NCBI GenBank assembly: GCA_902776305.1
Contig: CACYPS010000004.1
Coordinates: forward strand, 176,624-240,623
DNA length: 64,000 bases
Source of the DNA: an uncultured Lachnospiraceae bacterium
Lineage (GTDB): Bacteria > Bacillota > Clostridia > Lachnospirales > Lachnospiraceae
Reading direction: 5' to 3'
The notes under the pieces are model-generated. The model worked only from the letters and a program-made list of their open reading frames with translations, ran no database searches and was not told the DNA's origin. The stretch's first letter is position 1. Each line of letters opens with the position of its first letter. Of the stretch, positions 1 through 64,000 are shown piece by piece. Made by a program: the position numbers and the translations under genes.

Positions 1-1617
1 CTGGCAGGTCTCGACAAGTATAACAACATCTTTATGATGGCTGACTCGGGAGCCCGTGGTTCCGATAAGCAGATCAAACAGCTTGCCGGTATGCGCGGAC
101 TTATGGCTGATACGACCGGTCATACAATCGAGCTGCCGATCAAATCAAACTTCCGTGAAGGTCTTGACGTACTTGAGTACTTCATGTCAGCACACGGTGC
201 CCGCAAGGGTCTGTCCGACACGGCTCTCCGTACGGCTGACTCGGGTTACCTCACAAGACGTCTTGTCGACGTTTCTCAGGAACTGATCATCCGAGAAATG
301 GACTGCTCTGCGGACAGGGATGAAATTCCGGGCATGTGGGTCTCCAAATTTGCGGACGGTAAAGAAGAAATCGAGTCCCTTCAGGAAAGAATTACGGGCA
401 GATTTGCTGCTCAGACTATCTATGACAAAGACGGCAATGTTCTCGTAAAGGTCAACCATATGATCAATCCGCGCAGAGCGGAGCGCGTCATCAAGTACGG
501 CGTTGACGAAAAGGGAGAACCGATTTCAAAAGTAAAGATCCGTACGATCCTTACCTGCCGTTCGAAGCTCGGTATCTGTGTCAAGTGCTACGGTGCCAAT
601 ATGGCGACCGGTGAAGCTGTTCAGGTAGGTGAAGCCGTTGGTATCATCGCCGCACAGTCGATTGGTGAACCGGGTACACAGCTTACAATGCGTACGTTCC
701 ACACCGGTGGCGTTGCCGGCGGTGACATCACACAGGGTCTTCCCCGTGTCGAGGAACTTTTTGAGGCACGTAAACCGAAGGGTCTTGCAATCATTTCCGA
801 GATTCCGGGCCGTGTCAGACTCGAGGAGAAGAACAACAAGCGCGAAGTTATTGTCGTAAACGAGGAAGCAGAAGAGGGATCCAAGGATTACCAGAAGACT
901 TACCTGATTCCGTACGGTTCCAGAATCAAGGTCGAGGATGACCAGATCATTGAAGCCGGTGAGGAAATCACGGAAGGTTCCGTTAACCCGCATGATATCA
1001 TGAAGATCCGCGGCATTCGTGCCGTACAGGATTATCTGCTCCGTGAGGTTCAGCGTGTATATCGTCTGCAGGGCGTTGAGATTAACGACAAGCATATCGA
1101 GGTCATTGTGCGCCAGATGCTGAAGAAGATCCGTGTCGAGAAACAGGGCGATACAGAGTTCCTTCCGGGATCTCTTGTGGATATCCTTGATTTCGAGGAT
1201 CTGAACGAGCGTCTTGAGGCAGAGGGCAAGGAACTGGCAGAAGGTACGAGAGTTGTCCTCGGTATCACCAAGGCGGCTCTTGCAACGAACTCTTTCATGT
1301 CGGCTGCTTCCTTCCAGGAGACGACCAAGGTCCTCACGGATGCCGCTATCAAGGGACGTGTGGATCCGCTGATCGGCTTAAAGGAAAATGTCATCATCGG
1401 TCAGCTCATTCCGGCCGGTACAGGTCTTCGCAGATATCGCGGCGTCAAGCTGGATACCGATGCCAGAATCGAAGAGAAGAAGGCAGAGGAGGCTGCGGCC
1501 AAGGCGGCAGAGGAACAGACGGCTCCCGTAGCGAATGCTGTCGAACCGGTTGAGGCGCCTGAGAGCGAAGAGGAGCTTTTGATCGAGGAAGAGACAATCG
1601 ATATAAGCGAAGAGTGA
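1..1617 (+). CDS. rpoC: DNA-directed RNA polymerase beta' subunit, 3' part
   Basis: The window opens inside the gene: frame 1 is open from base 1 ([20 protein letters not shown]), so this is the C-terminal part of beta', about 538 residues. Recognisable beta' signatures are the bridge-helix/trigger-loop side ([20 protein letters not shown]), the second zinc-binding cluster ([13 protein letters not shown]) followed by [20 protein letters not shown], and the trigger-loop FHTGG. The product is the catalytic clamp subunit of RNA polymerase. The tail after about residue 490 is an acidic, Ala/Glu-rich extension typical of low-conservation Firmicutes C termini. It ends 33 bases before a stem-loop terminator, so rpoC is transcriptionally separated from the str operon that follows. 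The upstream end and start lie outside the window. Confidence 0.98.
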
Positions 1618-1649
1618 TCTTCGAACTACTCACAAAATATTGATTTTTG

Positions 1650-1684
1650 GTGCTGGCGGGCGTATGCCCGGCAGCACTTTTATT
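1650..1684 (+). terminator. rho-independent terminator after rpoC
   Basis: An inverted repeat, GTGCTGGCGGGC and GCCCGGCAGCAC around a GTAT loop with one mismatch, is followed by TTTTATT. It lies 33 bases after the rpoC stop and closes the rpoBC transcription unit. Confidence 0.85.
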
Positions 1685-1852
1685 CTTCATCGCGCAATAC
1701 TCGTGACGAGAGTCTATGATACGCGAGCAAAGAGACACTCGTCTTCATCGTGAGTACAATCTCGAGATGAAGAACTTGTGCGCAGGGCAGTCTGTTGTCT
1801 ATTTGCACAGATTCGAACCTTAAAACAGCGATTTATTTACACAATAAACTGC

Positions 1853-1881
1853 TTGACTGAAAAAACCGACTGTAATATAAT
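1853..1881 (+). promoter_or_regulatory. sigma-A type promoter of the str operon
   Basis: TTGACT (1853-1858), a 17-base spacer and TATAAT (1876-1881) form a near-consensus vegetative promoter about 120 bases before the rpsL start. The 383-base gap between rpoC and rpsL otherwise holds the rpoC terminator and a short CTCGTGACG/GAGTCT motif (about 1696-1722) that recurs near 25990. Confidence 0.85.
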
Positions 1882-2000
1882 ATTTGAGCGCGCATTGAAA
1901 CGCGTACATTTTTTGTGTGCAAATGCGCAGGATTAAAGCATTTAACAGCCGAACCCGCCGTGCCATGCACGGACTATGTAAAGGAGGGAAACAGAAAGGA

Positions 2001-2414
2001 ATGCCTACATTTAATCAGTTAGTCAGAAAAGGAAGAGAGACTTCTGCAAAGAAACCGAAGGCACCGGCTCTTCAGAGATCATTTAACTCACTGAAGAAGA
2101 AGAGTGTTAAGTCATTTTCTCCGCAGAAGCGCGGTGTATGCACAGCTGTAAAGACTGCTACACCGAAGAAGCCGAATTCTGCTCTTCGTAAGATCGCCAG
2201 AGTTCGTCTTTCCAACGGCGTCGAAGTAACATCCTATATTCCGGGTGAAGGCCACAACCTTCAGGAGCATAGCGTTGTTATGATCCGTGGCGGCCGTGTT
2301 AAGGACCTTCCTGGTACAAGATACCACATCATCCGCGGTACTCTTGATACTGCCGGCGTAGCAAACCGCCGCCAGGCCCGTTCCAAGTACGGTGCCAAGA
2401 GACCGAAGAAGTAA
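2001..2414 (+). CDS. rpsL: 30S ribosomal protein S12
   Basis: S12 sits at the decoding centre of the small subunit. The 137-residue product starts [13 protein letters not shown]. An upstream in-frame ATG at 1917 is rejected because AAGGAGGGAA lies just before the ATG at 2001 and S12 normally starts MPT. The conserved loops [15 protein letters not shown] and [12 protein letters not shown] are present. Both lysines where streptomycin-resistance mutations usually fall are wild type, so ribosomal streptomycin resistance is not predicted. First gene of rpsL-rpsG-fusA. Confidence 0.98.
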
Positions 2415-2577
2415 GACATTTAGCAACTGTCATCAGATTCACATAAATAAACTATTAGTACGGTATCCCTAATGTCCCGTTCGGCTGTGGGTCAGATAGA
2501 GATTACGTCCGTGCGAACACATAGAATAAAATGTGAGTACCTATGATGAAATCATTATGATTTAGGAGGGAAGTAAC

Positions 2578-3048
2578 GTGCCACGTAAAGGACATACTAC
2601 AAAACGTGAGACCTTAGCAGATCCGATGTACAACAGCGTACTTGTCACAAAGCTTGTAAATCAGATCATGCTTGACGGCAAGAAGGGCGTTGCACAGAAG
2701 ATCGTGTACAATGCATTTGCCAAGGTCGAGAAGAAGTCCGGGAAACCGGCAGTTGACGCATTTGAGGAAGCTATGAATAACATCATGCCGGTCCTCGAAG
2801 TAAAGGCAAGACGTATCGGTGGTGCTACATATCAGGTACCGATCGAGGTTCGTCCGGAGAGAAGACAGGCGCTGGCTCTTCGCTGGCTGACAACATTCTC
2901 CCGCAAGCGTTCAGAAAAGACTATGGAAGATCGTCTTGCAAATGAGATTCTGGATGCACTCAATAACACTGGCGCATCTGTGAAGCGTAAAGAAGAAATG
3001 CACAGAATGGCTGATGCTAATAAGGCATTTAGTCACTACAGATTCTAA
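2578..3048 (+). CDS. rpsG: 30S ribosomal protein S7
   Basis: S7 nucleates assembly of the 30S head and contacts the E-site tRNA. The product is 156 residues, the normal bacterial length, starting from GTG at 2578 behind TTAGGAGGGAAGTAAC. It has the family pattern [19 protein letters not shown], the conserved [19 protein letters not shown] segment (as [16 protein letters not shown]) and a C terminus ending FSHYRF. The 163-base gap after rpsL contains no clear terminator. fusA follows 15 bases downstream, as in the standard str operon. Confidence 0.98.
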
Positions 3049-3063
3049 AGAGAGGAAATCTTA

Positions 3064-5184
<2,121 letters not shown>

Positions 5185-5200
5185 TCAATCAGTAAGATTT

Positions 5201-5229
5201 CCCTGCTGTGCCATTAGCGGCACGGCGGG
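5201..5229 (+). other. intergenic stem-loop between fusA and tuf
   Basis: CCCTGCTGTGCC and GGCACGGCGGG pair around ATTAGC with two G-U pairs. No T tract follows, so it is a weak terminator or processing hairpin rather than a clear rho-independent terminator. Confidence 0.5.
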
Positions 5230-5258
5230 TAAATGGATAAAGTAAACTTAGAAACTAC

Positions 5259-5287
5259 TTGCAAAGCGTCATGATTTGAAATATAAT
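5259..5287 (+). promoter_or_regulatory. promoter of tuf
   Basis: TTGCAA (5259-5264), 17 bases and TATAAT (5282-5287) lie 89 bases before the tuf start. Together with the preceding stem-loop this suggests tuf can be expressed independently of fusA. Confidence 0.7.
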
Positions 5288-5375
5288 CATCTTTAGCATT
5301 TTGGCGCTGAACAAACTGTGTGCTCTGAATAAAATATAATGAGAAGAGCAAGTCATTAAGGAGGAAATACAAAAA

Positions 5376-6566
5376 ATGGCAAAGCAGAAGTTTGAGAGAA
5401 CTAAACCGCATGTTAACATTGGTACAATCGGCCACGTAGATCATGGTAAGACAACTCTTACAGCAGCTATCACAGAAGTTCTTGCTAAGAGAGTTCCGTG
5501 CCCGGGCAACCAGTTCGTAGATTTCGCGAACATCGACAAGGCTCCGGAAGAGAGAGAGCGTGGTATCACAATCAATACAGCTCACGTAGAGTATGAGACA
5601 GAGAAGAGACACTATGCTCACGTTGACTGCCCAGGCCATGCTGACTATGTAAAGAACATGATCACAGGTGCTGCACAGATGGACGGCGCTATCCTCGTAG
5701 TTGCTGCTACTGACGGTGTTATGGCTCAGACAAAGGAGCACATCCTTCTTGCTCGTCAGGTAGGTGTTCCGGCTATCGTTGTTTTCATGAACAAGTGCGA
5801 TATGGTCGACGACGAAGAGCTTCTTGATCTCGTAGAGATGGAGATCACAGAGCAGCTTGAAGAGTACGGTTTCGAGGGATCCCCGATCATCCGTGGTTCA
5901 GCTCTGAAGGCTCTTGAAGGCGATGAGGAAGCCGGCGATGCAGTTATGGAACTGCTCGATGCAGTTGATGAGTTCATTCCGGAACCGCAGCGTGAGACAG
6001 ACAAGCCGTTCCTTATGCCGGTTGAAGACGTTTTCACAATCTCCGGACGTGGTACTGTTGCTACAGGCCGTGTTGAGAGAGGTACTCTTAAGCTTAACGA
6101 CCCGGTTGAAATCCTCGGCGTTCGTGAAGGCAAGAAGACATCTGTTGCTACAGGTATCGAGATGTTCCACAAGCTGCTTGACTACGCAGAAGCAGGCGAC
6201 AACATTGGTGTCCTTCTTCGTGGTATTGAGCGTACAGGTATCGAGCGTGGCCAGGTTGTTGCTAAGCCGGGCACAGTTACATGCCATACAAAGTTCACAG
6301 GTCAGGTTTACGTTCTGACAAAAGAGGAAGGTGGACGTCATACACCGTTCTTCAACAACTATCGTCCGCAGTTCTACTTCAGAACAACTGACGTTACTGG
6401 CGTTATCTCCCTTCCGGAAGGAACAGAGATGTGCATGCCGGGTGACCACGTTGACATGAACATCGAGCTGATCCACCCGATCGCTATGGAGCAGGGTCTT
6501 ACATTCGCTATCCGCGAAGGTGGACGTACTGTTGGTTCAGGCCGTGTAACATCTGTTGAGGAATAA
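5376..6566 (+). CDS. tuf: translation elongation factor Tu
   Basis: EF-Tu delivers aminoacyl-tRNA to the ribosome. The 396-residue product has G1 [15 protein letters not shown], switch [44 protein letters not shown] and a C terminus ending [25 protein letters not shown] precedes the ATG. Codon use is strongly biased, as expected for one of the most expressed genes. Three stem-loop terminators follow. Confidence 0.98.
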
Positions 6567-6607
6567 TGTGCACGTTAGCAACGAGCAATAACTAAAACAT
6601 AAAAATA

Positions 6608-6647
6608 CCCCCCGAGGAGTGCTTGCACTCCGTCGGGGGTTTTTTTA
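6608..6647 (+). terminator. terminator of tuf
   Basis: A C-rich arm (CCCCCGA-G-GAGTGC) pairs with GCACTC-C-GTCGGGGG and is followed by a run of seven or more T. This is a strong rho-independent terminator 42 bases after the tuf stop. Confidence 0.92.
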
Positions 6648-6662
6648 TGTTTTAAGTCACGG

Positions 6663-6707
6663 CGACTGCCGTGACTGAGAAACAGCTCTGCTGTTTCGAA
6701 GTGATTG
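6663..6707 (+). repeat. repeat A, left copy (45 bp)
   Basis: Identical over 45 bases to 12971-13015. It contains the hairpin GAAACAGC-TCT-GCTGTTTC and the second half of GTCACGGC-GACT-GCCGTGAC. Together with repeat B it marks the left edge of the decayed island. Confidence 0.85.
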
Positions 6708-6722
6708 CTCAAAGAAAAAAAT

Positions 6723-6762
6723 ATCCCAGTGAGTGCTTGCACTCAACTGGGATCTTTTATTT
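6723..6762 (+). terminator. second stem-loop terminator after tuf
   Basis: ATCCCAGT-GAGTGC-TT-GCACTC-A-ACTGGGAT is followed by CTTTTATTT. It shares the 14-base core GAGTGCTTGCACTC with the tuf terminator about 110 bases upstream, suggesting duplication. Confidence 0.8.
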
Positions 6763-6826
6763 AATTATAGGGCGATAGCCCGCGGTTGACAGCCCGAAAG
6801 GGCTGTCAATGGCTCAATGCCTGAGT
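6761..6826 (+). repeat. repeat B, left copy (66 bp)
   Basis: Matches 12898-12963 with three mismatches, in the same orientation. It contains the hairpins GGGC-GAT-AGCCC and TTGACAGCCC-GAAA-GGGCTGTCAA. The two loop substitutions in the other copy keep the stem intact. Confidence 0.85.
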
Positions 6827-6854
6827 ATATGGGCAAAATCAAGATAAAAGGAAT

Positions 6855-6886
6855 CCCCGTCACTTACAGGTGACGGGGGTTTTTGT
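6855..6886 (+). terminator. third stem-loop terminator
   Basis: CCCCGTCAC and GTGACGGGG pair around TTACAG and are followed by GTTTTTG. A related hairpin (GATCCCCGTCAC...TGATGGGGATTTTT) lies at about 8439-8475. The gap between tuf and the next gene is filled by these hairpins and repeats A and B. Confidence 0.8.
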
Positions 6887-7021
6887 GTTGATTGATGCTG
6901 TTTTGATGCTATTTTTCTCATTTTTGTTATCTGAAACTATTACCGGAAGTTTTAGTAGCTAAGTAATAAGATGACGCTACGTCCGGGAATTTATTTATAA
7001 GTGATGAGGTAGGATTCTTAC

Positions 7022-7686
7022 ATGGAAAAAATGATGATGAGATTGAAAAAGGAAGTATGGCCGTCTATATGTATGTATGCTAGATTTCCTCAAATTTGGC
7101 TTTTCACAATAACAATTCTTTTGTCAATTTTTAGTCTTGTCCTTTCCGCGCATTTGGAAAACCAATATTGGGCTTCTATTTGCTCAAACTTATTTGCCGG
7201 TTTCGTTACTGGAACTGTATTTTTCTATTAACCGGTGTTCGACAAATATATATAGCTAAATTGGAGATTCGAAATGCTTGGCTAGAATCTCTGCATCTGC
7301 AGATCTTAAAATTCAGCGAAATGATGCATAAGCTACAGAACTGGAGAAATGATGATGAAAAAGATTTGGATGACTTTGTATATGACCTTTTATGTGAGGC
7401 GCATAGAGTAAATGAGATGATTATTTATGGCAGAAACGATAAAAGGATAGGCTTTGATTGTGTTGAATACTGCAAGAAACATTATGGATATAATGCAATA
7501 GAAAAGAGTGAACGAGATGATAGCGTTCGTGACGCGATACAAGAAAGATTCAATTATGATAAAGCTGAAGCAATTCATCTATTTAGGCCACTTCGACACG
7601 ATTTACTCGAATTAAACGGCAATGTAAATAGTGATATTAAAACTACAGAAATTACTTTACATACCATTACCCGTTCCGTGATTTGA
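7022..7686 (+). pseudogene. membrane protein of unknown function, frameshifted
   Basis: I do not recognise a family. The first part (from ATG 7022) has two membrane segments at about residues 24-44 and 52-68, ending NLFAGFVTGTVFF. That frame stops at once, while the -1 frame continues from the same place as LLTGVRQIYIAKLEIRNAW and then a soluble helical domain to 7686. The junction is a run of five T at about 7219-7223; one more T would give a continuous protein of about 220 residues. It is therefore most likely a single-base deletion, though -1 slippage or a sequencing error cannot be excluded. AT content is higher than in neighbouring core genes, consistent with acquired DNA. Confidence 0.6.
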
Positions 7687-7920
7687 TTGCATATAATGTA
7701 AAGCAATAAAAGTTAGCGCAACATGAGATGGGAGTGTGGAAGAGGCCGACTATTCATACTATAAAGGGGATAGCCGAAAACCATCCCCTTATAAGAGAAA
7801 TAATCTCAAAATACCGATTAATCAAAGATAGCTGTGCCCCAATAATTGATATCAGATTGTTCTGGGATTTCAGCATGCAATTTACATTCAATAGTTCTTC
7901 GACATATCATTTAAAGAACA

Positions 7921-8510
7921 TTAATATGTGTCAGGATCCTCATCATCGTAGTGCCTTTTCTTGAACGCAAAGCGTTCGTTACGAATTTTTCTTTCTTCTT
8001 CTGTTTCCTCTATGAGGTCAGGAAGCATCATATCTTCATACTCTTGAGCCAGCTTTGTAAATCTCTCGTCAATGAGTCTGTTCTTTTCTCTTGTGTCGAT
8101 ATCTGGGTATTCCTCCTCTATTTGATCACTGGCTTTCTGTGCAATCGCGATCATCTGTCTGACATCCCGATAGCGGAGCTGTGAAATAAGTATTTGTTTA
8201 CGTATTTTGGCTCGTTCAGCAGCGTTCAGATTAATTTTCTCTTTTTTATTAATGAGATAGACTTCGCCTTTTTTATTGCGTCTTTCTCCCAGCCCTCATA
8301 AGATTCCAGGCTCATGTAGCAGTCATTGAACTCCTGACGGATGTGCTCGTATTCCTGCATTGTATCAAAAAAGGCTTTGTTCAAGTATACAACGTTGCTT
8401 TTACGCTTGTAGATCTTATCAGTAAAAACAAAAATTAAAGGGATCCCCGTCACAGTGATGTGATGGGGATTTTTAAGTATAGTAATGCATATTTTTCCAA
8501 GGGAATACAA
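7921..8510 (-). pseudogene. hypothetical gene on the reverse strand, frameshifted
   Basis: Two reverse-strand frames join into one plausible helical, charged protein. Frame one ends MSLESYEGWEKDAIKKAK and then goes out of register. The other frame supplies VYLINKKEKINLNAAERAK and runs to the stop at 7921 (C terminus RHYDDEDPDTY). A one-base loss near 8265-8270 explains the break. The N-terminal 30 or so codons overlap a terminator-like hairpin (about 8439-8475), so the original 5' end is probably missing. Family not recognised. Confidence 0.5.
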
Positions 8511-8680
8511 GCGAGAGGTGTATCGTGATTATATGTATTCTGCAAAGAGATAACCGGGATTTAACATAGTGCAAATGCTAAGACTCGCAACTTTATGCGA
8601 TTTTCTTGTATAAGAAAGCACAGCGTGTTAAGATATATTTTGCTAATTTTAATAATAATTTGAAAAATTGAGGATTAATC

Positions 8681-8905
8681 ATGTCAGTATCTTACAAAAG
8701 GCTTTGGAACCTGCTGATTGAAAGAAACATAAGTAAGGCAGAACTACGAAAAAGAGCGCAGGTCGCGCCTAATACAATGACCAGGCTCGTTAAAAACGAG
8801 CCTGTGTCACTTGAAGTACTAGGAAAGTTCTGTCGAGTCTTGAAGGCTGACTTTGGTGACATCATCGAATATATACCGGAAAAGAATGAGGGGGAAGAGC
8901 AATGA
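8681..8905 (+). CDS. small XRE-type helix-turn-helix regulator
   Basis: A 74-residue Cro/CI-like protein made almost entirely of one HTH domain (ISKAELRKRAQVAPNTMTRL, about residues 18-37), ending in an acidic tail. Its stop overlaps the start of the methylase gene (ATGA at 8902-8905), the usual arrangement for small regulators that precede hsdM in type I restriction loci. It probably controlled that operon. The gene itself looks intact. Confidence 0.8.
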   Translation: MSVSYKRLWNLLIERNISKAELRKRAQVAPNTMTRLVKNEPVSLEVLGKFCRVLKADFGDIIEYIPEKNEGEEQ

Positions 8906-10632
8906 GTCTCAGCGCAAATGTAAACGAAAAAGCCGGCCTAATCTGGGCCATCGCCGATAAACTGACAGGCGTATACAAGCCGCATGAATATGGGGAGGTC
9001 ATCCTGCTCCTCACGGTCATCCGCCGCTTCGACTGTATCCTTGCCGAAAAGAAAGATGCGGTCCTTGCAAAGTATGAGCAGGTGAAGAACCTGCCGATGA
9101 AAGACATTCTGCTTCGGAATACTTCCGGCTTTGCTTTCTATAATGTCAGCAAATATACATTTGAACGTCTCCTCGATGATCCGGATCATATCGAAGAGAA
9201 CTTCCGCGACTACCTGAACGGTTTCTCTGAAAATGTCCGCGAGATCATCGAAAAATTCAAGTTCGATGGCCACATCACAACGATGGCAAATAAGAACATC
9301 CTCTACATTGTCATCAAGGAGTTCACTTCACCGAAGGCAAATCTTCACCCGGATGTCATCTCCAACCTCGAGATGGGTTATATCTTCGAGGAGATTATCC
9401 GTCGTTTCTCTGAAGCACATAACGAGGATGCCGGGCAGCACTATACCCCCAGGGAAGTCATACAGCTCATGGTCAACATTCTCTTTTATGACGATAACGA
9501 TGTCCTGTCCGGAAATAATGTCGTGAAGACAATCTATGATCCTGCCTGCGGAACCGGAGGTATGCTTTCGGTTGCGGAGGAATATTTGCACAGGCTCAAT
9601 GCCTCCACGGAAATCATAGGGTTCGGTCAGGAAATCAATGACCAGACATTTGCCATTTGCAAGGCGGACATGCCGATCAAAGGCAATAACGCCGACTTCA
9701 TCAAGGATGGAAATACGCTCTCCGATGATCAGTTCGAGGGGCAGACATTTGATTATATTTTAAGTAATCCGCCTTTCGGCTGAGAGTGGAAAAATGAGAA
9801 GCCGAAGGTCGAGGCGGAGGCGAAGAGGGGATTTGCAGGACGCTTCGGCCCTGGCCTGCCGGCAGCCAGCGACGGTCAGATGCTCTTCCTTCTGACAGCA
9901 ATTTCAAAGATGAAAGACAGGAGCAAGGGCGGCAGCCGTATTGCCATCATTCACAATGGCTCTCCGCTGTTCACCGGTGATGCGGGCAGCGGTCCGTCCG
10001 AGATTAGGAGATATATTCTGGAGAATGATCTGCTGGAGGCAATCGTCGCTCTGCCGAATGATATCTTCTACAACACAGGGATTGCGACCTATATTTGGGT
10101 CCTCTCAAACAAGAAGGCAGGCACCAGGCGCGAGGGCAAGGTGCAGCTCATCAATGCAAATAATCTCTATGAGAAGCGCAGGAAATCCCTCGGCAATAAG
10201 CGTAACGATATACCGGAGTCAGCCATTCAGGAGATCACGAAGCTTTATGGCGATTTTGCTGAGTCTGATATTTGCAAGATTTTTACAAATGAAGACTTCG
10301 GCTACACCAAGATCGTGGTCGAGAGACCGCTTCGAGATGCAAATGGCGAGCTGATTCTCAAGAAAGGCAGGAAGCAGGCGGACTCTGCACTCAGGGATAC
10401 GGAGAATGTGCCGCTGACTGAGGATATAGAAGAGTACTTTGCGCGGGAGGTGCTGCCATTTGCATCGGATGCGTGGATCGATAAGAAGAAATCAAAGGTG
10501 GGGTATGAGATTCCGTTCACCCGTTATTTCTATAAGTACGAGGCACCGAGACCGTCCAGCGAGATCATGGCGGAGATTCTGGAGCTGGAGAAGGAACTGT
10601 CCGGAAGCCTGGAGGAGGTGTTTGGGCTGTGA
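8902..10632 (+). pseudogene. hsdM: type I restriction-modification DNA methyltransferase, interrupted by TGA
   Basis: An N6-adenine methyltransferase subunit of a type I system. It has an HsdM N-terminal helical domain, QHYTPREVIQLMV near residue 182, the SAM-binding motif DPACGTGGML near residue 213, and the catalytic motif NPPFG at residues 289-293. The next codon is TGA (9781-9783). The same frame then continues [20 protein letters not shown] to 10632, giving all conserved C-terminal sequence. One nonsense change therefore splits an otherwise full-length gene (576 sense codons). Readthrough could restore function, but nothing nearby looks like a recoding signal. The last 471 bases recur at 12091-12561. 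Confidence 0.85.
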
Positions 10633-10661
10633 GAGAGATGAAGGATAGTGGGGTGGAATGG
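10162..10661 (+). repeat. 500-bp direct repeat, left copy (hsdM 3' end plus hsdS 5' end)
   Basis: Nearly identical to 12091-12590, with the same 500-base length, the same orientation and scattered substitutions. It covers the last 157 codons of hsdM and the first 8 codons of hsdS. The DUF1016 nuclease gene lies between the copies. Confidence 0.9.
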
Positions 10662-10670
10662 TTTCAATAG
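10638..10670 (+). pseudogene. hsdS stub (first copy)
   Basis: MKDSGVEW is the usual HsdS N terminus, but the frame ends two codons later (TTT CAA TAG) where the 500-bp repeat ends. Only the start of the specificity gene survives. Confidence 0.65.
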
Positions 10671-10806
10671 GTGAATAATGGCGGCTGCTTAATGTGAATC
10701 GTCGATTACTAAAATTTGGCATTTACAAGAACAGAAATTCAGACGCTGTCTGAAGGGTTGCATAAAACAGGGCGAGACGCTGATGCCGAATGTGAAAGGA
10801 AATTTC

Positions 10807-11976
10807 ATGAAAGAAATACAGAATTATGATGAAGCAGTTAAAGCGATAAAAACAGCCATATTGAACAGTCAGTTTGATGCAGTGAGGGCTGTGAATGAAA
10901 AACAACTTATGCTTTATTATGGAATTGGAAAATATATATCCCTTAATTCACGTTATGGATATTGGGGTAAGGGAGCAATTGATGCCATCAGTGAACGCCT
11001 CGATAGGGAATTGCCGGGACTAAAAGGCTATTCTGCCAGAAATCTCCGCTATATGAGGACCTTCTACGAGGAATGGTCTTTTCTTGAGGAGAACTTTGAA
11101 ATAGCGGATACCGTGGAGAAGAAAGAGATAGTCAAATTGGAATCAGCGGGTTCCAAAACTGAAACGGCAATTTGGAACCCGTTGGTGCCAAAACAGACGG
11201 ACTTTCCTTTTAAGGCCTTTTTTTCCATAGGTTTTTCTCATCATCGGACTATCCTTGCAAAGGTAAAGGATGTTAAGGAACGAATTTTCTATGTAATAAG
11301 GTGTTCGGAAGAAAAATATAGTAGAGAAGAACTGACAAGGTCCATTGAGCGCGATGATTATCATCATCTGGGTTCTTTGCCAAATAATTTCGTGAAGACA
11401 TTGCCGGTGGCTGAACAAGCCTTTCGAGCAATCAATACATTCAAGGATGAATACCTGCTTGATTATATCAATGTGGAGGAGTTGGATGTTCGGGATCGGG
11501 CAGATATTGACGAAAAGGTAATAGAGAACTCTATCGTTCACAATATTAAGAATTTTATTTTAACTTTTGGTAAGGATTTCGCTTTCATTCGCAACCAGTA
11601 TCATCTGGATGCATTTGGAGAGGATCAATATATAGATCTTCTTTTTTTCAACAGGCAGCTTAACTGCCTCGTAGCGGTGGAATTGAAAAAAGGGAAGTTT
11701 AAGACATCTTATCTAGGTCAGCTTCAAGGATACCTGAGCGTGCTGGACGGGTTTGAGCGGAAACCCCATGAAAACCCTTCCATAGGTCTGATTTTATGTA
11801 AAGATATGAACCGATCTTTTGTCGATTATGTGATACAGGATTATTCGAAACCGATGGGAGTAGCGACTTACAAGACATCGAAGGATATGTCGGAAGAACT
11901 TAAAAATGCGCTGCCTGACGTTGAAACTTTAAGGAAGCTGCTTGACAGTGAGGATGTGACAGATTTGCACGATTAA
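10807..11976 (+). CDS. DUF1016/YhcG-type PD-(D/E)XK nuclease
   Basis: A 389-residue protein with the DUF1016 N-terminal domain (LYYGIGKYISLNSRYGYWGKG, then LKGYSARNLRYMRTFYEEW) and a C-terminal PD-(D/E)XK fold. The catalytic signature is DQYIDLLFF followed by VAVELKKGKFK, near residues 275-297. Proteins of this family often sit between hsdM/hsdS and hsdR in type I loci. Their role is not settled; they are predicted Holliday-junction-resolvase-like nucleases. ATG 10807 is chosen over 10783 because AAAGGAAATTTC precedes it. It is the only intact large gene of the island and lies between the two 500-bp repeats. Confidence 0.85.
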   Translation: MKEIQNYDEAVKAIKTAILNSQFDAVRAVNEKQLMLYYGIGKYISLNSRYGYWGKGAIDAISERLDRELPGLKGYSARNLRYMRTFYEEWSFLEENFEIADTVEKKEIVKLESAGSKTETAIWNPLVPKQTDFPFKAFFSIGFSHHRTILAKVKDVKERIFYVIRCSEEKYSREELTRSIERDDYHHLGSLPNNFVKTLPVAEQAFRAINTFKDEYLLDYINVEELDVRDRADIDEKVIENSIVHNIKNFILTFGKDFAFIRNQYHLDAFGEDQYIDLLFFNRQLNCLVAVELKKGKFKTSYLGQLQGYLSVLDGFERKPHENPSIGLILCKDMNRSFVDYVIQDYSKPMGVATYKTSKDMSEELKNALPDVETLRKLLDSEDVTDLHD

Positions 11977-12018
11977 AGAAAGCACTTTATGTTGATAAGC
12001 AATATTTAGTAGTGATTA

Positions 12019-12561
12019 ATGGAGCAAACAATGATCAATAGAGGAATGACGGTGACTGCAAATCAAAAAACTACATATGAACGAGTTGGTAATCTCTATG
12101 AGAGGTGCAGGAAATCTCTCGGCAATAAGCGGAACGAAATACCGGAGTCAGCCATTCAGGAGATCACGAAGCTGTATGGCGATTTTGCTGAGTCTGAGAT
12201 ATGCAAGATTTTTGCAAATGAAGACTTCGGCTACACCAAGATCGTGGTCGAGAGACCGCTTCGAGATTCAAATGGTGAGCTGATTCTCAAGAAAGGCAAG
12301 AAGCAGGCGGACTCTACACTCAGGGATACGGAGAATGTGCCGCTGACTGAGGATATAGAGGAGCACTTTGCGCGGGAGGTGCTGCCATTTGCACCGGTTG
12401 CGTGGATCGATAAGAAAAAATCGAAGGTAGGGTATGAGATTCCGTTCACCCGTTATTTCTACAAGTACGAGGCACCGAGGCCGTCCAGTGAGATCATGGC
12501 GGAGATTCTGGAGCTGGAGAAGGAGCTGTCCGGAAGTCTGGAGGAGGTGTTTGGAAAGTGA
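12019..12561 (+). pseudogene. duplicated 3' end of hsdM
   Basis: From [20 protein letters not shown] onward (12091) this matches the C-terminal 157 residues of the upstream methylase with a few substitutions. The first 24 codons are unrelated filler. It lacks the SAM-binding and NPPF motifs, so it cannot methylate. It is a by-product of the duplication that flanks the DUF1016 gene. Confidence 0.85.
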
Positions 12562-12590
12562 GAGAGATGAAGGATAGTGGGGTAGAATGG
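12091..12590 (+). repeat. 500-bp direct repeat, right copy
   Basis: Right-hand partner of 10162-10661. Identity ends at the codons for GVEW of hsdS on one side and at AATCTCTATGAGA of hsdM on the other. Confidence 0.9.
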
Positions 12591-12656
12591 ATTGGGGAGA
12601 TACCAATTAGTTGGCAGACATTAAAATTGAAATATTTGGCTAAACAAATTGATTGA
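12567..12656 (+). pseudogene. hsdS stub (second copy)
   Basis: MKDSGVEWIGEIPISWQTLK is a typical HsdS N-terminal target-recognition start, but a stop occurs after 29 codons (TGA at 12654-12656) and no remainder of the gene follows. Confidence 0.75.
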
Positions 12657-12734
12657 TTATAAGAAATCTATGATTTATGAAATCGTAACTGGTAAAAAAG
12701 AAGTGCCTTAAAATAACTTATATAAGGAGATAAC

Positions 12735-12926
12735 ATGGCTATAAGGTTTATGACTATACATAAATCAAAGGGGATAGAAGCGGACTGCGTGTTGGTACTA
12801 GCATCGTCAGAAAGTCAATTGTTTAAGTGGCTTGAGATGAATGGAGAAGACATGAAATCTGAGACTGATGAAGACTATCGTCTGGGATATTTTTTACTTA
12901 ATTATAGGGCGATAGCCCGCGGTTGA
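12735..12926 (+). pseudogene. fragment of a UvrD/Rep-family helicase
   Basis: The 63-residue frame begins with MAIRFMTIHKSKGIEADCVL, the C-terminal helicase motif (THxxKGLE-like) of superfamily 1 UvrD/PcrA proteins, followed by about 35 plausible residues. The last 10 codons are read from repeat B. The fragment was therefore cut at both ends, and the right break is exactly at the island boundary repeat. Not expected to be functional. Confidence 0.7.
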
Positions 12927-12963
12927 CAGCCCGTGAGGGCTGTCAAGGGCTCAATGCCTGAGT
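12898..12963 (+). repeat. repeat B, right copy (66 bp)
   Basis: Direct copy of 6761-6826 with three mismatches. Here it precedes repeat A, whereas on the left side it follows it. Confidence 0.85.
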
Positions 12964-12970
12964 GAATGAT

Positions 12971-13015
12971 CGACTGCCGTGACTGAGAAACAGCTCTGCT
13001 GTTTCGAAGTGATTG
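12971..13015 (+). repeat. repeat A, right copy (45 bp)
   Basis: Identical to 6663-6707 in the same orientation. It ends 12 bases before the stop codon of the reverse-strand regulator. Confidence 0.85.
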
Positions 13016-13026
13016 TACAATAAACC

Positions 13027-13344
13027 TCAATCCACCCAAATATCCAACGTCTTCATCAACTTCTCTTTCTTCTCATCTGTAAGCATAAATATCCGGTCTT
13101 TAAGAGCGTTATCCAGCGCTGTCTCCTGATAGTCGGAATCAACCATCCCCACAAGATAGTCCAGTGTCACACCAGTCAACTTCGCGTAATAAATCAGTAC
13201 TCGGAGAGACATTGCAACGCGGTTATTTTCTACGTTGCTGATATAACCCGGCGTAACACCGAGAGCCTGAGCGACCTGAATCTGGGTCAGTCCGTTGCTG
13301 ATACGCAACGCTTTAATTTTTTTACCTAATGCTTCCTCGTTCAT
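13027..13344 (-). CDS. XRE-family transcriptional regulator
   Basis: A 105-residue Cro/CI-type DNA-binding protein with the HTH at residues 7-61 (IKALRISNGLTQIQVAQALG, then VTPGYISNVENNRVAMSL) and a short C-terminal helical segment. The start is placed at MNEEALG (13344), where AAGGAG lies five bases upstream, rather than at the longer frame start. It is divergent from the DUF3574-like gene across a 200-base AT-rich region. Confidence 0.85.
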   Translation of the reverse strand: MNEEALGKKIKALRISNGLTQIQVAQALGVTPGYISNVENNRVAMSLRVLIYYAKLTGVTLDYLVGMVDSDYQETALDNALKDRIFMLTDEKKEKLMKTLDIWVD

Positions 13345-13547
13345 AAGAACTCCTTCTTGAGTGAACAATTTAAACTACTCTCATAGTATATAAGAATATG
13401 CACACAAAATCTATATAAATATTAATAATTTATATTTTGGTTTTAAATATACTATTAAGCGTGCATCAAAGAGATTCGAAATCAAAAAAGACTTTGGTAA
13501 AACAAAAGGGTCAGACTATGATATTATAGTGTAAAAAGGAGAAAATT

Positions 13548-13994
13548 ATGTCTAAGAAAACAGGTATGATAGCGTTGATTATCGCGATAGCGAGCCTTTG
13601 CTGCTCAGTACTCTCGCTTGGTATGATGCTTCGCGGAAGTGGGAACCCGCAAAAGACAGAAACCGGAACAGTTAAGCAGTATGTTATGTATGTCGGAACA
13701 AACGACAAGGATACGTATCAGCCGGAACACACCAATGAAGAGGCTAGAGATATCGTGGATGAAATCTGTCTGAAATATTTTGAGGGATATACTCTTCAGG
13801 AAGCAATCGGTTCCTGGGTAGATGAAAAAAACAATGCTACGCATGAGTATACTCTGGTATGCTACTTTGACGATGCTGACAGGGATACAGTATATAAGGC
13901 TGCCGATGAAGTGATTGAGGCACTCAATCAGAATACAGTGCTGATCGAAACAAATGAGACGGAAATAGATTATTACGGCGGCCGGAACGGTTAA
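13548..13994 (+). CDS. small secreted or membrane-anchored DUF3574-like protein
   Basis: 148 residues: one N-terminal membrane anchor or signal segment (residues 5-27), then a compact domain (YVMYVGTNDKDT, then EAIGSW, then HEYTLVCYFDDAD) that resembles DUF3574 proteins. No enzymatic role is known. AAAAAGGAG lies before the ATG. The downstream YdcF-type gene begins 34 bases after the stop, so the two are probably cotranscribed. Confidence 0.65.
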   Translation: MSKKTGMIALIIAIASLCCSVLSLGMMLRGSGNPQKTETGTVKQYVMYVGTNDKDTYQPEHTNEEARDIVDEICLKYFEGYTLQEAIGSWVDEKNNATHEYTLVCYFDDADRDTVYKAADEVIEALNQNTVLIETNETEIDYYGGRNG

Positions 13995-14028
13995 GAAACA
14001 GTCGGTTATAGTACGGAGTTTACTAAAA

Positions 14029-15510
14029 ATGAACAGATTTATGAGAAAACGGAAGCTGTACTTTACGCAGGTCACAGCTGTGATCGCGGCTTGTTTGATT
14101 GTAATAATCGGAGGACGGATCCTGAACGGAAACCGGTTCGAGATGAGTATTCCATACGGATTTGATCAGGCTGTGATGCAGTCAGAGGATATTCAGATCA
14201 ACTGGGAAGACGGCAGAGAGATACCTGTCGAGGAGGTTTCGGTTCGAAACGAAAATGAAACGCTGATCGTCCTCAGTCCGGATAAGCCCGGCGACTATAT
14301 CATGCATGTGAAGAATAATGACGGGAGAGAACTGTTTTATGACGAATTGCATGTAAGCGGGATGCTGACGACGTATTCCATGCAGACCAGAAACTTTACC
14401 GGAGACAATGCAGTTATCGCCGGGATCACATTGCTTTTTCTCGGTCTCGCGGTGATCAGTATCATGCGCTTTGTAAAGCTCGGCGGACCGCAGCTGTGTT
14501 CCTATGATGCGATCTGGCTTTGCGGCGTCGGCATATTCTGCGCTGTGACAGGGCTGTATTTTCTGAACACTTTTATCAGGCGCATTGTGCAGGCTGAACT
14601 GGCCTGGATGAGATTCATCTATGAGACATTCAGTCTTTCCGGCTGGATATTTTCTCTGATTCTCATGCCGGCGATGTTTGCATTTTCAATTCTGATGATC
14701 GTGAGTAATATTGAACTTCTGCGGCATGAAAGGGCTCGTGTGCAGAATATTCTCGGATTGGGGATAGGAGTTGCCATTATTGCCTGTGAAATAGTCGGTT
14801 ATAAGATTCTCAGTATGGATTTCAGCGGATCGGAGATGCAGGTACGCATCTTCTACACACTCAGCAGCATGTATTATACGATATTCACATATTTTGAGTG
14901 TATTCTTATCGGATCTGTAGTCTGCGGTCTTCGAGCAGCCAGACACGTCCCGGCACCTGTGCAGGACTATATTCTGATTCTCGGATGCGGTTTCAGAAAA
15001 GACGGAACACTGCCGCCGCTTCTCAGAGGACGGGTCGACAAGGCAATCGAGTTCTGGAAAAAGCAGCAGGAGCAGGGCGGAAAAGAAGCGATACTGCTTC
15101 CCTCCGGCGGACAGGGCAACGGCGAGCCCATGCCGGAAGCCGAAGCGATGGGAAGGTATCTGCGGGAATGCGGAATCCCGGAGAGGGCCATCCTACAGGA
15201 GGAGAAATCCCGCAACACATATCAGAATATGGAATTTTCCAAGAAACTGATCGAGGAGCGCGAGGGGAGTGCCGAAGACAAGAATGTCATATTCGTGACG
15301 ACGAACTATCATGTATTTCGCAGCGGCGTCTGGGCAGGGCTTGCGAACCTGCGCGCCGAAGGTCTCGGCAGCGATACAAAATGGTGGTTCTGGCCGAACG
15401 CGTTCATTCGGGAGTGTGTTGGGCTTCTGGCGAACAGAATCGTACCGGAAGTAATCATATTGATTGTTTTAGTTATACTTTTCGGAGGAGTCGCTACGCT
15501 CATAGCATAA
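14029..15510 (+). CDS. YdcF/SanA-type DUF218 membrane protein
   Basis: 493 residues. The N-terminal part has a signal/TM segment (residues 10-30), an extracytoplasmic beta-rich stretch, and four more TM segments to about residue 300. A DUF218 domain follows (YILILGCGFRKDGTLPPLLR, GGQGNGEPMPEAEAMG, VTTNYHVFRSG), with a final TM helix. DUF218 proteins are linked to envelope integrity and vancomycin exclusion (SanA), and the SAM-binding YdcF is a relative, but the reaction is unknown. The DUF218 part is predicted to face the outside or the membrane. Confidence 0.85.
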   Translation: MNRFMRKRKLYFTQVTAVIAACLIVIIGGRILNGNRFEMSIPYGFDQAVMQSEDIQINWEDGREIPVEEVSVRNENETLIVLSPDKPGDYIMHVKNNDGRELFYDELHVSGMLTTYSMQTRNFTGDNAVIAGITLLFLGLAVISIMRFVKLGGPQLCSYDAIWLCGVGIFCAVTGLYFLNTFIRRIVQAELAWMRFIYETFSLSGWIFSLILMPAMFAFSILMIVSNIELLRHERARVQNILGLGIGVAIIACEIVGYKILSMDFSGSEMQVRIFYTLSSMYYTIFTYFECILIGSVVCGLRAARHVPAPVQDYILILGCGFRKDGTLPPLLRGRVDKAIEFWKKQQEQGGKEAILLPSGGQGNGEPMPEAEAMGRYLRECGIPERAILQEEKSRNTYQNMEFSKKLIEEREGSAEDKNVIFVTTNYHVFRSGVWAGLANLRAEGLGSDTKWWFWPNAFIRECVGLLANRIVPEVIILIVLVILFGGVATLIA

Positions 15511-15522
15511 TTTTAAGAATTC

Positions 15523-15616
15523 TTTGATACTGTATTCAGCTGATGCATTGTTACGCATATGTGGATGCCTTTGATACTGTGTTTAGCTGAAACATTATTA
15601 CGCATATATAGATGCA
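15523..15616 (+). repeat. two tandem 47-bp imperfect repeats
   Basis: Units at 15523-15569 and 15570-15616 both read TTTGATACTG...AGCTGA...ACGCATAT...GATGC and differ at about eight positions. Non-coding, between the YdcF gene and the decayed permease. Confidence 0.75.
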
Positions 15617-15662
15617 CGGGGTTTGCAGGGATTCTGTCTAATCTGATATAAGTTATTGGCAA

Positions 15663-16377
15663 ATGAATTTTGTGATTATGCATAAGTTTTCACTGGACAA
15701 TTACAAATTCCTTTTTTCCGGCGAGACAAATTTTCTTCGCTGGTACGGGAATACGCTGACGATTGCCGTGTGTATCGGTGTTCTCCACTCTGATTGTTCT
15801 CTGCGTGAGCTATGCACTCTCCAGGATGCGTTTTAAGGGAAGAAAATTTCTCATGAGATTCTGGCTCATACTCGGTATGTTCCCGGGCTTCCTTACCATG
15901 ATCTGCCTGTACTTCCTGCTCAAAACATTCGGCCTTACGCAGGCCGGCGCTGTCCCGGGTCTTATTCTGATTTCGGTCGCTAATTCAGGTATGGGCTATT
16001 ATGTCTGCAAAGGGTATTTCGACACGCTCCCGAGGTCTCTGGATGAGGCAGCTCTCATTGACGGAGCGTCCCGTGCAAGAATTTTCCTGACGATGGTCAT
16101 CCCGCTCTCCAAACCGATCATCATTTATACCGCGCTGACGGCGTTCATGGCGCCATGGTGCGATTATGTATTTGCTTCTTACGTAGCGTTCGGTCACGAT
16201 GCGAGCTACAACGTAGCGGTCGCCCTTCAGCGGTGGGTCGTTACAAATGACTATCAGGGCTATTTCACACGCTTCTGCGCGGGCGGTATCCTCGTTGCAG
16301 TACCGGTCACTCTGCTCTTTATGCTTCTGCAGAAGTACTACGTCGAGGGTGTCACAGGCGGTGCGGTAAAAGGCTGA
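15663..16377 (+). pseudogene. MalG-type sugar ABC transporter permease, truncated and frameshifted
   Basis: From ATG 15663 the frame reads MHKFSLDNYKFLFSGETNF then NTLTIAVCIGV, which is the region after the first TM helix of MalG-type permeases. It then shifts by one base near 15780, and the next frame gives VFSTLIVLCVSYALSRMRFK to the end, including the EAA loop (LDEAALIDGASRARIFLTMV, then PLSKP). The first TM helix and the malE, malF and ATPase neighbours are missing. This is a remnant of a maltodextrin-type importer beside the alpha-amylase gene. Confidence 0.8.
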
Positions 16378-16387
16378 GCGAGAATTT

Positions 16388-16470
16388 CAGGAACGCCTCG
16401 GCGTTCTTGCCGCGACGTGCGCGGCGCCAGGGCGCCTTTCACTGCGCACGTCTGCGATCCGCCGGAGGCA
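16388..16470 (+). repeat. dispersed palindromic repeat, copy 1
   Basis: Starts with the palindrome GGAACGCC-TC-GGCGTTCTTG, continues CCGCGACGTGCGCGGC, and ends TGCGATCCGCCGGAGGCA. Copies are at 18423-18502 (reverse), 25761-25796 (partial) and 32786-32867. It lies 10 bases after the permease stop. Confidence 0.85.
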
Positions 16471-16510
16471 TTTTCGTTTGCCTGACATATCATTCGGTGA
16501 AAGGAAAGTG

Positions 16511-18319
16511 ATGAAAAAGAAAACTGTGATTTTCGCTGCAATCATTTTACTCTGTGCGTTATGCGCGGGAATTGTGTTATGCAGCAGAAGCGGATATAAA
16601 AATGAATCAGCCGAGGCATCTGCACCTGATACCTCGGCCGTTTCTCAGATGAGTCTTGTAAACAGCGCTCTGACTGAGGACGTCCCGGATGATCATTACG
16701 GGACCACATATGAGGTGTTCGTATATTCATTTGCCGACAGCGACGGGGACGGGACAGGCGATTTGAACGGTCTGCGCGAAAATTTGGGCTACATTAATGA
16801 CGGAGATCCGTCATCGGATCTGGATCTTGGCGCCAATGCAATCTGGCTCATGCCGATTTTTCCCTCTCCGACATATCATAAGTATGATGCTGTGAACTAC
16901 ACGGATATAGACCCTGAGTACGGAACACTGGAGGATTTCGATGCTCTGCTCGCGGCGTGCCATGAGCGCGGCGTTGAGGTAATACTCGATCTTGCATTCA
17001 ATCACACGTCGACGGAGCACCCGTGGTTCAAAGCGGCAAAAGAATACCTGCAGAGCCTGCCTGAAGGAAAGGATCCGGTCAAAGAGGAGTGCCCGTATGT
17101 GTGGTATTATGTGTTCTCCCGGGAGAAGTACAACGGCTTTGTGCCGCTGGATGATACCTGGTTCTACGAAGCCAGGTTCTGGGAAGGTATGCCGGATCTT
17201 AATCTCAGCACGCCTGAGGTCAGGGAAGAGCTCACAAAGGTCATGAAATTCTGGCTGGAACGCGGCGTTGACGGCTTCCGGCTGGATGCTGTCACATCCT
17301 ACGTGACGGACAACACCGAGGGTAATATGGAGTTTATGACCTGGCTCGCGGACACGGCGCACGGGATTAAGGAGGATGCATACATAGTAGGAGAGGCCTG
17401 GGAGAATCAGGCCGCATACTCGAGGTATTACAGTACTGGCGTGAATTCATTCTTTGATTTCGCTTATTCCGGCGCGGATGGCATTATCGCGTCGGTCGTC
17501 AAGGGAAGCCGGTCCGCGAAATCTTACGCGAAATCGCTCGTTGACGAGGAGGAGCTCTATGCTTCTTTCAATGAGAATTTTATCAACGCCCCGTTCTATA
17601 CCAACCATGATATGGCCCGCAGCGCAGGATATTATGCAAATGATGACGGCAGCCGCACAAAGCTTGCCGGAGCGCTCAATCTTCTTATGACCGGAAATGC
17701 ATTCGTGTACTACGGCGAGGAGATCGGTATGAAAGGGTCAGGACGGGATGAAAATAAGCGGGCTCCCATGTACTGGATCTCGGAGGAAGAGGCCGCGGAG
17801 AGCAGTGCCGTAAGTCAGAATTCCGGATCCGAAGGGGAAGGGCTGTGGGAATTCGGTCCTGCGGCTGACGATAAAATGACTGTAGACATGCTAAGAAAGA
17901 CTTACGGCCGGGATCTTGATGCGATTATGTGCGACGGTCCGAAAGATATGGAAAACTTCCCCATGAAATTCGGGACTGTGTACGCGCAGATCGGGGAGGA
18001 GATGTCTATACACACGTATTACAGGAATGCGATTCATATACGAAATGCTTTTCCGGTGATTGCACGTGGAAAGACGGCAGTGGATTATGACCGATGCAAT
18101 GACGCGATATGCGCTATGATTCGGGAGGATACAGCGGGCAGGTACGAACCGGTGGAGATATTCGTAAATTCCACGGAACATCCGGCTTCGATCGACATAT
18201 CCGGTTCACCGTATACCGAACTTGGTGCGGTGCTCACGGTTTCCGGGGATGAGGTCGTACTTGAGGACGGGAAACTTGATCTGCCGCCTTACGGAATATG
18301 TGTGACGACACGGGCATAA
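16511..18319 (+). CDS. secreted GH13 alpha-amylase
   Basis: 602 residues. A positively charged signal sequence (MKKKTVIFAAIILLCALCAG) ends in VLCS, a poor lipobox, so it may be a lipoprotein or signal-anchored. A Ser/Ala linker leads to a GH13 barrel with all four conserved regions: DLAFNHTS, GFRLDAV (nucleophile Asp), VGEAWEN (acid/base Glu) and FYTNHDMA. It hydrolyses alpha-1,4-glucans outside the cell to products for import. ATG 16511 has GAAAGGAAAGTG before it; the longer frame start at 16478 is within non-coding DNA. It is next to the remains of a sugar permease, so the uptake partner here is lost. Confidence 0.92.
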   Translation: MKKKTVIFAAIILLCALCAGIVLCSRSGYKNESAEASAPDTSAVSQMSLVNSALTEDVPDDHYGTTYEVFVYSFADSDGDGTGDLNGLRENLGYINDGDPSSDLDLGANAIWLMPIFPSPTYHKYDAVNYTDIDPEYGTLEDFDALLAACHERGVEVILDLAFNHTSTEHPWFKAAKEYLQSLPEGKDPVKEECPYVWYYVFSREKYNGFVPLDDTWFYEARFWEGMPDLNLSTPEVREELTKVMKFWLERGVDGFRLDAVTSYVTDNTEGNMEFMTWLADTAHGIKEDAYIVGEAWENQAAYSRYYSTGVNSFFDFAYSGADGIIASVVKGSRSAKSYAKSLVDEEELYASFNENFINAPFYTNHDMARSAGYYANDDGSRTKLAGALNLLMTGNAFVYYGEEIGMKGSGRDENKRAPMYWISEEEAAESSAVSQNSGSEGEGLWEFGPAADDKMTVDMLRKTYGRDLDAIMCDGPKDMENFPMKFGTVYAQIGEEMSIHTYYRNAIHIRNAFPVIARGKTAVDYDRCNDAICAMIREDTAGRYEPVEIFVNSTEHPASIDISGSPYTELGAVLTVSGDEVVLEDGKLDLPPYGICVTTRA

Positions 18320-18325
18320 AAGAAG

Positions 18326-18424
18326 GGCTGCCGCATCAAAAGAGCAGTGCCGCCGCAATCTGTTGCAGACTTTTGAAATACTGTCTGCAATAGAATGTGG
18401 CTTCACACTTTTGATGCGACAGCC
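18326..18424 (+). repeat. 99-bp nested palindrome after the amylase gene
   Basis: GGCTG-C-CGCATCAAAAG pairs with CTTTTGATGCG-A-CAGCC at the ends, and a second hairpin, TTGCAGAC/GTCTGCAA, lies inside. It starts 6 bases after the stop codon and abuts the reverse copy of the dispersed repeat. Probably a 3' end structure or a small non-autonomous element. Confidence 0.75.
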
Positions 18425-18502
18425 TCCGACGGATCGCAGCCGCGCCTTAAGGAAGGTGCTTCGCACCATGCGCGGCGCGGCAAGAACGCCGAGGCGTTCT
18501 TG
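18423..18502 (-). repeat. dispersed palindromic repeat, copy 2 (reverse orientation)
   Basis: The reverse complement starts CAAGAACGCCTCGGCGTTCT and ends TGCGATCCGTCGGAGG, with the same layout as copy 1. Confidence 0.85.
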
Positions 18503-18530
18503 ATATTCTACACAAATAAATGACTCACGT

Positions 18531-18580
18531 CCCTCGGCATTTCTTGTTCCGACAAGTCATGCCGAGGGTTCTTTTATAAT
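18531..18580 (+). terminator. stem-loop terminator
   Basis: A perfect 10-bp stem, CCCTCGGCAT/ATGCCGAGGG, with the inner hairpin CTTGT-TCCG-ACAAG, followed by TTCTTTTATAAT. From here to 19116 I see no convincing gene; short frames on both strands lack supported starts. Confidence 0.8.
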
Positions 18581-19116
18581 GTGAACGGAGCCGAGTGCAG
18601 GAACTGTATCATCGTTTCGGATAAGGGACTCTGTTCAAGAAGGAAGGTCTCTGCCTTGATGAACGCAGGAATGAAATACATCCTTGAATTTTGGATGTTT
18701 TTCAAGCGGATGCTCAGAAGCAGGAGATATTCTGTGAACAATGAAGCAGTATTATCAAAATGGGAGCACAAAAGGTATGCCTAAGATTAACATAAATCTG
18801 CTGAGCCCGTCACCCACTACCTTCGAATATGCACGAAAAATCCACCACAAATTCGTTTATTTTTCCAACTTGAAAAAGAAATGGCTTGATTGTTATAGTG
18901 GATTCAGTGTTCAGCATTGCAAACGTCAAGCACTTTTTACAATATTTGGGTTATCTTCGTTTTTTTCCTTTCTATAGGCTCACTGTCAGAGTCAGCGAAC
19001 CCCTTTAGAATAATAATTCATCTGATTATTTTCTCCAAATCATTTTCATCTGATCATTTTCATCACCCAATCATGTTCTTTGTTAACAGTTTACTTATGT
19101 CCCGAAAGGAGATTCT

Positions 19117-20451
19117 ATGTCCGTATTTTCAGTTCCCTCACTTTCCGCACCCGACACTTCCGTTAATGCAAATGCAGTCTCCGGGAGATCTGTCTCCATG
19201 AGGCCTGCTATATCCGCTGCCTCACATAGTGAAAAAGATATTACTGCCGATGAAGAGTGCTTCCGCCGCCTTCGGTCATCCCTCATGGGCCGCCTTGATA
19301 TGGCAGGCGAAGTGAGCGACGAGGAGATAAGGCAGATGATTACGGAGCTTATCATGGAGGAGAGCCGCAGCTCCTATATGAATATCGAGAGAAGGACCGC
19401 CCTGTCCAAAGAACTGTTCTACTCGGTCCGCAGGCTCGATATCCTGCAGGATCTGATAGAAGACAAAGCTGTGACGGAGATCATGGTCAACGGACCCGAC
19501 AATATCTATGTGGAGAAGGACGGTCATCTTTTCAAATGGGACCATCGCTTCTCCTCCCGCGAAAAGCTCGACGATGTGATCCAGCAGATCGTGGGCAAGG
19601 TGAACCGTGTTGTAAACGAGTCCAGTCCGATCGTGGATGCCAGGCTGCCAGACGGCAGCCGCGTCAATGTCGTCATTGCTCCGGTCGCTTTGGACGGTCC
19701 CGTCCTCACGATCCGCCGCTTTCCCGAGGAGCCCATCACGATGGAAAAGCTGATCCGCTTTGGCAGCATCACGCAGGAGGCGGCGGAGTTTCTCGAAACG
19801 CTCGTTGCTGCAGGTTACTCCATTGTCATCGGCGGCGGCACCTCCGCCGGAAAAACTACTTTTCTCAATGCCCTTTCGAACTACATTCCCAAAACAGAAC
19901 GAATTATTACTATAGAAGACAATGCCGAGCTGCAGATCCAGGGAATCGGAAATCTCGTCCGCATGGAGGCCAAGTCCGCCAACATGGAGGGAGCGACCGA
20001 GGTCACCATACGTGACCTTATCAAGTCGAGCCTACGAATGAGGCCGGATCGGATCGTAGTCGGTGAGGTGCGCGGCGGGGAGGCGGTGGATATGTTACAA
20101 GCTTATAACACAGGGCATGACGGTTCATTATGCACCGTTCATGCCAATTCCTGCTATGACATGCTCTCGCGATTGGAGACAATGGTCCTGATGGCCTTCC
20201 CCCTGCCTCTCGCCGCGATTCGCCGCCAGATAGCTTCGGGTGTAGATATCCTCATTCATCTCGGAAGACTGTCGGACAGGTCCAGAAGGGTTCTGGAGAT
20301 CGCAGAGATTGACGGAATGAGCGGCGATGAGATCGAGATGCACAGCATTTTCAGATGGAATGACGCGATGGGAACTTTTGAGAAAGTCGGAGATCTGAGA
20401 CGAATGCACAAGCTCGAAAGAAGCGGGCTTGAACTTCCCCGGATGTCCTGA
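19117..20451 (+). CDS. tadA: Tad pilus secretion ATPase TadA/CpaF
   Basis: 444 residues, the hexameric ATPase that powers Flp/Tad pilus assembly. It has an N-terminal extension, ITEIMVNGPDNIYVEKDGHL (the CpaF N-terminal domain), Walker A GGGTSAGKTTFLNAL, an Asp box (ITIEDNAELQ), Walker B RPDRIVVGEVRGGEAVDM and the His box (GHDGSLCTVHANS). Walker A has Ala-Gly where Ser-Gly is usual, a tolerated change. GAAAGGAGATTCT precedes the ATG. First gene of tadA-tadB-tadC. Confidence 0.95.
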   Translation: MSVFSVPSLSAPDTSVNANAVSGRSVSMRPAISAASHSEKDITADEECFRRLRSSLMGRLDMAGEVSDEEIRQMITELIMEESRSSYMNIERRTALSKELFYSVRRLDILQDLIEDKAVTEIMVNGPDNIYVEKDGHLFKWDHRFSSREKLDDVIQQIVGKVNRVVNESSPIVDARLPDGSRVNVVIAPVALDGPVLTIRRFPEEPITMEKLIRFGSITQEAAEFLETLVAAGYSIVIGGGTSAGKTTFLNALSNYIPKTERIITIEDNAELQIQGIGNLVRMEAKSANMEGATEVTIRDLIKSSLRMRPDRIVVGEVRGGEAVDMLQAYNTGHDGSLCTVHANSCYDMLSRLETMVLMAFPLPLAAIRRQIASGVDILIHLGRLSDRSRRVLEIAEIDGMSGDEIEMHSIFRWNDAMGTFEKVGDLRRMHKLERSGLELPRMS

Positions 20452-20464
20452 GAGGGTTTTGTTT

Positions 20465-21208
20465 ATGAAGACTGATTACAGAACGTATCATCCAACGAAA
20501 AAAGAATGGGTCTCGCTCATACTTGAGGCCGCTCTGCTCTGTGCTGCCGTCGCCTATCTGTTTTATCGGAATGTCATCGCCATCATCCCGCTCATCCCCC
20601 TCGGCATTTTTTATGTGAAAAGCTCCGTGCAGAAGCGCGGCACAGCGCGCCGGGACAAACTCCTGCACGATTTCAGGGAGATGCTCTCCGGTCTGACAGT
20701 CGCGCTGCGGGCAGGCTATTCCGTGGAAAATGCCTTTCTGGACGCCGAAAAGAACCTCATTCAGGTAGTCGGCAGGGATTCGGATATGACCAAGGAGCTT
20801 ATGTGGATGAACGCGCAGATCAGGCTCTCGGTCCCTGTAGAGCGCCTTCTGATGGATTTCGGCCGCCGGTCAGGGGCGGAGGATATTGAGAACTTTGCGG
20901 CGGTATTTGCAGCGGCAAAAAGAATGGGCGGAAGCACGGCAGACATCGTCAGGGAGACCGCTGTCACGATCACTTCGAAGATCGATGTCGAGAGGGAGAT
21001 AGAGACCGCCATCGCCGCCAAAAAATATGAACAGAAAATCATGAGCGTAATGCCTGCCTTCATCATTTTATATATGCAGCTGACATCGCCCGGTTTTCTG
21101 TCCGTTATGTATACATCGGCATTCGGCATCATCGTAATGACAATATGCCTTGCGGTATACGGCGGCGCCCTCTGGTGGGGAGCAAAAATTGTCGACATCA
21201 AAGTCTGA
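20465..21208 (+). CDS. tadB: Tad pilus inner-membrane protein TadB
   Basis: About 247 residues with two N-terminal TM helices, a cytoplasmic T2SSF (GspF-like) domain (FREMLSGLTVALRAGYSVEN, then LLMDFGRRSGAEDIENFAAV) and two C-terminal TM helices. It forms the platform on which the TadA ATPase acts. The ATG at 20465 is 14 bases after the tadA stop; the longer frame start overlaps tadA and is less likely. Confidence 0.9.
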   Translation: MKTDYRTYHPTKKEWVSLILEAALLCAAVAYLFYRNVIAIIPLIPLGIFYVKSSVQKRGTARRDKLLHDFREMLSGLTVALRAGYSVENAFLDAEKNLIQVVGRDSDMTKELMWMNAQIRLSVPVERLLMDFGRRSGAEDIENFAAVFAAAKRMGGSTADIVRETAVTITSKIDVEREIETAIAAKKYEQKIMSVMPAFIILYMQLTSPGFLSVMYTSAFGIIVMTICLAVYGGALWWGAKIVDIKV

Positions 21209-21247
21209 GAACGGGCAAAGCAGTGCGGCTCGGAAGAGGAGGTAACT

Positions 21248-22573
21248 ATGAGAATTATGTTGATTTACACAATCATACCGATCGCCTTTGTAATTCTGTT
21301 TGTACATGTGCGCGGCGGGTTTCTGAAAGCCTCGAAATACATAAACCGAACGCTGCTATCCCGGCTCGCCGTTGACGACGCGAGCGTAAGAACAGCTCTT
21401 GTTGTCGTATTTTGTGCAAATGCCGCTGCCGCTCTCGTCACCCTGTATAGCCTGATGAACAATACGGCTGAAGAAGGATATCTCCTGCGTCAGGACCATA
21501 ACGGTTATGCATACACAGAGAATCTGGAAGTCTCCATATCGGGGGAGCAGAGACCTGTGGAGATCGTCGTGGAACCGAAGGCTTACACCGAAACGGAGAA
21601 GGAAGAGATTCTGGATCACGCCGCGGCCAGGCTTCAGAAACGTATCCTCGGTGACCAGCCTGCCTCCCATGTGACGCACGACGTTGTACTCGTCAGTTCC
21701 TATGAGGACACGCCGATCGTGATATCCTGGATCACGGACCGGCCGGATATTCTCGACTGGGAAGGGAAAATATGCGACGGCGTTCCGGAAAGCGGGACGG
21801 ACGTCACGCTGGAAGCGAGCATAGAGTGGGGTGAGCTGGTGCGGGAAGTGAAAATACCTCTGACGGTGTATCCCGAGGAACTTTCCGAAACGGAAGCTTT
21901 TCGGAGGAAGGTCAGCGATGCGGTGGAAACAGCCAACAGCACGGAAGACGAGAAACTGGTCCTGCCGGATGTGATCGATGGGGAAAATGTCAACTGGCGG
22001 CCCGTGACCAGCGGAGAGGGTCTCATCCTGCTCTTTACAGGTCTTGTTTTCGCAGCTCTCTATCTGTATTCGCGGATCCAGAACCGGGAGATCGAAGCGA
22101 TGAAGAGGAGAGAGGCGCTGCTCTGCGATTATCCGCATCTGGTGAACAAGCTTGTTCTTCTGCTCAACGCGGGGCTGAGCATGAGAGCTGCATTTGAAAA
22201 AATCGCCAGCGACTATCAGCTCTCGCTTAAAAACGGCGGAGCTGTCAGGGAGGGATTTGAGGAAGTCCTGAGAGTCTGCGGCGAGATGGATAAAGGCGTC
22301 TCCGAGATAGAGGCCTACCGGCATATGGGAACCCGAACGGAAGAACCTAAGTATAAGACTTTCAGCACGCTGCTCGTCCAGAACATGCGTAAGGGCAGCG
22401 GGGAGCTGATCCGGCAGCTTGAGAGAGAATCGACCGAAGCATTCGAGGAGCGCAAGAAGAGAGCTCGTATACTCGGTGAACAGGCAGATACAAAGCTTAT
22501 GTTTCCGATGATGCTCATGCTCATGGTCGTGTTCGCGATCCTGATGGTGCCGGCGATGGTCTCATTCGGATAA
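21248..22573 (+). CDS. tadC: Tad pilus inner-membrane protein TadC
   Basis: 441 residues. The C-terminal 170 residues form a T2SSF domain (LVNKLVLLLNAGLSMRAAFE, then ELIRQLERESTEAFEERKK, then LMFPMMLMLMVVFAILMVPA), the TadC hallmark. Unusually, about 250 residues precede it: an N-terminal TM helix, an extracytoplasmic beta-rich segment, and another TM near residue 260. GAGGAGGTAACT precedes the ATG. The Flp pilin and a pseudopilin-like gene are about 18 kb away, so the locus is split. Confidence 0.88.
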   Translation: MRIMLIYTIIPIAFVILFVHVRGGFLKASKYINRTLLSRLAVDDASVRTALVVVFCANAAAALVTLYSLMNNTAEEGYLLRQDHNGYAYTENLEVSISGEQRPVEIVVEPKAYTETEKEEILDHAAARLQKRILGDQPASHVTHDVVLVSSYEDTPIVISWITDRPDILDWEGKICDGVPESGTDVTLEASIEWGELVREVKIPLTVYPEELSETEAFRRKVSDAVETANSTEDEKLVLPDVIDGENVNWRPVTSGEGLILLFTGLVFAALYLYSRIQNREIEAMKRREALLCDYPHLVNKLVLLLNAGLSMRAAFEKIASDYQLSLKNGGAVREGFEEVLRVCGEMDKGVSEIEAYRHMGTRTEEPKYKTFSTLLVQNMRKGSGELIRQLERESTEAFEERKKRARILGEQADTKLMFPMMLMLMVVFAILMVPAMVSFG

Positions 22574-22690
22574 AAAGAAATATTCTCCTGCCGCCATTCA
22601 GACATATATGGTGGTTTGTCACAAAAATAAACTTTGTATAGTATTACCTATTGCATTCCCCGAATCCTTGGTTTATCATTCTTTCGGTTT

Positions 22691-22738
22691 AACTATATCT
22701 TGTGGGGATTTATTGTATCTCCACATAATATAGATGTG
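22691..22738 (+). promoter_or_regulatory. tandem NrdR-box-like sites
   Basis: AACTATATCTTGTGGG (22691-22706) and CCACATAATATAGATGTG (22721-22738) each resemble half-palindromic NrdR boxes. Their centres are about 31 bp apart, three helical turns, the classic spacing for NrdR on ribonucleotide reductase promoters. The first match is imperfect. They lie about 200 bases before nrdD. Confidence 0.6.
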
Positions 22739-22771
22739 TGAAAGACTTTACAGATTGTATGAAGTTGAAAT

Positions 22772-22888
22772 ACAATTCAGGCGGCGTGAGCAAGTTGTCT
22801 GTTGTCTGCCGGTCTACGAAGGATTTGGAAAGACACCGGATGACGACTTGCACAGCCCGGCGGGATAGCCGGGGCGCTGCTTAAATTG
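22772..22888 (+). ncRNA. candidate structured leader RNA of nrdD (unassigned)
   Basis: The segment folds as a closed junction. An outer stem ACAATT/AATTGT is extended by GCGGCG/CGCTGC, helix CAAGTTGTC/GACGACTTG carries an apical hairpin built from CCGGT/ACCGG and GTCT/AGAC, and a separate hairpin CCCGGC-GGGATA-GCCGGG follows. It ends 43 bases before the nrdD start. I do not recognise the core of a known riboswitch class (no cobalamin, T-box or SAM signature), so the identity is open. Confidence 0.5.
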
Positions 22889-22930
22889 TGATATTGATAA
22901 GAGTACTACGTTAAGAGGGCGGGGAATACT

Positions 22931-25102
22931 ATGAAGATTATTAAGCGAAGCGGCAAGGAGATGGTATTTGACGGGCGTAAGATCGTCGCAGCAATCGAGA
23001 GGGCGAACACGGAAGTTGCTGAGAGACTCCGCCTTAACGGAGATCAGATCAGCTACATCGAACGTGAAGTTGAAGATAACTGCAGGAGCCTGACACGCGC
23101 AGCCAATGTCGAGGAGATCCAGGATATGGTCGAGAACGGCATCATGGGCGTCGGGAGGTACGAGGTCGCCAGAAAGTATATCACTTACAGGTATAAGCAT
23201 GCCCTTGTTCGTCAGGCCAACACGACCGACGAGCAGATCATGAGTCTGATCGACTGCAATAATGAGGAAGTAAAACAGGAGAATTCGAACAAGAATCCTA
23301 CTGTCAACAGTGTACAGCGCGATTATATGGCAGGGGAGGTAAGCAAGGACCTGACTCGCCGTTTTCTTTTACCGGAAGATATCGTGAGAGCGCATGAGGA
23401 AGGACTCATTCATTTCCACGATTCGGATTATTTCGCACAGCGCATGCATAACTGCTGCCTCGTCAATCTGGAGGATATGCTCCAGAACGGCACGGTCATT
23501 TCCGAGACCATGATCGAGAAACCCCATAGCTTTGCCACGGCCTGCAACATTGCAACACAGGCAATCGCTCAGATAGCAAGTTCCCAGTATGGCGGACAGA
23601 GCATTACGCTGTCACATCTGGTTCCTTTCGTTGAGGTGAGCCGTCAGAAATTCCGCAAGGAGGTCGCTCAGGAATTTGCAGATGCAGGTATGGAGGCTAC
23701 GGAAGAACAGATTAATACGATTGCCGAGCTGCGCGTTCGCAAGGAGATCAACCGCGGTGTGCAGGTCATTCAGTATCAGGTCATTACTCTGATGACGACC
23801 AACGGGCAGGCACCGTTTATCACCGTTTTCATGTATCTCGATGAGGTTCCGGAAGGCAGACTGCGCGATGATCTTGCTTTGGTCATTGAGGAAATGCTGA
23901 AGCAGCGCATTCAGGGCGTAAAGAACGAGAAGGGAGTCTGGATCACCCCGGCGTTCCCGAAGCTTATATATGTACTTGATGAGGACAATGTCAGCGAAGG
24001 CTCTAAGTATTATTATCTGACAAAACTCGCCGCAAAATGCACGGCGAAGAGAATGGTTCCAGATTATATCTCCGCAAAGAAGATGAAGGAGTTCAAGAAC
24101 GGTGACGTTTATCCCTGCATGGGGTGCCGTTCTTTCCTGACACCGGACACGACGGGGCTCGCCGAAGACGGAAGCCATAAGTATTACGGTCGTTTTAATC
24201 AGGGTGTTGTTACACTGAATCTGGTGGATGTCGCCTGTTCATCCGGCAAGGATGAAGATTTATTCTGGAAACTGATGGATGAGCGCACGGAACTCTGCAG
24301 AAGAGCTCTCATGTGCCGCCACGAGCGTCTGCTCGGAACACCGTCCGATGTGGCGCCGATCCTCTGGCAGTATGGTGCGCTTGCACGTCTGAAGAAAGGT
24401 GAGAAGATCGATAAGCTTCTATATAATAATTACTCCACGATCTCACTCGGTTACGCGGGTCTCTGCGAGTGCACGAAGTATATGAAAGGCGTTTCCCATA
24501 CAGATGAAGCGGGCAAGGACTTTGCACTCAGAGTCATGCAGTATATGAATGACAAGTGCGCAAAGTGGAGAGCGGAGACCAATATCTCATTCAGTCTTTA
24601 CGGAACACCGCTCGAGTCCACGACATATAAGTTCGCGAAATGCCTGCAGAAGCGTTTTGGTTCTATTCCGGGCGTCACGGACAGGAACTATATTACGAAC
24701 AGTTACCATGTCCATGTGACGGAGGAGATCGATGCCTTTACGAAGCTGAAGTTCGAGTCGGAATTCCAGGCACTTTCTCCGGGAGGAGCCATCAGCTACG
24801 TGGAAGTTCCGAACATGATGCATAACATCGATGCGGTTCTGGGAGTGATGGAGTATATTTACGACAATATCATGTACGCAGAACTCAACACAAAGAGCGA
24901 TTACTGCCAGAAGTGCGGATACGACGGCGAGATTCAGATCGTATCGGATCATGATGGCAAGCTCGTATGGGAATGCCCGGTGTGCGGGAACCGAGATCAG
25001 TCCACTATGAATGTTGCGCGCAGAACGTGCGGGTATATCGGAACACAGTTCTGGAACCAGGGAAGAACACAGGAAATCAAAGAGAGAGTGCTGCATCTGT
25101 AA
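22931..25102 (+). CDS. nrdD: anaerobic ribonucleoside-triphosphate reductase
   Basis: 723 residues; the class III reductase makes dNTPs under anaerobiosis using a glycyl radical. An N-terminal ATP-cone (MKIIKRSGKEMVFDGRKIVA) gives allosteric control. The active-site region includes HNCCLVNLEDML. The C terminus has a zinc site (CQKCGYDG and CPVCGN) and the radical loop RRTCGYIGTQFW with the modified Gly. The start has GAGGGCGGGGAATACT before it. The activase gene nrdG follows at 25228. Confidence 0.97.
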   Translation: MKIIKRSGKEMVFDGRKIVAAIERANTEVAERLRLNGDQISYIEREVEDNCRSLTRAANVEEIQDMVENGIMGVGRYEVARKYITYRYKHALVRQANTTDEQIMSLIDCNNEEVKQENSNKNPTVNSVQRDYMAGEVSKDLTRRFLLPEDIVRAHEEGLIHFHDSDYFAQRMHNCCLVNLEDMLQNGTVISETMIEKPHSFATACNIATQAIAQIASSQYGGQSITLSHLVPFVEVSRQKFRKEVAQEFADAGMEATEEQINTIAELRVRKEINRGVQVIQYQVITLMTTNGQAPFITVFMYLDEVPEGRLRDDLALVIEEMLKQRIQGVKNEKGVWITPAFPKLIYVLDEDNVSEGSKYYYLTKLAAKCTAKRMVPDYISAKKMKEFKNGDVYPCMGCRSFLTPDTTGLAEDGSHKYYGRFNQGVVTLNLVDVACSSGKDEDLFWKLMDERTELCRRALMCRHERLLGTPSDVAPILWQYGALARLKKGEKIDKLLYNNYSTISLGYAGLCECTKYMKGVSHTDEAGKDFALRVMQYMNDKCAKWRAETNISFSLYGTPLESTTYKFAKCLQKRFGSIPGVTDRNYITNSYHVHVTEEIDAFTKLKFESEFQALSPGGAISYVEVPNMMHNIDAVLGVMEYIYDNIMYAELNTKSDYCQKCGYDGEIQIVSDHDGKLVWECPVCGNRDQSTMNVARRTCGYIGTQFWNQGRTQEIKERVLHL

Positions 25103-25227
25103 AGTACAGCAATAGTTCTCTGAGTCTTGTTCTTAGAAGATTCTCATACGTATAGTCCGGCAGTGAAATACCATACCCTGAGGAATTCCGGGATTATATG
25201 GCGGATATCTAATGCGGAGGATACAGC

Positions 25228-25758
25228 ATGTACTATGGCGAGATCAAGAAAACGGATATAGCAAACGGACCCGGCGTCCGGGTCTCCCTCTTCGTGAGCG
25301 GCTGTACGCACGCCTGCCGGGGATGTTTTAATGAGCAGACCTGGGATTTTAAATTCGGGCATCCCTACACGGAGGAAGTAGAGGATGAAATCATGGATGC
25401 GTTGCGGCCTAAATATATAAGAGGGCTCACTCTCCTCGGCGGGGAGCCCATGGAACCTAAAAACCAGAGGAGTCTTGTAAAACTTCTCGAAAGGGTTCGC
25501 AGAGAATATCCGCAAAAAAGCATCTGGTGCTACACCGGATATCTTTTTGACAGAGATCTCCTGAAAGAGAGCAGGGCAAGATGCGAGTATACGGATGAAA
25601 TGCTGAGCCTTATAGATGTCATTGTTGACGGAGAATTTGAGCTTGACAGAAAGGATATTACGCTGCTCTTTCGCGGTTCATCAAACCAGAGATTGATTGA
25701 TGTAAAACAGTCGCTTGTTGCCGGAGAAATCGTGCTTGTAGATGAGTCTGCACTCTGA
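25228..25758 (+). CDS. nrdG: anaerobic ribonucleotide reductase activating protein
   Basis: A 176-residue radical SAM activase that installs the glycyl radical on NrdD. The 4Fe-4S binding motif is CTHACRGC near residue 30. GGEP near residue 72 is the SAM-binding segment. The last part (DGEFELDRKDITLLFRGSSN) matches NrdG family C termini. The ATG is preceded by CGGAGGATACAGC. It follows nrdD by 125 bases without a visible terminator, so probably cotranscribed. A copy of the dispersed repeat begins two bases after its stop. Confidence 0.95.
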   Translation: MYYGEIKKTDIANGPGVRVSLFVSGCTHACRGCFNEQTWDFKFGHPYTEEVEDEIMDALRPKYIRGLTLLGGEPMEPKNQRSLVKLLERVRREYPQKSIWCYTGYLFDRDLLKESRARCEYTDEMLSLIDVIVDGEFELDRKDITLLFRGSSNQRLIDVKQSLVAGEIVLVDESAL

Positions 25759-25760
25759 AT

Positions 25761-25796
25761 CAAGAACGCATCGGCGTTCTTGCCGCGACATGCGCT
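25761..25796 (+). repeat. dispersed palindromic repeat, copy 3 (partial)
   Basis: CAAGAACGCATCGGCGTTCT, then TGCCGCGACATGCGC. The right half of the element is missing. The remaining gap to 26065 holds a hairpin (GCCGTTGCGCCGGTGC region with GATGCGACAGCCCTTTTTT) and the CTCGTGACG/GAGTCT motif also seen near 1700. Confidence 0.7.
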
Positions 25797-26065
25797 AAAG
25801 AGCAGCTATTCCTTTTTACTGAGATGAAATATTCAGTCATATCTTGACGAAATATGGCTTCCATGCTATTTTGAAGCGTGGAAGGTCGAGACGATTCAAG
25901 AGCATGTTTGTAGAGGGCCGTTGCGCCGGTGCAGACCGGATGCGACAGCCCTTTTTTAAATCTCTGATGCAGTCTCTGACGCGAAATTCTCGTGACGTGA
26001 GTCTGCGATGAATACGCAAAACGGAAGTCGTGTCCGGCAGTAGATACGACATATGGAGGAAATAC

Positions 26066-27157
26066 ATGAAAAGGTTAATCGCGCTGCTTTTGGCAGCCGG
26101 ACTTATGGTATCCGGTCTGACAGGATGTAGTGGTATCGTATCGTCGGGTCAGACAGACGAATCGGTCACGGATTCAGATGAAAGTGATGAGAGCTCTGAA
26201 TATAAGTTCCGCAAAGATCTTGCCGAGAAGACAATCGGTATTTCGGTGAGTTCTCTTCGCGGTAACTATATGAAAGTCTTCAGGACATCTCTTCTGAACC
26301 GGATGAAGAAGCTCGGCTTTAAGGAACAGAATGTTTCGGTTTACGAGAACAACGGAGATCTGGCACTGGAATTGAAAATGATCGATCTTCTCATTGACAG
26401 CGATGTCGACCAGCTGCTGATCTGCCCCAATGACTCTGCCGATGTGTCTGCCATTACCGATAAAGTTGTGGCTTCAGGTATTCCGCTCATTTACTTTAAT
26501 TACGTTCCGGATGAAGCGGAGCGTCAGAGATGGGTTGATAATAACTGGAATGTCTCATGTGTCGGAGGTGACAGAACACAGGTCGGAAAACTTCAGGCTA
26601 CACTGGTCGCCAGTCTGGGCATGGATCAGCTGGATATGAACAAGAACGGATACGTTGATTATATCCTGATAGAAGGACCTGAAGATAATCCGCTCTCGAG
26701 CCTTCGCCGGGAAACCTTCCTGGCTGAGATGAATGAAGCCGGAATCCCGATCCAGTGTCTGGATGATCGCCATGCTGATTGGAACAGGCAGACTGCATTT
26801 GAAGTCGTTCAGGAAGACCTGAATACAATCGGAAGGGACATTGAAGTGGTCGTATGCCAGAACGACGCGATGGCGCTCGGCGCTATGCTTGCTATTCAGA
26901 TGGCTGACCGGATCGTCAGCAGCGACATCTATCTGGTCGGTGTGGATTGTGATCTGGAGGCTATTCAGAATATTCGCCAGGGAACGATGACCGGTTCGGT
27001 CTTTATTGACGGAAGCACACAGGCTGCGGCTGTCATAACAAATATAATGAACAACATAGACGGGCTGAAAAATTCGAGGGAGACCTATGTAGACTATGTA
27101 CTGGTCACGGCAGCGAACGCCGAGAGCGTACAGGGTATTCTTGAGCATCCAGTCTGA
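26066..27157 (+). CDS. sugar-binding lipoprotein (periplasmic binding protein type 1)
   Basis: 363 residues. The signal peptide ends in the lipobox LTGC, followed by an acidic Ser/Asp/Glu linker. The body is a peripl_BP_4 (galactose/ribose/rhamnose-type) two-lobe domain: KTIGISVSSLRGNYMKVFRT, then QLLICPNDSADVSAITDKVV, then VVVCQNDAMALGAMLAIQMA, then VGVDCDLEAI. It should deliver a sugar to an ABC importer or act as a sensor. No permease or ATPase gene is adjacent, so its partner is elsewhere. ATG 26066 has GGAGGAAATAC before it. Confidence 0.88.
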   Translation: MKRLIALLLAAGLMVSGLTGCSGIVSSGQTDESVTDSDESDESSEYKFRKDLAEKTIGISVSSLRGNYMKVFRTSLLNRMKKLGFKEQNVSVYENNGDLALELKMIDLLIDSDVDQLLICPNDSADVSAITDKVVASGIPLIYFNYVPDEAERQRWVDNNWNVSCVGGDRTQVGKLQATLVASLGMDQLDMNKNGYVDYILIEGPEDNPLSSLRRETFLAEMNEAGIPIQCLDDRHADWNRQTAFEVVQEDLNTIGRDIEVVVCQNDAMALGAMLAIQMADRIVSSDIYLVGVDCDLEAIQNIRQGTMTGSVFIDGSTQAAAVITNIMNNIDGLKNSRETYVDYVLVTAANAESVQGILEHPV

Positions 27158-27187
27158 TATTTAAGCTAAAGGAAAGTGGACCTTTTT

Positions 27188-29854
27188 ATGAATTCAACTG
27201 AAAATAAAGAACCGGAGAAGGCTGTTTCGGAACCGAACAGTCCGAATATGGCTGCATCGGAGGATGTAAAGGAAATAAAGGGATATACAGACTCGACCGT
27301 AAAAAAGAAAAAAGGATCAGTACTGAGTCTTATACTTACAGTGCCGATACTTTTTGTCGTTGGATTTGCGGCATTATTGGCTTTTACCCTGAGATGGGCA
27401 CTCTCATTCTGGGCAGATCTCACAATGGATGAGATTGTTTATCACCTCACCACACCGCTCGAAGGAACCGGTGAGGATATTATGATGAAGTTCTACACGT
27501 TAGCCCTGTTGCCCGCACTCGCCGTTTTGGCGTTGGTATGCGTGACCATAGTGGTGATCAGGAGAAAACGTGAGAGGTGGTATGGAAGAGCTCTTGCAGT
27601 GGTATTTGTCCTGTCGCTGATCGTTGTCGGAATGTCAACCGGTTATGCATGGAATAACCTTAAGATTGATGAATATCTCAAAAATCAGAGCATCACGTCT
27701 TCATTTATAGAAGAGAATTATGTGGATCCGAATGCTGTAACACTGACTTTTCCAAAGACGAAGAGAAATCTCATTTATATCTTTCTGGAGTCTTTTGAGA
27801 CAACATTTACGGATAAAGCGAACGGGGGCGGCTTCGACTTTAACTGCATACCTGAAATGACAGAGCTTGCTCAGAAGTATGAGGATTTTTCGGGCACGTC
27901 GAAGAAGCTGAACGGAGGTCATGTACTGCCCGGAACAACATTTACTATGGGTGGAATGTTCGGACAGAGCAGCGGACTGCCTCTGCAGGTGGGACTCAAA
28001 GCGCAGGTGCTTGACAACCACGGCGCCATGAATGAGATGTATACGCAGGAGCATTTCTTCCCCGGAATCACAACATTGGGTGATATTCTCGAAGCGGAAG
28101 GATATCACAATGTTCTTTTTATAGGAAGTGAAGCTGTATTCGGCGGAAGGAAGCTTTATTATACCGAGCACGGAAACTATGAAATAGATGATTTCTGGTA
28201 TGCTGTTAACAGGAACTGGCTCGAGGGGAAAGAGAATTCGTGGGGATATGGTGACTGGCGCTTGTTTCTGCAGGCCAAGGAAAGGCTGAAAGAGCTTTCT
28301 GCCGAAGACCAGCCGTTCAACCTCACAATGCTGACGCTTGATACACACTTCGAAAATGGTATCCGATGCAAATATTGTGAATTTGAATATCCCGGTAACA
28401 GCTATGCAGATGTTTATTCTTGCTCCAGCAGGCAGCTTTCGGAGTTCATTTCCTGGTGCCAGGATCAGGATTGGTATGAAAATACTACGATTATTCTGAG
28501 CGGCGATCATACGACCATGGATTCCGATTTCTGTAACGGAGTAGATAAAGAGTATCCGAGAAAAACATTCACCTGTTATATCAATGCGGATGTCGAGCCG
28601 GAAGATGCTGCTCGTGAGCGCAGCTTCACTACGATGGATAATTTCCCGACAACGCTGGCTGCGATGGGCGTAAAGATCGAGGGTGACCGTCTCGGCCTCG
28701 GAACAAATCTGTTTTCTTCACAGGATACTCTCTATGAGACTTACGGAAAAGAAATGGATGCGGAACTGAGCCGCAGATCTCTGTTCATGGAGCAGGCATC
28801 CGAATTTGATCCGAACACGCAGGCTTATAAGAATGCAGTTATCAGGTATAAAGCCAGATATGGTGACGATTCGAGTGTGGACGAATCCGTGGCGGATGAC
28901 AGCAGTGCGCCCGGTAAGGACGAATCCGTGACGGACGAAAGCAGTGCACAGAGTGCGGACGATTCGACTACCGGTGAGAAAAATCCTGCGGACGCAGCGA
29001 CATCTGAAGTGGGAGAGAAAACAGATATTACGTATAATTCTCCGTTCCCGGATGATACGGCTGATCTGAAAGAGCATCTGCGCGGAAAAGGCGTAGCCGG
29101 TTCGGAACTGATCAAAGATATCATGAAAGATCCCTGGAAGACAGTCAGTGCGAATCTGGTTTCTGTTGAATCTGAGGAAGCTGTCGGATCGGAAGAAGAG
29201 CTTATCGCAGATGATAGCATACAGTCGGAAGAAAACCTGGCGGGCGTCGCGAATGTGATCAGCGCCAAAAATGTTGATGATAGTCTCGCTTCCGAAGCAT
29301 CCGATGATTCTGAAAGTCAGACTGCGGAACCGGCCGGCAAGAAGGATAGCTCAGAGGCAGAGCAGGCACAGGATATAAGCACTGCCACGGAACAGGCCGG
29401 CAAGAAGGATAGCTCAGAGGCAGAGCAGACACAGGATATGAGCACTGCCACGGAACAGGCCGGCAAGAAGGATAGCTCAGAGGCAGAGCAGGCACAGGAT
29501 ATGAGTACTGCTGTTAAAACGGCATCAGAAGTTGACAGCCAGGTCACATCAGAGGAATCGGACAGCGATATGGAGGAGGAGGAAACTGAGGAGGCTTTGG
29601 AAGGCAGCTGGATCCGCAGTGAAAAGGTTTCTGATAATCCTCTGGAAATCGGGCCCGCTGCCAGACAGATGTATCCGACAATGTTCCGGGATCCGGATTA
29701 CGGTTTTCTTCCTGAAAGCAAACTCAGGATTGATCCGTACGCGGCTTTTTCCGGAAACCGCCAGCCCAAGACAGAGGCCAGGATAACCACTGAGAGTGTC
29801 AAACAGCTGAAAGACTGGATCAGCGAGTGGAACAGCCAAGCTGCCCGCAATTGA
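27188..29854 (+). CDS. LtaS/MdoB-type sulfatase-fold phosphoglycerol transferase
   Basis: About 888 residues. Three to four N-terminal TM helices (about residues 43-70, 103-124, 133-150) precede an extracellular sulfatase domain. Catalytic landmarks are RNLIYIFLESFE (metal-binding Glu), LPGTTFTMGG with the nucleophile Thr near residue 251, and TIILSGDHTTMDSDF. Such enzymes polymerise glycerol phosphate of lipoteichoic acid or modify glycans. The last 300 residues are a low-complexity acidic Ser/Asp/Glu tail with three 21-residue repeats. The ATG at 27188 is preferred over GTG 27176, which overlaps the AAAGGAAAG ribosome binding site. Confidence 0.85.
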   Translation: MNSTENKEPEKAVSEPNSPNMAASEDVKEIKGYTDSTVKKKKGSVLSLILTVPILFVVGFAALLAFTLRWALSFWADLTMDEIVYHLTTPLEGTGEDIMMKFYTLALLPALAVLALVCVTIVVIRRKRERWYGRALAVVFVLSLIVVGMSTGYAWNNLKIDEYLKNQSITSSFIEENYVDPNAVTLTFPKTKRNLIYIFLESFETTFTDKANGGGFDFNCIPEMTELAQKYEDFSGTSKKLNGGHVLPGTTFTMGGMFGQSSGLPLQVGLKAQVLDNHGAMNEMYTQEHFFPGITTLGDILEAEGYHNVLFIGSEAVFGGRKLYYTEHGNYEIDDFWYAVNRNWLEGKENSWGYGDWRLFLQAKERLKELSAEDQPFNLTMLTLDTHFENGIRCKYCEFEYPGNSYADVYSCSSRQLSEFISWCQDQDWYENTTIILSGDHTTMDSDFCNGVDKEYPRKTFTCYINADVEPEDAARERSFTTMDNFPTTLAAMGVKIEGDRLGLGTNLFSSQDTLYETYGKEMDAELSRRSLFMEQASEFDPNTQAYKNAVIRYKARYGDDSSVDESVADDSSAPGKDESVTDESSAQSADDSTTGEKNPADAATSEVGEKTDITYNSPFPDDTADLKEHLRGKGVAGSELIKDIMKDPWKTVSANLVSVESEEAVGSEEELIADDSIQSEENLAGVANVISAKNVDDSLASEASDDSESQTAEPAGKKDSSEAEQAQDISTATEQAGKKDSSEAEQTQDMSTATEQAGKKDSSEAEQAQDMSTAVKTASEVDSQVTSEESDSDMEEEETEEALEGSWIRSEKVSDNPLEIGPAARQMYPTMFRDPDYGFLPESKLRIDPYAAFSGNRQPKTEARITTESVKQLKDWISEWNSQAARN
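29334..29523 (+). repeat. three 63-bp in-frame tandem repeats in the LtaS-like gene
   Basis: Each unit encodes KKDSSEAEQxQDxSTATEQAG (21 residues). The DNA copies are nearly identical, which points to recent expansion and likely length variation between strains. Confidence 0.9.
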
Positions 29855-29901
29855 CGGACGGTCTTATGACGGCTCGGATTTGCTGCGATGAAAGGAGTAG
29901 T

Positions 29902-31065
29902 ATGTATATCAAAAACATTAAGGTTTACGGATCTGATATGAAGTTCCGCGAGGGCGGCATCGGCATTTCTGAAGACAGATTTGCAAATACTGTGACGGAA
30001 GAATCTCCTGCAGGCGATATTTTTGACGGAAAGGGCTGTTATGCTATTCCCGGACTGATCGACCTGCATTTTCACGGGGCTCTCGGTGAGGATGTCTGTG
30101 ACGGAACTTCCGAGGCGGTCGAGACGATTGCACGGTATGAAGCATATGAGGGAATAACCGCCATTTGTCCGGCGACCCTGACTCTTCCGGTCGAAGAGCT
30201 CAACTCCATACTTGCCAACATGGCAGCCTTCAGAGCACTCCAGAAAGAAGGCAGATTCTCTGACTGTGCCGACCTGATCGGTATTAATATGGAAGGCCCC
30301 TTTATCAGTGAGGCAAAGAAGGGCGCTCAGAATCCGGCATACATAATTCCGTGCAATGCTGAAATTGCGGAAGGCTTTGTAAAAGCGTCAGACGGTCTTC
30401 TCAAGATCATCGGGCTTGCACCGGAAGATAATCCGGATTTTGAAGCGTATATTGAAGCCGTGAAGGATAAGGTCATCGTTTCTCTGGCTCATACCAATTC
30501 GGATTATGATATAGCCATGCGTGCTTTCGCCGCAGGCGCAAAGCATGCTGTACATCTCTACAATGCTATGCCGGAATTTACGCACAGAAATCCCGGAGTA
30601 GTCGGGGCTGTTGCAGACACGCCTCATGTCAACGCGGAGATCATCACAGACGGAGTGCATGTTCATCCGTCATGTGTCCGCACGACATTCAAAATGAACG
30701 GTGCCGAGCGAATGATTCTGATCAGCGACAGCCTCCGCTCAACAGGAATGCCGGACGGACAGTATGTACTTGGCGGCCAGCCTATCACGAAGCAGGGCAA
30801 GTACTGCAGACTTGTGGAGGGCGGTTCTCTTGCGGGTTCAGTATCAAATCTGCGGGAGTGTATGGTAAATGCCGTTAAGGAAATGAAGCTTCCGCTCGAG
30901 ACGGTCGTGGCCTGTGCTACGATCAATCCGGCCCGGGCTCTCGGTATTGACGACATATATGGTTCGATTGAGGACGGAAAGAAAGCGGATCTGGTCCTTC
31001 TCCGTGAGGATCTGTCGCTTGCAGGCGTCATAAAGGACGGTAAGATCCTGCGTGATGAAGAATAA
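29902..31065 (+). CDS. nagA: N-acetylglucosamine-6-phosphate deacetylase
   Basis: 387 residues of the amidohydrolase family. It converts GlcNAc-6-P to GlcN-6-P and acetate in amino sugar use and cell-wall recycling. Signatures: metal site DLHFHGALGED, NMEGPFISEAKKGAQNP, LAHTNSDYDIAMRAFAAGA with KHAVHLYNAM, ITDGVHVHP and the catalytic Asp in LISDSLRSTGMPDG. ATG 29902 is set by GAAAGGAGTAGT; the longer frame starts inside the preceding gene. nagB is not in the window. map follows after 21 bases. Confidence 0.95.
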   Translation: MYIKNIKVYGSDMKFREGGIGISEDRFANTVTEESPAGDIFDGKGCYAIPGLIDLHFHGALGEDVCDGTSEAVETIARYEAYEGITAICPATLTLPVEELNSILANMAAFRALQKEGRFSDCADLIGINMEGPFISEAKKGAQNPAYIIPCNAEIAEGFVKASDGLLKIIGLAPEDNPDFEAYIEAVKDKVIVSLAHTNSDYDIAMRAFAAGAKHAVHLYNAMPEFTHRNPGVVGAVADTPHVNAEIITDGVHVHPSCVRTTFKMNGAERMILISDSLRSTGMPDGQYVLGGQPITKQGKYCRLVEGGSLAGSVSNLRECMVNAVKEMKLPLETVVACATINPARALGIDDIYGSIEDGKKADLVLLREDLSLAGVIKDGKILRDEE

Positions 31066-31086
31066 AAACAGAAAGAAGGATGACCT

Positions 31087-31956
31087 GTGAAAATTGGACG
31101 TAATTTGCCGTGCTGGTGCGGCAGCGGTAAGAAATATAAAGCATGCCATATGGCATTTGACGAGAAAATTGCCCGGTTTCAGCATGCCGGACACATCGTG
31201 CCCGACCGCAAACTCATCAAAACTGAGAAAGATATTGAAGGCATTAAGAGGAGCGCAGTGATAAATGTAGCGGTCCTTGATGAAATCGGTGAAAAAATTA
31301 AGGCAGGCATGTCAACGCAGGAAATCGATGATATTGTCATGAATACCACGAAAAAGATGGGAGGAATTCCGGCCGATCTCGGGTATGAAGGCTTTCCGAA
31401 GAGTGTGTGCACCTCAATCAACGATGAAGTCTGCCACGGGATCCCGTCAAAGGATATTATTTTGAAGGACGGGGATATTGTCAATGTTGACTGTTCCACG
31501 ATCCTTGACGGGTATTTTTCGGATTCTTCCCGCATGTTCATGATAGGAGATGTGAGTCCGGAGAAGAGGAGACTTGTCCAGGTGACGAAAGAGTGTGTTG
31601 AGGTCGGCATTTCCAAAGTTGTTCCGTGGACTCTTCTGGGGGATATGGGTCATGCAGTACATCAGCACGCACTTGACAACGGATATTCGGTCGTTAGAGA
31701 AATCGGCGGTCACGGGTGCGGAAATGCTTTCCATGAAGATCCTTTTGTCAGCTACGTTTCGAAGCCCGGGACGGAAATGCTGATGGTCCCCGGGATGGTA
31801 TTTACAATCGAGCCCATGGTCAATATGGGAACGGACCGTATTTATTGCGACGAGGAGAACGGTTGGACTATCTACACGGCGGATCACCTTCCGTCCGCTC
31901 AGTGGGAAGTGGAGGTGCTTGTCACGGAGACGGGATGTGAGATTCTCTCTTGGTGA
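31087..31956 (+). CDS. map: methionine aminopeptidase with N-terminal SEC-C zinc motif
   Basis: 289 residues from GTG 31087 (AAAGGATGACCT upstream). The N terminus carries a SEC-C motif (IGRNLPCWCGSGKKYKACH) that binds zinc and is thought to help ribosome or SecA contacts. A type I MetAP pita-bread domain follows, with the metal ligands in VNVDCSTILDGYFSDSS, IGGHGCGNAFHEDP, FTIEPMV and QWEVEVLVT. It removes initiator Met from nascent proteins. This SEC-C form is often a second MetAP beside the ribosomal-operon copy. Confidence 0.95.
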   Translation: MKIGRNLPCWCGSGKKYKACHMAFDEKIARFQHAGHIVPDRKLIKTEKDIEGIKRSAVINVAVLDEIGEKIKAGMSTQEIDDIVMNTTKKMGGIPADLGYEGFPKSVCTSINDEVCHGIPSKDIILKDGDIVNVDCSTILDGYFSDSSRMFMIGDVSPEKRRLVQVTKECVEVGISKVVPWTLLGDMGHAVHQHALDNGYSVVREIGGHGCGNAFHEDPFVSYVSKPGTEMLMVPGMVFTIEPMVNMGTDRIYCDEENGWTIYTADHLPSAQWEVEVLVTETGCEILSW

Positions 31957-32156
31957 TGAATTGTGAAGTTTTGGTGAAACTTTTCATAAATTCGGGTCTT
32001 GTTTGAGAATTTTATATAAAAACACTTTATTTTTACCGGGTTTTACGCGATAATGAGGGCAGGGATTTTCAGGGATATGAAGTTGACTCATACATATCCG
32101 AACATTGCAAGCAGTGTTAAAAATTATTAAAAAATGGGTAAAACGGAGGTAGTAAC

Positions 32157-32783
32157 ATGAAGTTATCAGACGGACTCAGAACAGTGTTTCTTGCAGGTAT
32201 CGGTGCAGTCGCAGTAACAGGAGAGAAATCCAAGAAGATTATTGATGATCTCGTCAAGAAGGGTGAGCTCACATATGAAGAAGGAAAGATCCTGAATGAA
32301 GACCTTGCAAAGAGTTTCAGCGAAAAAGTCAATGAAGGCAGCAAGAAAGTAGCTGAACGTGCAGGAAAGCTGAATATTACGAGAGATAACGTCAGAGCAC
32401 AGATTCGAGATGCGATCGTCAATATAGACAAGATGACACAGGATGAAAGAGATTTCCTTCGTGCAAAACTTGATGCGGCGGATAAGAAAGCAAGCGAGTT
32501 AGCCGAGCAGATCAAAGAGGACGCTGAAGAAGTTATCGAAGCTATCAGGAAAGATGCTACGGCTGACGGGACTGCGGAAGCAGAGCAGGAAGACGCTATC
32601 GAAGATGCTGAAAAGGCAGTAGCCGACATCGTCGGTGAATCGGATCCGGAGGCTGCCGAGGAAGCGGCTGAAATCGTAGAGGCTATCGAAAAGGACGCTC
32701 TCAGCGATGACACAGCGGAAACAGAGCAGGAAGACGCCATCGAAGCTGCAATCGATGCAGTGGCAGGCAAGGATGAGGAATAA
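32157..32783 (+). CDS. phasin-like coiled-coil protein with acidic C-terminal repeats
   Basis: 208 residues. The first 110 residues (KKIIDDLVKKGELTYEEGKI, then FSEKVNEGSKKVAERAGKLN) resemble the PhaF/phasin-superfamily helical proteins common in Clostridia, where no PHA function is proven. The C-terminal 90 residues contain two diverged copies of an Ala/Glu/Asp-rich unit (AEQEDAIEDAEKAV and TEQEDAIEAAIDAV). Strong ribosome binding site ACGGAGGTAGTAAC. It appears monocistronic, ending before a dispersed repeat and a terminator. Confidence 0.65.
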   Translation: MKLSDGLRTVFLAGIGAVAVTGEKSKKIIDDLVKKGELTYEEGKILNEDLAKSFSEKVNEGSKKVAERAGKLNITRDNVRAQIRDAIVNIDKMTQDERDFLRAKLDAADKKASELAEQIKEDAEEVIEAIRKDATADGTAEAEQEDAIEDAEKAVADIVGESDPEAAEEAAEIVEAIEKDALSDDTAETEQEDAIEAAIDAVAGKDEE

Positions 32784-32785
32784 TT

Positions 32786-32867
32786 CAAGAACATCTCGGC
32801 GTTCTTGTCGCGACGTGCGCGGCACGTAAGTGCCTTAAACAGCGCACGCCTGCGATCGCCGGGGTAT
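32786..32867 (+). repeat. dispersed palindromic repeat, copy 4
   Basis: CAAGAACATCTCGGCGTTCT, then CGCGACGTGCGCGGC, then CAGCGCACGCCTGCGATCGC: the same order of blocks as copy 1, starting two bases after the stop codon. Confidence 0.85.
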
Positions 32868-32904
32868 TTGTTACGAACGGGATCACAGGAATTTAGGACA
32901 ATTT

Positions 32905-32962
32905 AAAGGAGGATGACGAGCCGTTGGGTCTGTTTTTCACGGCAGGCATCCTCCTTTTATGG
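32905..32962. terminator. bidirectional terminator
   Basis: AAAGGAGGATG and CATCCTCCTTT form the outer stem, with CCG/CGG inside. A T run on one side and an A run on the other allow it to end both the phasin-like gene and the convergent regulator. Confidence 0.8.
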
Positions 32963-32974
32963 ACTAAATATTAA

Positions 32975-33178
32975 TTATTTGGCGAAGTATTCTTCCGGAG
33001 TGATTTCAAAATATTCACAGATCTTGAAGAAAAGTGCCATGGAAGGAAGCATTTTTCCTTTTTCAATGCGGTTGATATAACTTTCGCTTTGTCCCAACGT
33101 CAGACTCATCTCTCTTGCGGAAACTCCCTTCTTTTTCCTGAGAGATGCCAGTTTGTTCCTAAATGCCTCTTCATACAT
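32975..33178 (-). CDS. small XRE-family regulator
   Basis: 67 residues, a stand-alone HTH_3 domain: LRKKKGVSAREMSLTLGQSE, then SYINRIEKGKMLPSMALFFK. The short ending ITPEEYFAK is typical of small Firmicutes regulators. Divergent from the SH3b lipoprotein gene, separated by 143 bases that would hold both promoters, so it may regulate it. Confidence 0.85.
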   Translation of the reverse strand: MYEEAFRNKLASLRKKKGVSAREMSLTLGQSESYINRIEKGKMLPSMALFFKICEYFEITPEEYFAK

Positions 33179-33321
33179 GTCATTACCTCATTAGTCAATA
33201 CGTAGTTAGAAAGTTAACAGTTAAATACAATAATAGTATTTTCTTTGAGTATACATGATGAATGGATACCAAACAGATACTCAGAAGACATAAAAACAAA
33301 AAATAGGAAGAGGAGGCGGCT

Positions 33322-35796
33322 ATGCACAGAACTTTAAAAAGAGCAGTCAGTATATTTTCGGCAGCATTCCTTGTAACAGGGATTCTGGGAGGATGCGGTT
33401 CATCAGGAACGACGGCTGCTGTAAATGACCAGACGACATCTTCTGCGACGACTGCAGTCGAGGCGGATCACAAGGCGGAAGTTACACTTGTGAGCTTTGC
33501 AGGAAAGATGCTTACAGTGGATTACGAGGGGAAAGAGTATACTCTCGACATTTCAAAAGCGATCATAAACACGAATGTCATGCACTCCGGTGATAAGCTG
33601 ATTATCTATTATGACGGGGAACTGAGTGATGATACGAGCAAGTTCACGGTCATTTCCGTGGAGAACACCAATGTCGAGATGGATGACAGCAACGAGATTG
33701 TCGGAACGCTTGAAGAGATCACAATGAATTCCATTACGATCCGCACGAATGACGGCCGTGTGATCACATTTAATGCCAACAATGCCGAGCATTCTTTCAG
33801 CTACGGCGTGAATGAAGGAAACTGGGTGACGGTCATTTATGACGGTCAGCTAAACGGAACGGATACGACCAATCTGGCTGTTACAAAAATCCACGACGAG
33901 GACACAGAGCATGTAAAACAGGTCAAGGCTCAGACGACGATCGAAGAGGTGAACGATACTGTCTATGCTCTTGAGTATACTTATGTGAGATCTTCCTACA
34001 TGATGGCTTCCGAGGTCGTCGGATCCCTTGAAGCGGGACAGCAGGTACAGCGGACAGGACACTGCAACAATGGCTGGGACCGTATCATCTATGACGGGAA
34101 GGAGGCGTATGTTTACGGACGTCTTCTCACAACTAACCCGAATGAAGTCGGCATGAAGGGATCCTACTCGTCCCTGTCCCAGAAAGTCAATATCAAGTCA
34201 CTTTCCGAGACGGTCTACGCGAAGGCGGACGCCAACGTACGCGAGGGTTATTCCACAGCATCTAAATCCATCGGTGCTCTGAAAGCAGGATCTTCCGTTA
34301 CTCGCACCGGTATCTGTGACAACGGCTGGTCCCGCATTGACTACAACGGAAGAGACGCATATGTCTACAGTGATCTGCTGACAACCAAAAACCCGAACTC
34401 GGAAGTTCAGGGAGTAACGATCACAGCCGTGAATGAGACTGTCTATGCGGTTACAGACGCAAATGTACGCGAATCTTTCTCCGTTGACTCCAAGGCTGTA
34501 GGTGCTCTTCGCTTCGGAGAAAATGTTGTGCGCACCGGTATCTGCAGCAACGGCTGGTCCCGCATCATCTACAATAATAAGGATGCATATGTTAACAGCG
34601 ATCTGATCTCCAAGACGAACCCTGTGGAAGTTAAAGTCGTTAAAATATATGTGACGAAGGGCTATGCATGGGCTGTCACGGACGCAAATGTCCGCGAGTC
34701 CTTCTCTGCTGAGTCGAAAGCCATAGGTCTTCTGAAACAAGGTGAAGGCATTGAAGTAACGGGCGTTACTGACAATAACTGGACGCGTGTGAACTATAAC
34801 GGAAAGGTTGGATATATCCATGTCGACCTGCTGACGAGCACCAACCCGAATCCGCCGGCGCCGACGAAGGCGCCGACTAAAGCTCCGACGAAGGCACCGA
34901 CCAAAGCTCCGACGAAGGCACCGACCAAAGCTCCGACGAAGGCACCGACCAAAGCCCCGACGAAGGCACCGACCGCAGAACCGACCGTGGAACCGACCGT
35001 GGAACCGACTGCAGAGCCGACTGCAGAGCCGACCGTGGAACCGACAACAGAGCCGACCGTTGAGCCGACTGCAGAGCCGACCGTGGAACCGACTACAGAG
35101 CCTACTGCCGAACCTACCGAAGAGCCGGCTGATGACAGTTCAGTGATCGATGAAAGTTCTGTACCTCCTATTCCGGAAGAGAGCTCCGTAGCTCCTGTGC
35201 CTGATGACAGTTCTGCAACGGATGAACCGAAAGATGATAAGGATACCGAACAGATCACAGGAACAGTAGTGGGTTATGACATTGATACAGTAACCATCCA
35301 GGTCGAAAACGACGGATCTGAATCTCAGGGCGATGACACTGTCGAGGAGGAGCCGAAGGTCGAACAGCCGGAAGGCACCGAAGATGAATATCCGTCTATT
35401 ACGTATGACGAGGCTGAGGGTGAAGAGAGCACCTATATCACATTTGATATCACAGATGCTTCTCAGGACTATGCCGACGGTATCAACGAAGGCAATGAAG
35501 TTACAGTCAGCTACACAGGCGACCTTGATGATATGGATTCCGTACAGGCGACAAATGTCTCTGACAGCGATGCCGGAACGTCTGCATCCAGTTCCGTATT
35601 CCGCGGCAGTGTCGTTTCAACTACTGCAAATACGGTCACGATCAAGACCAACGACGATGTATCCATGACTTTCAGCTATGATTCACTCTCTGATCTAAAC
35701 CTTGCAGAAGGTGAAAATGTTAAAATCACGGCAGATATGAATTCTGCCGCACAGGATCAGAATGTAATCAAGGCAAGCAAAATCGAGAGAGCATAA
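33322..35796 (+). CDS. lipoprotein with four SH3b domains and a PT-rich stalk
   Basis: 824 residues. The signal peptide has the lipobox ILGGC (Cys near residue 25). Two beta-rich modules (LTVDYEGKEYTLDIS, ITIRTNDGRVITFN) are followed by four bacterial SH3 repeats of about 75 residues (each VxAxTDANVRESFSxxSKAIG, then NGWSRIxYNxKDAYV), which usually bind peptidoglycan. A roughly 90-residue stalk of APTK and EPTV/EPTA repeats follows, then a Ser/Asp linker and two more beta modules related to those at the N terminus (VTIKTNDDVSMTFSYD). Exported and envelope-bound by inference. AGAGGAGGCGGCT precedes the ATG. Confidence 0.85.
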   Translation: MHRTLKRAVSIFSAAFLVTGILGGCGSSGTTAAVNDQTTSSATTAVEADHKAEVTLVSFAGKMLTVDYEGKEYTLDISKAIINTNVMHSGDKLIIYYDGELSDDTSKFTVISVENTNVEMDDSNEIVGTLEEITMNSITIRTNDGRVITFNANNAEHSFSYGVNEGNWVTVIYDGQLNGTDTTNLAVTKIHDEDTEHVKQVKAQTTIEEVNDTVYALEYTYVRSSYMMASEVVGSLEAGQQVQRTGHCNNGWDRIIYDGKEAYVYGRLLTTNPNEVGMKGSYSSLSQKVNIKSLSETVYAKADANVREGYSTASKSIGALKAGSSVTRTGICDNGWSRIDYNGRDAYVYSDLLTTKNPNSEVQGVTITAVNETVYAVTDANVRESFSVDSKAVGALRFGENVVRTGICSNGWSRIIYNNKDAYVNSDLISKTNPVEVKVVKIYVTKGYAWAVTDANVRESFSAESKAIGLLKQGEGIEVTGVTDNNWTRVNYNGKVGYIHVDLLTSTNPNPPAPTKAPTKAPTKAPTKAPTKAPTKAPTKAPTKAPTKAPTAEPTVEPTVEPTAEPTAEPTVEPTTEPTVEPTAEPTVEPTTEPTAEPTEEPADDSSVIDESSVPPIPEESSVAPVPDDSSATDEPKDDKDTEQITGTVVGYDIDTVTIQVENDGSESQGDDTVEEEPKVEQPEGTEDEYPSITYDEAEGEESTYITFDITDASQDYADGINEGNEVTVSYTGDLDDMDSVQATNVSDSDAGTSASSSVFRGSVVSTTANTVTIKTNDDVSMTFSYDSLSDLNLAEGENVKITADMNSAAQDQNVIKASKIERA
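34857..35126 (+). repeat. Pro-Thr repeat region of the SH3b lipoprotein
   Basis: About 10 units of a 12-base APTK-coding repeat switch to EPTV/EPTA/EPTE units. Nearly identical DNA copies at the start suggest slippage-driven length change. Confidence 0.9.
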
Positions 35797-35819
35797 CGTG
35801 GTCTGCAGATGAGAAAAGT

Positions 35820-35856
35820 GAGGCTGCTGCACAGCGTGCGGCAGCCTCTTATCTAT
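35820..35856 (+). terminator. terminator after the SH3b lipoprotein gene
   Basis: GAGGCTGC and GCAGCCTC pair (extended by TGC/GCG) and are followed by TTATCTAT, 24 bases after the stop. Confidence 0.7.
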
Positions 35857-35980
35857 GATACGCACAGTGGTGTGAGAGGACGGGGATAATCATCGCTCCT
35901 GCTCAATCGGGTGCTGCATCTACACAAATATATCAAATCATATTTTTAATCTAAAAAGCGCATGAGAGGGAGACTTGAAT

Positions 35981-37318
35981 ATGACAGATCGTTACAGAGA
36001 AACTGCGGAAGGGCTCATTACATTTCTCGGGAAATGCCCGAGCTGCTTTCATGCAGCTTACAGTATACGGGAGATGCTACTGGATGAAGGATTTACGGAG
36101 CTTTATGAGACTGACCGGTGGGAACTCACACCCGGCGGCAGATATTTTGTCATGAGGAATCATTCGTCCGTTATATCATTCAAAATTCCCGAAAGAGCTC
36201 AGAAGAATACAGGCTTTTTGATTACCGCTTCTCATGCGGATTCACCGTCTCTGAAGATCAAGGAAAACCCGGAAATGAAAACCGGAGAATACTTCATCAA
36301 GCTCAATGTGGAGAGATACGGCGGTATGCTGATGGCACCGTGGTTCGACAGACCGCTTTCAGCTGCCGGAAGAGCAGTTGTCCGTAATGAGGATGAGGAT
36401 GGGTGCCGTCTGGAGGAAAGGCTTGTGAATATCGACAGGGATCTGCTCATGATTCCCTCACTGGCAATCCATATGGACAGAGAGGCAAATGCCGGTCACT
36501 CCTATAGTGTACAGACCGAACTGTGCCCAATCTTCGGTGACGAGAGTGCTTCGGGAAAGTTCAGGGAGATCGTCGCTGCAAATGCCGGTGTTTCGGAGCC
36601 GGATCTTCTGAGCTATGATCTGTTTCTGTATAACCGTGACCGCGCAAGCATCTGGGGCGCTTCCGAAGAATACCTTTCGGCTTCAAGGCTGGATGACCTC
36701 TCATGCTGCTACGCGACGCTGAAAGGATTCCTCGCCGCTGACGGATGCAGCCGGATTCCGGTCCATGCGGCATTTGACAATGAAGAGGTCGGTTCGGGCA
36801 CCAAACAGGGAGCAAATTCTACTTTTCTCTATGAAACACTCGAAAGGATCGCCGGCGGAAGGGAGGAACTCGCAAGGGCAATTGCTCAGAGCTTCATGGT
36901 CTCCGCAGATAACGGTCATGCCCTGCATCCGAGCTACATGGAGAAATCGGATCCAGTGAATCGCCCGAGGATGAACGGCGGGATTGTGATCAAGGAGGCG
37001 GCGAACCAGAAGTATACCACCGATGCGGTATCGAAGGCTGTGTGCGCTGAGATCGCCGGACGGGCAGACATTCCGGTGCAGTATTATACGAACCGCTCGG
37101 ATATACCGGGAGGTTCTACTCTCGGAAATATATCCGGTTCACATGTCTCCTGCGACACGGTGGACATCGGGCTTGCTCAGCTTGCAATGCATTCTCCGTA
37201 TGAGACGATGGGGGTACGCGATGTGTGGTACATGACTGCATTTGCAAAATCCTTTTTTGAAACGGATCTTTACAGAAAAAACGGGATCTGGGTCATTTCG
37301 GACAGCAGTTGTGATTGA
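35981..37318 (+). CDS. apeB: M18 family aminopeptidase
   Basis: 445 residues of the aspartyl aminopeptidase family, a dodecameric dinuclear-zinc cytosolic exopeptidase. Metal ligands appear in ITASHADSPSLKIK, SRLDDLSCCYATL, AFDNEEVGSGTKQGANS, VSADNGHALHP and GSHVSCDTVDIG. Length fits the family. ATG 35981 is taken rather than TTG 35975 because GAGAGGGAG is eight bases upstream. It likely takes part in peptide turnover. No operon partners. Confidence 0.93.
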   Translation: MTDRYRETAEGLITFLGKCPSCFHAAYSIREMLLDEGFTELYETDRWELTPGGRYFVMRNHSSVISFKIPERAQKNTGFLITASHADSPSLKIKENPEMKTGEYFIKLNVERYGGMLMAPWFDRPLSAAGRAVVRNEDEDGCRLEERLVNIDRDLLMIPSLAIHMDREANAGHSYSVQTELCPIFGDESASGKFREIVAANAGVSEPDLLSYDLFLYNRDRASIWGASEEYLSASRLDDLSCCYATLKGFLAADGCSRIPVHAAFDNEEVGSGTKQGANSTFLYETLERIAGGREELARAIAQSFMVSADNGHALHPSYMEKSDPVNRPRMNGGIVIKEAANQKYTTDAVSKAVCAEIAGRADIPVQYYTNRSDIPGGSTLGNISGSHVSCDTVDIGLAQLAMHSPYETMGVRDVWYMTAFAKSFFETDLYRKNGIWVISDSSCD

Positions 37319-37434
37319 CGATATATACATTACAGAATGCAAGAAATATCCGACAAAAATAATAGCTATGCGACAAAAAGTATGATAAAGTCGATTACGG
37401 ATTGTTCCGTGCTTACGCACTCCCACAATCCTGT

Positions 37435-37545
37435 CCTACATTCGCAATTCGTGGGGCCCCCTCCCCACTTCTTGCTCATGTAGGGTGTGCCCCAAGTATC
37501 ATTCTTTCCACTCGAGCAAGCTCGGTGTCAGAATGATACTTTTGG
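37435..37545 (+). other. two consecutive long hairpins in the gap before the alpha-galactosidase gene
   Basis: First: CCTACA...GTGGGG-CCCCCT-CCCCAC...TGTAGG (37435-37484). Second: CCAAGTATCATTCT...AGAATGATACTTTTGG (37491-37545), a 12-bp near-perfect inverted repeat. Both lie in the 329-base gap between apeB and the GH36 gene. The second, with its T run, can act as a terminator. Confidence 0.65.
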
Positions 37546-37647
37546 CGCTGTAATCATATTATGGTATTCTCGTTTAGAATACTGACAAACAGGCAGATAG
37601 CATTGCAGTTTGATTCATCACTTGGTTAAGAGACACAGGAGTTTTTT

Positions 37648-39831
37648 ATGTCGGTAGTATTTCACGAAGAAAGCAGGACCTTTTCAATAAACACACAAAA
37701 CAGTACTTATCAGTTCAAAGTCGGCCGATACGGTCATCTCCTTCATCTGTATTACGGGAGATCCATGCAGGAATCTGCGGATTTTCTGATTGTACCTGTG
37801 GATCGGGGTTTCTCCGGAAATCCGTATGAAGCCGGGGTCGATAAGACATATTCACTGGATTCATTTCCGCAGGAATTACCGACGAACGGTACCGGTGATT
37901 ACCGGAGCCCGGCCGTGATCATTGAGAACGCGGACGGTACCGAGGCAGTTGACTTCAGGTATACGGGATATTCGATAGAAGACGGAAAATATAGTTTATC
38001 CGGACTTCCGGCCGTATACACCGAAGGTTCGGAAAATGCGCAGACGCTTCGCATATATATGGAAGATCCCTTCACGCATGTAAAGGCGGAACTCCTTTAC
38101 GGTGTCCTTCCGGAGATCGATATCATCACCCGCGCCCTGATTATTCGCAACGGCGGAGAAGGTAAGATCTACCTGGAAAAAGTTCAGGGTGCTGTGCTGG
38201 ACTTCGTAACAGGTGATTATGATCTGATCACTTTCCATGGAAGGCATACTATGGAGAGAGTCCCTGACAGGACGCCTGTCGGACACACGAATCAGTCTGT
38301 ATGCAGCCGGCGGGGAATGTCGTCCCACCAGTACAACCCGTTTGTCATTCTTGCAGATCGGTCTGCCAACGAGGATGCAGGTGACTGCTGGTCTATGGCA
38401 TTTGTGTACAGCGGAGGCTTCAAGGCGGAATGCGAGAAAGACCAGTATGACCAGACAAGGCTCCAGATGGGTCTCATGGATGAAAAGTTCAGATACCCGC
38501 TTCAGAGCGGACAGGAATTCATCTGTCCGGAAGTAATCATGACTTATTCGGCGGAGGGCTTCGCGCGTCTTTCGCACAACATGCACGACTGTATCCGCAG
38601 ACACGTATGCCGCGGCAAGTTCAGAGATGCAGTCCGCCCGGTCCTGATCAACAGCTGGGAGGCATCCTATTTCAACTTCACCGGGGAGCTTCTTTTTGAA
38701 CTGGCAATGCAGGCTAAAGAGAGCGGCGTGGAAATGCTTGTCATGGACGATGGATGGTTCTCTGACCGCGACGATGACCGACATGCGCTCGGCGACTGGT
38801 TCGTCAATGAGCATAAGCTCGACGGCACTCTGAAGCACCTGGTTGATCGCGTGAATGATATCGGTTTGAAGTTCGGTATCTGGATTGAGCCGGAAGGCGT
38901 CAATGAGAGCAGTGAGCTTTATAAAGAGCATCCGGATTGGGCTCTGGTCATTCCGGGAAGAAAACCGAATCGCTCGAGATATCAGCTGATTCTCGACTTC
39001 TCCAGAAAGGAAGTTGTGGACTGCATCTATGAGCGAATCAGTAATGTTCTCCGCTCAGCGAACATTGAATATGTAAAATGGGACTTCAACCGCTCCATAT
39101 TCGATGTATACTCCGCAACTGCCAGGGAGCAGGGGTCGGTGATGTATGATTATGTACTCGGTCTGTATGACTTCCTCGAGAGAATGAATCGGGATTTCCC
39201 GAATGTCATGATCGAGGGCTGCAGCGGTGGCGGCGGAAGGTTTGACGCCGGTATGCTCTATTACACTCCGCAGATCTGGTGCAGTGACAATACGGATGCG
39301 ATCGACAGACTGAGCATTCAGTACGGTACATCCTTTGCGTATCCTATATCTGCAGTCGGGTCTCATGTTTCCGTGGTGCCGAACGAGCAGAACGGCCGTG
39401 TGACCGATATCAGTGTCAGATCTGCAGTGGCCATGGCGGGCAGCTTCGGCTACGAATTCAGCTTTACGAAGATCCCGCAGTCCGACAGAGATACTATCAA
39501 CGCGGACATTGAGACGTATAAGAGACTCGCACCTCTTATGATGAACGGTCTCTACTATCGTCTTTCCGTCCCGTTAAAGGATGCTTTCACAGCCTGGGAG
39601 ATGGTCGCAAGAGACGGAAGCGAGGCTCTTGTCACGGCTGTCACGACAGAAATCCACGGCAATATGCCGATCCGATATGTGCGCATGAAGGGGCTTGAAA
39701 CGGGCCGGATGTACCGGGACGAGGCGAGCGGCAGAGAATATCCGGCGGATGTTCTCATGCAGATCGGCTGGCCGATTCCTGCGGTTCTCGGCGAGTACCA
39801 CGCTTACAGGCTGCATCTCGTAAGAGTCTGA
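37648..39831 (+). CDS. GH36 alpha-galactosidase
   Basis: 727 residues, cytoplasmic (no signal peptide). It hydrolyses alpha-1,6-galactosides such as melibiose and raffinose. Domain order is the N-terminal beta-sandwich, then the TIM barrel: VMDDGWFSDRDDDRHALGDW, FGIWIEPEGVNESSELY, the nucleophile in VKWDFNR, EGCSGGGGRFDAGMLYY and the acid/base Asp in IWCSDNTDAIDRL, then a C-terminal beta domain. Length matches tetrameric AgaA/RafA types. CACAGGAGTTTTTT precedes the ATG. No transporter is adjacent. Confidence 0.95.
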   Translation: MSVVFHEESRTFSINTQNSTYQFKVGRYGHLLHLYYGRSMQESADFLIVPVDRGFSGNPYEAGVDKTYSLDSFPQELPTNGTGDYRSPAVIIENADGTEAVDFRYTGYSIEDGKYSLSGLPAVYTEGSENAQTLRIYMEDPFTHVKAELLYGVLPEIDIITRALIIRNGGEGKIYLEKVQGAVLDFVTGDYDLITFHGRHTMERVPDRTPVGHTNQSVCSRRGMSSHQYNPFVILADRSANEDAGDCWSMAFVYSGGFKAECEKDQYDQTRLQMGLMDEKFRYPLQSGQEFICPEVIMTYSAEGFARLSHNMHDCIRRHVCRGKFRDAVRPVLINSWEASYFNFTGELLFELAMQAKESGVEMLVMDDGWFSDRDDDRHALGDWFVNEHKLDGTLKHLVDRVNDIGLKFGIWIEPEGVNESSELYKEHPDWALVIPGRKPNRSRYQLILDFSRKEVVDCIYERISNVLRSANIEYVKWDFNRSIFDVYSATAREQGSVMYDYVLGLYDFLERMNRDFPNVMIEGCSGGGGRFDAGMLYYTPQIWCSDNTDAIDRLSIQYGTSFAYPISAVGSHVSVVPNEQNGRVTDISVRSAVAMAGSFGYEFSFTKIPQSDRDTINADIETYKRLAPLMMNGLYYRLSVPLKDAFTAWEMVARDGSEALVTAVTTEIHGNMPIRYVRMKGLETGRMYRDEASGREYPADVLMQIGWPIPAVLGEYHAYRLHLVRV

Positions 39832-39884
39832 CGGATCGTATGATGCTGACGGCAAGAGGATTAATAATTCGGTAAATAATTAAT

Positions 39885-39917
39885 GCACGAAGTTTTTCCG
39901 GAAACTTCGTGCATTTT
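39885..39917. terminator. terminator after the alpha-galactosidase gene
   Basis: GCACGAAGTTT-TTCCG-GAAACTTCGTGC followed by ATTTTTGC. Two smaller hairpins (GGCCCGGTCAGGGCC and AAGAAGCGGTTCCGCTTCTT) follow before the pilin gene. Confidence 0.85.
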
Positions 39918-40087
39918 TGCGTCTTGCGGATGCGATGGCTTTATTGTTATTCTTTTTCTACCTAATCCGACCGGCCCGGTCAGGGCCGAAAAAAAGAAGC
40001 GGTTCCGCTTCTTAGAATTCCCAAAACGACATACTGAGCAATTGTCACTGTAGATCTGTCTTTTAATTTCAAAAAGGAGGTGACTTT

Positions 40088-40255
40088 ATGGATGAACTGT
40101 ATCTTTTTCTGGAAGAGGAAGAGGGCGTGACAGTTGTTGAAATCATTCTTGTATTACTGGTCCTTATTGCCCTTGTGGCACTTTTCAAGACACAGCTCAC
40201 CAGTCTTGTGAACAGCATTCTGGGCAAAGTGACCACGAATGCCGGTAAAATCTGA
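40088..40255 (+). CDS. flp: Flp-type class IVb pilin
   Basis: A 55-residue pilin: a short acidic leader (MDELYLFLEEEEG) with processing expected near the Gly-Val, then the conserved Glu and hydrophobic helix (VTVVEIILVLLVLIALVALF) and a short tail. This is the Flp1-like pattern common in Clostridia, the major subunit of the Tad pilus. The ribosome binding site AAGGAGGTGA is a perfect match to 16S rRNA, suiting an abundant structural protein. It lies 17.5 kb from tadABC. Confidence 0.85.
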   Translation: MDELYLFLEEEEGVTVVEIILVLLVLIALVALFKTQLTSLVNSILGKVTTNAGKI

Positions 40256-40441
40256 AACTTACTATTTAATCCCCATTTTAATCATCTGATATCAGGGTCA
40301 TGGAGAATGCGGGATCGGGCATATCCTGCATTTTCCTCTTGAGAAAGAAATGATCTCGGATCCTGATATATGTAACTGAAAACCGCAGAACCGGCTGGCT
40401 GTCGGAAGCCGGTCTGCGTCCGCACTGCAGGAGGGGTTACC

Positions 40442-40699
40442 GTGAAGAAAGCGAGTATCACGATTTATCTCAGTCTGATGCTGGTGCTTATCGTATCTGT
40501 TATATCCGCATCAATTGTCTCGGTAAAGGTTCAGGCGGGACGAAGCAGGGTCGCCAACAGTGTGGACCAGGCAATGTTCTCCCTGTTTGCTCAGTATGAC
40601 AGGGATCTTCTGTCAAAGTATGATGTATTCTTCATCGATGCTACGTGCTCGATATTGATACAAGAAAACGGCTTTGAAACAGGGCAAATAGCGGTATAA
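40442..40699 (+). pseudogene. truncated Tad-associated pseudopilin (TadE/DUF5702-like N terminus)
   Basis: From GTG 40442 (GCAGGAGGGG upstream) the frame gives KKASITIYLSLMLVLIVSVI and VAGNSVDQ-like sequence (RVANSVDQAMFSLFAQYDRD, then LLSKYDVFFID), the start of large TadE-like/DUF5702 pilus proteins that are normally several hundred residues. After about residue 68 the sequence turns unrelated and stops. The remainder is absent, so the gene is a stump. The 186-base leader contains hairpins including GCAGAACCGGCT/AGCCGGTCTGC. Confidence 0.65.
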
Positions 40700-40980
40700 A
40701 CAGGGCTTTTCCAGCAGAATGGCCCTTTTTTGATGCGAAATACGAGGAGAATACTGCTGATTCTGTTCTGGGGCGGTTGGCGGGAGAGGAAGGGGTGTTC
40801 ATACAATCACACGATAAAAAATGTGATAGTATAAGGAAAGTGGCGCATATGGAAGGTATGTTAAATATAGTAAAAGGTTAAATAACGTGTAAAGTAGACG
40901 ATATCTATGCTAAAATAATAGCATCCTAAAAGTAAACGTAAGAACCATTTGATCGAGCTTGAACAAAAACGGAGGTTGCT

Positions 40981-42678
40981 ATGGAACGACTCAAAATCAG
41001 AATTGCTGCTATGATGACGTCAGCTGCTGTTGCCTTATCATTCTTTGGAGGAGCGGTGGGTGTTCTGGCTTCAGACGATTTCAGCCAGACTGATATGTCT
41101 CTCGCGGAGAATGAGTATGCTTATGAGGAATCTGTCGACAGAGACGCATTGACAGAAGATTCTACCATGGAAGATATTGATGCATTGACAGAAGACGCTA
41201 TCCAGGAAGATATAGGCGCAGCCATGGAAGAAAATACGGAAGATGTAGATGGACAGACAGGAATTTTAATCGATGAGTCTGTGGCAGAAGCAGAGATAGA
41301 AACGCCTGATATCATCGAGGAAGAGTCGGTTGAAGAACAAGTCGTCGGCGTTGCCAACAACCATGTGCACGAATATTCTACTTACGAGAAAAAAGTTAAG
41401 CATGCTGCGACCGGACATTATGAGACGGTTCGGACAACGGCAAGGACTATGGATCATGATGTCATCAGAAACTTAATTCTTTCTGGGAAAATGACGTCTG
41501 AAGAAGCGAATGCCGGAAAAGTCTTCGAAACACATGTAGTATGTTCTTGTGGTGAATGGTTAGATGCTGATGAAAATGGGAATTATATCAGTAACGAAAA
41601 ACGGGATTGGAATATTGCTTATCATGCATCACAGCTTGGTCATTGGTACGAATCCGATAGGATTTTCCTCGGTTATACATATCCTGTAGAAGAAAAGAAA
41701 TGGGTCGAGGATAAACCGGCGTGGACAGAGACGGTCACAGCATATCGGTGCAATGGTTGTGGAGAGACTCATGATAAAAAGCCTGCAGATATCGGGAAAG
41801 GCACACTCACAACAGCACATGCAGAATATGAGTACACCGGCTCAGCAAGGCAGCCTAAGCCATCCATCCGCTTGAATGGAAAATTGCTTACGAACGGTAC
41901 AGACTATGTAGTGGGATATACAGGCAATAAAAACCTTGGCACAGCTACCCTTACTGCTTACGGCCGTGGAAACTATCAGGGGAAAGTAACCTGTACGTTT
42001 AAAATCGTTCAGGCTGATATCAGCAAAGGGACGATGGCAACAAAGTCAGAGAGCTACGTGTATAACGGGAAGGCAAAGAAACCCACACCGACGCTGAAGG
42101 TAGGCTCGAAAACGCTCATTAAAGATCAGGACTATACACTGACGTATAAGAAAAATACGAACATCGGTCTTGCGACAGTCACAGCTAAAGGTATCGGAAA
42201 CTACTCCGGTACGAAGTCCTGTAATTTCAGGATCGTTTCTGAGCAGAAGGAAATCATCCCGGTTTATCGTCTCTTTAACACAAGAACCGGTGAGCATTTC
42301 TACACAGCGAGTACATCTGAACGCCAGAAATACCTGAATGCAGGAAACTGGAATTCCGAGGGAATTGCGTGGTATGCTCCCAAGACATCGAGCGAGCCGA
42401 TCTATAGATTATCCAATCCGAACAACGGAAACGAGCATCACTACACGAAGTCGAAGAGTGAGAAGGATTGGCTGGTAGGGCTGGGATGGCATTATGACTG
42501 CATTGCCTGGTATTCGGACACGGACAAGATAGTGCCGATCTACAGGCATTATCATCCGATCCAGAGGACCGGTAATCATCACTACACGACGAGTAAAGGC
42601 GAGAGCGATCATATTGTGAAGTATGAAGGCTGGAGGTATGAAGGAATTTCCTTCTATGTGAGCAAGGCTGGAGGTTGA
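40981..42678 (+). CDS. secreted protein with repeated beta domains and DUF5648-like C terminus
   Basis: 565 residues. A signal peptide (cleavage about residue 31, VLASDD) is followed by an acidic stretch with a repeated DALTEDxxxxDI motif. A His/Cys-bearing region (residues 120-270) has VCSCGEW and YRCNGCGETHD as possible metal sites. Two copies of a roughly 75-residue extracellular module come next (GKGTLTTAHAEYEYTGSARQ and SKGTMATKSESYVYNGKAKK). Three copies of a C-terminal repeat then occur (PVYRLFNTRTGEHFYTAS, PIYRLSNPNNGNEHHYTKSK, PIYRHYHPIQRTGNHHYTTS), as in DUF5648 proteins. Probably a surface or secreted binding protein; substrate unknown. Confidence 0.8.
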   Translation: MERLKIRIAAMMTSAAVALSFFGGAVGVLASDDFSQTDMSLAENEYAYEESVDRDALTEDSTMEDIDALTEDAIQEDIGAAMEENTEDVDGQTGILIDESVAEAEIETPDIIEEESVEEQVVGVANNHVHEYSTYEKKVKHAATGHYETVRTTARTMDHDVIRNLILSGKMTSEEANAGKVFETHVVCSCGEWLDADENGNYISNEKRDWNIAYHASQLGHWYESDRIFLGYTYPVEEKKWVEDKPAWTETVTAYRCNGCGETHDKKPADIGKGTLTTAHAEYEYTGSARQPKPSIRLNGKLLTNGTDYVVGYTGNKNLGTATLTAYGRGNYQGKVTCTFKIVQADISKGTMATKSESYVYNGKAKKPTPTLKVGSKTLIKDQDYTLTYKKNTNIGLATVTAKGIGNYSGTKSCNFRIVSEQKEIIPVYRLFNTRTGEHFYTASTSERQKYLNAGNWNSEGIAWYAPKTSSEPIYRLSNPNNGNEHHYTKSKSEKDWLVGLGWHYDCIAWYSDTDKIVPIYRHYHPIQRTGNHHYTTSKGESDHIVKYEGWRYEGISFYVSKAGG

Positions 42679-42688
42679 TAGATTGAAC

Positions 42689-42718
42689 GGGAGCTGCTGT
42701 TACGGCAGCTCCTTTTTG
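42689..42718 (+). terminator. terminator after the DUF5648-like gene
   Basis: GGAGCTGC-TGTTAC-GGCAGCTCC followed by TTTTTGT, 10 bases after the stop. The rest of the gap to the hsdR gene shows nothing clear. Confidence 0.85.
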
Positions 42719-42963
42719 TAGGTTCATAAGAAGCATGCAGGTCAAATAAGTTGTGCGGAACGCAAAACGGATACAGTTGGGAAAACTTTTCTACAAACCG
42801 CTGTTTGTCGAAGAGTTGAAATAGGGATTTCTGTCGCCAGAGAAAGGCAGCGGGAATCCTTTTTTGCGTTAAAGGGGCATAAGTCGTCGGCATAGAAGTG
42901 TGTTTTTGTGGTAGAATAAGAAGCGAAAGATTTTATTTGATGACCGGATGGGGGCCGGAAACC

Positions 42964-45900
42964 ATGTCAAACTTTTCTTTTCTGAATGATAGATTCCCTG
43001 TTCTTGCAAATTTCGGTGAACTGGCTGAGCAGTACTGCTACTCAGATTCCAATTCATGTCTTATGAAGCTCGGCATGATCGGGGAGACGATAGTCAACCT
43101 GATCTTTACCTATGACCGTATTCCGCTTCCGGAAGACAACACGGCTGTCAAGCGGATTGATACTCTGCTTCGTGAGGGTCTGATTACCCGGGATCTCTCG
43201 GACATTCTCCATGCCTTAAGGAAGACAAGAAATAAAGCTGTACATGAAAATTATGCCTCTGTGGAAGACGGGAAGGTCCTTCTGGAGATGGCGTATGGAC
43301 TGTGCGAATGGTTTATGCAGACCTATGGTGACTGGGATTATCAGAATAAGCCCTTTGTCTTGCCGCAGCCGGCACAGGCAAAAGCGACAGTAGATAAAGA
43401 AGCAGAAAAGCAGAAAGAAGAAGAGCTTGTCCAGGAAGCCGAGAAAGCGGCGGCGGACTCTGAGCAGATTGATTCGAATGCCCGCAAGAAGCAGTCACAG
43501 AAGGCTGCCAGCCAGCGTTCGAAGTCTGAAGCAGAAACGCGGTTCATTATTGACGAACAGCTCCGGAAGGTTGGCTGGGAGGCAGATACGGAGAGACTTC
43601 GCTACTCCAAAGGAACGAGACCGGAAAAAGGCCGGAACATGGCGATCGCTGAATGGCCGACGGATTCAACAGTAGGTGACCGGGGGTATGCAGACTACGC
43701 TTTCTTTGTGGGATTGCAAATGGTAGCAACGGTGGAAGCCAAGGCAATCCATAAAGATATTTCATCTGTTATCGATTACCAATGCAAGGACTATTCCCGC
43801 TGCATCCGTGAACAGGATGCACCCTACCAGATCGGAACATGGGGTGAGTACAAGGTGCCGTTCACGTTTGCTACGAATGGACGCCCCTACCTGGAACAGT
43901 ATAAGACGAAAAGCGGCATCTGGTTCCTTGATTTAAGGCAGTCTTATAATGCGCCGTATCCCCTTCGTGGCTGGATCAGTCCGACCGGTATTGTGGATAT
44001 GCTGGCGAGGGATATTGATGCCGGCAACCAGGAACTTCAGAAGATGCCCTATGATCTGCTCCTTGACAAGGATGGTCTGAATCTCCGTGAGTATCAGATC
44101 AAGGCCATCAAAGCTGCTGAAAATGCCATCATAAACGGTCAGCAGAACGTGCTTCTTGCAATGGCGACCGGCACAGGCAAGACCCGCACCATCCTTGGCA
44201 TGATTTACCGTTTTTTGAAGACAGGAAGATTCCGCAGGATCTTGTTCCTGGTCGACCGGACTGCCCTGGGTGAACAGGCGCAGGATGTCTTCAAGGAAGT
44301 CAAGCTGGAAGAACTGATGACGCTTGATGACATTTATAACATCAAGGGCCTTGACGAGAAGACAATTGATAAGGAAACACGCGTTCAGGTCGCTACGGTC
44401 CAGAGCATGGTCAAACGCATCCTCTATAACGATGAGGACACCATGCCGGCTGTTAACGATTATGACCTCGTGATCATTGATGAAGCGCACCGCGGCTATA
44501 TCCTGGATAAGGAGATGGGGGAGAATGAGATCCTCTACCGTGACCAGCTCGATTATCAGAGCAAGTACCGCAGCGTCATGGAATACTTTGATGCTGTCCG
44601 CATTGCCTTGACTGCGACACCGGCCCTACAGACGACACAGATTTTTGGTCAACCAGTTTTCAAATATACTTACCGTGAAGCAGTTATCGAGGGATACCTT
44701 GTGGACCATGATGCTCCGCACAAGCTGACAACGAAGCTGGGAAAAGAAGGGATTCATTATAAGCGTGGCGATACCGTTATAATTTATGACCCGGTGACAG
44801 GGGAAATCATCAATAGCGAACTGCTCGATGATGAACTGAATTTTGATATTGACGACTTTAACCGTAGCATTATCTCAGAGGATACCAACAGGAAGGTCTT
44901 GGAGGAAATTGCCCGAGACATTGATCCGGAGTGCCCGGAGCAAGGAAAGACACTGATCTATGCTGTGGATGATCAGCATGCAGATATGATTGTAAGCATC
45001 CTGAAGGATATTTATTCGGAGTCCGGCGTGGACAATGACGCCATCATGAAGATCACCGGAAGTGTCGGCGGAGGAAATAAGAAGAAGATACAGGAAGCCA
45101 TAAAGCGCTTTAAAAATGAGATCTATCCAAGCATAGTTGTTACAGTGGATCTCTTAACGACCGGTATAGACGTACCGAGGATTACCACGCTGGTATTTAT
45201 GCGCCGCATTAAGAGCCGCATCTTGTTTGAACAGATGATGGGCCGTGCCACCCGTCTGTGCCCGGAGATACACAAAACGCATTTTGAGATCTACGATCCG
45301 GTCGGTGTTTATGATTCTCTGCAAGAGGTAAATACCATGAAACCCGCTGTCGCCAATCCGGCGACCACCTTTAAGCAGCTCATCGAGGGGCTCGAAGCTG
45401 TGGAAGATGATCAGCAGGTCCAGTTTCAGATTGACCAGATTGTTGCCAAGATGCAGAGAAAGAAGCGCAACATGACGGATGAGACCATGGAGCACTTCCT
45501 AAGCATGGCGGACGGAAAAGACCCGACGCAGGTGATCGAGGAGATCCAGCATCTTGATCCGCAGGAGGCAAAGAAGCGTCTTTTTAAGTACGCAGACGCT
45601 ATCCGGATGATGCAGGAGATCAAGGCGAACGGTGATCGTGCAGTCGTGATTTCAACAGAGGAGGACGAGCTGATAGCCCATGAACGCGGCTATGGACGGG
45701 CAAGCAGACCGGAGGACTATCTGGATTCCTTCGCAGCCTATGTTAAGAACAACATGAATGAGGTGGCAGCCCTAAACATAGTGTGCACGAGGCCAAAGGA
45801 CCTGACCAGGGAGAGCCTGAAAAATCTCCGGCTTGCTCTGGACAGGGAAGGTTTTACCACAAAACAGCTCAATACCGCTATCTCCCAGATGACCAATGAG

Positions 45901-46224
45901 GAAATGGCAGCGGACATCATCAGCCTGATCCGCCGCTATGCAATTGGGTCAGCCCTCATCAGCCACGAGGCCAGGATTCACAAAGCCGTTGAGCGGGTAA
46001 AGAAAGCCCATTCATTCTCAAAGCAGGAGATGAACTGGATAGGCCGCATGGAGAAGTATCTGATAGAAGAATCCGTCCTTAATGTGTCTGTCTTTGATGA
46101 GGACAGCCGCTTTAAGGCACAGGGCGGTTTTGCAAGAATTAATAAAGTATTCAAGAACCAATTAGAAAGCATTGTACTGGAACTCAATGAGTACCTGTAC
46201 GATGATGGAGGACATACAGCATGA
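42964..46224 (+). CDS. hsdR: type I restriction enzyme R subunit
   Basis: 1086 residues; the motor and nuclease subunit that translocates and cleaves unmethylated DNA. An N-terminal DUF4145-like helical domain (residues 1-120) and a charged linker precede the HsdR_N nuclease (VGDRGYADYAFFVGLQMVAT, then VEAKAI with the catalytic Glu-x-Lys). The superfamily 2 helicase follows: MATGTGKTRTILG, IIDEAHRGY, ALTATPA and MMGRATRLCPEI. The start is uncertain: an in-frame ATG at 42940 and an earlier frame start also exist. hsdM overlaps the stop (ATGA). This system is complete, unlike the remnant at 8.9-12.7 kb. Confidence 0.93.
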   Translation: MSNFSFLNDRFPVLANFGELAEQYCYSDSNSCLMKLGMIGETIVNLIFTYDRIPLPEDNTAVKRIDTLLREGLITRDLSDILHALRKTRNKAVHENYASVEDGKVLLEMAYGLCEWFMQTYGDWDYQNKPFVLPQPAQAKATVDKEAEKQKEEELVQEAEKAAADSEQIDSNARKKQSQKAASQRSKSEAETRFIIDEQLRKVGWEADTERLRYSKGTRPEKGRNMAIAEWPTDSTVGDRGYADYAFFVGLQMVATVEAKAIHKDISSVIDYQCKDYSRCIREQDAPYQIGTWGEYKVPFTFATNGRPYLEQYKTKSGIWFLDLRQSYNAPYPLRGWISPTGIVDMLARDIDAGNQELQKMPYDLLLDKDGLNLREYQIKAIKAAENAIINGQQNVLLAMATGTGKTRTILGMIYRFLKTGRFRRILFLVDRTALGEQAQDVFKEVKLEELMTLDDIYNIKGLDEKTIDKETRVQVATVQSMVKRILYNDEDTMPAVNDYDLVIIDEAHRGYILDKEMGENEILYRDQLDYQSKYRSVMEYFDAVRIALTATPALQTTQIFGQPVFKYTYREAVIEGYLVDHDAPHKLTTKLGKEGIHYKRGDTVIIYDPVTGEIINSELLDDELNFDIDDFNRSIISEDTNRKVLEEIARDIDPECPEQGKTLIYAVDDQHADMIVSILKDIYSESGVDNDAIMKITGSVGGGNKKKIQEAIKRFKNEIYPSIVVTVDLLTTGIDVPRITTLVFMRRIKSRILFEQMMGRATRLCPEIHKTHFEIYDPVGVYDSLQEVNTMKPAVANPATTFKQLIEGLEAVEDDQQVQFQIDQIVAKMQRKKRNMTDETMEHFLSMADGKDPTQVIEEIQHLDPQEAKKRLFKYADAIRMMQEIKANGDRAVVISTEEDELIAHERGYGRASRPEDYLDSFAAYVKNNMNEVAALNIVCTRPKDLTRESLKNLRLALDREGFTTKQLNTAISQMTNEEMAADIISLIRRYAIGSALISHEARIHKAVERVKKAHSFSKQEMNWIGRMEKYLIEESVLNVSVFDEDSRFKAQGGFARINKVFKNQLESIVLELNEYLYDDGGHTA

Positions 46225-47642
46225 CGACACAGGAAATCGTAGCAAAACTCTGGAATCTTTGTAATGTACTCAGGGATGACGGCATCACCTATCACCAGTA
46301 CGTTACGGAGCTGACGTATATTTTATTCCTGAAGATGGCAAAGGAGACAGGAGTCGAGAGCCAGATCCCGGAAGCCTATCGATGGGATGTCCTCATGTCA
46401 AAAAGCGGAATCGAGTTGAAGAAATATTATAAGGAGCTACTTACCCACTTGGGTGATAACTGCACTGGCCGTATCCGGGAGATCTATCAGGGATCTGCTA
46501 CAAATATCGACGAGCCAAAGAACCTGGAGAAGATCATCACGACGATTGATGGTCTGGACTGGTATTCGGCCAGGGAGGAGGGACTGGGAAACCTCTACGA
46601 AGGTCTTCTGGAGAAGAACGCGAATGAAAAGAAGTCGGGCGCAGGGCAGTACTTCACGCCTCGCGTCCTGATCGATGTCATGACGCGTCTCATGAAGCCG
46701 CAGCCTGGGGAACTCTGCAACGATCCTGCTTGTGGTACGTTCGGTTTTATGATCGCCGCCCATCAATACGTGAAGGATAACACGGATGAGTTCTATGACC
46801 TGGATGCAGATACAGCACAGTTTGAAAGGGAAAAGGCTTTTACAGGCTGCGAGCTTGTGCATGATACGCACCGTCTGGCGCTCATGAATGCCATGCTCCA
46901 TGATATAGAAGGGAAGATCTTGCTGGGGGACACCCTCTCCAACCTTGGAAAGAGAATGAAGGGCTATGATCTCGTTTTAACGAATCCGCCGTTCGGAACA
47001 AAGAAGGGCGGTGAGCGTGCGACCCGTGATGACTTTACCTACCCGACGAGCAACAAGCAGCTGAACTTCCTGCAGCATATCTACCGGAGTTTAAAAGCGG
47101 ATGGCAAAGCAAGAGCTGCAGTCGTGCTGCCGGATAATGTCTTGTTCGCGGATGGTGATGGCGAGCGTATCCGTGTCGACCTTATGGACAAGTGCAATCT
47201 GCACACTGTGCTCCGTCTTCCTACTGGTATCTTCTATGCACAGGGCGTGAAGACAAATGTACTTTTCTTTACAAGAGAAAAGACTGACAAGGGTAATACG
47301 AAGGAAGTCTGGTACTATGACCTCCGCACCAATATGCCGTCCTTCGGAAAAACCAATCCTCTGAAGAAAGAGGATTTCACGGGATTCGAGGCTGCTTATG
47401 AGGCGGAAGACCGCTATGCTGTCCAGGATGAGCGGTGGCATGTGTTCACTCGGGATGAGATCGCTGAGAAAGGAAACAGTCTGGACCTTGGACTGATTCG
47501 TGACGATTCTATAGTTGATTATGAGGATTTGCCAGATCCGATTGAAAGCGGAGAGGAGGCTATCGCACAGCTTGAGGAAGCGATCGATCTGCTTCAGAGT
47601 GTTGTGAAGGAGCTGAAGTCCCTCCAGAGTACGGAGGTGTGA
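46221..47642 (+). CDS. hsdM: type I restriction-modification DNA methyltransferase subunit
   Basis: 473 residues. An HsdM N-terminal domain (VAKLWNLCNVLRDDGITYHQ) is followed by GAGQYFTPRVLIDVMTRLMK, the SAM site DPACGTFGFMIAAHQY and the catalytic NPPFGTKKGGER. It methylates adenine in the site chosen by HsdS and forms M2S with it. The ATG overlaps the hsdR stop and hsdS starts one base after its stop, indicating tight translational coupling. It is only distantly similar to the broken hsdM at 8902, so it is not a recent duplicate. Confidence 0.95.
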   Translation: MTTQEIVAKLWNLCNVLRDDGITYHQYVTELTYILFLKMAKETGVESQIPEAYRWDVLMSKSGIELKKYYKELLTHLGDNCTGRIREIYQGSATNIDEPKNLEKIITTIDGLDWYSAREEGLGNLYEGLLEKNANEKKSGAGQYFTPRVLIDVMTRLMKPQPGELCNDPACGTFGFMIAAHQYVKDNTDEFYDLDADTAQFEREKAFTGCELVHDTHRLALMNAMLHDIEGKILLGDTLSNLGKRMKGYDLVLTNPPFGTKKGGERATRDDFTYPTSNKQLNFLQHIYRSLKADGKARAAVVLPDNVLFADGDGERIRVDLMDKCNLHTVLRLPTGIFYAQGVKTNVLFFTREKTDKGNTKEVWYYDLRTNMPSFGKTNPLKKEDFTGFEAAYEAEDRYAVQDERWHVFTRDEIAEKGNSLDLGLIRDDSIVDYEDLPDPIESGEEAIAQLEEAIDLLQSVVKELKSLQSTEV

Positions 47643-47643
47643 G

Positions 47644-48978
47644 ATGGCAAGAGGAAAAAAGAAAGAAAAGGAGCTCACACCGGAGGAGAAGTTGCAGCAG
47701 GCGTTAGTGCCCTTAGATGAGCAGCCATATGAGATACCGGGAAATTGGTGCTGGATACGAATGGGTAATGTTGCACAGTGGGGGTCTGGCGGAACGCCAT
47801 CTCGAAAGAAAATAGAGTATTATGAAGGTACGATTCCATGGATTAAAACTGGGGAATTGAATGACACCTTTATCTTTGAGACAGAGGAGCATATAACAGA
47901 AGAGGCTATTGCAAATTCGAGTGCAAAACTATTTCCTATAAATACTATAGTAATTGCCATGTATGGTGCAACAATTGGTAAAGTAGGTATTATGGGAATA
48001 GAGGCTGCGACGAATCAGGCGTGTGCGTGTGGGATTTGCTCACCAATATTATACTTCAAATACTTGTTCTTTTACTCATTTTCACAGAAGGATGCATTTA
48101 TAAGTAAATCTAAAGGAGGTGCACAGCCTAATATTTCCCAAGAAATAATAAAGAATCATGTTATCCCGTTACCGCCCATTCCTGAACAGCAGCGTATCGT
48201 TGATCGTATCGAAAGGTTGTTTGCCAAGCTGGATGAGGCTAAGGAAAAGGCTCAGGCTGTTGTGGATGGCTTCGAGGATCGCAAAGCGGCAATTCTGCAT
48301 AAGGCTTTTACTGGAGAGCTGACGGGGAGATGGAGGGCGCGAAGTGCAATTTCAAATAATACATGGAAAAGCACAGTTGTCGGAAAATGCATAACACTTC
48401 TTTCCGGTCAAGACTTCAAACCTGAGCAATACAATTCTGAGGGAAAAGGGCTGCCATATATAACAGGAGCAAGTAATTTTGATGACAAACATGTCATTAT
48501 CAATCGTTGGACAACAGAACCTTCTGTAATTGCTGAAAGAAATGATGTGTTGTTGGTCTGTAAAGGGTCAGGTTATGGAAAAACAATAATTGCAGACTTT
48601 GACAACGCGCATATTGCACGCCAAATAATGGCATTACGTGCTGGTGAGCAATTAGTTAATTCTTATCTGCTATATTTCCTTCAATCTGAATATGAGTACT
48701 TGCGGAATAATGGTCAGGGATTAATTCCCGGGATATCCAGAAGGGTAATACTTGATATGAAGATTAACCTGCCCACTAATGAAGAACAAGAAGAAATAGT
48801 TTCTATATTAGATAAATCTTTCAATAAAGAACAACAAGCAAAGGAAGCCGCTGAACAAGTCATTGCTCAGATAGATACTATGAAGAAATCCATCCTTGCT
48901 CGTGCTTTTCGAGGCGAGCTGGGAACCAACGACCCTACTGATGAAAGTTCTGCAAAACTATTAAAAAGAATACTGTAA
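47644..48978 (+). CDS. hsdS: type I restriction-modification specificity subunit
   Basis: 444 residues with two target recognition domains, each followed by a coiled-coil spacer. TRD1 spans about 30-180 (IPGNWCWIRMGNVAQWGSGG, then PLPPIPEQQRIVDRIERLFA), the spacer contains KAAILHKAFTGELTGRWR, and TRD2 spans about 235-395, ending NLPTNEEQEEIVSILDK with KSILARAFRGELGTN. The TRDs are noticeably AT-richer than the conserved parts, as expected where TRDs are exchanged. It determines the bipartite DNA target. The target itself cannot be read from sequence alone. A terminator follows. Confidence 0.94.
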   Translation: MARGKKKEKELTPEEKLQQALVPLDEQPYEIPGNWCWIRMGNVAQWGSGGTPSRKKIEYYEGTIPWIKTGELNDTFIFETEEHITEEAIANSSAKLFPINTIVIAMYGATIGKVGIMGIEAATNQACACGICSPILYFKYLFFYSFSQKDAFISKSKGGAQPNISQEIIKNHVIPLPPIPEQQRIVDRIERLFAKLDEAKEKAQAVVDGFEDRKAAILHKAFTGELTGRWRARSAISNNTWKSTVVGKCITLLSGQDFKPEQYNSEGKGLPYITGASNFDDKHVIINRWTTEPSVIAERNDVLLVCKGSGYGKTIIADFDNAHIARQIMALRAGEQLVNSYLLYFLQSEYEYLRNNGQGLIPGISRRVILDMKINLPTNEEQEEIVSILDKSFNKEQQAKEAAEQVIAQIDTMKKSILARAFRGELGTNDPTDESSAKLLKRIL

Positions 48979-48990
48979 ATGCTGCCATTA

Positions 48991-49020
48991 CTCCGTTGCA
49001 AAAAAGCAACGGAGTTTTTT
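48991..49020 (+). terminator. terminator of the hsdRMS operon
   Basis: CTCCGTTGC-AAAAAA-GCAACGGAG followed by six T, a textbook rho-independent terminator 13 bases after the hsdS stop. Confidence 0.93.
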
Positions 49021-49031
49021 ACTATGTTCGA

Positions 49032-49060
49032 TTGACAGAACGTTCGTTCTGGTATATAAT
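49032..49060 (+). promoter_or_regulatory. consensus promoter of the XRE-ImmA operon
   Basis: TTGACA (49032-49037), exactly 17 bases, and TATAAT (49055-49060) make a perfect sigma-A consensus, implying strong transcription unless repressed. The first gene starts 160 bases downstream. Confidence 0.9.
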
Positions 49061-49089
49061 CCAAACATAAGGTCGGAACGAACGTTCGA
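49037..49089 (+). promoter_or_regulatory. paired GAAC-N4-GTTC operator sites (LexA-like)
   Basis: Box 1, AGAACGTTCGTTCT (49037-49050), lies between the -35 and -10 elements. Box 2, GGAACGAACGTTCGA (49075-49089), lies just downstream of the start region. Both fit the GAAC-N4-GTTC core of Firmicutes LexA (DinR) sites, and box 2 is close to the reverse complement of box 1. Binding at box 1 would block the polymerase. LexA or the downstream XRE protein could be the ligand. Confidence 0.6.
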
Positions 49090-49220
49090 TTTGCAAATGC
49101 ACACTTACACAAAAGGCTGTGCATTTCTTTTAGAAATCTAATTCACCTGAAGAACTTAGGATGGGAGTATAAATCATAGAATAGATGATCAGAAGGGGAT
49201 CATTTAGAAAGGAGCGTGAA

Positions 49221-49613
49221 ATGGACACAAGCAGCTCATTTGGCAGGTATCTGCGTGAAGTAAGATTAGCGCACGCCCGGAGCATGAGTGACACAGCGCG
49301 GGGGATCGGCGTGACACCGCAGTATTATTCTGATGTTGAAAGAGACCGAAGAGGAGTACTGGCAGCGGATAAGCTGCTAAGTGTAGTCCAGTTCCTGTGT
49401 CTCGATGAAAAAGAACGGACCAGGTTATATGATCTTGCAGCTGAGGGGAGAAAGCGAAAAGATGTAGCTGTGCCGCAGGATTTTGCACCCTATATCCGTG
49501 AGAATCATTTTGTCGCGGAGGCGCTCCGTGTGGCACGGGATTCAGAAGCAAGTGAGGCTGAATGGCAGAAGTTTATTGATGACCTGAAAAGACGCAAAGG
49601 GAGAAAGACATGA
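49221..49613 (+). CDS. XRE-family regulator of the prophage/element
   Basis: 130 residues. The HTH occupies residues 7-60 (LREVRLAHARSMSDTARGIG, then VTPQYYSDVERDRRGVL), and a helical C-terminal part probably mediates dimerisation. GAAAGGAGCGTGAA precedes ATG 49221. It overlaps the metallopeptidase gene by ATGA, the arrangement of ImmR/ImmA pairs in integrative elements and phages, where the peptidase cleaves the repressor on induction. It is therefore probably the element's repressor. Confidence 0.85.
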   Translation: MDTSSSFGRYLREVRLAHARSMSDTARGIGVTPQYYSDVERDRRGVLAADKLLSVVQFLCLDEKERTRLYDLAAEGRKRKDVAVPQDFAPYIRENHFVAEALRVARDSEASEAEWQKFIDDLKRRKGRKT

Positions 49614-50431
49614 TAAGAGATACTTTTCGCATCAGACCGTCCGGCTTGCCGATACTCAGCAACCGGGAGATCGACAGGATCGCGGAGCACGTTTTGGCAG
49701 ATTATGACCCGGATCTCTTAAGCGTTCCGCAGCCGGTCCCGATTGATCTGATTATGGAATCGTATTTCGGGCTGGTCTTTGATTACCTGTATCTTTCGCA
49801 TGACGGTTATATACTTGGTGCGACGGTCTTCAAGGATGGTTTTGTCAGGTCGATCTTTAATCCGGAACGGCAGCAGGCAGAAGAACATTGGGCGAGGCGT
49901 GGAGATATCCTGATCGATTCACGCTTGTTAGAGCCCAGCAATACGAGACGGAAGCGTGCAACCATGGCACATGAGTGCGGGCACTGGCTGTTCCATCAAG
50001 AGTATCACCGGCGATCAGAGGGGGATGCTATTGCGGCATCGATGGTGGTCGATAAGAAAGATGACATGGAAGACCGGAATGAGAATTATCTCGTAAAAGA
50101 TCGTGAATGGTTGGAGCATCATGCCAATTACTTCAGCGGTGCTATCCTTATGCCGGAGAGCATGTTCCGAAAAGCGGCTGCCTCAGAAGAAGTGCAGAAA
50201 ATGGTGTGGATACGGCACGCCAGGTCCTGCGCGGAAGCCAGGGACGAAACGGCAGCCAGATGCCTGGCGGATATTTTCCTTGTATCTGTTGAGGCCACCA
50301 GGCTCCGCATGCAGCAGCTTGGCATAACGATGGGCCCGGGGATGAGCCCGCAGGAATTTGCAGCAGCCAGGGAACAGGCCCTTGCACAAAAGAAGAAGAG
50401 ACGTTCTAAGCGGTCTTCTATAAAGGCATAA
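49610..50431 (+). CDS. ImmA/IrrE-type zinc metallopeptidase
   Basis: 273 residues. The zinc motif HECGHWLFHQEYH (an HExxH protease core, near residues 122-134) lies in a DUF955 domain, with a conserved downstream Glu/His region (LEHHANYFSGAILMPESMF). By analogy with ImmA it would cleave the cognate XRE repressor. It starts within the stop of that gene. The C terminus is a Lys/Arg-rich tail. Confidence 0.85.
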   Translation: MIRDTFRIRPSGLPILSNREIDRIAEHVLADYDPDLLSVPQPVPIDLIMESYFGLVFDYLYLSHDGYILGATVFKDGFVRSIFNPERQQAEEHWARRGDILIDSRLLEPSNTRRKRATMAHECGHWLFHQEYHRRSEGDAIAASMVVDKKDDMEDRNENYLVKDREWLEHHANYFSGAILMPESMFRKAAASEEVQKMVWIRHARSCAEARDETAARCLADIFLVSVEATRLRMQQLGITMGPGMSPQEFAAAREQALAQKKKRRSKRSSIKA

Positions 50432-50517
50432 TTGCGCCATTTGTTTTTACTTTCATAATCAGCTATTAAGCTGAAATCACAGCTAATTTTATAAAACAGA
50501 ATGGAGAGATGGGATGC

Positions 50518-50733
50518 ATGAAAGAATCGGAGAAAACAGCACGCGGGCGAACCGTGAAACGGGCAGTTATTAGGAATGTCAAAAGCCTGAAACACACAAA
50601 AACACGTCTTTGTGATGCTATAAAATTAGAAAACGGGCAGATCTTCTTACAATTCAAGAATCCAAAAAATAGGAACGTGGAAACCATAGCCCTCGATGAT
50701 ATGATAGAGCAGATCGAGGTGCAATTTAAATAA
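50518..50733 (+). CDS. small basic phage protein, unknown
   Basis: 71 residues from ATG 50518, with GGAGAG nine bases upstream (ATG 50509 is too close to that site). The content is basic, with a beta-rich centre (TRLCDAIKLENGQIFLQFKN, then ETIALDDMIEQIEVQFK). No family recognised. It ends 58 bases before a strong terminator, so it closes the first transcription unit of the element. Confidence 0.6.
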   Translation: MKESEKTARGRTVKRAVIRNVKSLKHTKTRLCDAIKLENGQIFLQFKNPKNRNVETIALDDMIEQIEVQFK

Positions 50734-50791
50734 CCGAATACGAGTCTACCGACCCTGATCCGTACAATTCATTTGTAACGAGATACTATAT

Positions 50792-50847
50792 GCCGGAGTT
50801 TTTGATCCATTACGGGAGTAGTGGATTAAGAACTCCGGCTTTTTTTG
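50792..50847 (+). terminator. long-stem terminator
   Basis: GCCGGAGTT pairs with AACTCCGGC, and TTGATCCA with TGGATTAA, in one roughly 18-bp stem followed by seven T. The CCGGAGTT/AACTCCGG part is the same motif that forms the tandem array at 57.4-57.7 kb. Confidence 0.85.
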
Positions 50848-50929
50848 TTTTCTGCCTCATTGAAGAACTGCAAGTTGCTGCACGACCTTGTGTCCAAGAA
50901 GAGAGGAGATCGCAATTTTCAGTTTTTTG

Positions 50930-51040
50930 ATTATAAAACTTGTTGCTTCGCAGGCATGGAAATATGAGGAGAAATAACGCTCTTGATGAAATTTTTTTGT
51001 AAAAATGGCTGCTTTTTGGGCGTAGGAAAGTGAAGAAGGT
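50930..51040 (+). repeat. intergenic element shared with 57690-57770
   Basis: Shared blocks in the same order are GC-GGCATGGAA, ATTTTTTTGTAAAAA and TTTTTGGGCGTAGGAAAGTG (compare GCAAGCATGGAA, ATTTTGTAAAAA, CTTTTGGGCGTAGGAAAGTG at 57707-57763). No gene is evident; the surrounding 50734-51390 is AT-rich non-coding DNA with another hairpin, CACCTG/CAGGTG, at about 51069-51095. Confidence 0.65.
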
Positions 51041-51297
51041 GAGGATTTCACTTGTTAGAAACGATAACACCTGCTTTGTTGTGCAATACAGGTGCCGAAA
51101 TTGCTTTTGGTAAATGTGCACAAAAAAGCATTGAAAATTTCTCTACTCTGAAAACCCAAAAAAACCTCAAAAATGCAGCTTTTCCATCCACATGCGCTGA
51201 CCTCGGGGGAAATGCAGCATATTAGCTATGTCAGAGTCGTTTTGTGTATGAGAACGGCCTACTGACAGGCTCTTTGATTAAGGAAAAGGAGGATGCT

Positions 51298-51390
51298 ATG
51301 TACAACGATACTTCTTAAGAATTCATCCGACAGAGCAAAACACCAGTCGATGATTACCAATTAAAAAACTACATAAAGCCTGAGTGCGCA
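51298..51390 (+). pseudogene. tiny ORF with in-frame TAA behind a strong ribosome binding site
   Basis: AAAAGGAGGATGCT precedes ATG 51298. The frame reads MYNDTS then TAA (51316-51318), then continues in frame EFIRQSKTPVDDYQLKNYIK, then PECA and TGA. CAA to TAA would explain a broken 31-residue peptide. Alternatively the 6-codon MYNDTS is a leader peptide for the folded RNA that follows directly. Confidence 0.35.
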
Positions 51391-51391
51391 T

Positions 51392-51541
51392 GAAGGCAGG
51401 ATGTCAGCATATTGTTCTTTTTGCCGGTCCGAGAGGACCAGCAGAGGGAGTAGATGCTGAGACCCTTACTTTCGTGCGCTCTTTTTTGCCCGGGAGTAAG
51501 GCCGGTCCTTCTGAACCAAGATCCTGCCTTCTTGCGCCAAA
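51392..51541 (+). ncRNA. candidate structured leader RNA (unassigned)
   Basis: An 11-bp closing stem, GAAGGCAGGAT/ATCCTGCCTTC, encloses TCAGCAT/ATGCTGA, itself carrying the hairpin GGTCC-GAGA-GGACC, and a second arm CCTTACT/AGTAAGG. Just after it TTGCG/CGCAA forms a small hairpin abutting the AAGGAGG of the gene at 51563. The long-range perfect pairings are unlikely by chance and suggest a regulatory leader. I do not recognise a known class. Confidence 0.55.
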
Positions 51542-51562
51542 CAACGCAAGGAGGAAAAACAA

Positions 51563-52216
51563 ATGGCAAAGAAGGACAACACACGCGACTATAATGGCAG
51601 AATTCTGAACGAGGATGAAGTACTCGTACAGATCCCGTATGACGAGCTCTACGTAAAAGAGAACTTTACGAACCCTGACAGTATCGGGGAGCTGACAATA
51701 ACTGGCAGGAGCACCCGGACGATGTCTATGGCTATTCCTAAAAATGCTGAGAAACTGGCAAAATCCCAGATGAATTACACACAGAATGAGGAACTCGGAC
51801 ATTACCGGGAAAAGGGTACGGATTATGTTGACTGGGAGCAGGAAGGAAATGCGGGGGACAAGGCCGCACCACAGAAGTCACCCGAAGACATATGTATTGA
51901 GGCAGAAACTCGTGATGAGAATGCAATCAATTTTAAAAAATGCATGAAAAGCATAATCGGTAAAGCTCCTCAGACTGGATATGCCATGCTTGTCATTATG
52001 GCAGACCCGAGCTGCAAGGGAGAGCTCTTTTATGCAAAGATGCGCTTACAGCGGTCTTCGGCCTCAGAGATTAGGGAAAAGGCAATGAAATACATCCGGC
52101 CAGTACTCCATCATAAAGACGTGGTGGTTGAGAAAGAGAACCGTAAAAAGCATGACGACTTCTATCGCAGGGAAGCTCACAGGCTTCTCGACATTGTAGT
52201 GGACATGCTTTGGTGA
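51563..52216 (+). CDS. phage protein of unknown function
   Basis: 217 residues, no recognised family. An N-terminal part (NEDEVLVQIPYDELYVKENF, then TITGRSTRTMSMAIPKNAEK) leads through a low-complexity middle (residues 85-115, with charged Gly/Ala/Lys) to a helical C-terminal domain containing FKKCMKSIIGKAPQTGYAML and a KEN-RKKHDDFYRREAHRLLDI basic stretch. Cytoplasmic. It is the only rightward gene between the immunity genes and the polymerase, preceded by the folded leader and a good AAGGAGGAAAAACAA site. Its isolation behind a structured leader suggests tight control. Confidence 0.7.
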   Translation: MAKKDNTRDYNGRILNEDEVLVQIPYDELYVKENFTNPDSIGELTITGRSTRTMSMAIPKNAEKLAKSQMNYTQNEELGHYREKGTDYVDWEQEGNAGDKAAPQKSPEDICIEAETRDENAINFKKCMKSIIGKAPQTGYAMLVIMADPSCKGELFYAKMRLQRSSASEIREKAMKYIRPVLHHKDVVVEKENRKKHDDFYRREAHRLLDIVVDMLW

Positions 52217-52225
52217 TATATAAAA

Positions 52226-52254
52226 GGCGGCTCCATGTAAGGAGCCGTCTCAAT
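52226..52254. terminator. convergent terminator between the 51563 gene and polA
   Basis: GGCGGCTCC-ATGTAA-GGAGCCGTC. On the reverse strand the stem is followed by TTTTATAT, so it mainly ends the leftward polymerase operon and can also slow rightward transcripts. Confidence 0.8.
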
Positions 52255-55137
52255 TTATGATTTCATATAAAAGGAACACTCGTATCCATCCGCGTTCAAA
52301 AGCAGGCCGGGCATCCAGGGAGGTGTCTGGCCCATCACTTCGCAGATGACTTCCAGCGATGCGTCTATCGGGCATTCGATGATGACCTCGTCATGGACAT
52401 GCCCTACGATGCGGTAGTCGCGGAGAGAGTGCATCGCATAGCAGAGGATATCGCGGCTGATGGCCTGTACGATGTTTTCCACGAATTTCGGCCCGTAGCT
52501 TTCAATCCGGCTCCATTTTTTCGTGTTGTCCGTGCCCATGTAGGTAATGGATTCTCCGCCGAAACGGTTCATGCCCATCTGCGGCTTCGCGTAGGAGAGC
52601 CTCCTGCCGGACGGTAGTGTGATGAATAGCATCCCTGCTTTATAATAGAACGTCACGTCACCAACGCTCGATGCGATATGCTGTCGGACGGCAAGTTTTA
52701 CGGCTTTGTCTACTTTCCACCAATACTGGACAATGTTTGAATTTGCGTTGCGCCATGCATCGACAAGGGGCTGCAGTTCCTCCTCAGACAAGCCCATCTC
52801 GAGTGCACCCATCGCCCTTAAGGCACCGACAGACCCGCCGTATCCGCAATTGTGGACGAGATGTCCCGATACGGTAAAACGGTGATGTCTTCCGGCATTT
52901 CGTATGTCATAAAGTCGAGCCGTGCGCTTATGATCCTCCAATTCTTCCTTTTCTCGGATACCGAAGTCTCCGCGTTCTGAATAATCTGATCCCGGGTTAG
53001 CCCTGATGACAGCTTCCGTATGACAACATTTTCTGAATAAGGCCAGTACTTCTGCATGAACCCGCCCAGTACAGACCTCCGCTGATTGATGCAGTTCACT
53101 CTGTGTTCCACAAAGCGCAGATTCCCCGGGGCATAGTCCCCGTTCGTATCGATGCGGTCGATCTCCATGTTTCTGTCCGGAAGCCCAAATTGCTCTATCA
53201 GATATAGCCCAGCTTCTGTAACGCTTGAAAAACGAAACCTGATCCCTCTTTCTCCATAGTTGTGGTAACCCGGATCGTTCGGGTTCTCGCATCTCTGTTT
53301 TGCAGCAGTCAACCTCCTGTCCAGCCATAATGGTATCTGCCTTGGCCGAGAGCAGCTCTGACATCCGTTTGATTTGCCGGATCGCAAATTGTCCAAAAGC
53401 TGCCACTGCACACTTCCACAGCCCTGGCACTCCGTCAGTACATAACAATGGTTCCAGTTCTTGTTCCATCTCTTCTCCGGAGATATGATTTTCACCCAAC
53501 CGTATTGCTTGCCCACCATTTCCGGTTTGTACGAGATGTGCGCCTCTGGCGGCGGCGACTCCAAAACATATCGGCTCCGGTTTCCCTTCAACCCAGACGA
53601 GGTGGTCGGATGTTGCAGTAAGTCCTTCATAAGTAATCACCTCACGTTCTCCCTTGTAAACGACGCCGTCATGCCACACCCATGATTCACCGTCCCAGAC
53701 TTTCATTTCTGTAGTTACCTTCTCGATAGGCACAAGCCCCCTGTCCGTCAGGACGGGACTGCCTTCTGCTATGCATGCCAGTTCCGCTATCTTCCCTTTC
53801 TGCCTGAGATGCCCGTTTACGCCGTGCTTCTCTACGGGAACCCCGAACATCTGCGATGCTGACATGCAGTAAATGTCGCCGCCCGTGCGGAAGACCTCCG
53901 AGCGCCATGCCTCGCCTGCAAGATAGGAGAGGACCCTGGCTTCTATGGCAGAGAAGTCTGCCACGATGAACTTGTATCCTGGACGTGGAATAAATGCGGT
54001 CCTGACAAGTTCTGAGAGCACCTGCGGCACATTTCCGTACAGGAGCTTTAGCATTTCGTAATCCCCCATCTTCACAAGGGACCTTGCTTCCGCGAGATCC
54101 GGCATGTGGTTCTGAGGGAGATTCTGTAGCTGGATCAGCCTGCCGGCCCACCGACCAGTCCGGTTCGCTCCGTAGAACTGGAACATGCCATGGCAGCGAC
54201 CGTCATTGCAGACGGAGTTCTCCATAGCTTGGTATTTCTTTACACTGCTCTTTGCCAGCATAAGCCGGAGGGATAACACTTCCGCGATCTCCCGCGGGGC
54301 ATCCTTCATGGCGGCAGCCACTTCCTTTTTTCCAAGTGTCTCCATCGGGAAGCCATTCTCTTTGAGCCAACCCTGTAGCTGGGGAACAGAGTTCGGATTC
54401 TCAAGTCCTGTCAGTTCTTTCATCCTCTGAGAAATGTCCTCCTTGGACACTGTATCCATGCGGATAGCCTGTTCGACAAGCTGCCTGTCAATCATGATGC
54501 CGCGGTCATTGATTTCCTGATCCTGATGGTATTCGTCCCATACGGGGGTAGGAACCGGGTAGTTTGCAAGGCGCCTGTGTATCTGCATTTCCACTTCCAC
54601 GTCACGTATGTTGTATTTCTTGAACAGTTCCCATTTCTGAGGCGCGTGCTCTGGCAGATTTCTTGTCCTCCCCCCATTTGCTTTCGTAGCTTTGCAGGGA
54701 ACGCAAAAGTAGCGGATAAGATCTTTCCCCTCTTTCAGCTTCTGTTCAGGCAGGCCAAGCGCAGCTCCGCATCCTTCGAGGGAGATTGGCAGGCCGTTGT
54801 AGGCGGCAAGGATCATATCGCAGTACCAGGAACCGGGATCAAGGTACCCACTGTTCAGATATCCGATCCGTTTCAGGTATTCGGAAAGGCAGATCCGCTC
54901 GAACGCGGCATTATAGCTGTGCTTTTTAACGCATGGATCGGTGAGGGCATCCAGAATCGCATCCGGGATGCTTTCACCGGATGCAAGGTCGTACTGTTCC
55001 ACCGGTTCGTCATCTACCGATGCGCCAAAGAGCAGTATCTCAAACGCAGGAGAGCCTACATATCTGTAGGCCCCCGCTTTCTTTATATCCACATCTGAGA
55101 ATGTTTCCAAGTCAATCATGAGCTTGTCCATACTCAT
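52255..55137 (-). CDS. phage family A DNA polymerase precursor with in-frame intein
   Basis: 960 residues. The 3'-5' exonuclease domain has MIDLETFS (Exo I, residues 7-14), HSYNAAFE (Exo II) and NIRDVEVEMQ (Exo III). The polymerase domain has motif A VADFSAIEARVLSYLAGE (392-409), motif B RQKGKIAELA + CGYGGSVGAL and motif C VGHVHDEVII (911-920). Motif B is split between Ala454 and Cys764 by a 309-residue intein (455-763). After splicing the enzyme would be 651 residues, the usual size for this phage polymerase. Last gene of the leftward operon after DUF2800 and DUF2815. It presumably replicates the element's DNA, and activity would depend on splicing because the O-helix is interrupted. Confidence 0.95.
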   Translation of the reverse strand: MSMDKLMIDLETFSDVDIKKAGAYRYVGSPAFEILLFGASVDDEPVEQYDLASGESIPDAILDALTDPCVKKHSYNAAFERICLSEYLKRIGYLNSGYLDPGSWYCDMILAAYNGLPISLEGCGAALGLPEQKLKEGKDLIRYFCVPCKATKANGGRTRNLPEHAPQKWELFKKYNIRDVEVEMQIHRRLANYPVPTPVWDEYHQDQEINDRGIMIDRQLVEQAIRMDTVSKEDISQRMKELTGLENPNSVPQLQGWLKENGFPMETLGKKEVAAAMKDAPREIAEVLSLRLMLAKSSVKKYQAMENSVCNDGRCHGMFQFYGANRTGRWAGRLIQLQNLPQNHMPDLAEARSLVKMGDYEMLKLLYGNVPQVLSELVRTAFIPRPGYKFIVADFSAIEARVLSYLAGEAWRSEVFRTGGDIYCMSASQMFGVPVEKHGVNGHLRQKGKIAELACIAEGSPVLTDRGLVPIEKVTTEMKVWDGESWVWHDGVVYKGEREVITYEGLTATSDHLVWVEGKPEPICFGVAAARGAHLVQTGNGGQAIRLGENHISGEEMEQELEPLLCTDGVPGLWKCAVAAFGQFAIRQIKRMSELLSAKADTIMAGQEVDCCKTEMREPERSGLPQLWRKRDQVSFFKRYRSWAISDRAIWASGQKHGDRPHRYERGLCPGESALCGTQSELHQSAEVCTGRVHAEVLALFRKCCHTEAVIRANPGSDYSERGDFGIREKEELEDHKRTARLYDIRNAGRHHRFTVSGHLVHNCGYGGSVGALRAMGALEMGLSEEELQPLVDAWRNANSNIVQYWWKVDKAVKLAVRQHIASSVGDVTFYYKAGMLFITLPSGRRLSYAKPQMGMNRFGGESITYMGTDNTKKWSRIESYGPKFVENIVQAISRDILCYAMHSLRDYRIVGHVHDEVIIECPIDASLEVICEVMGQTPPWMPGLLLNADGYECSFYMKS
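52818..53630 (-). CDS. HNH homing endonuclease nested in the +1 frame of the intein
   Basis: 270 codons, entirely inside the polymerase gene, shifted +1. AGGTGA (53642-53637) lies six bases before the ATG, so it has its own ribosome binding site. From residue 38 the protein matches free-standing phage HNH nucleases: MVGKQYGWVKIIS, a zinc-type pair CQGC/CQSC (residues 68-93), KQRCENPNDPGYHNYGERGI, MEIDRIDTNGDYAPGNLRF with NCINQRRS, and a C-terminal HTH-like segment ENVVIRKLSSGLTRDQII. Residues 1-37 and about 225-270 overlap intein blocks B and F and look frame-constrained. The ORF ends 30 bases past the C-terminal splice junction. It should cut intein-less polymerase genes and so spread the intein. 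Confidence 0.88.
   Translation of the reverse strand: MKDLLQHPTTSSGLKGNRSRYVLESPPPEAHISYKPEMVGKQYGWVKIISPEKRWNKNWNHCYVLTECQGCGSVQWQLLDNLRSGKSNGCQSCSRPRQIPLWLDRRLTAAKQRCENPNDPGYHNYGERGIRFRFSSVTEAGLYLIEQFGLPDRNMEIDRIDTNGDYAPGNLRFVEHRVNCINQRRSVLGGFMQKYWPYSENVVIRKLSSGLTRDQIIQNAETSVSEKRKNWRIISARLDFMTYEMPEDITVLPYRDISSTIADTAGLSVP
52849..53775 (-). mobile_element. class 1 intein in DNA polymerase motif B
   Basis: All splicing blocks are visible in the polymerase frame. Block A is CIAEGSPVLTDRGLVPIEKV (Cys455 as first residue). Block B is GLTATSDHLVWV (Thr509-x-x-His512). Block F is RLYDIRNAGRHHRFTV (741-756). Block G is HLVHN (His762-Asn763), with Cys764 as the +1 nucleophile. About 225 residues separate B and F; in this frame they show no LAGLIDADG or HNH motif and look like filler. 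In the +1 frame the same DNA encodes an HNH endonuclease. The insertion point is a highly conserved active-site motif, typical for inteins. Confidence 0.93.
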
Positions 55138-55149
55138 ACGTCCTTTCCG

Positions 55150-55719
55150 TTAATCCAGGAAATCGTCCTCGTCATCCTCGATAGCGAAGTCATCCTCCGC
55201 GCGGCTGTGGCTGCCAAGCGGCTCCCCGTCTGCGAGTTTCTGAAGGTTGTTTAAACAAGATGCAACGCCCTTGTTTCCGTTTACATTGAATGCATAAAAA
55301 GTCAGGCTGGCTCTGCCATAAATTCCGGAATAGAGCTCAGATGTATCAAGAATCGGCTGGAGATTAGCGTCCACGACGCCCGGCTTGCTATTGCTGTTGG
55401 CGTTGACAAAATAGCTGTTAGCATAGGCTTCATCGCCGGGACGCTCCTTATCGCCGTCACGAAGAGGCGTTTTGATGGCAGAGAGGGCAGGTACAGACTT
55501 GCTGTTGCCCTTGAGCTTACCCTGGCCTTCCTCATAGGCAGCCTTGATAGCTGCTTTGATCTTATTGACAGTTACTGTGTCAGACTTCGGGATGATCAGC
55601 GAAACACTGTATTTCGGAGTGCCACCGCCCAGAGGGGTCTTGGGCTCATTGACTGTGAGATAGGAGAAGCGAGTCTTCGGTCCTGTGATAACTTTTGTCG
55701 GAATCTTGTTTTTTGACAT
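55150..55719 (-). CDS. DUF2815 phage replication protein (ssDNA-binding-like)
   Basis: 189 residues starting MSKNKIPTKVITGPKTRFSY, with TAAGGAGGAAAAACAT before ATG 55719 (the longer frame start is not used). It has the DUF2815 pattern: FSYLTVNEPKTPLGGGTPKY, then VSLIIPKSDTVTVNKIKAAI, then GIYGRASLTFYAFN, and an acidic C terminus EDDFAIEDDEDDFLD like that of single-stranded DNA-binding proteins. DUF2815 genes usually sit between DUF2800 and the polymerase in Firmicutes phages, as here. Role by context: coating or recombination of replication intermediates. Confidence 0.85.
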   Translation of the reverse strand: MSKNKIPTKVITGPKTRFSYLTVNEPKTPLGGGTPKYSVSLIIPKSDTVTVNKIKAAIKAAYEEGQGKLKGNSKSVPALSAIKTPLRDGDKERPGDEAYANSYFVNANSNSKPGVVDANLQPILDTSELYSGIYGRASLTFYAFNVNGNKGVASCLNNLQKLADGEPLGSHSRAEDDFAIEDDEDDFLD

Positions 55720-55732
55720 ATGTTTTTCCTCC

Positions 55733-56854
55733 TTATATGTCTGTGAAATCATTTGCTGCTGTATTGAAATCCGGACGTTTGTCAGACGCCGGAACTAATA
55801 CCGGTTTTCCTTGCGGCTTGTATACGAGGCTGCCAAGGAGTTCATTGAACTGTTTCTTTCCAAGCTGCTTCTGCATCGCTGTGACGCCAAGCAGCTTCTT
55901 CTCATAGGGGTCGAATCCTGCCTGTATGACAGTCTGCGCGACTTTTGCTTCGTCTGAGTACTTCCGGTTCGACCTTCCCTCGACGACTTTGTAGCCGTCG
56001 TAGTGGACACCGGCGAGTGCCTGTGTAAGTGCGTACTCTTTTACGTCGGTGGCCCATGCGACCAGGTTATCGATTTTCGGCAGGATATCTGCTATTTCTG
56101 CATCGTCCAGCATGGCGGGCTTTGTGAACTCATGCTTTGTCAGCTCAAGGCTGTAGTCCGCACGAGCCCGACATGTGGCCTTCACCTTGCAAAAGACGCA
56201 GTGGTCACCGGCACAGAAGGTGCCTTCCCCTGCTGCAGCCAGCTTCGCGATCGGTGCGAGTACCTGATCGGCCCACTCGAGGAGCGTTTCGGCCGTCATC
56301 TCATAGGTGTCCACGTTGTCACGCCGCGGCTGGTAGATAGAGAGCTTTATGCGGCCTGTATTGTAGAGACTGCCGAACGTGTCAAGGGCTCCCAATGCGT
56401 AGCACATGAGCTGCGTGTTCTTTGTGGCAGCTACCAGGACACCGACGCCATATTTGTAATCGATGATGTGTAAAATTCCGTCTCCAACGATTACACAATC
56501 GCCGGTGCCGAATCCGTTCTCCACCCAGCGGGAGTAGTCCAGCCTCTGCTCGACGCAGATCAGAGGATCTGCACACAGGGCTCGTGCTTCTTCTACCTGC
56601 TCCATAACGAAATCCCGGTAGCCTTCTGCCGAGGACTGCATCTCCTCATCGTAGAATTCAAGATCTTCGGTAGGGTCCTTCGTCGGTCTTCCGAGAGCCT
56701 CCAGCAGGAGATGCTCACAGAGTGCGTGAGCATCTGAACCCTGTTTGGCGTAGGGGCTGCTCTGGTCCGCTTCCTGTGCACAGAGCATGGCAGAGGGTGG
56801 ACAAGCGAGCCATCTGTGTGAGGATGATGCGGATAAGAATGCGTGCTTAGCCAT
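55733..56854 (-). CDS. DUF2800 phage nuclease (RecB-like, Fe-S cysteine cluster)
   Basis: 373 residues of the DUF2800 family, related to the AddB/RecB/Cas4 PD-(D/E)XK nucleases. MAKHAFLSASSSHRWLACPP at the N terminus has one of the conserved Cys residues. GTGDCVIVGDGILHIIDYKYG carries the catalytic Asp and Asp-x-Lys near residues 117-134. CAGDHCVFCKVKATC near residue 215 is the C-terminal cluster part. Likely a 5' exonuclease partner of the DUF2815 protein. It overlaps the preceding small gene by 8 bases and precedes DUF2815 by 13 bases. Confidence 0.87.
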   Translation of the reverse strand: MAKHAFLSASSSHRWLACPPSAMLCAQEADQSSPYAKQGSDAHALCEHLLLEALGRPTKDPTEDLEFYDEEMQSSAEGYRDFVMEQVEEARALCADPLICVEQRLDYSRWVENGFGTGDCVIVGDGILHIIDYKYGVGVLVAATKNTQLMCYALGALDTFGSLYNTGRIKLSIYQPRRDNVDTYEMTAETLLEWADQVLAPIAKLAAAGEGTFCAGDHCVFCKVKATCRARADYSLELTKHEFTKPAMLDDAEIADILPKIDNLVAWATDVKEYALTQALAGVHYDGYKVVEGRSNRKYSDEAKVAQTVIQAGFDPYEKKLLGVTAMQKQLGKKQFNELLGSLVYKPQGKPVLVPASDKRPDFNTAANDFTDI

Positions 56855-57155
56855 TACCGATCTCCTCCAGGTCCTTCATGAAGGCTGCATAGTCTGCTTC
56901 CTTCAATTCGCTCAGCCTCTCAAGGCCGTACTTGGTGAGCAGGGCTTTTACATCAGCCCGGTAGCCGCGGCGCGATGCGTCTGCTGCGGCCTGGCGGACC
57001 TCAATGAAGCTGTACGTTGTCTCCGGTACCTGCACGGAAGGCTCTTCTGCCTCTGCATCCGGTTCGGCACTGAGTGCTTTTGCAAGTTCCATCATTGCTT
57101 CTGCGCAGGCGGTAAGCTTTGTGGCCACCTGGGCGAGTTCTTCTTTCTTTGTCAT
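56847..57155 (-). CDS. phage hypothetical protein
   Basis: 102 residues. An N-terminal coiled-coil-like helix (EELAQVATKLTACAEAMMEL) and acidic linker precede a helical domain (YSFIEVRQAAADASRRGYRA, then VKALLTKYGLERLSELKEAD) resembling small domains found in phage DUF2800 operons; function unknown. AAAGGAGGTCAGAAC gives a near-perfect ribosome binding site, and the ATG overlaps the upstream stop. Confidence 0.75.
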   Translation of the reverse strand: MTKKEELAQVATKLTACAEAMMELAKALSAEPDAEAEEPSVQVPETTYSFIEVRQAAADASRRGYRADVKALLTKYGLERLSELKEADYAAFMKDLEEIGNG

Positions 57156-57373
57156 GTTCTGACCTCCTTTATTACCATGATGCCGAGCCTCAGCTCGTGC
57201 TTGTCGATTGTGATCGGATAGGGCAGCGAGGGTGCAAAGCCCTCCGGGTTTTTGTGTGGCAGAACCACGGCTGTCAGGAATGCCGGGTAGTCACCCGTGA
57301 TCTGGATCGGAACTTTTAATTCTCCGAAGGGGTATCCCTTATGCCTATCTTCTGTTCTTATGAGTATTTTCAT
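57152..57373 (-). CDS. phage hypothetical protein, first gene of the leftward operon
   Basis: 73 residues, beta-rich (MKILIRTEDRHKGYPFGELK, then VPIQITGDYPAFLTAVVLPH). No family recognised. The ATG is preceded by AAAGGAGACAAAGC. It directly follows the 60-bp tandem array, so its leader contains those repeats. Confidence 0.7.
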   Translation of the reverse strand: MKILIRTEDRHKGYPFGELKVPIQITGDYPAFLTAVVLPHKNPEGFAPSLPYPITIDKHELRLGIMVIKEVRT

Positions 57374-57427
57374 GCTTTGTCTCCTTTCTGCTTGTCGGTG
57401 GCGGTCTTGCCGTCATGGCATTTCCTC

Positions 57428-57660
57428 CTTTCACCTGGTATGTAACCGAGTTCTTTAAAACTCCGGTTTTTGGAAAAAGTTTTTTTCCTTTCACCCTGTA
57501 TGTAACCGAGTTCTTTAAAACTCCGGTTTTTTGGAAAAATTTTTTTCCTTTCACTCTGTATGTAGCCGAGCAACCCGAAACTCCGGTTTTTCAGAAAAGT
57601 TTTTTCCTTTCACCCCGTATGTAGCCGGGCACTCCGAAACTCCGGTTTTTTGCGAAAAAC
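57428..57660 (-). repeat. four 60-bp tandem repeats ahead of the leftward phage operon
   Basis: Units start at about 57432, 57492, 57552 and 57611 (periods 60, 60, 59). In leftward orientation each contains CCGGAGTTT...AACTCGG (inverted repeat), TTACATAC and GTGAAAGGA, followed by an A/T run. In rightward orientation each is a hairpin followed by T5-6, like a terminator. The two units nearest the operon are almost identical; the outer two have drifted. The last unit supplies GTGAAAGGAGG just before the operon. Confidence 0.9.
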
Positions 57661-57689
57661 GGAAGCTTTCCTATTAAATGCGGCGAACT

Positions 57690-57770
57690 GCTATAAAAAC
57701 GCCGACATTGCAAGCATGGAATTTTGTAAAAACTTGAAACTTTTGGGCGTAGGAAAGTGAAAAAACCGGA
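57690..57770 (+). repeat. intergenic element shared with 50930-51040
   Basis: GCAAGCATGGAA, ATTTTGTAAAAA and TTTTGGGCGTAGGAAAGTG repeat the blocks of the other copy, in the same orientation. Located between the divergent phage operons; it may carry the rightward promoter, though no clean -35/-10 pair is visible. Confidence 0.6.
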
Positions 57771-57809
57771 GTTTTGCAAGCCTCACTTACATACCAAGTG
57801 AAAGGAGGG
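57765..57809 (+). promoter_or_regulatory. single rightward copy of the array motif in the leader of the rightward operon
   Basis: ACCGGAGTTTTGCAAGCCTC, then ACTTACATACCAAGTGAAAG and GAGG. Apart from the spacer it is the same as the leftward unit (CCGGAGTTTT, TTACATACCA, GTGAAAGGAGG). Both operons therefore begin behind the same leader element in opposite orientations. Confidence 0.75.
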
Positions 57810-57815
57810 ATTCCT

Positions 57816-57920
57816 ATGAGAAGAAGAGATCCACCATCGGCCCGGTTGGAGCACGGTGACATAAACGAAAGAAGGAGGAACGAATATGTTCGAAATAAAA
57901 AAGAACGAAAAGAAGATTAA
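57816..57920 (+). CDS. 34-residue basic leader ORF
   Basis: MRRRDPPSARLEHGDINERR, then RNEYVRNKKERKED. Ten Arg and few hydrophobic residues. AAAGGAGGGATTCCT precedes the ATG, a strong site. It overlaps the next gene by 35 bases in another frame, so it may couple or tune that gene's translation. Function not known; it could be non-functional. Confidence 0.45.
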   Translation: MRRRDPPSARLEHGDINERRRNEYVRNKKERKED

Positions 57921-58197
57921 CGGTGTAAACGTCACGACGTTTGAGAGGAACGTGGAGTATGGCGGAACAGCCCTTGAGGTAGAGGCCGGTACGACCGGTT
58001 TCTGTGGAGGCGGGCGCGCGGAAGGCGGGAGAGCCTTTGTACGGATCAGCGCTAAGGTTGCCGATTTCTACGCGAAAGCAGGAGACAAGAATACGGATGT
58101 TATGATTGCTGTCTGTGGCGACGAGGAGATCATGGCGCTGGTGGAGTCGCTGGCATTTGCCCTGCAGGCACTTGTGGAGGCAACCGAAGAGGAATGA
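57886..58197 (+). CDS. phage hypothetical protein
   Basis: 103 residues (MFEIKKNEKKINGVNVTTFE, then VEYGGTALEVEAGTTGFCGG). The Gly-rich beta region is followed by a helical acidic C terminus. AGAAGGAGGAACGAAT precedes the ATG. First full gene of the rightward replication operon. No family assigned with confidence. Confidence 0.75.
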   Translation: MFEIKKNEKKINGVNVTTFERNVEYGGTALEVEAGTTGFCGGGRAEGGRAFVRISAKVADFYAKAGDKNTDVMIAVCGDEEIMALVESLAFALQALVEATEEE

Positions 58198-58238
58198 AAC
58201 AGAGGCGGGCCCGCAAGGGCCTGCCGGAAAGGATATAT

Positions 58239-60722
58239 ATGAAAGAACTGAAAGTTGCACTTGGTTTTAGCTCTCATGCAGCGAACTGGAAGAACAGCAC
58301 GATCACCTGGGAGGAGCTTTGCCGGAAGCTTGGCACTACCACCTATACATCCGAAACGCCGGAGGAGTATGCAGCCATGAGCCGTGATGCCAGACAGCGG
58401 ATCAAGGACCATGGCGGGTTTGTAGGCGGATACCTGATAGGTGGGAAAAGAAGGAAGGAGAACGTGAAATGCCGGAGCTTGCTTGTCCTTGACGGAGACT
58501 TTGTTGACGTTGGCTTCATCCTGAGGTTCCGTAAGGGCTGCCGGTATGCAGCCTTCCTCTATACGACGCACAGTCACACAAAGGAAAGCCCGAGGGTGCG
58601 CATTGTCATTCCTCTGGATGAAGATGTTTCTCCGGACATGTACATCGCCCTTGCCAGGTACTTTGCGGCGGACTGGGGCATTGAGCTCTTTGACCCGTGT
58701 TCCTATAAGGTCAATCAGATGATGTACTGGCCGACTACGCCGAAGGGCGGAGAGTTCATCGGAGAGGAGGTCAAGGGACCGTTCCTGAATGCCGCGGAGT
58801 ACCTTGCAGGGCATCCCGGCTGGGAGGATATCTCTAAGCTGCCGGTAGGAAGCCGCGAGAATACAGCCCGGAGGAATGAGGGAAAGATGCAGGAGAACCC
58901 GCTTGAAAAGAGTGGGATTGTAGGCACCTTCTGCCGGACCTACGGCATTGAGGACGCCATTGAGAAGTTCCTTCCGGATGTCTATGCGCACAGCGCAGTC
59001 GAAGGACGCTACGACTATATCCCCGGGGAGGGGAGTGCCGGCGTCGTGATTTACGAGGGGCTTTTCGCATACAGCCACCACGCCACCGATCCAGCTGGCG
59101 GACGCAGACTGAACGCGTTCGACCTCGTCCGGCTGCACCGTTTCAAAGATATGGACGAGAAGGAATCGTTCCTTAAGATGTGTGCCTTCGCAGAGAAGGA
59201 CCCGCTGGTCAAAGAGGCTTTGGAAAAGGAGAGGGCAGAGCAGGCAAAGAAGGACTTTGAGGAGATCCAGTCGGGGTGGGAAGAACCACTTCCCTTCGGA
59301 GAATATGAACTGGAGCCGTTTCCTATAGACGCCCTGCCGGAAGACATCGGATTGTATGTCGAGGCGGTAGCGGAAAGCACGCAGACACCAGTCGATATGC
59401 CGGGAACAGCCGTGCTTGCCATACTTGCCATGTGCTGTCAGGGCAAGTATGTGATTCAGGGCAAGGCAGACTGGATCGAGCCGCTCAATCTCTATACCAA
59501 TGTCATCGCGCAGCCCTCTGAACGCAAATCAGCGGTCGAACATCACATCGTGCGTCCGGCTGACAACTTTGAGATCCAATATAATCTGCGGAATGCTGCT
59601 CGTGTGGAAAGCTCCAAAATGCAGAAACAGATCCTGGAAAGCAGACAGAAAGCCATCGTGGGAAAGGCGTCAAAGGGAAACGCTGAGCCGGGCGAAATGG
59701 AACAGATCGCGCAGGAGATCGCTGACTTCGAGGAGGAGAAGCCGCTCCACCTGTATGTGGATGATATCACGACAGAAAAGCTGGTATCGGTCATGGCAAG
59801 CAATCATGGACGCGCGGCCCTTATCTCCAGTGAGGGAGGCATCTTTGACACCCTGGCGGGTATTTACAGCAAGAATGTCAACATCGATGTCATGCTGAAG
59901 GCCTATTCAGGGGATACTATCCGCGTGGATCGTATCGGCCGTGAGAGTGAGAGCATCATGAACCCTGCGCTGACCATCCTACTCATGACACAGCCGAAGG
60001 TCGCATCCGATGTGCTTGGCAATACGACGTTTCGCGGGCGCGGGCTGACCGCGAGGTTTCTTTACTGCCTGCCGGGATCTTCTGTCGGTGAGCGCCGGTT
60101 CCGGAGCGAGCCGATTCCGGATACGGCGTATCAAAGGTATGAGCAGAAGATCATTAACATGCTGGAGGACGAGTATCCGCCGAGGCCTGAGGTCATTACA
60201 CTCTCCCCGGAAGCATCGGAACTGCTGGCGGCTTTTGCGGAGGAGATCGAGCCGAAGCTGAAGACCGATTATGCGGAGATTGCTGACTGGGCAGGAAAAC
60301 TGGTAGGTAATACACTCCGTATCGCCGGACTCCTGTGCAGGGCAGGAGTATATCGTGCATCGGAATTCCTGAACGGGAACGAACCTCTGACGGTTAGCGG
60401 AGGGACGATGGCGGATGCCATACGTCTCGGGAGGTATTACCTGAGCCATTCGATGGCGGTGCATGACGCAATCCCTCAGTCGGTCATGTACAGGCAGGCG
60501 GAAAAAATCCTCCAAACGATACGGGATAGGCGACTGGAGAAATTCACGCGCAGGGACGCCATGCGTTTTTGCCAGTCCTTCAAGCGGGTCGATGAGATCC
60601 AGCCCGTACTGGATTTCCTTGAGGACATGGGGTATATCGCGACTATGGATATAAAGCAGACCTACGGAAAAGGCAGACCGTCTTTGCCTAAGTATGTGAC
60701 CAATCCGTCTGTTTTGTCATAA
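58239..60722 (+). CDS. DUF3987-type phage primase/helicase
   Basis: About 827 residues. The N-terminal third resembles archaeo-eukaryotic-type primase folds (LLVLDGDFVDVGFILRF, then THSHTKESPRVRIVIPLDED, with a conserved His and the PR-R pattern). A linker follows, then a DUF3987 helicase-like domain (PGTAVLAILAMCCQGKYVIQ, then NVIAQPSERKSAVEHHIV, the P-loop-like region, and LISSEGGIFDTLAGIYSK). It probably primes or loads replication at the element's origin. ATG 58239 has GGAAAGGATATAT; an alternative ATG at 58194 overlaps the previous stop. Confidence 0.82.
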   Translation: MKELKVALGFSSHAANWKNSTITWEELCRKLGTTTYTSETPEEYAAMSRDARQRIKDHGGFVGGYLIGGKRRKENVKCRSLLVLDGDFVDVGFILRFRKGCRYAAFLYTTHSHTKESPRVRIVIPLDEDVSPDMYIALARYFAADWGIELFDPCSYKVNQMMYWPTTPKGGEFIGEEVKGPFLNAAEYLAGHPGWEDISKLPVGSRENTARRNEGKMQENPLEKSGIVGTFCRTYGIEDAIEKFLPDVYAHSAVEGRYDYIPGEGSAGVVIYEGLFAYSHHATDPAGGRRLNAFDLVRLHRFKDMDEKESFLKMCAFAEKDPLVKEALEKERAEQAKKDFEEIQSGWEEPLPFGEYELEPFPIDALPEDIGLYVEAVAESTQTPVDMPGTAVLAILAMCCQGKYVIQGKADWIEPLNLYTNVIAQPSERKSAVEHHIVRPADNFEIQYNLRNAARVESSKMQKQILESRQKAIVGKASKGNAEPGEMEQIAQEIADFEEEKPLHLYVDDITTEKLVSVMASNHGRAALISSEGGIFDTLAGIYSKNVNIDVMLKAYSGDTIRVDRIGRESESIMNPALTILLMTQPKVASDVLGNTTFRGRGLTARFLYCLPGSSVGERRFRSEPIPDTAYQRYEQKIINMLEDEYPPRPEVITLSPEASELLAAFAEEIEPKLKTDYAEIADWAGKLVGNTLRIAGLLCRAGVYRASEFLNGNEPLTVSGGTMADAIRLGRYYLSHSMAVHDAIPQSVMYRQAEKILQTIRDRRLEKFTRRDAMRFCQSFKRVDEIQPVLDFLEDMGYIATMDIKQTYGKGRPSLPKYVTNPSVLS

Positions 60723-60733
60723 CTGTCAAGTGT

Positions 60734-60753
60734 GTCATACGATGGCGTATGAC
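60734..60753 (+). other. short perfect hairpin after the primase gene
   Basis: GTCATACG-ATGG-CGTATGAC, followed by ATAAAAATG. It sits 12 bases after the stop in the 209-base gap before the VRR-NUC gene. No T tract, so more likely an mRNA processing or stability element. Confidence 0.5.
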
Positions 60754-60931
60754 ATAAAAATGCAGGAAATATAAGGGTTTTCGATTTTTGTCATATAGTC
60801 ATTGATTCCTAAATATAGGCAAAAAAAGATTATTTATATTTATATAAATTTCAGTACAGAAATCCTTTTATGTCTATAGGGCTCAGACAAAAAGACAAAA
60901 ATCGGAAACGCTGATAAATAGGAGGTTTTCA

Positions 60932-61258
60932 GTGTCTAAGCACTCAAAAATCAGTTCAGACAGAGCTGACATAAATGAAAAGACGATTGAACAGCAGATG
61001 GTTAGGGCTGTGAAGGCAGCAGGCGGCATTTGCCCCAAGCTGATCTGCCCAGGCATGAACGGAATGCCGGACCGCCTGGTGCTGCTGCCCGGATGCCACG
61101 TCGCATTTGTTGAGGTGAAGGCGCCTGGAAAGAAGCCTCGCCTCCTGCAGACGCGGAGGCACAAGCAGCTGCGGAAACTGGGCTTCCCGGTCTTCGTGTT
61201 GGACGATGCGGAGCAGATCCCAGGGATCATAGAGGAGGTGAGGACATGGCGGAAGTAA
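60932..61258 (+). CDS. VRR-NUC domain nuclease
   Basis: 108 residues from GTG 60932 (GGAGGTTTTCA upstream). A compact PD-(D/E)XK VRR-NUC fold: CPGMNGMPDRLVLLPGCHVA with the catalytic Asp, then FVEVKAPGKKPRLLQTRRHK with Glu-x-Lys. Such nucleases pair with the SNF2 helicase in Firmicutes phage replication modules and are thought to resolve branched DNA. The stop overlaps the next gene's start by 13 bases. Confidence 0.92.
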   Translation: MSKHSKISSDRADINEKTIEQQMVRAVKAAGGICPKLICPGMNGMPDRLVLLPGCHVAFVEVKAPGKKPRLLQTRRHKQLRKLGFPVFVLDDAEQIPGIIEEVRTWRK

Positions 61259-61584
61259 TCAACGTATCAGATGGCAGGAAAGAAATAGTGGACAGTCTTT
61301 CAGATTTCCTTGATCTTGTCAGAGAGCTCATGGGAGATGAGGCAAGGGACTGGTTTGAGACCTACCTCAAAGAGAATTACCTGCCGGAGCAGGAAATAGG
61401 GCGTATGGAGGATGAGTGCGCGAAAGAGATAGAACGCGTGGAGGAACATTACAAGGATATCCTCCGAGAGCTGCATGACTTGTCAAAAGAGCTGGCGGAC
61501 CTGATCTGTTCCGAGCGGCTAAGCAGGATGAAGATCAGCCACGTGGCAGGACAGATCGGAAATCTGACAGGGAGGAACTTATGA
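61246..61584 (+). CDS. phage hypothetical coiled-coil protein
   Basis: 112 residues, almost entirely helical and acidic (SDFLDLVRELMGDEARDWFE, then EIERVEEHYKDILRELHDLS). It lies between the VRR-NUC and SNF2 genes, overlapping both (13 and 4 bases), so it is part of that translationally coupled set. No known function. Confidence 0.75.
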   Translation: MAEVINVSDGRKEIVDSLSDFLDLVRELMGDEARDWFETYLKENYLPEQEIGRMEDECAKEIERVEEHYKDILRELHDLSKELADLICSERLSRMKISHVAGQIGNLTGRNL

Positions 61585-62951
61585 AGAGAGAACAGTTACA
61601 TGGATACCAGAGATACTGTATGGAGTTCGTGATGAAACACCCGGAAGCACTCCTGATCCTGTCCATGGGCCTTGGGAAAACGGTGACCTCCCTTTACAGC
61701 ATTTTTGATCTGCTGTTTGACAGATTCGAAGTATCGAAAGTGCTGATCATAGCACCTCTGCGGGTCTGCACTTCTGTTTGGCCGGAAGAGCGCCTGAAGT
61801 GGGAAGGGCTGGACTTTTTACGGATGAGTGTTGTAACAGGCAGCGCGAAGCAGAGGCAGGCGGCAATCGAGCATCCGGCTGATGTGTATGTCATAAACCG
61901 CGAGAATGTAAAGTGGCTTGTGGAATATCTGAAAGAGTGGCCCTTCGACATGGTTGTGATCGACGAGCTGAGCAGCTTCAAGAACCACAGGAGCCAGAGG
62001 TGGAAAGCACTGAAGAAGATCCGGCCGAAGATCAAAAGGATCGTCGGGCTTACGGGGACACCGGCTTCGAACGGCCTGATGGACCTGTGGGCAGAGGTTT
62101 TCCTGATCGATGGCGGAAAGCGCCTGGGACGCTTCATTGGTAAATACCGTGAGGCGTACTTTAGGGCAGCGGGCATGAATCCTTATACCGGAGTGGTTTA
62201 CAACTACGTGCCGCTTCCGGGAGCAGAGGAAAGAATCTACGAGAAGATCTCCGACATCGCTGTTTCGATGAAGGCGCGGGACTACCTTGACATGCCGGAC
62301 TTTGTACCGGTCACCCATGCGGTGCATATGGACAGGTCAGAGCGGGAGCTGTACGACGAGCTGAAGAAGGAACTGCTTGTCACGGTGGACGGCGAGGAGA
62401 TCGATGCTGCTAATGCGGCTGTCCTTACGGGCAAGCTCCTGCAGATGGCGAACGGTGCCATTTACACCAATGACAGAGGCGTCATCGAGGTGCACCGGCA
62501 GAAGCTCTACATGTTAGAGGACCTGATCGAGCAGGCAAACGGCCAGAATGTCCTTGTGGCTTACTGGTTCCAGCACGATCATGACCGCATTCTGTTGCAT
62601 CTAAGAGAACAGGGCTATCAGCCGCGGGACATCAAGACGGACGCCGATATCACAGACTGGAATGCTGGAAAGATACAGGTCGGCCTGATTTCCCCGGCAA
62701 GTGCCGGTCATGGCTTGAACATTCAGCGTGGCGGACACATCCTTATCTGGTTTTCGATGATCTGGTCACTTGAGATGTATCAGCAGACGAATGCCCGCCT
62801 CTGGCGCCAGGGACAGATGGAAGTCGTGACCGCGCACCACATCGTCTGCCGGGATACAGTCGATGAGGATGTCCTGGATGCCCTGGAGCACAAGGACGTC
62901 ACGCAGCAGAAGCTGATCGAAGCCGTGAAGGCGAGGATTAAAGGAGGTTGA
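61581..62951 (+). CDS. SNF2-family phage helicase
   Basis: 456 residues of superfamily 2. Motifs in order: Q-like YQRYCMEFV, Walker A LSMGLGKTVTSLYS, IAPLRVC (Ia), VIDELSSFK (DExx box), GLTGTPASNGLMDLWAE (III), then VGLISPASAGHGLNIQ (V) and QTNARLWRQGQ (VI). It translocates on DNA and probably acts with the VRR-NUC nuclease. The start overlaps the previous stop (ATGA). Confidence 0.93.
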   Translation: MKREQLHGYQRYCMEFVMKHPEALLILSMGLGKTVTSLYSIFDLLFDRFEVSKVLIIAPLRVCTSVWPEERLKWEGLDFLRMSVVTGSAKQRQAAIEHPADVYVINRENVKWLVEYLKEWPFDMVVIDELSSFKNHRSQRWKALKKIRPKIKRIVGLTGTPASNGLMDLWAEVFLIDGGKRLGRFIGKYREAYFRAAGMNPYTGVVYNYVPLPGAEERIYEKISDIAVSMKARDYLDMPDFVPVTHAVHMDRSERELYDELKKELLVTVDGEEIDAANAAVLTGKLLQMANGAIYTNDRGVIEVHRQKLYMLEDLIEQANGQNVLVAYWFQHDHDRILLHLREQGYQPRDIKTDADITDWNAGKIQVGLISPASAGHGLNIQRGGHILIWFSMIWSLEMYQQTNARLWRQGQMEVVTAHHIVCRDTVDEDVLDALEHKDVTQQKLIEAVKARIKGG

Positions 62952-62955
62952 TACC

Positions 62956-63201
62956 GTGGAGAAAGAATCGAAATTCTCAGGCGGAAATCCTTATGAGAAC
63001 CTTGCAGCTGCCATCGTTGTCCAGGCTGCGAAGGATTACAGCACAGCTTTGAAGGACATCAAAAAGAACCGGGAAAACATGAAAGCCATGAGGATCGCGA
63101 TGGAAGTTGAGCGGTTTTTACGGTCTGGGTGGTATGCAGAGCTTAGTGATATCGACAGCGAATACATGATACGAAAGCTGAGAGAGGAGGTGGTTTCATG
63201 A
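62956..63201 (+). CDS. phage hypothetical protein
   Basis: 81 residues from GTG 62956 (GGAGGTTGATACC upstream). Helical and basic in the middle (AAKDYSTALKDIKKNRENMK), ending YMIRKLREEVVS, a pattern common in small proteins that precede DUF1492 genes in phages. Overlaps the next gene by 4 bases. Function unknown. Confidence 0.75.
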   Translation: MEKESKFSGGNPYENLAAAIVVQAAKDYSTALKDIKKNRENMKAMRIAMEVERFLRSGWYAELSDIDSEYMIRKLREEVVS

Positions 63202-63623
63202 CAGTTGAGGAGTATTTTGGCCAGGCACGTAGTCTGGGGAAGAAGATACGACATCATAGAGAGGAAATCGAGCGAACCAGAGAACTTGCCTGTTCGATCA
63301 GCAGTCCTTGTTTTGAGGAGAGCTTTAATCCGAATAATCCGACAGATGCAGCTTTCCAGAAAAGATTGGAAGAGCTGTGGGAACGTGAGCGGGAGCTGAG
63401 GAGAGAATTGATTCTTTTCCTCCAGCTGGAAGCAGAGATCACGGGCGTCATTAACTCGCTTCCTGATACAAACGAGCGTTTCGTGCTGACCTGCCGTTAC
63501 CTTAAGGATTACAAATGGAGCCAGATAGCCGACGTGTTTTCCGTAGAGCGTCACACGGTACGCCGGTGGCATGACAGGGCATTGGAACACATCGTGCTGC
63601 CTGAGAAGCCGACCAAAATTTGA
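63198..63623 (+). CDS. DUF1492/sigma-like phage transcription regulator
   Basis: 141 residues. An N-terminal coiled coil (SLGKKIRHHREEIERTREL) leads to a C-terminal sigma-70 region 4-like HTH (RYLKDYKWSQIADVFSVERH, then TVRRWHDRALEHI). DUF1492 proteins sit at the end of phage early modules and are thought to switch on late (packaging) genes, which fits its place here. Confidence 0.85.
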   Translation: MTVEEYFGQARSLGKKIRHHREEIERTRELACSISSPCFEESFNPNNPTDAAFQKRLEELWERERELRRELILFLQLEAEITGVINSLPDTNERFVLTCRYLKDYKWSQIADVFSVERHTVRRWHDRALEHIVLPEKPTKI

Positions 63624-63708
63624 AATTTCTAAAAATAACCCATAATGTACCAAGACGCCCATTCGGGGTTTGTGATATAGTATACTTGGCGAAAATGAAA
63701 AGGAAGGA

Positions 63709-63734
63709 AGCCCTGTTTGTAACACAGGGCTTTG
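63709..63734 (+). other. hairpin in the leader of the next small gene
   Basis: AGCCCTGT-TTGTAAC-ACAGGGCT followed by TTGC, an 8-bp perfect stem. It may be a weak terminator of the early operon; the bases before it (TATACT near 63681) could be a -10 element, but no good -35 is seen. Confidence 0.5.
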
Positions 63735-63752
63735 CTATGAATAAGGTGGGAT

Positions 63753-63953
63753 ATGAGATTAATAAAAATATATGATCTTGGCAAAATAGAATATTTGGTA
63801 AACCCCGAACAGATATCTTATATAAGGGTGTTGCCCGGACTCAGAGGAAAAAAAATGTATGACATAGCGTTTTCTGATGATGTAACCATCCGCACGAATT
63901 ATGAGAATAGGTTAGAAAAGTTCGAAGTCCGGGCTCAAAGAAATGGAGCCTGA
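63753..63953 (+). CDS. small phage hypothetical protein
   Basis: 66 residues, beta-rich (MRLIKIYDLGKIEYLVNPEQ, then MYDIAFSDDVTIRTNYENRL). Resembles short LytTR-like or phage beta proteins only in composition; no family assigned. AAGGTGGGAT precedes the ATG. Its last codons form part of a terminator stem. Confidence 0.6.
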   Translation: MRLIKIYDLGKIEYLVNPEQISYIRVLPGLRGKKMYDIAFSDDVTIRTNYENRLEKFEVRAQRNGA

Positions 63954-63990
63954 TATGATCTTCAGGCCCCGGATTTCGTACTTTTCTTTT
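63922..63990 (+). terminator. terminator overlapping the end of the last gene
   Basis: CGAAGTCCGGG pairs with CCCCGGATTTCG, and GAGCCTGA with TCTTCAGGC inside it, followed by CTTTTCTTTT. It begins inside the last codons of the 66-residue gene. Confidence 0.75.
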
Positions 63991-64000
63991 GAACCCTGTC

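Follow-up and report, generated by a model that had tools for sequence, protein, structure and literature searches.

An intein in a prophage DNA polymerase gene with a probable homing endonuclease encoded in a second reading frame

Results

A phage-type DNA polymerase gene interrupted in frame by an intein

The window analysed here is a stretch of 64,000 nucleotides from an uncultured Lachnospiraceae bacterium (assembly GCA_902776305.1, contig CACYPS010000004.1). It carries a polymerase gene containing an intein, with a second open reading frame nested in the intein. The setting of the polymerase gene is a prophage. The features are as follows (all on the reverse strand):

52255..55137, reverse strand: PolA-family DNA polymerase gene of phage type with the intein in frame, 960 aa (ORF; Pfam DNA_pol_A, E 6.3e-19; phrog_17/10285 DNA polymerase)
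52849..53775, reverse strand: intein, 309 aa, polymerase residues 455-763 (boundaries, conserved residues, intein-free relatives)
53524..53775, reverse strand: N-terminal part of the splicing domain with blocks A and B, intein residues 1-84 (confident in the AF2 model)
52933..53523, reverse strand: stretch of the polymerase frame that links the two splicing parts and is overprinted, intein residues 85-281 (pLDDT < 50; frame kept open)
52849..52932, reverse strand: C-terminal part of the splicing domain with blocks F and G, intein residues 282-309 (confident in the AF2 model; conserved residues)
53638..53643, reverse strand: Shine-Dalgarno (SD)-like GAGGTG, 7 nt before the nested ATG, in intein codons E45-V46 (accompanies the ATG in relatives)
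53628..53630, reverse strand: ATG of the nested ORF, from the intein Tyr49 codon (TAT) and the next G (sequence; compared across relatives)
52818..53630, reverse strand: HNH-family endonuclease ORF of 270 aa and a stop codon, nested in the +1 frame (phrog_374 match; AF2; codon-position pattern)
52818..52848, reverse strand: tail of the nested ORF and its stop codon, within the C-extein (ORF boundaries)

The intein is bounded by ...KIAELA| upstream and |CGYGGSVG downstream, and intein-free alleles (L017-L026) read ELA(C/L)G(Y/F)GG at the same point, as expected from a precise in-frame insertion. The host gene is one continuous ORF of 960 aa; a split intein with a nuclease between its halves was ruled out, since the gene is not broken into two ORFs. 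Residues C1, T55, H58, H308 and N309 are invariant (25/25 alignment rows), the +1 residue is Cys in all 38 parsed inteins at this site, and the residues that mark class 1 HINT inteins (Cys1, TxxH in block B, C-terminal His-Asn, Cys/Ser/Thr at +1) are all present. In the AF2 model both ends are confident and residues 85-281 have no predicted structure. The top 38 Foldseek matches of this model were inteins or intein-like BIL domains (PI-SceI and 4oz6 among them, which we presume to belong to these groups), the best at E 0.014 and none reaching E 0.001. Sequence searches of the PDB with two alignments returned nothing for one and, for the other, one intein-type chain at E 0.48. The insert is predicted to excise itself and to join the two halves of the polymerase.

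A nuclease ORF nested in the +1 frame

The nested ORF begins within the intein, 145 nt from its upstream end, and with its stop codon reaches 31 nt past the downstream end; both it and the polymerase frame are open in the window copy. An earlier note, made from the letters of this DNA alone, had read the +1 frame as a phage HNH-type nuclease, and the product indeed matches the HNH endonuclease family phrog_374 (E 4.8e-22), with no match in Pfam or NCBIfam. The note was right that both frames stay open, but its estimate of about 190 shared codons was low, as the overlap within the intein covers about 260. Its picture of intein blocks A, B, F and G around an endonuclease-free stretch needs a small correction too: the splicing residues are intact, but the nested ORF also extends over the C-terminal splicing blocks.

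The AF2 model of the nuclease has a mean pLDDT of 80; Foldseek found no significant fold for it in the PDB (best E 0.49; PacI at 1.4). Across 36 alignment rows of the family, four cysteines, E156, D158, R159 and N170 are invariant and N179 is conserved in at least 90%; the cysteines probably bind zinc. No histidine is invariant in these rows, so that 'HNH' serves here as a family name and the catalytic residues are not pinpointed by conservation.

The start site is written into splicing-domain codons

The nuclease start signals are usually conserved, and they are made from conserved codons of the splicing domain. An SD of -6 kcal/mol or lower (duplex energies calculated with what we take to be the anti-SD letters) accompanies the start in 51/59 loci with the ATG versus 3/18 without it (p 8e-8), the loci having been de-duplicated at < 90% identity over 240 nt. 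The Glu45 codon is GAG in 45/51 cases, against 75/216 for other Glu codons (p 2e-12). Of the 18 loci that lack this ATG, 10 have an alternative one 12 nt upstream, as against none of the 59 with the ATG (p 4e-8). Exceptions occur: the ATG is present without an SD of -6 or lower in 8 of 77 unique HNH loci, and six of the 18 ATG-less loci (L057, L112, L122, L130, L205 and L234) lack both an adjacent ATG and an ATG/GTG at the position 12 nt upstream. All six except L205 have another start codon with an SD of -6 or lower, which may be due to chance.

Mini-inteins without HNH mostly keep the SD and ATG (ATG in 12/16), which indicates that the start signal partly reflects shared descent; these copies could not be used in the SD test as a control that never had an HNH gene. 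An RNA hairpin regulating the start site was rejected: over 18 sequences, the mean unpaired probability of the SD was 0.36 versus a local mean of 0.42, without any pattern.

Both reading frames bear marks of selection

Stop codons were counted against synonymous shuffling in which the HNH protein and its codon use were held fixed. In the window copy, shuffling predicts 10.1 stops in the polymerase frame across HNH codons 38-240, close to the nine or so that the earlier note had guessed for an unselected frame, and none is present (0/1000 shuffles). Pooling 21 distinct same-site relatives (de-duplicated at < 95% nt identity, 309-aa inteins only) gave 0 stops versus 205.5 expected, with 262 versus 247.6 in the third frame; the third frame of the window copy alone is somewhat low (8 versus 12.4, P 0.01), but the pooled one is not. 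Over 26 diverse loci, 161.5 host-frame stops are expected, their absence being given by construction, and the third frame has 163 versus 159.4. In 15 free-standing HNH homologues no depletion was found in the equivalent frame (411 versus 412).

Codon-position rates point the same way. The most variable position is the third of the polymerase frame (0.61) in intein nt 0-145, and the first of the polymerase frame, which is the third of the HNH frame (0.58), in nt 256-865; in the overlaps at nt 145-256 and 865-927 all three positions are low (0.09-0.30). The freely varying position therefore shifts, inside the intein, from the polymerase frame to the HNH frame, and both frames are marked by selection, as the two analyses agree.

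The layout recurs in many phages

A search with the splicing domain alone found HNH in the +1 frame at 61 of 78 parsed loci and mini-inteins at 15 of them, these loci being drawn from the best 80 of 577 confirmed places and not a random sample (L202 and L220 remained unparsed; contig ends truncate L200 and L221; the HNH of L238, missed by the regular expression, was counted by eye; L236 is a 110-aa mini-intein). At none of the 70 parsed loci with a parsed C-terminal end was an HNH motif found in the host frame, which rules out a bifunctional intein. All 38 parsed same-site inteins are free of polymerase-frame stops. Neither kind of homologue that would speak against overprinting, with HNH in frame or with stops in the polymerase frame, was thus encountered. 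Among 34 HNH-bearing same-site inteins, 31 are exactly 309 aa long and the other three 263 aa.

Conversely, 71 of 72 HNH ORFs found by profile search lie in the +1 frame of an open host ORF (8 of the 80 loci had no HNH ORF by regular expression; L121 starts at a contig edge). The hosts of 20 that were scanned comprised 11 PolA, 4 phrog_16 helicases, 4 phrog_19 DnaB-like helicases and 1 that was not identified. The same layout is found in the annotated phage records Javan255 and Gardnerella AB1, and contigs sequenced independently show it too. Many of the loci represent a contig that was retrieved a second time, and tests were run on de-duplicated sets. The overprinted layout is common to many phages. 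Records label the host gene plainly as 'DNA polymerase I', or the intein with 'splicing domains' only. Some loci are altered: the polymerase gene of L029 is frameshifted (its relative L002 is intact), that of L004 has its N-terminal part replaced, the host ORF of L034 is shorter on the upstream side of the intein, and the HNH frame has decayed in some copies (L050, L149).

Three inteins (L098, L099, L101) are identical over 927 nt, as are their adjacent 100-nt flanks, in polymerase genes that diverge beyond; these tracts look like the product of homing. Intein and extein identities are correlated (Spearman 0.45, 51 inteins), which indicates that much of the inheritance is vertical.

Discussion

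We propose, with a probability of roughly 0.9, that the insert in the prophage DNA polymerase is a mobile intein, and that its homing endonuclease is specified by a second frame overprinted on the same bases. The earlier note's suggestion that one segment encodes both a splicing element and a separate nuclease is supported by stop depletion, codon-position rates, the start site and the homing-type tracts. The polymerase frame of the segment would give a splicing domain with an interruption of some 200 residues, for which no structure is predicted; this domain would remove itself and ligate the two halves of the polymerase. The +1 frame, entered at an internal SD and ATG made from the intein's own conserved codons, would give a separate HNH-family nuclease, both proteins presumably being translated. 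This nuclease would probably cut intein-free polymerase alleles at a site within them, and the whole segment would then be copied into the cut allele, as the tracts in relatives suggest.

It could be argued that the nested ORF does encode a nuclease, but one that is dead or domesticated and merely carried along, the segment being spread by ordinary recombination. Mini-inteins are frequent, HNH frames are decayed in some copies and phages recombine freely. Nevertheless, the HNH frame remains constrained by codon position at a median of 67% nt identity, and divergent genes share identical inteins with short identical flanks, so that we regard this alternative as unlikely. Still less probable is programmed ribosomal frameshifting from the polymerase frame, yielding an N-extein-intein-HNH fusion and no free nuclease: the HNH frame is indeed +1, and at two of the 18 loci examined (L096, L181) it stays open beyond the upstream end of the intein, but it opens only within the intein in the other 16, and the conserved SD and ATG and the mutually exclusive alternative starts would play no part in such a model.

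Phage HNH genes are often located in group I introns, and for a related case the annotators of Sodalis phage SO-1 wrote of a self-splicing intron. That our segment is an intron removed at the RNA level and carrying an HNH gene is nonetheless highly improbable. The host frame stays open and encodes intein blocks, for which an RNA-removed intron would have no need; a group I or II intron was rejected for want of a catalytic RNA core, Rfam giving no match at E <= 1 in positions 52200-54200 of the window and nothing at gathering scores in L056, L145, L049, L119, L126 and L123. That the second frame is open by chance, or that a bifunctional intein with in-frame HNH shows two frameshifts that compensate each other, through errors of assembly or sequencing, is hardly credible: one frameshifted copy does exist (L029), but against this stand the stop depletion, the 70 loci without in-frame HNH and the recurrence of the layout in Javan255, Gardnerella AB1 and independently sequenced contigs.

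The overprinted intein can be compared with several known systems. Bifunctional (large) inteins carry a LAGLIDADG or HNH endonuclease in frame, within the intein polypeptide. Like them, the window element would unite a splicing domain and a homing nuclease as one mobile element at a conserved site of an essential gene, but its nuclease would be a separate polypeptide in another frame. In the 'fractured genes' reportedly described by Dassa in 2009, split inteins are said to have a free-standing nuclease between their halves. The window element shares the free nuclease gene between two splicing halves, but its host gene is one continuous ORF that the nuclease overlaps. The polymerase inteins of Jerseyvirus and Dhillonvirus (Ent1, LP31, SO-1, EP23) are 299 aa long, with an alternative-frame HNH and an open host frame (0 stops versus 4.9-6.3 expected per gene in four genomes); they differ in insertion site (KA|C...HN|CELGLGYGG or similar) and in having the HNH in +2, not +1. 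The Ent1 record notes splicing domains alone for the intein; in that of SO-1 an HNH is annotated together with a 'type I self-splicing intron'.

The closest precedent in the literature consulted, a near one which is not an intein, is the ShiLan domain, described along with the Pacc40 gp60 insertion as a hidden out-of-frame HNH in mycobacteriophage DNA methylases (PMC11855218). As in the window, the HNH lies in another frame of an insertion that leaves the host gene open, and the distribution of ShiLan is disjunct and homing-like (PMC11855218). In their account of the domain, however, its authors report no intein splicing motifs and no ribosome-binding site (RBS) and propose that the insert remains in the protein (PMC11855218), whereas the window element has a complete splicing domain and a built-in RBS. 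The Pacc40 insertion is a weak sequence relative of the window HNH (27.6%, E 1e-4), with its ORF in +2 relative to the host instead of +1.

With less assurance than for the window copy itself, we consider it likely that these elements belong to a large class of mobile 'overprinted inteins' that phages carry in their polymerase and helicase genes. Its members would have splicing domains of one family and, where a nuclease is present, would encode it as a separate +1 protein with a start site in conserved splicing-domain codons, in one or the other of two mutually exclusive modules spaced by 12 nt. Jerseyvirus and Dhillonvirus would hold a second, independently arisen class in which the intein is different and the nuclease lies in +2; the pairing of splicing element and homing nuclease through overlapping genes would then be both stable and recurrent.

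In textbook inteins the nuclease lies inside the same polypeptide. If our reading is true, a single segment yields two proteins in a common family of phage inteins, and the nuclease can be expressed, can fold and can be lost at its own pace, with the host protein remaining readable. Overprinted nucleases of this kind are missed by annotation. The proposal that hidden out-of-frame nucleases are translated (PMC11855218) would become testable here, where an RBS can be identified. Moreover, this family would offer a natural system for studying the origin and persistence of overlapping genes: it occupies several insertion sites, is represented by dozens of sequences, occurs in states without intein, without nuclease and with nuclease, and visibly swaps its start site.

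An intein overprinted by a predicted nuclease gene

The claim of an HNH nuclease gene in the +1 frame of a polymerase intein is borne out: a 270-aa nested ORF matches phrog_374, a phage HNH endonuclease family (4.8e-22), over 0 host-frame stops. Its start lies 145 nt inside the intein, and it runs on for 31 nt past the intein's end. The features of the locus are as follows.

55137..52255, minus strand: PolA-family polymerase gene, 960 aa
53775..52849, minus strand: intein, 309 aa, polymerase residues 455-763
53630..52818, minus strand: nested ORF, 270 aa, +1 frame of the intein
51563-52213, + strand: 217-aa ORF directly downstream of the polymerase, without PHROG match
42898-48978: type I restriction enzyme, methyltransferase and specificity subunit genes, by PADLOC match

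By its phrog_374 match the nested ORF is predicted to encode an HNH-family nuclease; the nuclease alignment has no invariant histidine, and Foldseek gave no significant PDB match to its AlphaFold2 model. Phage replication genes (ssDNA-annealing protein, exonuclease, helicase/primase, helicase) are among the neighbours, and the locus is most likely a prophage, since the window belongs to a bacterial genome (4.08 Mb, 128 contigs).

Residues C1, T55, H58, H308 and N309 are unvarying in 25/25 aligned intein rows, and the +1 residue is Cys in all 38 parsed inteins sharing the insertion site, where intein-free relatives read ELA(C/L)G(Y/F)GG. AlphaFold2 is confident for intein residues 1-84 and 282-309; at 85-281, a segment making up most of the overprinted stretch, pLDDT falls below 50. 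In a Foldseek search with this model the first 38 hits are all inteins or intein-like domains; their E-values are modest (best 0.014). A family of ‘unknown function’, phrog_26005, probably contains an intein domain of this type, since the window intein and many diverse inteins match it with their N-terminal splicing part.

The HNH search gave 15 loci from IMG/VR and 22 from species genomes; Streptococcus and Gardnerella examples came from annotated phages. The 38 parsed same-site inteins comprise 31 of 309 aa and three of 263 aa, all with HNH in +1, and four minis (inteins without the nuclease). Homologues with polymerase-frame stops over the HNH region would have spoken against the earlier note's reading; all 38 have zero, against 10-31 third-frame stops in each 309-aa copy. 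HNH-related loci outside the 38 (L numbers denote retrieved relatives) are L015 and L043 (contig ends), L045 and L047 (degenerate or partial), L029, a frameshifted copy whose intact relative is L002, and L004, where the N-terminal part of the polymerase is replaced and the HNH frame runs on into an upstream ORF (3452-4768), whose C-terminal part resembles a sigma-factor HTH by eye. The HNH frame is shortened in L050 and the host ORF is shorter upstream in L034. The L044 polymerase ORF (1570-4866) has a second insertion (CLTGDHEVLTLDGW ... WVTGN) upstream of its mini-intein, probably an in-frame intein.

Signs of selection on both frames

In each of 21 representatives (<95% nt identity; pairwise median 67%), synonymous codons within HNH codons 38-240 were permuted 1000 times. 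Against these shuffled controls, which the earlier note had proposed, the polymerase frame holds 0 stops with 205.5 expected, and the third frame 262 with 247.6 expected; in the window copy alone, third-frame stops number 8 vs 12.4, a slight deficit (P 0.01). For residues whose codon may end in T, a T-ending codon stands before a codon starting with AA, AG or GA in 0/968 cases, against 794/2277 elsewhere. Stop depletion is absent from the equivalent frame of 15 free-standing HNH homologues: 221 stops vs 211.3 expected in six genes, and 190 vs 200.9 in nine after removal of L157, which is itself enclosed. For 26 more distant loci 161.5 host-frame stops were expected, and the zero observed follows from their having been selected for enclosure; single-locus P exceeds 0.05 in L104 only, and third-frame stops match expectation (163 vs 159.4).

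Codon-position rates, also suggested there, agree. Mean pairwise diversity at polymerase positions 1/2/3 is 0.26/0.16/0.61 upstream of the nested ATG and 0.58/0.29/0.22 in the HNH core, so that the variable position shifts from polymerase 3 (0.61) to polymerase 1, which is HNH position 3 (0.58). It is low at all positions in the two overlaps (0.26/0.10/0.30 and 0.12/0.09/0.25). The constraint on each frame thus falls where it would be expected, and both ends of the intein seem to code in two frames.

Probable translation start of the nuclease

The nested ATG consists of the intein Tyr49 codon and the following G, and its Shine-Dalgarno is the GAGGT of codons E45-V46. This ATG occurs in 59/77 unique HNH inteins, with an upstream duplex energy <= -6 kcal/mol in 51/59, vs 3/18 without it (Fisher 8e-8). 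The Glu45 codon is GAG in 45/51, against 75/216 for nearby other Glu codons (2e-12). Ten of the 18 loci lacking the nested ATG carry another one precisely 12 nt upstream, preceded by a different Shine-Dalgarno (median -8.4 kcal/mol; only -5.6 in L113); this upstream ATG occurs in 0/59 loci with the nested one (4e-8). L135 has GTG at that position and L133 an ATG 3 nt downstream; the remaining six have no such substitute, and L205 none at all. Conservation of the start signals is partly due to descent, since nuclease-free minis mostly retain them. A ribosome-binding site of its own would be in keeping with phage homing nucleases, since T4 intron nucleases also have a Shine-Dalgarno about 8 nt ahead of the start (PMC2988022).

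Generality of the layout

Among the best 80 of 395 confirmed places in an HNH profile scan, 72 loci have an HNH ORF by motif, 71 of them in +1 of an open host ORF; the remaining one starts at a contig edge. Twenty of the hosts comprise 11 PolA, four phrog_16 helicases, four phrog_19 DnaB-like helicases and one without identification, and PolA carries insertions at more than one site. A reverse search used the 70-aa N-terminal splicing domain only; among the best 80 of at least 577 confirmed places, 78 loci were parsed, with HNH in +1 in 61 (60 by motif, L238 by eye), 15 minis, two cut and none with HNH in +2. Homologues with the nuclease in frame with the intein, which the earlier note had raised, number 0 of the 70 checked there.

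Of 391 genomes in the window's class, 13 have HNH matches at E <= 1e-20. The window-type intein is present in four of these, including the genome of the window itself, and free-standing HNH genes in eight. In L157 (genome and contig G028:C218, same class) a distant HNH (31%) occupies the +1 frame of an open host frame of 817 aa, which has 0 stops. One 214-kb contig, IMGVR_UViG_3300046030_000049, carries two polymerase genes with an overprinted intein in each (L074, L075). In the L127 ORF with an overprinted intein (2047-5016), residues 632-679 match the phrog_93 endonuclease, perhaps a second intein.

Dhillonvirus and Jerseyvirus polymerases probably represent a second, independent case: unlike in the window, the intein has 299 rather than 309 aa, lies at another site and has HNH in +2. 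It has 0 host-frame stops vs 4.9-6.3 expected in each of four genomes, and the Shine-Dalgarno before the first HNH start codons is weak to moderate (-3.3 to -7.1). The Ent1 record annotates the splicing domains, and the SO-1 record HNH and a ‘type I self-splicing intron’. Our literature search found one close paper, PMC11855218, which describes methylase insertions that likewise have HNH out of frame but, unlike the window, neither splicing domain nor RBS; one case of this kind is reported in PMC12613952. On overlapping frames PMC11855218 refers to Gorbalenya 1998 (‘Non-canonical inteins’) and to a 2025 preprint, which lie outside our comparison; as both may describe the overprinted-intein layout, no priority is claimed.

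Mobility and loss

The inteins of L098, L099 and L101 are identical across 927 nt, as are the adjoining 100-nt bins on both sides (100%). Identity drops to 72-97% farther upstream, and downstream to 61-79% for L099 vs L098 and L101 (the last gapless bin, at 30%, is probably misaligned); L098 and L101 share the whole examined C-extein. Different inteins lie in near-identical exteins in L040/L236 and L073/L232. An extein tree (66 rows, four intein-free; quick method, SH-aLRT only) requires at least 14 changes among the states none, HNH and mini, and at least three of intein presence. Intein identity nonetheless correlates with extein identity among 51 inteins of 309 aa (Spearman 0.45), so a substantial share of descent is vertical. 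The length difference between L048 and L002 is one 555-nt gap that takes out most of the HNH; this gap is in frame, so that loss of the nuclease preserves the polymerase frame.
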